From an uncultured Collinsella sp. (GTDB lineage Bacteria > Actinomycetota > Coriobacteriia > Coriobacteriales > Coriobacteriaceae), in contig CAAFOA010000177.1 in assembly GCA_900764415.1 (NCBI GenBank), positions 1-11,273 on the forward strand: a stretch of DNA of 11,273 nt, in the 5' to 3' direction. The position numbers and the translations under genes are program-made. The notes under the pieces are model-generated. The model ran no database searches, was not told the origin of the DNA, and was given only the letters and a program-made list of their open reading frames with translations. Positions 1-11,273 of the stretch are shown here, piece after piece; the stretch's first letter is position 1; every line of letters starts with the position of its first letter.

Positions 1-63
1 GCAGAAGACGGCATACGAGATGCAGCGTAGTCTCGTGGGCTCGGAGATGTGTATAAGAGACAG
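1..63 (+). other. Illumina Nextera i7 adapter (non-biological)
   Basis: Positions 1-21 are the P7 flow-cell primer lacking its first three bases, 22-29 are an 8-base i7 index (GCAGCGTA), and 30-63 are the Nextera read-2 transposase adapter ending in the 19-base mosaic end AGATGTGTATAAGAGACAG at 45-63. The match is exact throughout. Reading frames that begin here give the artefact peptides MYKRQ and MCIRDR, so any start codon placed before 64 is false. The index looks like Nextera XT N721 from memory. This stretch should be trimmed; genomic sequence begins at 64. Confidence 0.99.
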
Positions 64-969
64 GGCTTTGACGTCACCGTCTTTGAGGCCTTCTTTACCG
101 GCGGCGGCGTGCTGGTCTACGGCATCCCCGAGTTCCGTCTGCCCAAGGCGGTCGTCAAGCGCGAGATTGACGGCCTGGAGGACATGGGCGTCAAGTTTGA
201 GTACAACTCCGTCGTGGGCAACATGGCCACGGCCGAGGAGCTGTTCGAGCAGGGCTTCGACGCCATCTACGTGGCGACCGGCGCTGGCCTGCCCAAGTTC
301 CTCAACGTCCCCGGCGAGAACCTGCCCAACGTCTTCTTCGCGAACGAGTACCTCACCCGCGTGAACCTGATGAAGGCCAACAAGTTCCCCGAGTACGACA
401 CCCCCACCAAGCACGGCAAGAACGTCGTCGTCTTTGGTGGCGGCAACGTGGCTATGGACGCCGTCCGTACCGCCAAGCGCCTGGGCGCCGAGCACGCCAT
501 CATCGCCTACCGTCGTACCGAGGACGAGATGCCCTGCCGTCGTGCCGAGCTGCACCATGCTAAGGCCGAGGGCGTCGAGGTTCTGCCGCTCGTCTCCCCG
601 CTCGAGTTTGTCGCTGGCGAGGACGGCTCCGTGTGCGCCGTCAAGGTCCAGAAGATGGAGCTCGGCGAGCCCGACGAGTCCGGCCGTCGTCGCCCGGTGC
701 CCATCGAGGGTGCCGTCGAGGAGATTCCTTGCGACGTCGCGATCTCGGCTATCGGCACCAACGCCAACCCCTTCGCAAAGAAGATCGGCGGCAAGATGGA
801 GCTCAACAAGTGGGGCTACATCGTTGCTGACGAGGAGACCGGCCAGACCACCGATCCCCGCATCTGGGCCGGCGGCGACATCGTCACCGGTGCCGCTACG
901 GTCATTCTGGCGATGGGCGCCGGCAAGAAGGCCGCCGCTTCGATCACCAAGAGCCTGCTGGGCGAGTAA
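64..969 (+). CDS. gltA: NADPH-dependent glutamate synthase small subunit / NfnB-type flavoprotein, 5'-truncated
   Basis: The 301 visible C-terminal residues belong to the pyridine nucleotide-disulfide oxidoreductase family of glutamate synthase small subunits and their NfnB/SudA relatives. These carry electrons between NAD(P)H, FAD and Fe-S clusters in the cytoplasm, feeding glutamate synthesis or ferredoxin:NADP transhydrogenation. Seen here: the end of the first FAD-binding fold with GGGVLVYGIPEFRLPK (residues 13-28 of the fragment), a second Rossmann fold with GGGNVAMD (125-132), YRRTEDEMPCR (149-159), MELGEPDESGRRRPV (198-212), and the C-terminal flavin signature AGGD plus GAATVILAMGAGKKAA (269-291). 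Family members are about 460-470 residues, so roughly 165 residues (4Fe-4S domain and first dinucleotide GxGxxG) lie beyond the contig. The break is the adapter junction, not a mutation. An in-frame GTG at 49 is adapter and not a start. A strong terminator follows 28 bp after the stop. GltA and NfnB cannot be separated without the upstream partner gene (NfnA-like or GltB), so the symbol is the family default. Confidence 0.9.
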   Translation, partial: GFDVTVFEAFFTGGGVLVYGIPEFRLPKAVVKREIDGLEDMGVKFEYNSVVGNMATAEELFEQGFDAIYVATGAGLPKFLNVPGENLPNVFFANEYLTRVNLMKANKFPEYDTPTKHGKNVVVFGGGNVAMDAVRTAKRLGAEHAIIAYRRTEDEMPCRRAELHHAKAEGVEVLPLVSPLEFVAGEDGSVCAVKVQKMELGEPDESGRRRPVPIEGAVEEIPCDVAISAIGTNANPFAKKIGGKMELNKWGYIVADEETGQTTDPRIWAGGDIVTGAATVILAMGAGKKAAASITKSLLGE

Positions 970-997
970 TCACCTACAGCGCTAGCCACCAAACGGC

Positions 998-1035
998 AAA
1001 GTCCCCGTCGAGCACACGCCCGGCGGGGACTTTTT
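998..1035 (+). terminator. Rho-independent terminator of the gltA-family gene
   Basis: A 13-bp stem pairs 998-1010 (AAAGTCCCCGTCG) with 1021-1033 (CGGCGGGGACTTT), with one G:U pair and a 10-base loop, and runs into TTTTT at 1031-1035. It starts 28 bp after the stop at 969. On the reverse strand the same hairpin is followed only by TTTGCCGTTT, so it could at best weakly terminate transcripts of the converging surface-protein gene. Confidence 0.9.
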
Positions 1036-1051
1036 CTATGCCGACCGTCCC

Positions 1052-1086
1052 ACCACCACGATGGGGACAGGCACCTTTGTGGTGGT
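1052..1086 (+). repeat. 35-bp palindromic intergenic repeat, copy 1
   Basis: Arms ACCACCACGATGG (1052-1064) and CCTTTGTGGTGGT (1074-1086) flank the loop GGACAGGCA (1065-1073). Compared with the two perfect copies at 7928-7962 and 9989-10023, the left arm has two changes (GAT instead of AAA), so the hairpin carries two mismatches. Short inverted flanks CGACCG (1042-1047) and CGGTCG (1099-1104) may extend the element. It lies between converging genes. The core GGGGACAGGCACC resembles dispersed REP-like palindromes of many bacteria; that link is inference. Confidence 0.85.
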
Positions 1087-1109
1087 TTGGGGCCTGGTCG
1101 GTCGTTTTG

Positions 1110-1164
1110 TCTCAATCTGTAACACCTGGAGCCATTTTGGGCAGCTTGGTGTTACAGATTGAGA
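1110..1164. repeat. Perfect 17-bp inverted repeat (long hairpin)
   Basis: TCTCAATCTGTAACACC (1110-1126) and its exact reverse complement (1148-1164) flank a 21-base centre in which GCC (1131-1133) can pair with GGC (1140-1142) around ATTTTG. The element lies between the 3' ends of two converging genes and shares no sequence with the 35-bp repeat. TTTT follows on the + strand at 1165-1168; on the - strand, CAAAACGACC follows, which is no U-tract. A transcript end by structure alone, a dispersed palindromic repeat, or a protein-binding site are all possible. Confidence 0.85.
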
Positions 1165-1201
1165 TTTTGCTAAAGCCGAGGATGGGCGCTGCCACCAAAA
1201 C

Positions 1202-4200
1202 CTAACGCTTGCGGCGCTTGGTCGCAGCGATGCCTGCCGCGGCAACGGTTGCACCGGAGATGCCCAGAGCAGCGACCGTCATCGCGGCGGAGTCACCCGT
1301 GCCGGCAAGCTCCGTGCCGCCGGACTTCTTGCCGTTCTTGCCCTTACCCTTGGACTTGCCCGTCGTCACCGTGGTCGTCGTCGAAGTCGAACTGCCCGCA
1401 GGGACCCCGGTGCCACCAGAGCCATCCGTACCGCCGCCCTGCTCGCCGTCGCCAGGCGTCGGGTCCGGCTCGGGCGTCGGCTCGGGATCGGGCGTCGGCT
1501 CAGGCGCCGGCTCATCGGTCACCGTAATCGTAATGTTCAGACGCTCGGAATACTCACTGTATGACATGCCAGGGCGCTGTGCCGCAATGCGCACATACAT
1601 GTTGCTATCGAGCGCAATAGGCTCGGTGTACTTTACGCGGCCTTCGTCACGGCAGGGGCAGGTGTCGTTGGTGGTGTACCAAATCGTCGTGCCATCCTCG
1701 GCCGAAAGCTCCAGCTTCGTGCCCTTGGGCACCGTAATGTAGTTCTCCTTGGGCGACCATGCACCAAACGTCGTCGCACCAATCGTCGCCACCGGTCGCG
1801 CCGGTCGCACTGCCTCGGCAGACACGCGAACGTCGACCTGCTTGGACAGCGCCGTGCCGTCCACCGCCGCCGTCAACGTCGTCAAACCGGGCAGAGCACC
1901 ATGCAGCACAAACGTCGCCGCGCCGTCCTCGCCCGTCACGGTCTGGGTGGCATCGACAGAGCAGATAGCCGAGGACTCCAGCCCAACACTAACCTTGGCG
2001 CCCGCAAACGGCTTGCCCGCCTTATCGGTCACGTGCGCCACCAGCTCAAAGTCACTGCCATCAAGCATGGTCACGGCCTGCTCCACGTTGAGCTTGAGCT
2101 TGTCGGCGCGAACGCCCACGACAAGCTCGCCACTTGCCCAGCGCGCCATGGCCGTGCCGGCGTAGTTGCGAGCACCGTCGAGCTCAAACGCCAGCGTCGA
2201 GCCCGCCCCACACGCATCGGCATAGCGAATACGCAGCACGCGCGACAGCGGCTTGCCATTGGGATCGTCCTGCTTGTCGAGCCACGTATACGTCACGTCG
2301 CCCAAGCCCTGCGCGCACAATGCGACCAGGGCATCGTCGCTCGCATCCATATACTGCGCAAACTCAACCTCGATGCAATCGGTATAGGCATGGGCCGAAA
2401 CCACCTCGGGTGCCGCCGTCGACATCAAGCCAATGTTCACCTCAGTCTGAATCGGCGGCACGCGCAGCCAAGCCGAACGCGCCTCCTCATACCCGTCCTT
2501 GGTCACGCGCACCTGATACCAGCCGGTCGGCGTATTCCAGTTGTATGCACCGTCCGCACCCGTTGCAAGCGGATTGTCCTGCTCATACTCCTCGGCATCC
2601 CAACGCACGGCATTGGTACCGGCCGCATCGTCGGCGCTCCACAGCTCAACCGTCGCGCCTTCAACCGTATTGGACAGCAGCCCCTCGTACACCACGCCCG
2701 CAGGATCGGGTGCAGCCTTGGCAGCCACATTGCGATAACGCGCCTCGAAGATCGACTGCATCTTCTCGTCCGAGATCAAGCCGTCCTTGTTGGCCTTGTA
2801 GACCTCGGCATCGGTCAGCTCGCCCCAGTTGACCGTAATACGATTCTGGCACGCGCGCTCCACCTGCTCACAGGCAACATCGTAGGCGCATTCGGCATTG
2901 GTCAGCTTAATCGCGCGCTCCGAACCTACGCTGGTCGAAGCCGCGTCATAGGCAGCGCCCACCACGGTACCCGCCGAACCGGCCGTCAGCACGCCGGCGA
3001 TTGTCATAATGGAGCCCACCGCCACATCGGTGCTATCGTGGCAGAGCTGGCGATACAGCAAATCCTCAAACGCACGCGCCTTCTCCATGGCGTCACGCAG
3101 CGCGTAAATGCACTTCCAGTCGTCCTCGGTCTTCTCGGGCTTGGCAAGCAAGCGCGTATGCTGAAGCTCATAGCCCTCGCGCTCGCCCTTCACCTTCTGC
3201 ATGCGGACGTTCACGTTCTCCCAGTTCTTGCTGGCATCGTTCACGCCGTAAATGCCGGTAAAGATGCCGATGCCCTGGGTCGCCGCGGGAAACGCCTGGC
3301 CGGCCGCCTTCCACGCATCGGCCTTAAAGACCTGTCCGAACATCTCGCACTCGATCTTATAGCTCTTGAGCGAACGGATCGTGCGGATGAGCTTCATATG
3401 GGCGCTCACGTCGCCGTTGCGCTTCCAGGCCATGAGCCATCCGCGCACCTTGGAGTTGTTGAGGCTATGGACCACATTCCAGTTGTCGTACAGGTTGTCC
3501 AGAATGTCGCACTGCATGGCGATCGAGTTAAACAGAAGCGCCTGGTTCTTGTTGTTATTGGAGTTCTCGATAAACTCCGACTCGATATAGGCCGTCTGCT
3601 CGCCATCGGGCGCGGCGACCTTAAAGCCCTTGACGGTATCGTCGTCAGCCGCCTTGTAGCTCAGTGAGCTGCCGAGCGCCTGGCCCAAATCGTTAAACCC
3701 GCTCGTCGACTGGCCGTTGTACTCGCTGGCCTTAATGCCCGCACACTTGTTAAGTGCCGCAGCGGTTGCGTCATTCCAGCTTCCATATTGGTTGAGCTGG
3801 CCGATACCCATCGACTGGCCCACCAGATCCTCGGCCTGCTGGGCAATAAACTCCGCTCGCGATGCATGGTCGACAAGTTCCTTGATGGCCGCCGCATCCG
3901 CAGCGTTCGCGCCCTGGGCCGCCGCGAGTTCCTGATACCAATCCTCGCTGGTGCCATAAGCATCTTCAAAGATCATCTTGTCCACATTGACGCCATAGCT
4001 GTCGCCCTGCTGGGTCAGCAGCGCCGCCGACCCGCCGACCGCGGCCTTGAGCTCAGCCGCAAACTGCGCGGCCTCGTCGTTGCCAGCATCATCGCCCTCG
4101 CCGTCGCTGGCGGCAGGGGCGCGACGAGCCTTACGGGCAGCTCCACCTTGGGCTTCGTCCTCTTTACCGTCCTTATCCTCCTCGGCAAATGCATCGGCGA

Positions 4201-7200
4201 CCATCTGGTCAATCGCGTCGTTAAAGGCCTCATCGACATCATTAAACGAGTTATCCATCATATACTCGTGCCACTGCTGCACGGCATTCGAGAACTCCTG
4301 CTGGCGCTCCTCGGCCGCGGCGGAATGCTTTTTGGCCGAAGCGTTGGCGTCAAAACTCAGCATGGTCATAAGCTGAGCATTGGAGATGCGGTAGGTCTGC
4401 GGCATAAAGATCTGCTCAAAGTTGCCGCAGTTCACATAGGTCGAGTCATTCTCCTTGTTAAACTCGTCGAGCAGCTTAAGGTAACCCTCGTCCACATACT
4501 CCGCCACATAGCGCACACGGGTGCCCTCGCGCGACTTTTGAGTCAGAGGAATCGTCACCGTCTTGCCATCCACGCAGTCCACGTACAGGTCGAGCGTGTC
4601 GGCGGCCTCTTCGTTTCCCACCTCGAGCGTGATGTCAAAGGTCCAGTAGGCGTTCTTCTTTTGTGGCAGATGATGGAAGGTCCACAGGCTCTTGCCGGTA
4701 TCCTTGCCGTCCTTGACCAAGTTTTGCGTACCGCCACGATACGTCACATCAAAGTTCCAGACCGAAGCACCCGGAACATAGCGCACATAATTGCGAGCCG
4801 TTACCTCGGCAGCAGCGGCGGCGACATCGGTCGAGCCCACGCGCGCCTCGAGCGTCACACGCTCGGCGGCAAGCGTATCCTGCGGCAGTTCGTATTCAAT
4901 CTTGGCACGGCCGAGTTTATTGGTCTTGCCGGTGTACTTTGCAGCCGACGAGCCCGTCCCCACGGTGAGCTGCACGCTCTTGCCCGGCGCTGCATAAACG
5001 TAGGCCACATTGCCCAGCAGGCTGTGAACGTCGGTATTGTCGACCTCGATGCGCGATCCGCTAACCTCGAGTGTGGTGCTTCCCAGCGGCACTGTCACCT
5101 CGCCCAGCGTAATGAGCGGCGAGACGGCATAGATGCCCGCGGCCTTAGGCTTAAAGCGCACAAACACATCGGCGCCCATGCCCCTCCTCATATCGAGAAC
5201 GAGGTTGTCGCCCTCCCAAGTTGTGCCAGCCCACATGGCATCGGAGCTGGCGCCGGCTTCGCGAGCGCCTGCGGACACATCCTCGACGGCATCCTTGGCA
5301 AGCGGAATCTCAATCTTGGCAGCCTGGCTGTCCTTGAGCTCGTAATGAATGCGCAGCTCGGTCTCCGCGCCAACGACCGCGGACGAATCAGCGATAACCG
5401 AGCCCGCCGTCAGCCCGCGCTCGGCACGATACGTCTCCACGTCAAACGTGGGGACGTCGAGCGTCACGTCGAGCTGTTTGCCGTCCTCAATCTTCACCTG
5501 CTTTTGCGCGATATGCTTACCCACGGTCAGCCCTAGGCGGCTAAACGTGGAATAGCTCGTCGCTTGGATGTCGTAGCTCGTCTTGTTAAAGGCGACGATG
5601 GTGTACGAACCGGCCTTAAGGCGCGGCGTCTCGGCCTTCATGATAGGCGTGGTGCCATCGTCTTCGTAACCCATCAAATAGGTGACGCCGTCGGCGACTA
5701 GCTTGCCGTCGGACGTACGGAACACCAGCACGCGGTTGGCGCCCTGGTAGTCGCCCTTGGTCGTGACCGTCGCCGTGCCCCAGGGCTTCAAGTCGATATC
5801 GACCTTGCCGGCCGAAGGCTTCACCGTCGCCGTCGCCCCACCCAGCTTGAGGCTGTCTTTGGGCTCGAGCGTTATCTCCAGATCCTGGTCTGCATCGGCA
5901 ATGGCCTGCGACACCACGAGCGCTGTGCCCTGGATACGGAAGTCGTTTTCTTTGTCACCCTTGGCAGGCTTAAGCATCTTGCCACCGCTCTTCACCGTCA
6001 GATTGATGTTATCGAGACTATCGAGCTCAATGCGTTCGGTCTTATCCTGGCCCACAATCGGTTCAAGATAGCCCACGTTGAGCTCAATCGCGCGCGAGGC
6101 CGGAATCTTGGTAAAGTCCTCCGCCTTAATCTCTCCGATATTCCATGTGCCCGTCATCTGGTCACCCGGGCGCGCCAGCACCGTGTCATAGTAACCGCTG
6201 AGCGAAATGCGCAGGGTGGCTGCTGTCTTGGAGAGAGCGTCCGCTGTAAAGCTGCCGTCATCGCCAACCGCCAGCGGCGTGGACTGCCCCGCCTGCGCGA
6301 GTGTAGCCGTCGCGCTCTGGGGAAGTTTGCCCGTCACCTGGGCCGCCTCGCCCATCCACTCAAACGTGTAGGCAGGCTTCGAGGAATCGACGGAGTCCTT
6401 GCGATCGGCCACGGCATCGGCAAGCTTTTTGACCATCGAGGGGTTGCCAGCCGAATCGGTCGCATAGGCATAGATGGTCTGGCCTTCACCAAAGGGAATC
6501 GCATACGTTACGCCATCGATTGTCACGCGCTCATTATAGTCGCCCGGATAGCCCGCCTCACCAAACTGAAGATCGGGGTTCATCACGCGCAGGGCAACGG
6601 CATTATGGTTCGTCTCGTTTCCGTATCTCGTGTTCTCAAAAGCTCCCCACTCTATCATTTCCACGCTTTTGGGTAGCACAATCTCTTTGCCGGCAATCGC
6701 AGGATCAAGAGAGGCGAACGCGAGCGCCCCGATAGATTTGACACCATCGCCGATCGTCACCGACGACACATGCGAGCACCCGTCAAAGGCATAGCGCTCA
6801 ATCCGCTCCACCGTGCCCGGCACGTTGATCTGCGTAAAGGTGAGTACCGTTGTGTCCGAGACATAGAACTGCGGCACGCCGCAATTGGCGAAGGCACGAT
6901 AGTCGATAGTCTTAACCGAAGGCGGCAGCGTTGCCACCACATTGTCGTCAAGTTGTTCGCAGCCCTCAAAGGCCTGCTCGGGAATCGTGGTAAAGGCCGC
7001 GTTGTTGGGCCAGGTCACCGTCTGAAGTGTCTTGCTTCCGGTAAACGCATTCCAGCTCAGCTCCTCAACCGAATCGGGCAGTGCGATTTCCTTGATGCTG
7101 CTGCCGCCCAAACCGCCCACAGAGCGGATATGCGAATCGGGGGCAAACGTAATTGATGTGAGCGCAACGTTTCCCATGCCCTTAAGACTCACGACATTTT

Positions 7201-7822
7201 TGCCGTCGATGGTCGAGGGCACCTCCAACGCGGTAATGCCTGCGTCGCCATACTCGATAGAAATTTCGTTGGTGAGGCTATCAATCGAGAAGTAGTACTG
7301 CGCGGGAGTCTGCTCGCCGGCCACGTAGCCATCATCGTATTCGCCCTTTACGCCCGTGGCGCCCTTCGAGGTTGCCCAGAGTTCAAGTTCCTCGTTCCAG
7401 GTCGCCTCGGTGCCGGAAGCCTCCTCTTGTTTTTGCTGCTCGGCGAGCTCCTTGCCCTCGACAAGATCGGTGGCAAGCGTACCCGCAGGTGTGCTCTCGG
7501 TCTGTCCGGCGCCCGTCAGGCCCGCCGCCGATGCAATCTCGGAGGCCGGGGGCGTAGGGGTGTCACCGGCCTCGAGCGCTGCGGGGTCGGCAGCGCCGGC
7601 ATCGGGCGCGGGGTCGGCGGAAGCAGAGTCTGACGTTTGGGCGTCAGCCGAATCGGCGGAAGCGGCGTCGTCCGCTTGGCCGTTATCCGTCTGCACAAAA
7701 GTGCTATCGGTGTTGAGGGCCTCGGCAAACGCGCCCGCGGGAAACGAACCTGTCACCATCGCGAGGGTCACCGTGGCAACCGTCAGCCGGCGGCAAAGCG
7801 CTCGAGCAGTAGTCCACCTCAT
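1202..7822 (-). CDS. Giant LAxTG-anchored surface protein with leucine-rich repeats and Ig-like domains (2206 aa)
   Basis: A secreted, probably sortase-anchored mosaic protein; its ligand or substrate is unknown. From the N-terminus: signal peptide 1-33 (AGAFA|EA cleavage); acidic Ala/Asp/Ser-rich linker ~36-115; BspA/LRR_5-like leucine-rich repeats ~185-400 with recurring LP.SV..I...AF..C units; beta-rich regions ~480-1030, one (~680-790) resembling carboxypeptidase-regulatory folds; an unrecognised helical region ~1110-1700 with an acidic/basic low-complexity insert (1210-1250) and two Gly/Ala-rich hydrophobic stretches (1508-1527, 1598-1628); carboxypeptidase-regulatory-like domain ~1708-1798; Big_1-like Ig domain ~1905-2000; chitobiase-C-terminal-like domain ~2008-2101 with TCPC at 2054-2057; Pro-Glu/Asp-Pro-Thr stalk 2104-2123; Gly/Ser/Lys linker; then LAGTG (2172-2176), a hydrophobic segment and a KRRKR tail. 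The ATG is supported by AAAGGA at 7829-7834, six bases upstream. No frameshift is seen. LAxTG is a known substrate motif of actinobacterial class E sortases. An adhesin or glycan-binding role is plausible, and no catalytic domain was recognised. Confidence 0.93.
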   Translation of the reverse strand: MRWTTARALCRRLTVATVTLAMVTGSFPAGAFAEALNTDSTFVQTDNGQADDAASADSADAQTSDSASADPAPDAGAADPAALEAGDTPTPPASEIASAAGLTGAGQTESTPAGTLATDLVEGKELAEQQKQEEASGTEATWNEELELWATSKGATGVKGEYDDGYVAGEQTPAQYYFSIDSLTNEISIEYGDAGITALEVPSTIDGKNVVSLKGMGNVALTSITFAPDSHIRSVGGLGGSSIKEIALPDSVEELSWNAFTGSKTLQTVTWPNNAAFTTIPEQAFEGCEQLDDNVVATLPPSVKTIDYRAFANCGVPQFYVSDTTVLTFTQINVPGTVERIERYAFDGCSHVSSVTIGDGVKSIGALAFASLDPAIAGKEIVLPKSVEMIEWGAFENTRYGNETNHNAVALRVMNPDLQFGEAGYPGDYNERVTIDGVTYAIPFGEGQTIYAYATDSAGNPSMVKKLADAVADRKDSVDSSKPAYTFEWMGEAAQVTGKLPQSATATLAQAGQSTPLAVGDDGSFTADALSKTAATLRISLSGYYDTVLARPGDQMTGTWNIGEIKAEDFTKIPASRAIELNVGYLEPIVGQDKTERIELDSLDNINLTVKSGGKMLKPAKGDKENDFRIQGTALVVSQAIADADQDLEITLEPKDSLKLGGATATVKPSAGKVDIDLKPWGTATVTTKGDYQGANRVLVFRTSDGKLVADGVTYLMGYEDDGTTPIMKAETPRLKAGSYTIVAFNKTSYDIQATSYSTFSRLGLTVGKHIAQKQVKIEDGKQLDVTLDVPTFDVETYRAERGLTAGSVIADSSAVVGAETELRIHYELKDSQAAKIEIPLAKDAVEDVSAGAREAGASSDAMWAGTTWEGDNLVLDMRRGMGADVFVRFKPKAAGIYAVSPLITLGEVTVPLGSTTLEVSGSRIEVDNTDVHSLLGNVAYVYAAPGKSVQLTVGTGSSAAKYTGKTNKLGRAKIEYELPQDTLAAERVTLEARVGSTDVAAAAAEVTARNYVRYVPGASVWNFDVTYRGGTQNLVKDGKDTGKSLWTFHHLPQKKNAYWTFDITLEVGNEEAADTLDLYVDCVDGKTVTIPLTQKSREGTRVRYVAEYVDEGYLKLLDEFNKENDSTYVNCGNFEQIFMPQTYRISNAQLMTMLSFDANASAKKHSAAAEERQQEFSNAVQQWHEYMMDNSFNDVDEAFNDAIDQMVADAFAEEDKDGKEDEAQGGAARKARRAPAASDGEGDDAGNDEAAQFAAELKAAVGGSAALLTQQGDSYGVNVDKMIFEDAYGTSEDWYQELAAAQGANAADAAAIKELVDHASRAEFIAQQAEDLVGQSMGIGQLNQYGSWNDATAAALNKCAGIKASEYNGQSTSGFNDLGQALGSSLSYKAADDDTVKGFKVAAPDGEQTAYIESEFIENSNNNKNQALLFNSIAMQCDILDNLYDNWNVVHSLNNSKVRGWLMAWKRNGDVSAHMKLIRTIRSLKSYKIECEMFGQVFKADAWKAAGQAFPAATQGIGIFTGIYGVNDASKNWENVNVRMQKVKGEREGYELQHTRLLAKPEKTEDDWKCIYALRDAMEKARAFEDLLYRQLCHDSTDVAVGSIMTIAGVLTAGSAGTVVGAAYDAASTSVGSERAIKLTNAECAYDVACEQVERACQNRITVNWGELTDAEVYKANKDGLISDEKMQSIFEARYRNVAAKAAPDPAGVVYEGLLSNTVEGATVELWSADDAAGTNAVRWDAEEYEQDNPLATGADGAYNWNTPTGWYQVRVTKDGYEEARSAWLRVPPIQTEVNIGLMSTAAPEVVSAHAYTDCIEVEFAQYMDASDDALVALCAQGLGDVTYTWLDKQDDPNGKPLSRVLRIRYADACGAGSTLAFELDGARNYAGTAMARWASGELVVGVRADKLKLNVEQAVTMLDGSDFELVAHVTDKAGKPFAGAKVSVGLESSAICSVDATQTVTGEDGAATFVLHGALPGLTTLTAAVDGTALSKQVDVRVSAEAVRPARPVATIGATTFGAWSPKENYITVPKGTKLELSAEDGTTIWYTTNDTCPCRDEGRVKYTEPIALDSNMYVRIAAQRPGMSYSEYSERLNITITVTDEPAPEPTPDPEPTPEPDPTPGDGEQGGGTDGSGGTGVPAGSSTSTTTTVTTGKSKGKGKNGKKSGGTELAGTGDSAAMTVAALGISGATVAAAGIAATKRRKR

Positions 7823-7882
7823 GGTCGTTCCTTTCTTGCAAACCTAAAGTCATCCAGCGTAATCGTTGTCCAAAAACAAAGC

Positions 7883-7924
7883 GAACGGTAGGTTCATATA
7901 TACGAACCTACCGTTCTACCTGCG
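7883..7924 (-). promoter_or_regulatory. Palindromic element upstream of the giant surface gene (copy A)
   Basis: A perfect 13-bp inverted repeat, GAACGGTAGGTTC (7883-7895) and GAACCTACCGTTC (7904-7916), surrounds an 8-base AT-rich spacer, with the directional flank CGCAGGTAGA (- strand, 7924-7915) on the gene-distal side. It sits 61 bp upstream of the ATG at 7822. The same architecture occurs at 10059-10097 before the next surface gene. On the - strand TATATA (7902-7897) in the spacer could be a -10 box with TTGCGC (7927-7922) as a weak -35, but the spacing is 18-19. GCTTTGTTTTTGG follows the hairpin in the direction of transcription, so an attenuator or a terminator of the upstream gene is also possible. 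Confidence 0.7.
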
Positions 7925-7926
7925 CA

Positions 7927-7963
7927 AACCACCACAAAGGGGACAGGCACCTTTGTGGTGGTT
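7927..7963 (+). repeat. 35-bp palindromic intergenic repeat, copy 2 (perfect)
   Basis: The core 7928-7962 has arms ACCACCACAAAGG (7928-7940) and CCTTTGTGGTGGT (7950-7962) with the loop GGACAGGCA; one more A:T pair extends it to 7927/7963. It is the exact reverse complement of copy 3 (9989-10023). It starts 35 bp after the stop of the 654-aa surface gene and abuts the copy A palindrome. No U-tract follows on either strand, so it is not a typical terminator. Downstream of both copies 1 and 2, GCCTGGTCG follows within 20 bp, which may be part of a longer unit. Confidence 0.9.
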
Positions 7964-7997
7964 CTGGACATGCCTGGTCGTGGCGGAACACCAAAAC

Positions 7998-9962
7998 CTA
8001 ATGCTTGCGGCGCTTGGTCGCGGCGAGGCCGGCGGCGGCTACGGTTGCGCCGGCGATGCCTAGGGCGGCGACTGTCATCGCGGTGGTATCTCCCGTGGTA
8101 GCCAGGACAGCGTCGCTCTTCTTGGCCTGCGTGGTTTTCTCAACCGTCTTGCTCACCGTGGCGGTCGTAGCCGGCTTGGCCGCGAGCTTGGTCTCGGGCT
8201 TAACCTCAGGCTGCGGCGTCGGCTTGGGATCCGGCGTAGGCTGCGGATCGGGAGTCGGCGTGGCTTCAGGCGTAAAGGTCAGATCGGTGTTGAGCCACAG
8301 GGTGTAGATCCAGCCGCTGTCCTCATCGGATACGCTATCCGCGACCTGGTAGCCGCACTCCTGGCCGTTGATCACCAGCTTGGTGTCGGGCGTAAAGTAG
8401 AAGCCGCGCGCGGACTTGAGGTAGATACCGTAGCGATAGGTCACGCCAGGCTTAAAGGCGTCGATGTGGTTCGTAATGTTCTGATCCCAGAAATCCACGG
8501 AGTTCACTTCGCTGCCGTCGCTACCCGTCCAGAACTCACACTGAGGAAGGGAGTTGGAGCCCGTCGGAACATTCGCCGTAAAGACCGGCCTATCGCCCGC
8601 CTTGAAGGCGGTCGTGGCGCCGTTGATCTCGATAACGTCGATGGCACGCCATTCGTCGATTGGCTGTTCGCACAGCATATTGCCAGCGATTGGCGCAAAG
8701 ACGCCGTTGTCGGTCTTGATGTGGTGCACCCAACGACCGTTGACGTTCATATTGCAGTCATCGGCCACGGTATTGTCGCCCTTGAGCCTCAGCTCAACGG
8801 AGTACATGTAGAACTTACCATCTTCGAAGTGTTCAATCCTCCTCGCGCCCGTCGGATACTTGGCAGGGTCGGAATACCAGAAGGCAACGGGCGTGAGCCC
8901 CGTAGGGTCGCTGGCATCCATCTCTTCCCAGCACTCGTAGGCGATCTCGTACTTGTCGGCATCGGCAGCGGGGATCGTCGCGGTCGCGCGTGGCGCCTCG
9001 CCGGGCGCGTAGTCGGTCTTCATGTCGTTGACGTCCAGGTTATGGAGGGCTTCGTTTTCTGACGCAACGAGCGTAATTTCGCTATTGATGACGTAGCGGA
9101 GGTAATAATCGTACCTGGTTTCGTTGAGGATAGTCGAGCTGCCTTCATAGTCAGTTCCGGTATACTCCAGTGCCGTGCCAATATAGAGAGTCTCATTGCG
9201 CGTGAGTCGATATGAGCCGCCTGCCGCGCCACCCGTAAAGGTCAGCGTCAGCCTCATGTGATTGCCAACGGGTTCGAAGCGAGCCGTCACGTCGGACATG
9301 AACGCATCCTGAACTTCGACCAGAGTGCCCGAAGCGGCATCGGCCCTGTAGTACTTAACCTCGACAACTTCGCTCGCAAGCGTTTCTGGAATGCCACCCT
9401 CTACATCGAGAAAATCGTGGGTATACGGCTGGCCCTTTTTGAGTGTGACCTTGCTCGGAAGCGCGCAGTCCGTATAGTGGGGGACCACGGTCGTGTTGAC
9501 CCTAACGTCGCTGCCGCCAACAACATCGGTCACACCGCAGGGCATGATGGCGTTGCTCGCCGGCATGGCGGCGTTGTCGTCGCCAGAAGCGTTTTGCCCA
9601 GCGAGCGCAGCACCGCTAGACTCATTGACGGCATCGGCTGGGATTGTCTGCTGAGGCTCAACGGTGGCTTGCGCCGCCGGAGCAGCATCGGTTGCAGGCG
9701 CGGTCGAAGCAGCTGGTGCGGTCGTTGCAGCCGCATCCTCCGCAACCGTCGGCGTCACCGGAGCCGCGGCAACCTCATCCGTCCCAGCGGCGGGATCGGC
9801 GCATTCCGGCGCCAGCGCCACGCTCCGCAGCAGCAACTGACCGACCATAAGCGCACACGCGCCGGCGCAAGCTATTTTGGCACCCACACAACGCCAGGTA
9901 CCGTGAACCAGCGAGCAGGTGGACTCACGTTGAGCTTGCTTGTCAAAGTGGCTTACGTTCAT
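7998..9962 (-). CDS. LAxTG-anchored surface protein with tandem Ig-like domains (654 aa)
   Basis: A probably exported, wall-anchored protein of unknown ligand. A hydrophobic segment at ~28-50 behind a 27-residue N-region forms a long signal peptide. An Ala/Thr/Pro-rich stalk (~55-110) follows, then a beta-rich region (~165-300). Two related units of about 115-125 residues come next (~308-420 and ~440-565), both with DV..., G..P..TA.(I/V)P, an aromatic FW pair, (H/D).F..G..Y.Y...L and a late NG pair. These resemble beta-sandwich repeats common in Coriobacteriia and Clostridia surface proteins. The C-terminus has a Pro/Thr stalk (~565-590), LATTG (620-624), a hydrophobic segment and a KRRKH tail. 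The ATG at 9962 is chosen because AAGGAGG lies five bases upstream; an upstream in-frame start at 10046 would translate through a repeat. The sorting-signal region is ~80% identical at DNA level to that of the downstream giant gene, by eye. Cysteines (C142, C166, C344, C403, C431, C475, C536) could form disulfides. Confidence 0.92.
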   Translation of the reverse strand: MNVSHFDKQAQRESTCSLVHGTWRCVGAKIACAGACALMVGQLLLRSVALAPECADPAAGTDEVAAAPVTPTVAEDAAATTAPAASTAPATDAAPAAQATVEPQQTIPADAVNESSGAALAGQNASGDDNAAMPASNAIMPCGVTDVVGGSDVRVNTTVVPHYTDCALPSKVTLKKGQPYTHDFLDVEGGIPETLASEVVEVKYYRADAASGTLVEVQDAFMSDVTARFEPVGNHMRLTLTFTGGAAGGSYRLTRNETLYIGTALEYTGTDYEGSSTILNETRYDYYLRYVINSEITLVASENEALHNLDVNDMKTDYAPGEAPRATATIPAADADKYEIAYECWEEMDASDPTGLTPVAFWYSDPAKYPTGARRIEHFEDGKFYMYSVELRLKGDNTVADDCNMNVNGRWVHHIKTDNGVFAPIAGNMLCEQPIDEWRAIDVIEINGATTAFKAGDRPVFTANVPTGSNSLPQCEFWTGSDGSEVNSVDFWDQNITNHIDAFKPGVTYRYGIYLKSARGFYFTPDTKLVINGQECGYQVADSVSDEDSGWIYTLWLNTDLTFTPEATPTPDPQPTPDPKPTPQPEVKPETKLAAKPATTATVSKTVEKTTQAKKSDAVLATTGDTTAMTVAALGIAGATVAAAGLAATKRRKH

Positions 9963-9967
9963 AACGG

Positions 9968-9974
9968 CCTCCTT
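9968..9974 (-). promoter_or_regulatory. Shine-Dalgarno AAGGAGG that fixes the start at 9962
   Basis: On the - strand, AAGGAGG (9974-9968) is followed by CCGTT and ATG at 9962-9960. It is the strongest ribosome-binding site in the window, and it rules out the upstream in-frame GTG at 10046, whose first 28 codons would run through the palindromic repeat (PPQRGQAPLWW). Confidence 0.85.
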
Positions 9975-9988
9975 GGTCGTAGGGACAT

Positions 9989-10023
9989 ACCACCACAAAG
10001 GTGCCTGTCCCCTTTGTGGTGGT
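9989..10023 (-). repeat. 35-bp palindromic intergenic repeat, copy 3 (perfect, in the leader)
   Basis: Arms ACCACCACAAAGG (9989-10001) and CCTTTGTGGTGGT (10011-10023) with the loop TGCCTGTCC are an exact reverse complement of copy 2. It ends 14 bp before the AAGGAGG ribosome-binding site of the 654-aa surface gene. It would be in that gene's 5' leader if transcription starts at or before the palindrome at 10059-10097. Its position between regulatory element and ribosome-binding site suggests an insertion into the leader; this is inference. Confidence 0.9.
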
Positions 10024-10058
10024 CCTGTACCACCAAGATGTGCCAAATGACTCCGTAT

Positions 10059-10097
10059 GCCTAGGTTCGTAGATGTGAACCTAGGCCTCTACCTGCG
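10059..10097 (-). promoter_or_regulatory. Palindromic element upstream of the 654-aa surface gene (copy B)
   Basis: GCCTAGGTTC (10059-10068) and GAACCTAGGC (10077-10086) form a perfect 10-bp inverted repeat with an 8-base spacer. The flank CGCAGGTAGA (- strand, 10097-10088) lies on the gene-distal side. From GAACC to the end of the flank, 17 of 21 positions match copy A, and the mismatches fall in the outer stem where pairing is preserved. No U-tract follows on either strand, so this is not a terminator. An operator, a cruciform or an RNA leader hairpin remain possible. Confidence 0.7.
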
Positions 10098-10145
10098 GTT
10101 TAATTCAATATGATTTCGCCATCGCCACACTCGTCCCGGGAACGC

Positions 10146-10151
10146 TACAAT
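10146..10151 (+). promoter_or_regulatory. Putative -10 box (TACAAT) for the membrane-protein gene
   Basis: TACAAT differs from the consensus TATAAT at one base and lies 26 bp before the AAAGGA ribosome-binding site of the divergent membrane-protein gene. No convincing -35 hexamer is visible 16-18 bp upstream (the region is CGCCAC-like), so this is tentative. Confidence 0.4.
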
Positions 10152-10176
10152 CGAGGACACGATTATTCGTCCACCC

Positions 10177-10182
10177 AAAGGA
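10177..10182 (+). promoter_or_regulatory. Shine-Dalgarno AAAGGA supporting a TTG start at 10189
   Basis: AAAGGA is followed by six bases and TTG. The same AAAGGA with six-base spacing precedes the ATG of the giant surface gene at 7822. No in-frame ATG or GTG lies nearby upstream, and the first internal ATG (10501) would remove four membrane segments. Confidence 0.7.
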
Positions 10183-10188
10183 CCGTCC

Positions 10189-11260
10189 TTGAACCTGAGC
10201 AAGCCTAAAATCAACGCGCTTCTGGCACTCGCGCTCTTCACCTTCGCCTTCCTTGCCGCCGAGTTTCGCTTCGACGTCAACGTCGGACTGCTCGCCGGTG
10301 CCGAGCGCGTTGTGCTCGCACAGGGCTTTATCCTTGGCGCCAGCGTGATCGGCTTTATCGGATACGCTCCGTTGCTTGAGCACGCGCAGCACAAAGGCCA
10401 GTCTCAGACAGTTGTCGGCGCCGCCGTCCCCATCGCCATCTTGGGGTTGACCCAGATTCAGTCCCCCACGGACCTGCTTGCGCTCGAGATTTTGGGCTGC
10501 ATGGCATTCTTTGGACTCGGCCTGCTGGGCGCCGCTGCGCACCATGCCTTTTCGTTAGCATTCCAGGATGACCCCAAACTCGCCACCGGCGCGGGAGCAG
10601 CCTATGCCGCGGGCATCTTGATGCAGTTCGCCATCAACCTGCTCAATTGCGGCGGCATCGCAGAGCTCATCGTCCTTGGCATAGCGACGATCGTCATCTC
10701 CACCCTCAGCGTCGTTTCCCAAAAGGCTGCCGAGAGCTCAAACCCCGCCATCAATCCCTTTGTTGAGCCATCGCACGCCCTCGCCAAGCAGGCATGTTGG
10801 AGCATCGTGCTCGTCATGATTCTCGCCTGCCTGTTCTCTACTCTCGATAACGTGGTCACGTTCTCCAACGCCCACGGCACCATCGCCGTGCAGACCTGGC
10901 CGCGCCTCTTTTTGGCAGCGAGCGGCCTAGCCGCCGGCATCGTCTTTGATCTCGCCGAGCGTCGCTACATGGGACTTGTCATGCTCGGCATCGCCGTGCT
11001 CTCGACCATTTCCATCCTGGCCGTGGAGGCCGGCGCTGATCCCAACCTGGGCCTTGTCGTCTTTTACCTGAGCTCGGGCTTTTTTGTCACGTTCTTTACC
11101 GCCACCTTTACACAGCTGGCACCGCGCATGCATGCGCCCGCCCTTTGGGCCGGCATGGGACGCGCCGCCAACAATGTGTGTGCGTTCACTACATCGGGCA
11201 TCTCGCTTGCCCTCGTGACCTCGGGCAACGTTACCCTCATCATGATCGGCGCGCTCGTTT
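10189..11260 (+). CDS. MFS-like polytopic membrane protein, 3'-truncated by adapter
   Basis: 357 codons are visible from a TTG start. The protein is almost entirely hydrophobic, with about 11-12 membrane segments (roughly 9-25, 39-60, 74-88, 99-120, 134-156, 158-177, 203-220, 236-254, 261-278, 286-308, 326-343 and 348 onward). A hydrophilic central loop at ~178-202 (SQKAAESSNPAINPFVEPS) splits it into two six-helix halves, as in the major facilitator superfamily. DLAERRYMG (254-262) between segments 8 and 9 resembles the MFS interhelix loop, and APALWAGMGRAANN (316-329) precedes segment 11. The substrate is unknown. The frame ends in adapter at 11261, so the true C-terminus is missing. Many Coriobacteriia encode similar 12-helix proteins fused to a C-terminal LuxR DNA-binding domain, so this may be a membrane-bound regulator instead of a transporter; the missing end would decide. 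It is divergent from the 654-aa surface gene, with 226 bp between their starts. Confidence 0.8.
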
Positions 11261-11273
11261 CTGTCTCTTATAC
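11261..11273 (+). other. Nextera mosaic-end adapter, reverse complement (non-biological)
   Basis: CTGTCTCTTATAC is the first 13 bases of the reverse-complement transposon mosaic end found at 45-63. Genomic sequence therefore ends at 11260, and the last four codons of the open frame are artificial. Confidence 0.95.

Follow-up and report, generated by a model that had tools for sequence, protein, structure and literature searches.

Two palindromes with the same inner half-sites, TAGGTTC and GAACCTA, lie upstream of two genes for secreted surface proteins in the stretch of DNA studied here (hereafter the window, 11,273 nucleotides from an uncultured Collinsella sp., assembly GCA_900764415.1, contig CAAFOA010000177.1, positions 1 to 11,273). 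This raises the question of what such a pair of sites does: whether the palindromes are read as DNA by a protein, and by which one, or whether they act as hairpins, terminators or recombination sites. An earlier note, made from the sequence of the window, had proposed that they form a shared switch for surface proteins in which base pairing matters. We analysed the sites in the window and in related genomes, together with the genes that surround them.

Two matching dyads precede two surface-protein genes

The sequence TAGGTTC-N8-GAACCTA is found exactly twice in the window, once upstream of each gene, and on the coding strand both copies are preceded by CGCAGGTAGA-N4. Coordinates are reported in Table 1. 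The equal 8-base spacing, the common flank and the common orientation to the genes that the earlier note had described were all borne out, as was its reading of the three outer pairs, which are C-G-G with C-C-G in one copy and G-C-C with G-G-C in the other. Such a pair is rare in shuffled sequence. When any 7-bp arm and any spacer of 0 to 20 were allowed, dinucleotide shuffling of the window gave two dyads with a common arm and spacer length once in 300 trials. A search that tolerated up to 3 mismatches in the 14 fixed bases gave two matches in 5 of 200 shuffles, both real copies having 0 mismatches.

Gene A encodes a protein with BspA-type LRR (LRR_5) and an Ig-like domain, ending in an anchor which, by eye, is of the LAGTG type. 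The two genes had been called paralogous. This holds for the C-terminal anchor region of 57 residues, where the proteins are 65% identical, but not for the rest, as proteins A and B are alignable across these residues only.

Table 1. Features of the locus in the window (positions on the forward strand)
Feature	Position	Strand	Remarks
Gene A, 2206-aa secreted protein	1202..7822	-	ATG 77 bp past the dyad A centre
TTTG block of site A	7871..7874	-	+25 from the dyad A centre
Site A full dyad	7883..7916	-	Arms of 13 bp, 7883-7895/7904-7916, then GCTTTGTTTTTG (terminator-like) on the coding strand
Site A core dyad	7889..7910	-	TAGGTTC-GTATATAT-GAACCTA (coding strand); same in 5/5 site-A genomes
Site A flank	7915..7924	-	CGCAGGTAGA (coding strand)
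Gene B, 654-aa secreted protein	7998..9962	-	LATTG-type (LPXTG-like) anchor
33-bp dispersed repeat hairpin	9990..10022	-	In the gene B leader
TTTG block of site B	10044..10047	-	+25 from the dyad B centre
Site B full dyad	10059..10086	-	Arms of 10 bp, 10059-10068/10077-10086
Site B core dyad	10062..10083	-	TAGGTTC-ACATCTAC-GAACCTA (coding strand)
Site B flank	10088..10097	-	CGCAGGTAGA (coding strand)
Membrane LuxR-type regulator gene, 5' part	10189..11260	+	Divergent from gene B

Sequence and geometry are conserved in other genomes

A total of 11 dyad copies were compared, site A in 5 genomes and site B in 6, the window included. The site A alignment has 6 rows, of which G019 and FAA (L007), having the same site coordinates, were taken as one genome; rows L003, L005 and L006 were taken as the same genomes as G001, G022 and G033. 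From the flank through TTTTTG, none of the 54 positions of site A varied among the 5 genomes. Next to it, variation was seen at 4 of 48 leader positions and, where the coding sequence begins, at 38 of 261 aligned positions. Site B was variable at 7 of 54 positions among 6 genomes (3 of them within the first 36), compared to 74 of 297 at the coding start; its core dyad was present in all 6, with one base of the left half-site altered in one of them. The spacers had been described as differing freely, and this turned out not to be the case: in the window the two spacers carry the same base at 4 of 8 positions, the site A spacer was unchanged in 5 of 5 genomes, and that of site B was variable at a single position of 8 in 6 genomes.

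The arrangement of the parts was kept as well. All 11 copies have a TTTG block 25 bases past the dyad centre. The distance from dyad centre to ATG is 77 bases at site A (5/5), and 110 at site B (5/6), the exception being 109 in G033. The difference, 110 - 77, corresponds to the size of the 33-base repeat hairpin found in the gene B leader, a repeat that was matched in 5 of 6 genomes and altered in G033. A shared cis-element with constant half-sites and a constant flank, as first suggested from the window, is therefore kept at the same genes in other Collinsella (n=5 for A, n=6 for B).

The flanked dyad is private to one locus

Contig stretches carrying the exact flanked motif were labelled Collinsella in 5 of 5 cases. 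In G001, the nearest genome, a search with up to 2 mismatches detected 2 sites, both at this locus (reversed control, 1). With up to 1 mismatch, the 43 genomes of the genus yielded 10 sites in 6 genomes, 8 at this locus (5 genomes) and 2 in G026, each with 1 mismatch (reversed control, 6). When the left half and the flank were searched together in the same 43 genomes, again with up to 1 mismatch, all 8 matches fell at this locus, in 5 genomes (reversed control, 7). The exact sequence AGGTTC-N8-GAACCT, searched in 65 genomes of the family, was found at 9 sites in 7 genomes, 7 of them here and the others in G014 and G018; its reversed control gave 22 sites in 22 of the 65 genomes. Without its flank, the bare dyad is not over-represented in genomes generally.

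The full element, with up to 3 mismatches, gave 9 sites in 6 of the 65 family genomes, 8 of them here, and the control gave 0. The ninth match lies in G028, a genome without the locus, and carries its 2 mismatches in the left arm. This stray copy is odd but was treated as chance. By eye, it seems to precede a gene pointing the opposite way; we estimate that about 0.01 such chance matches are expected.

We also considered a dispersed repeat of the REP or MITE kind, and rejected it given the 2 sites in G001 and the 8 of 8 flanked matches at one locus in 43 genomes. For the 33-bp type of hairpin repeat, 6 to 21 copies of the core were counted in each of five genomes. The counts thus support well a flanked dyad that is private to this locus, and speak against both a repeat and a regulon spread over the genome. 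The search of related Collinsella that the earlier note had called for thus gave a divided answer. The same genes keep the element there, but the many copies elsewhere that a surface-protein regulon would entail were not found: flanked matches are at this locus only, and relaxed scans, the stray match in G028 aside, gave no excess elsewhere over reversed-pattern controls.

The divergent neighbour is a membrane LuxR-type regulator

The regulator gene adjoining site B is incomplete in the window: the MFS-like N-terminal part is kept and the HTH end is lost, so that no GerE/LuxR HTH is present in this copy, the contig end being reached first. Its architecture was read from full-length orthologues. 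Orthologues with at least 85% identity were found in 6 of 43 genomes, matches of any level in 21 of 43, and more remote relatives, with 32-40% identity, in additional genomes. All 4 orthologues that were scanned had a PF00196 (GerE) match above cut-off (E=1e-7). Five models of the G004 orthologue had a mean pLDDT between 55.6 and 78.9, and the best of them (78.9) has 12 long helices followed by the HTH. The top Foldseek matches of the regulator orthologue were MFS transporters, and its HTH matched PDB structures of GerE, VraR and NarL. The neighbour is thus predicted, from these orthologues, to have the 10-12-TM LuxR architecture, with a 12-helix N-terminus and a C-terminal GerE HTH.

Regulator and sites were then compared genome by genome. 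In G001, G004, G022 and G033, the regulator ORF has 467-468 aa and one or two sites are present in each. In G019 the ORF is shortened to 258 aa and site A only is found; in G007 it is shortened to 406 aa, and there is no site. The flanked site was absent from the other 37 of the 43 genus genomes. This co-occurrence is suggestive but confounded, because the genes, the sites and the regulator are passed on together. Upstream of paralogous regulators, no similar dyad was seen by eye in the 12 loci that were aligned (14 were given; L091 was left out, and L104 did not match the start pattern used). Judging from the sequences, the locus-private cis-element has in the membrane LuxR regulator a plausible candidate partner.

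Candidate operators of the neighbouring regulator

Our tentative preference, held with some reserve, is that the dyads are DNA operators of the neighbouring membrane LuxR-type regulator. The gene A and gene B promoters would each hold one palindrome, and both would be read by one dimeric regulator that is private to the locus; the best candidate reader would be the membrane-anchored 12-TM protein encoded next to site B. A signal perceived at the membrane, as is thought for DadR, CadR and HcdR of Eggerthella, would lead it to switch both surface proteins together. That the site is private to the locus suggests a regulator that is private to it too. The conserved geometry of flank, dyad, TTTG and ATG, once the 33-bp repeat is subtracted, counts for operators, as do the invariance of site A, the architecture of the neighbour's orthologues and the activation of adjoining genes by LuxRs of this family in E. 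lenta (PMC9734109). Against them, scans of the coding strand of both genes detected no sigma-70-type promoter, paralogous regulators showed no similar dyad in the 12 loci aligned, and half-site centres 15 bp apart are farther from each other than in the classical NarL 7-2-7 or lux-box geometry. Our inference is that a protein binds the element as DNA, that this protein is the neighbour, and that it would act as an activator.

The site is not, however, found at the genes adjoining the regulator wherever the regulator occurs. In D40t1 (L004) and G007, another dyad, GTAACACCATGTTAC, is found at the surface gene that adjoins the regulator; the 22-bp TAGGTTC dyad was not found in these two gaps, where the best match has 5-6 mismatches. 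Among the 43 genomes, the GTAACACCATGTTAC dyad was detected in one, G007 (up to 1 mismatch). The regulator is therefore not tied to the TAGGTTC motif at every neighbour, and the link between regulator and site could be wrong, as every surface cassette may come with a control site of its own. The dyads may then serve as operators for a different transcription factor, one whose gene lies elsewhere in these genomes, with the LuxR neighbour either a bystander or controlling the other surface genes. Alternative candidates of the LuxR type are available, since 4 to 11 GerE matches were obtained in each of the eight genomes searched. A flanked site present once or twice per carrier genome, at this locus only, nevertheless fits a linked regulator better, and we consider control by another factor unlikely.

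Pairing in DNA or RNA

Operators alone leave one observation unexplained, namely that the outer pairs are symmetric within each site and differ between the sites. The palindromes might instead be transcribed into the 5' leaders of genes A and B and fold there as RNA hairpins, acting on stability, in attenuation or as protein-binding RNA, with pairing under selection. Indeed, each of the three outer pairs differs between A and B in both of its bases, and three such changes were reached in 1 of 500 shuffles. In coding-strand RNA, G-U included, 60 of 60 cells pair, and 2 further pairs are possible within the site A spacer. Folding z on the coding strand is -6.66 for A and -3.28 for B. The one-sided stem changes seen at site B, an outer G-C to G-T in G022 and an inner A-T to G-T in G033, point the same way: pairing is lost there in DNA, and only the coding-strand RNA keeps it, as G-U. 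With a background pairing probability of 0.26, the extra pairs would arise by chance with a probability of 0.018 (three at B) and 0.0003 (six at A); they exceed expectation, though they were chosen after the fact.

The three both-side changes nevertheless amount in effect to one contrast, A against B, and any palindrome folds by construction. Compensated changes were found neither within site A (5 genomes) nor within site B (6 genomes). The earlier note had taken the retained pairing to suggest that a hairpin or cruciform matters; the three swaps on which it relied are real, but they represent this single contrast, with no compensation within a site. The spacer and the asymmetric flank are likewise conserved, and a search of positions 7700-10300 against Rfam gave nothing at E<=1.

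In D40t1, homology upstream of site B ends at CCGCAGGTAGA, before which lies the end of another surface gene. A stem of 10 bp is found there, with its end 11 bases ahead of CGCAGGTAGA and with CTTTGTATTT following it, an arrangement that we read as terminator-like. The terminator scan of D40t1 lists no hairpin, the loop exceeding the length allowed in the scan, and the 91-nt stretch has a folding z of only -1.43, a fold slightly better than that of shuffles. If this hairpin terminates, the gene B promoter would lie within or after the element in D40t1, and a transcript running through the palindrome appears less likely there. Because so little promoter room would be left before the dyad, we prefer a DNA site to a leader RNA, which seems to us quite improbable.

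Alternatively, the outer triplets may have been produced by template-switch correction of imperfect palindromes, a replication mechanism, so that the inner half-sites and the flank alone are functional and pairing is not selected. This would explain symmetry within a site and difference between sites with no role for RNA or a cruciform, and is compatible with the operators that we favour; we give it a slim chance. A more specific version of the operator proposal would account for the same symmetry through function, the outer arms being self-complementary through DNA extrusion or through reading of a paired form. The dyad would then be the first recognisable operator for a 12-TM LuxR, and would control gut surface adhesins. 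Taken as a whole, this fuller proposal is a bold one and probably wrong in at least one of its parts.

Terminators and recombination sites

Of the features of an intrinsic terminator, site A has both hairpin and T-run: on the coding strand it is followed by GCTTTGTTTT, constant in 5 of 5 genomes. It might thus terminate transcripts of gene B, its likeness to site B being a remnant of duplication. Site B, on the other hand, has no T-run, and in 5 of 6 site B copies the gene upstream is the divergent regulator, which leaves nothing to terminate. The flank, the TTTG block and the start-codon distance are moreover common to both sites, and we think a terminator very unlikely.

The layout of loxP and FRT is 13-8-13, and site A, with arms of 13 bp and a spacer of 8 bp, resembles it in a locus that varies in its surface genes and breaks at the flank in D40t1, but site-specific recombination that shuffles surface-gene cassettes is scarcely credible, given that site B has 10-bp arms, that the spacers of A and B differ while each is conserved, that G001 has no third site (up to 2 mismatches) to provide a partner of matching overlap, and that no evident recombinase was seen by eye in the ORFs around six loci.

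Comparison with known systems

The classical lux box and the NarL 7-2-7 site are operators of dimeric HTH regulators. Like them, the dyads have conserved inverted half-sites at a fixed distance from the gene start. They are wider, with a spacer of 8 bp and half-site centres 15 bp apart, and differ further by their asymmetric conserved flank and by outer arms that are symmetric within a site and different between sites. The dispersed repeat hairpins of Collinsella, of the GGGGACAGGCACC type, are also intergenic inverted repeats and occur in the same gaps; these have 6 to 21 core copies per genome, whereas the flanked dyad has at most 2, at one locus.

Coriobacteriia possess many membrane-anchored LuxR regulators. 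One strain of Eggerthella lenta has 83 transmembrane LuxR-type regulators, and in this species 10-12-TM LuxRs activate adjoining genes (PMC9734109). Our literature search found no operator for this family, PMC9734109 being the one relevant paper, and the part of it available to us names no DNA sites for these regulators. If the dyad is such an operator, it provides a short binding site open to testing. From the same part of that paper, DadR, CadR and HcdR are similar to the regulator described here in their 12-helix N-terminus, their C-terminal GerE HTH and the placement of their genes beside likely targets, and belong to the same class (PMC9734109). The present locus differs from theirs in having a candidate DNA site, where none is described in that part of the paper, and in its neighbours, which are anchored surface proteins here and catabolic enzymes there (PMC9734109). 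Should our preferred reading be true, it would suggest that the 10-12-TM LuxR family can control surface proteins, beyond enzymes, and the dyads would offer a handle on how Collinsella alters its cell surface.

A different surface-gene type adjoining the same membrane LuxR-type regulator, in the D40t1 and G007 loci of related Collinsella, carries its own dyad, GTAACACCATGTTAC, for which G007 alone gave a match among the 43 Collinsella genomes scanned. The TACAAT box before the regulator is retained in D40t1 despite replaced upstream sequence. Shortened regulator ORFs, lacking the N-terminal helices, were found in the G019 and G007 loci, and these genomes have one TAGGTTC-N8-GAACCTA site and none, respectively.

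Features of the window and related loci
Feature	Position	Strand	Remark
Dyad GTAACACCATGTTAC	D40t1 locus 6440-6640; G007 locus 5640-5760		close to gene start
Shortened regulator ORF	G019 locus 3597-4373		258 aa
Shortened regulator ORF	G007 locus 4435-5655		406 aa
Promoter-like TCGCCA-18-TACAAT	window 10122-10151	+	5' of regulator
Second inverted repeat, based on CTCAATCTGTAACACC...TGTTACAGATTGAG	window 1110-1164; G019 locus 8400-8640
Dispersed 33-bp repeat hairpin CCACCAC...GTGGTGG	window 1053-1085, 7929-7961, 9990-10022	either

At both window ends (1-63 and 11261-11273) the sequence resembles Illumina Nextera adapters, with a start like P7 and a mosaic end. This is assembly contamination, and the genes at both contig ends are cut at these stretches.

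The second inverted repeat lies close to surface genes in the window, and the related G019 locus has one too. The core of the 33-bp hairpin, GGGGACAGGCACC, occurs on either strand; together with TTT, it is present in 6 to 21 copies per genome (five related genomes counted).
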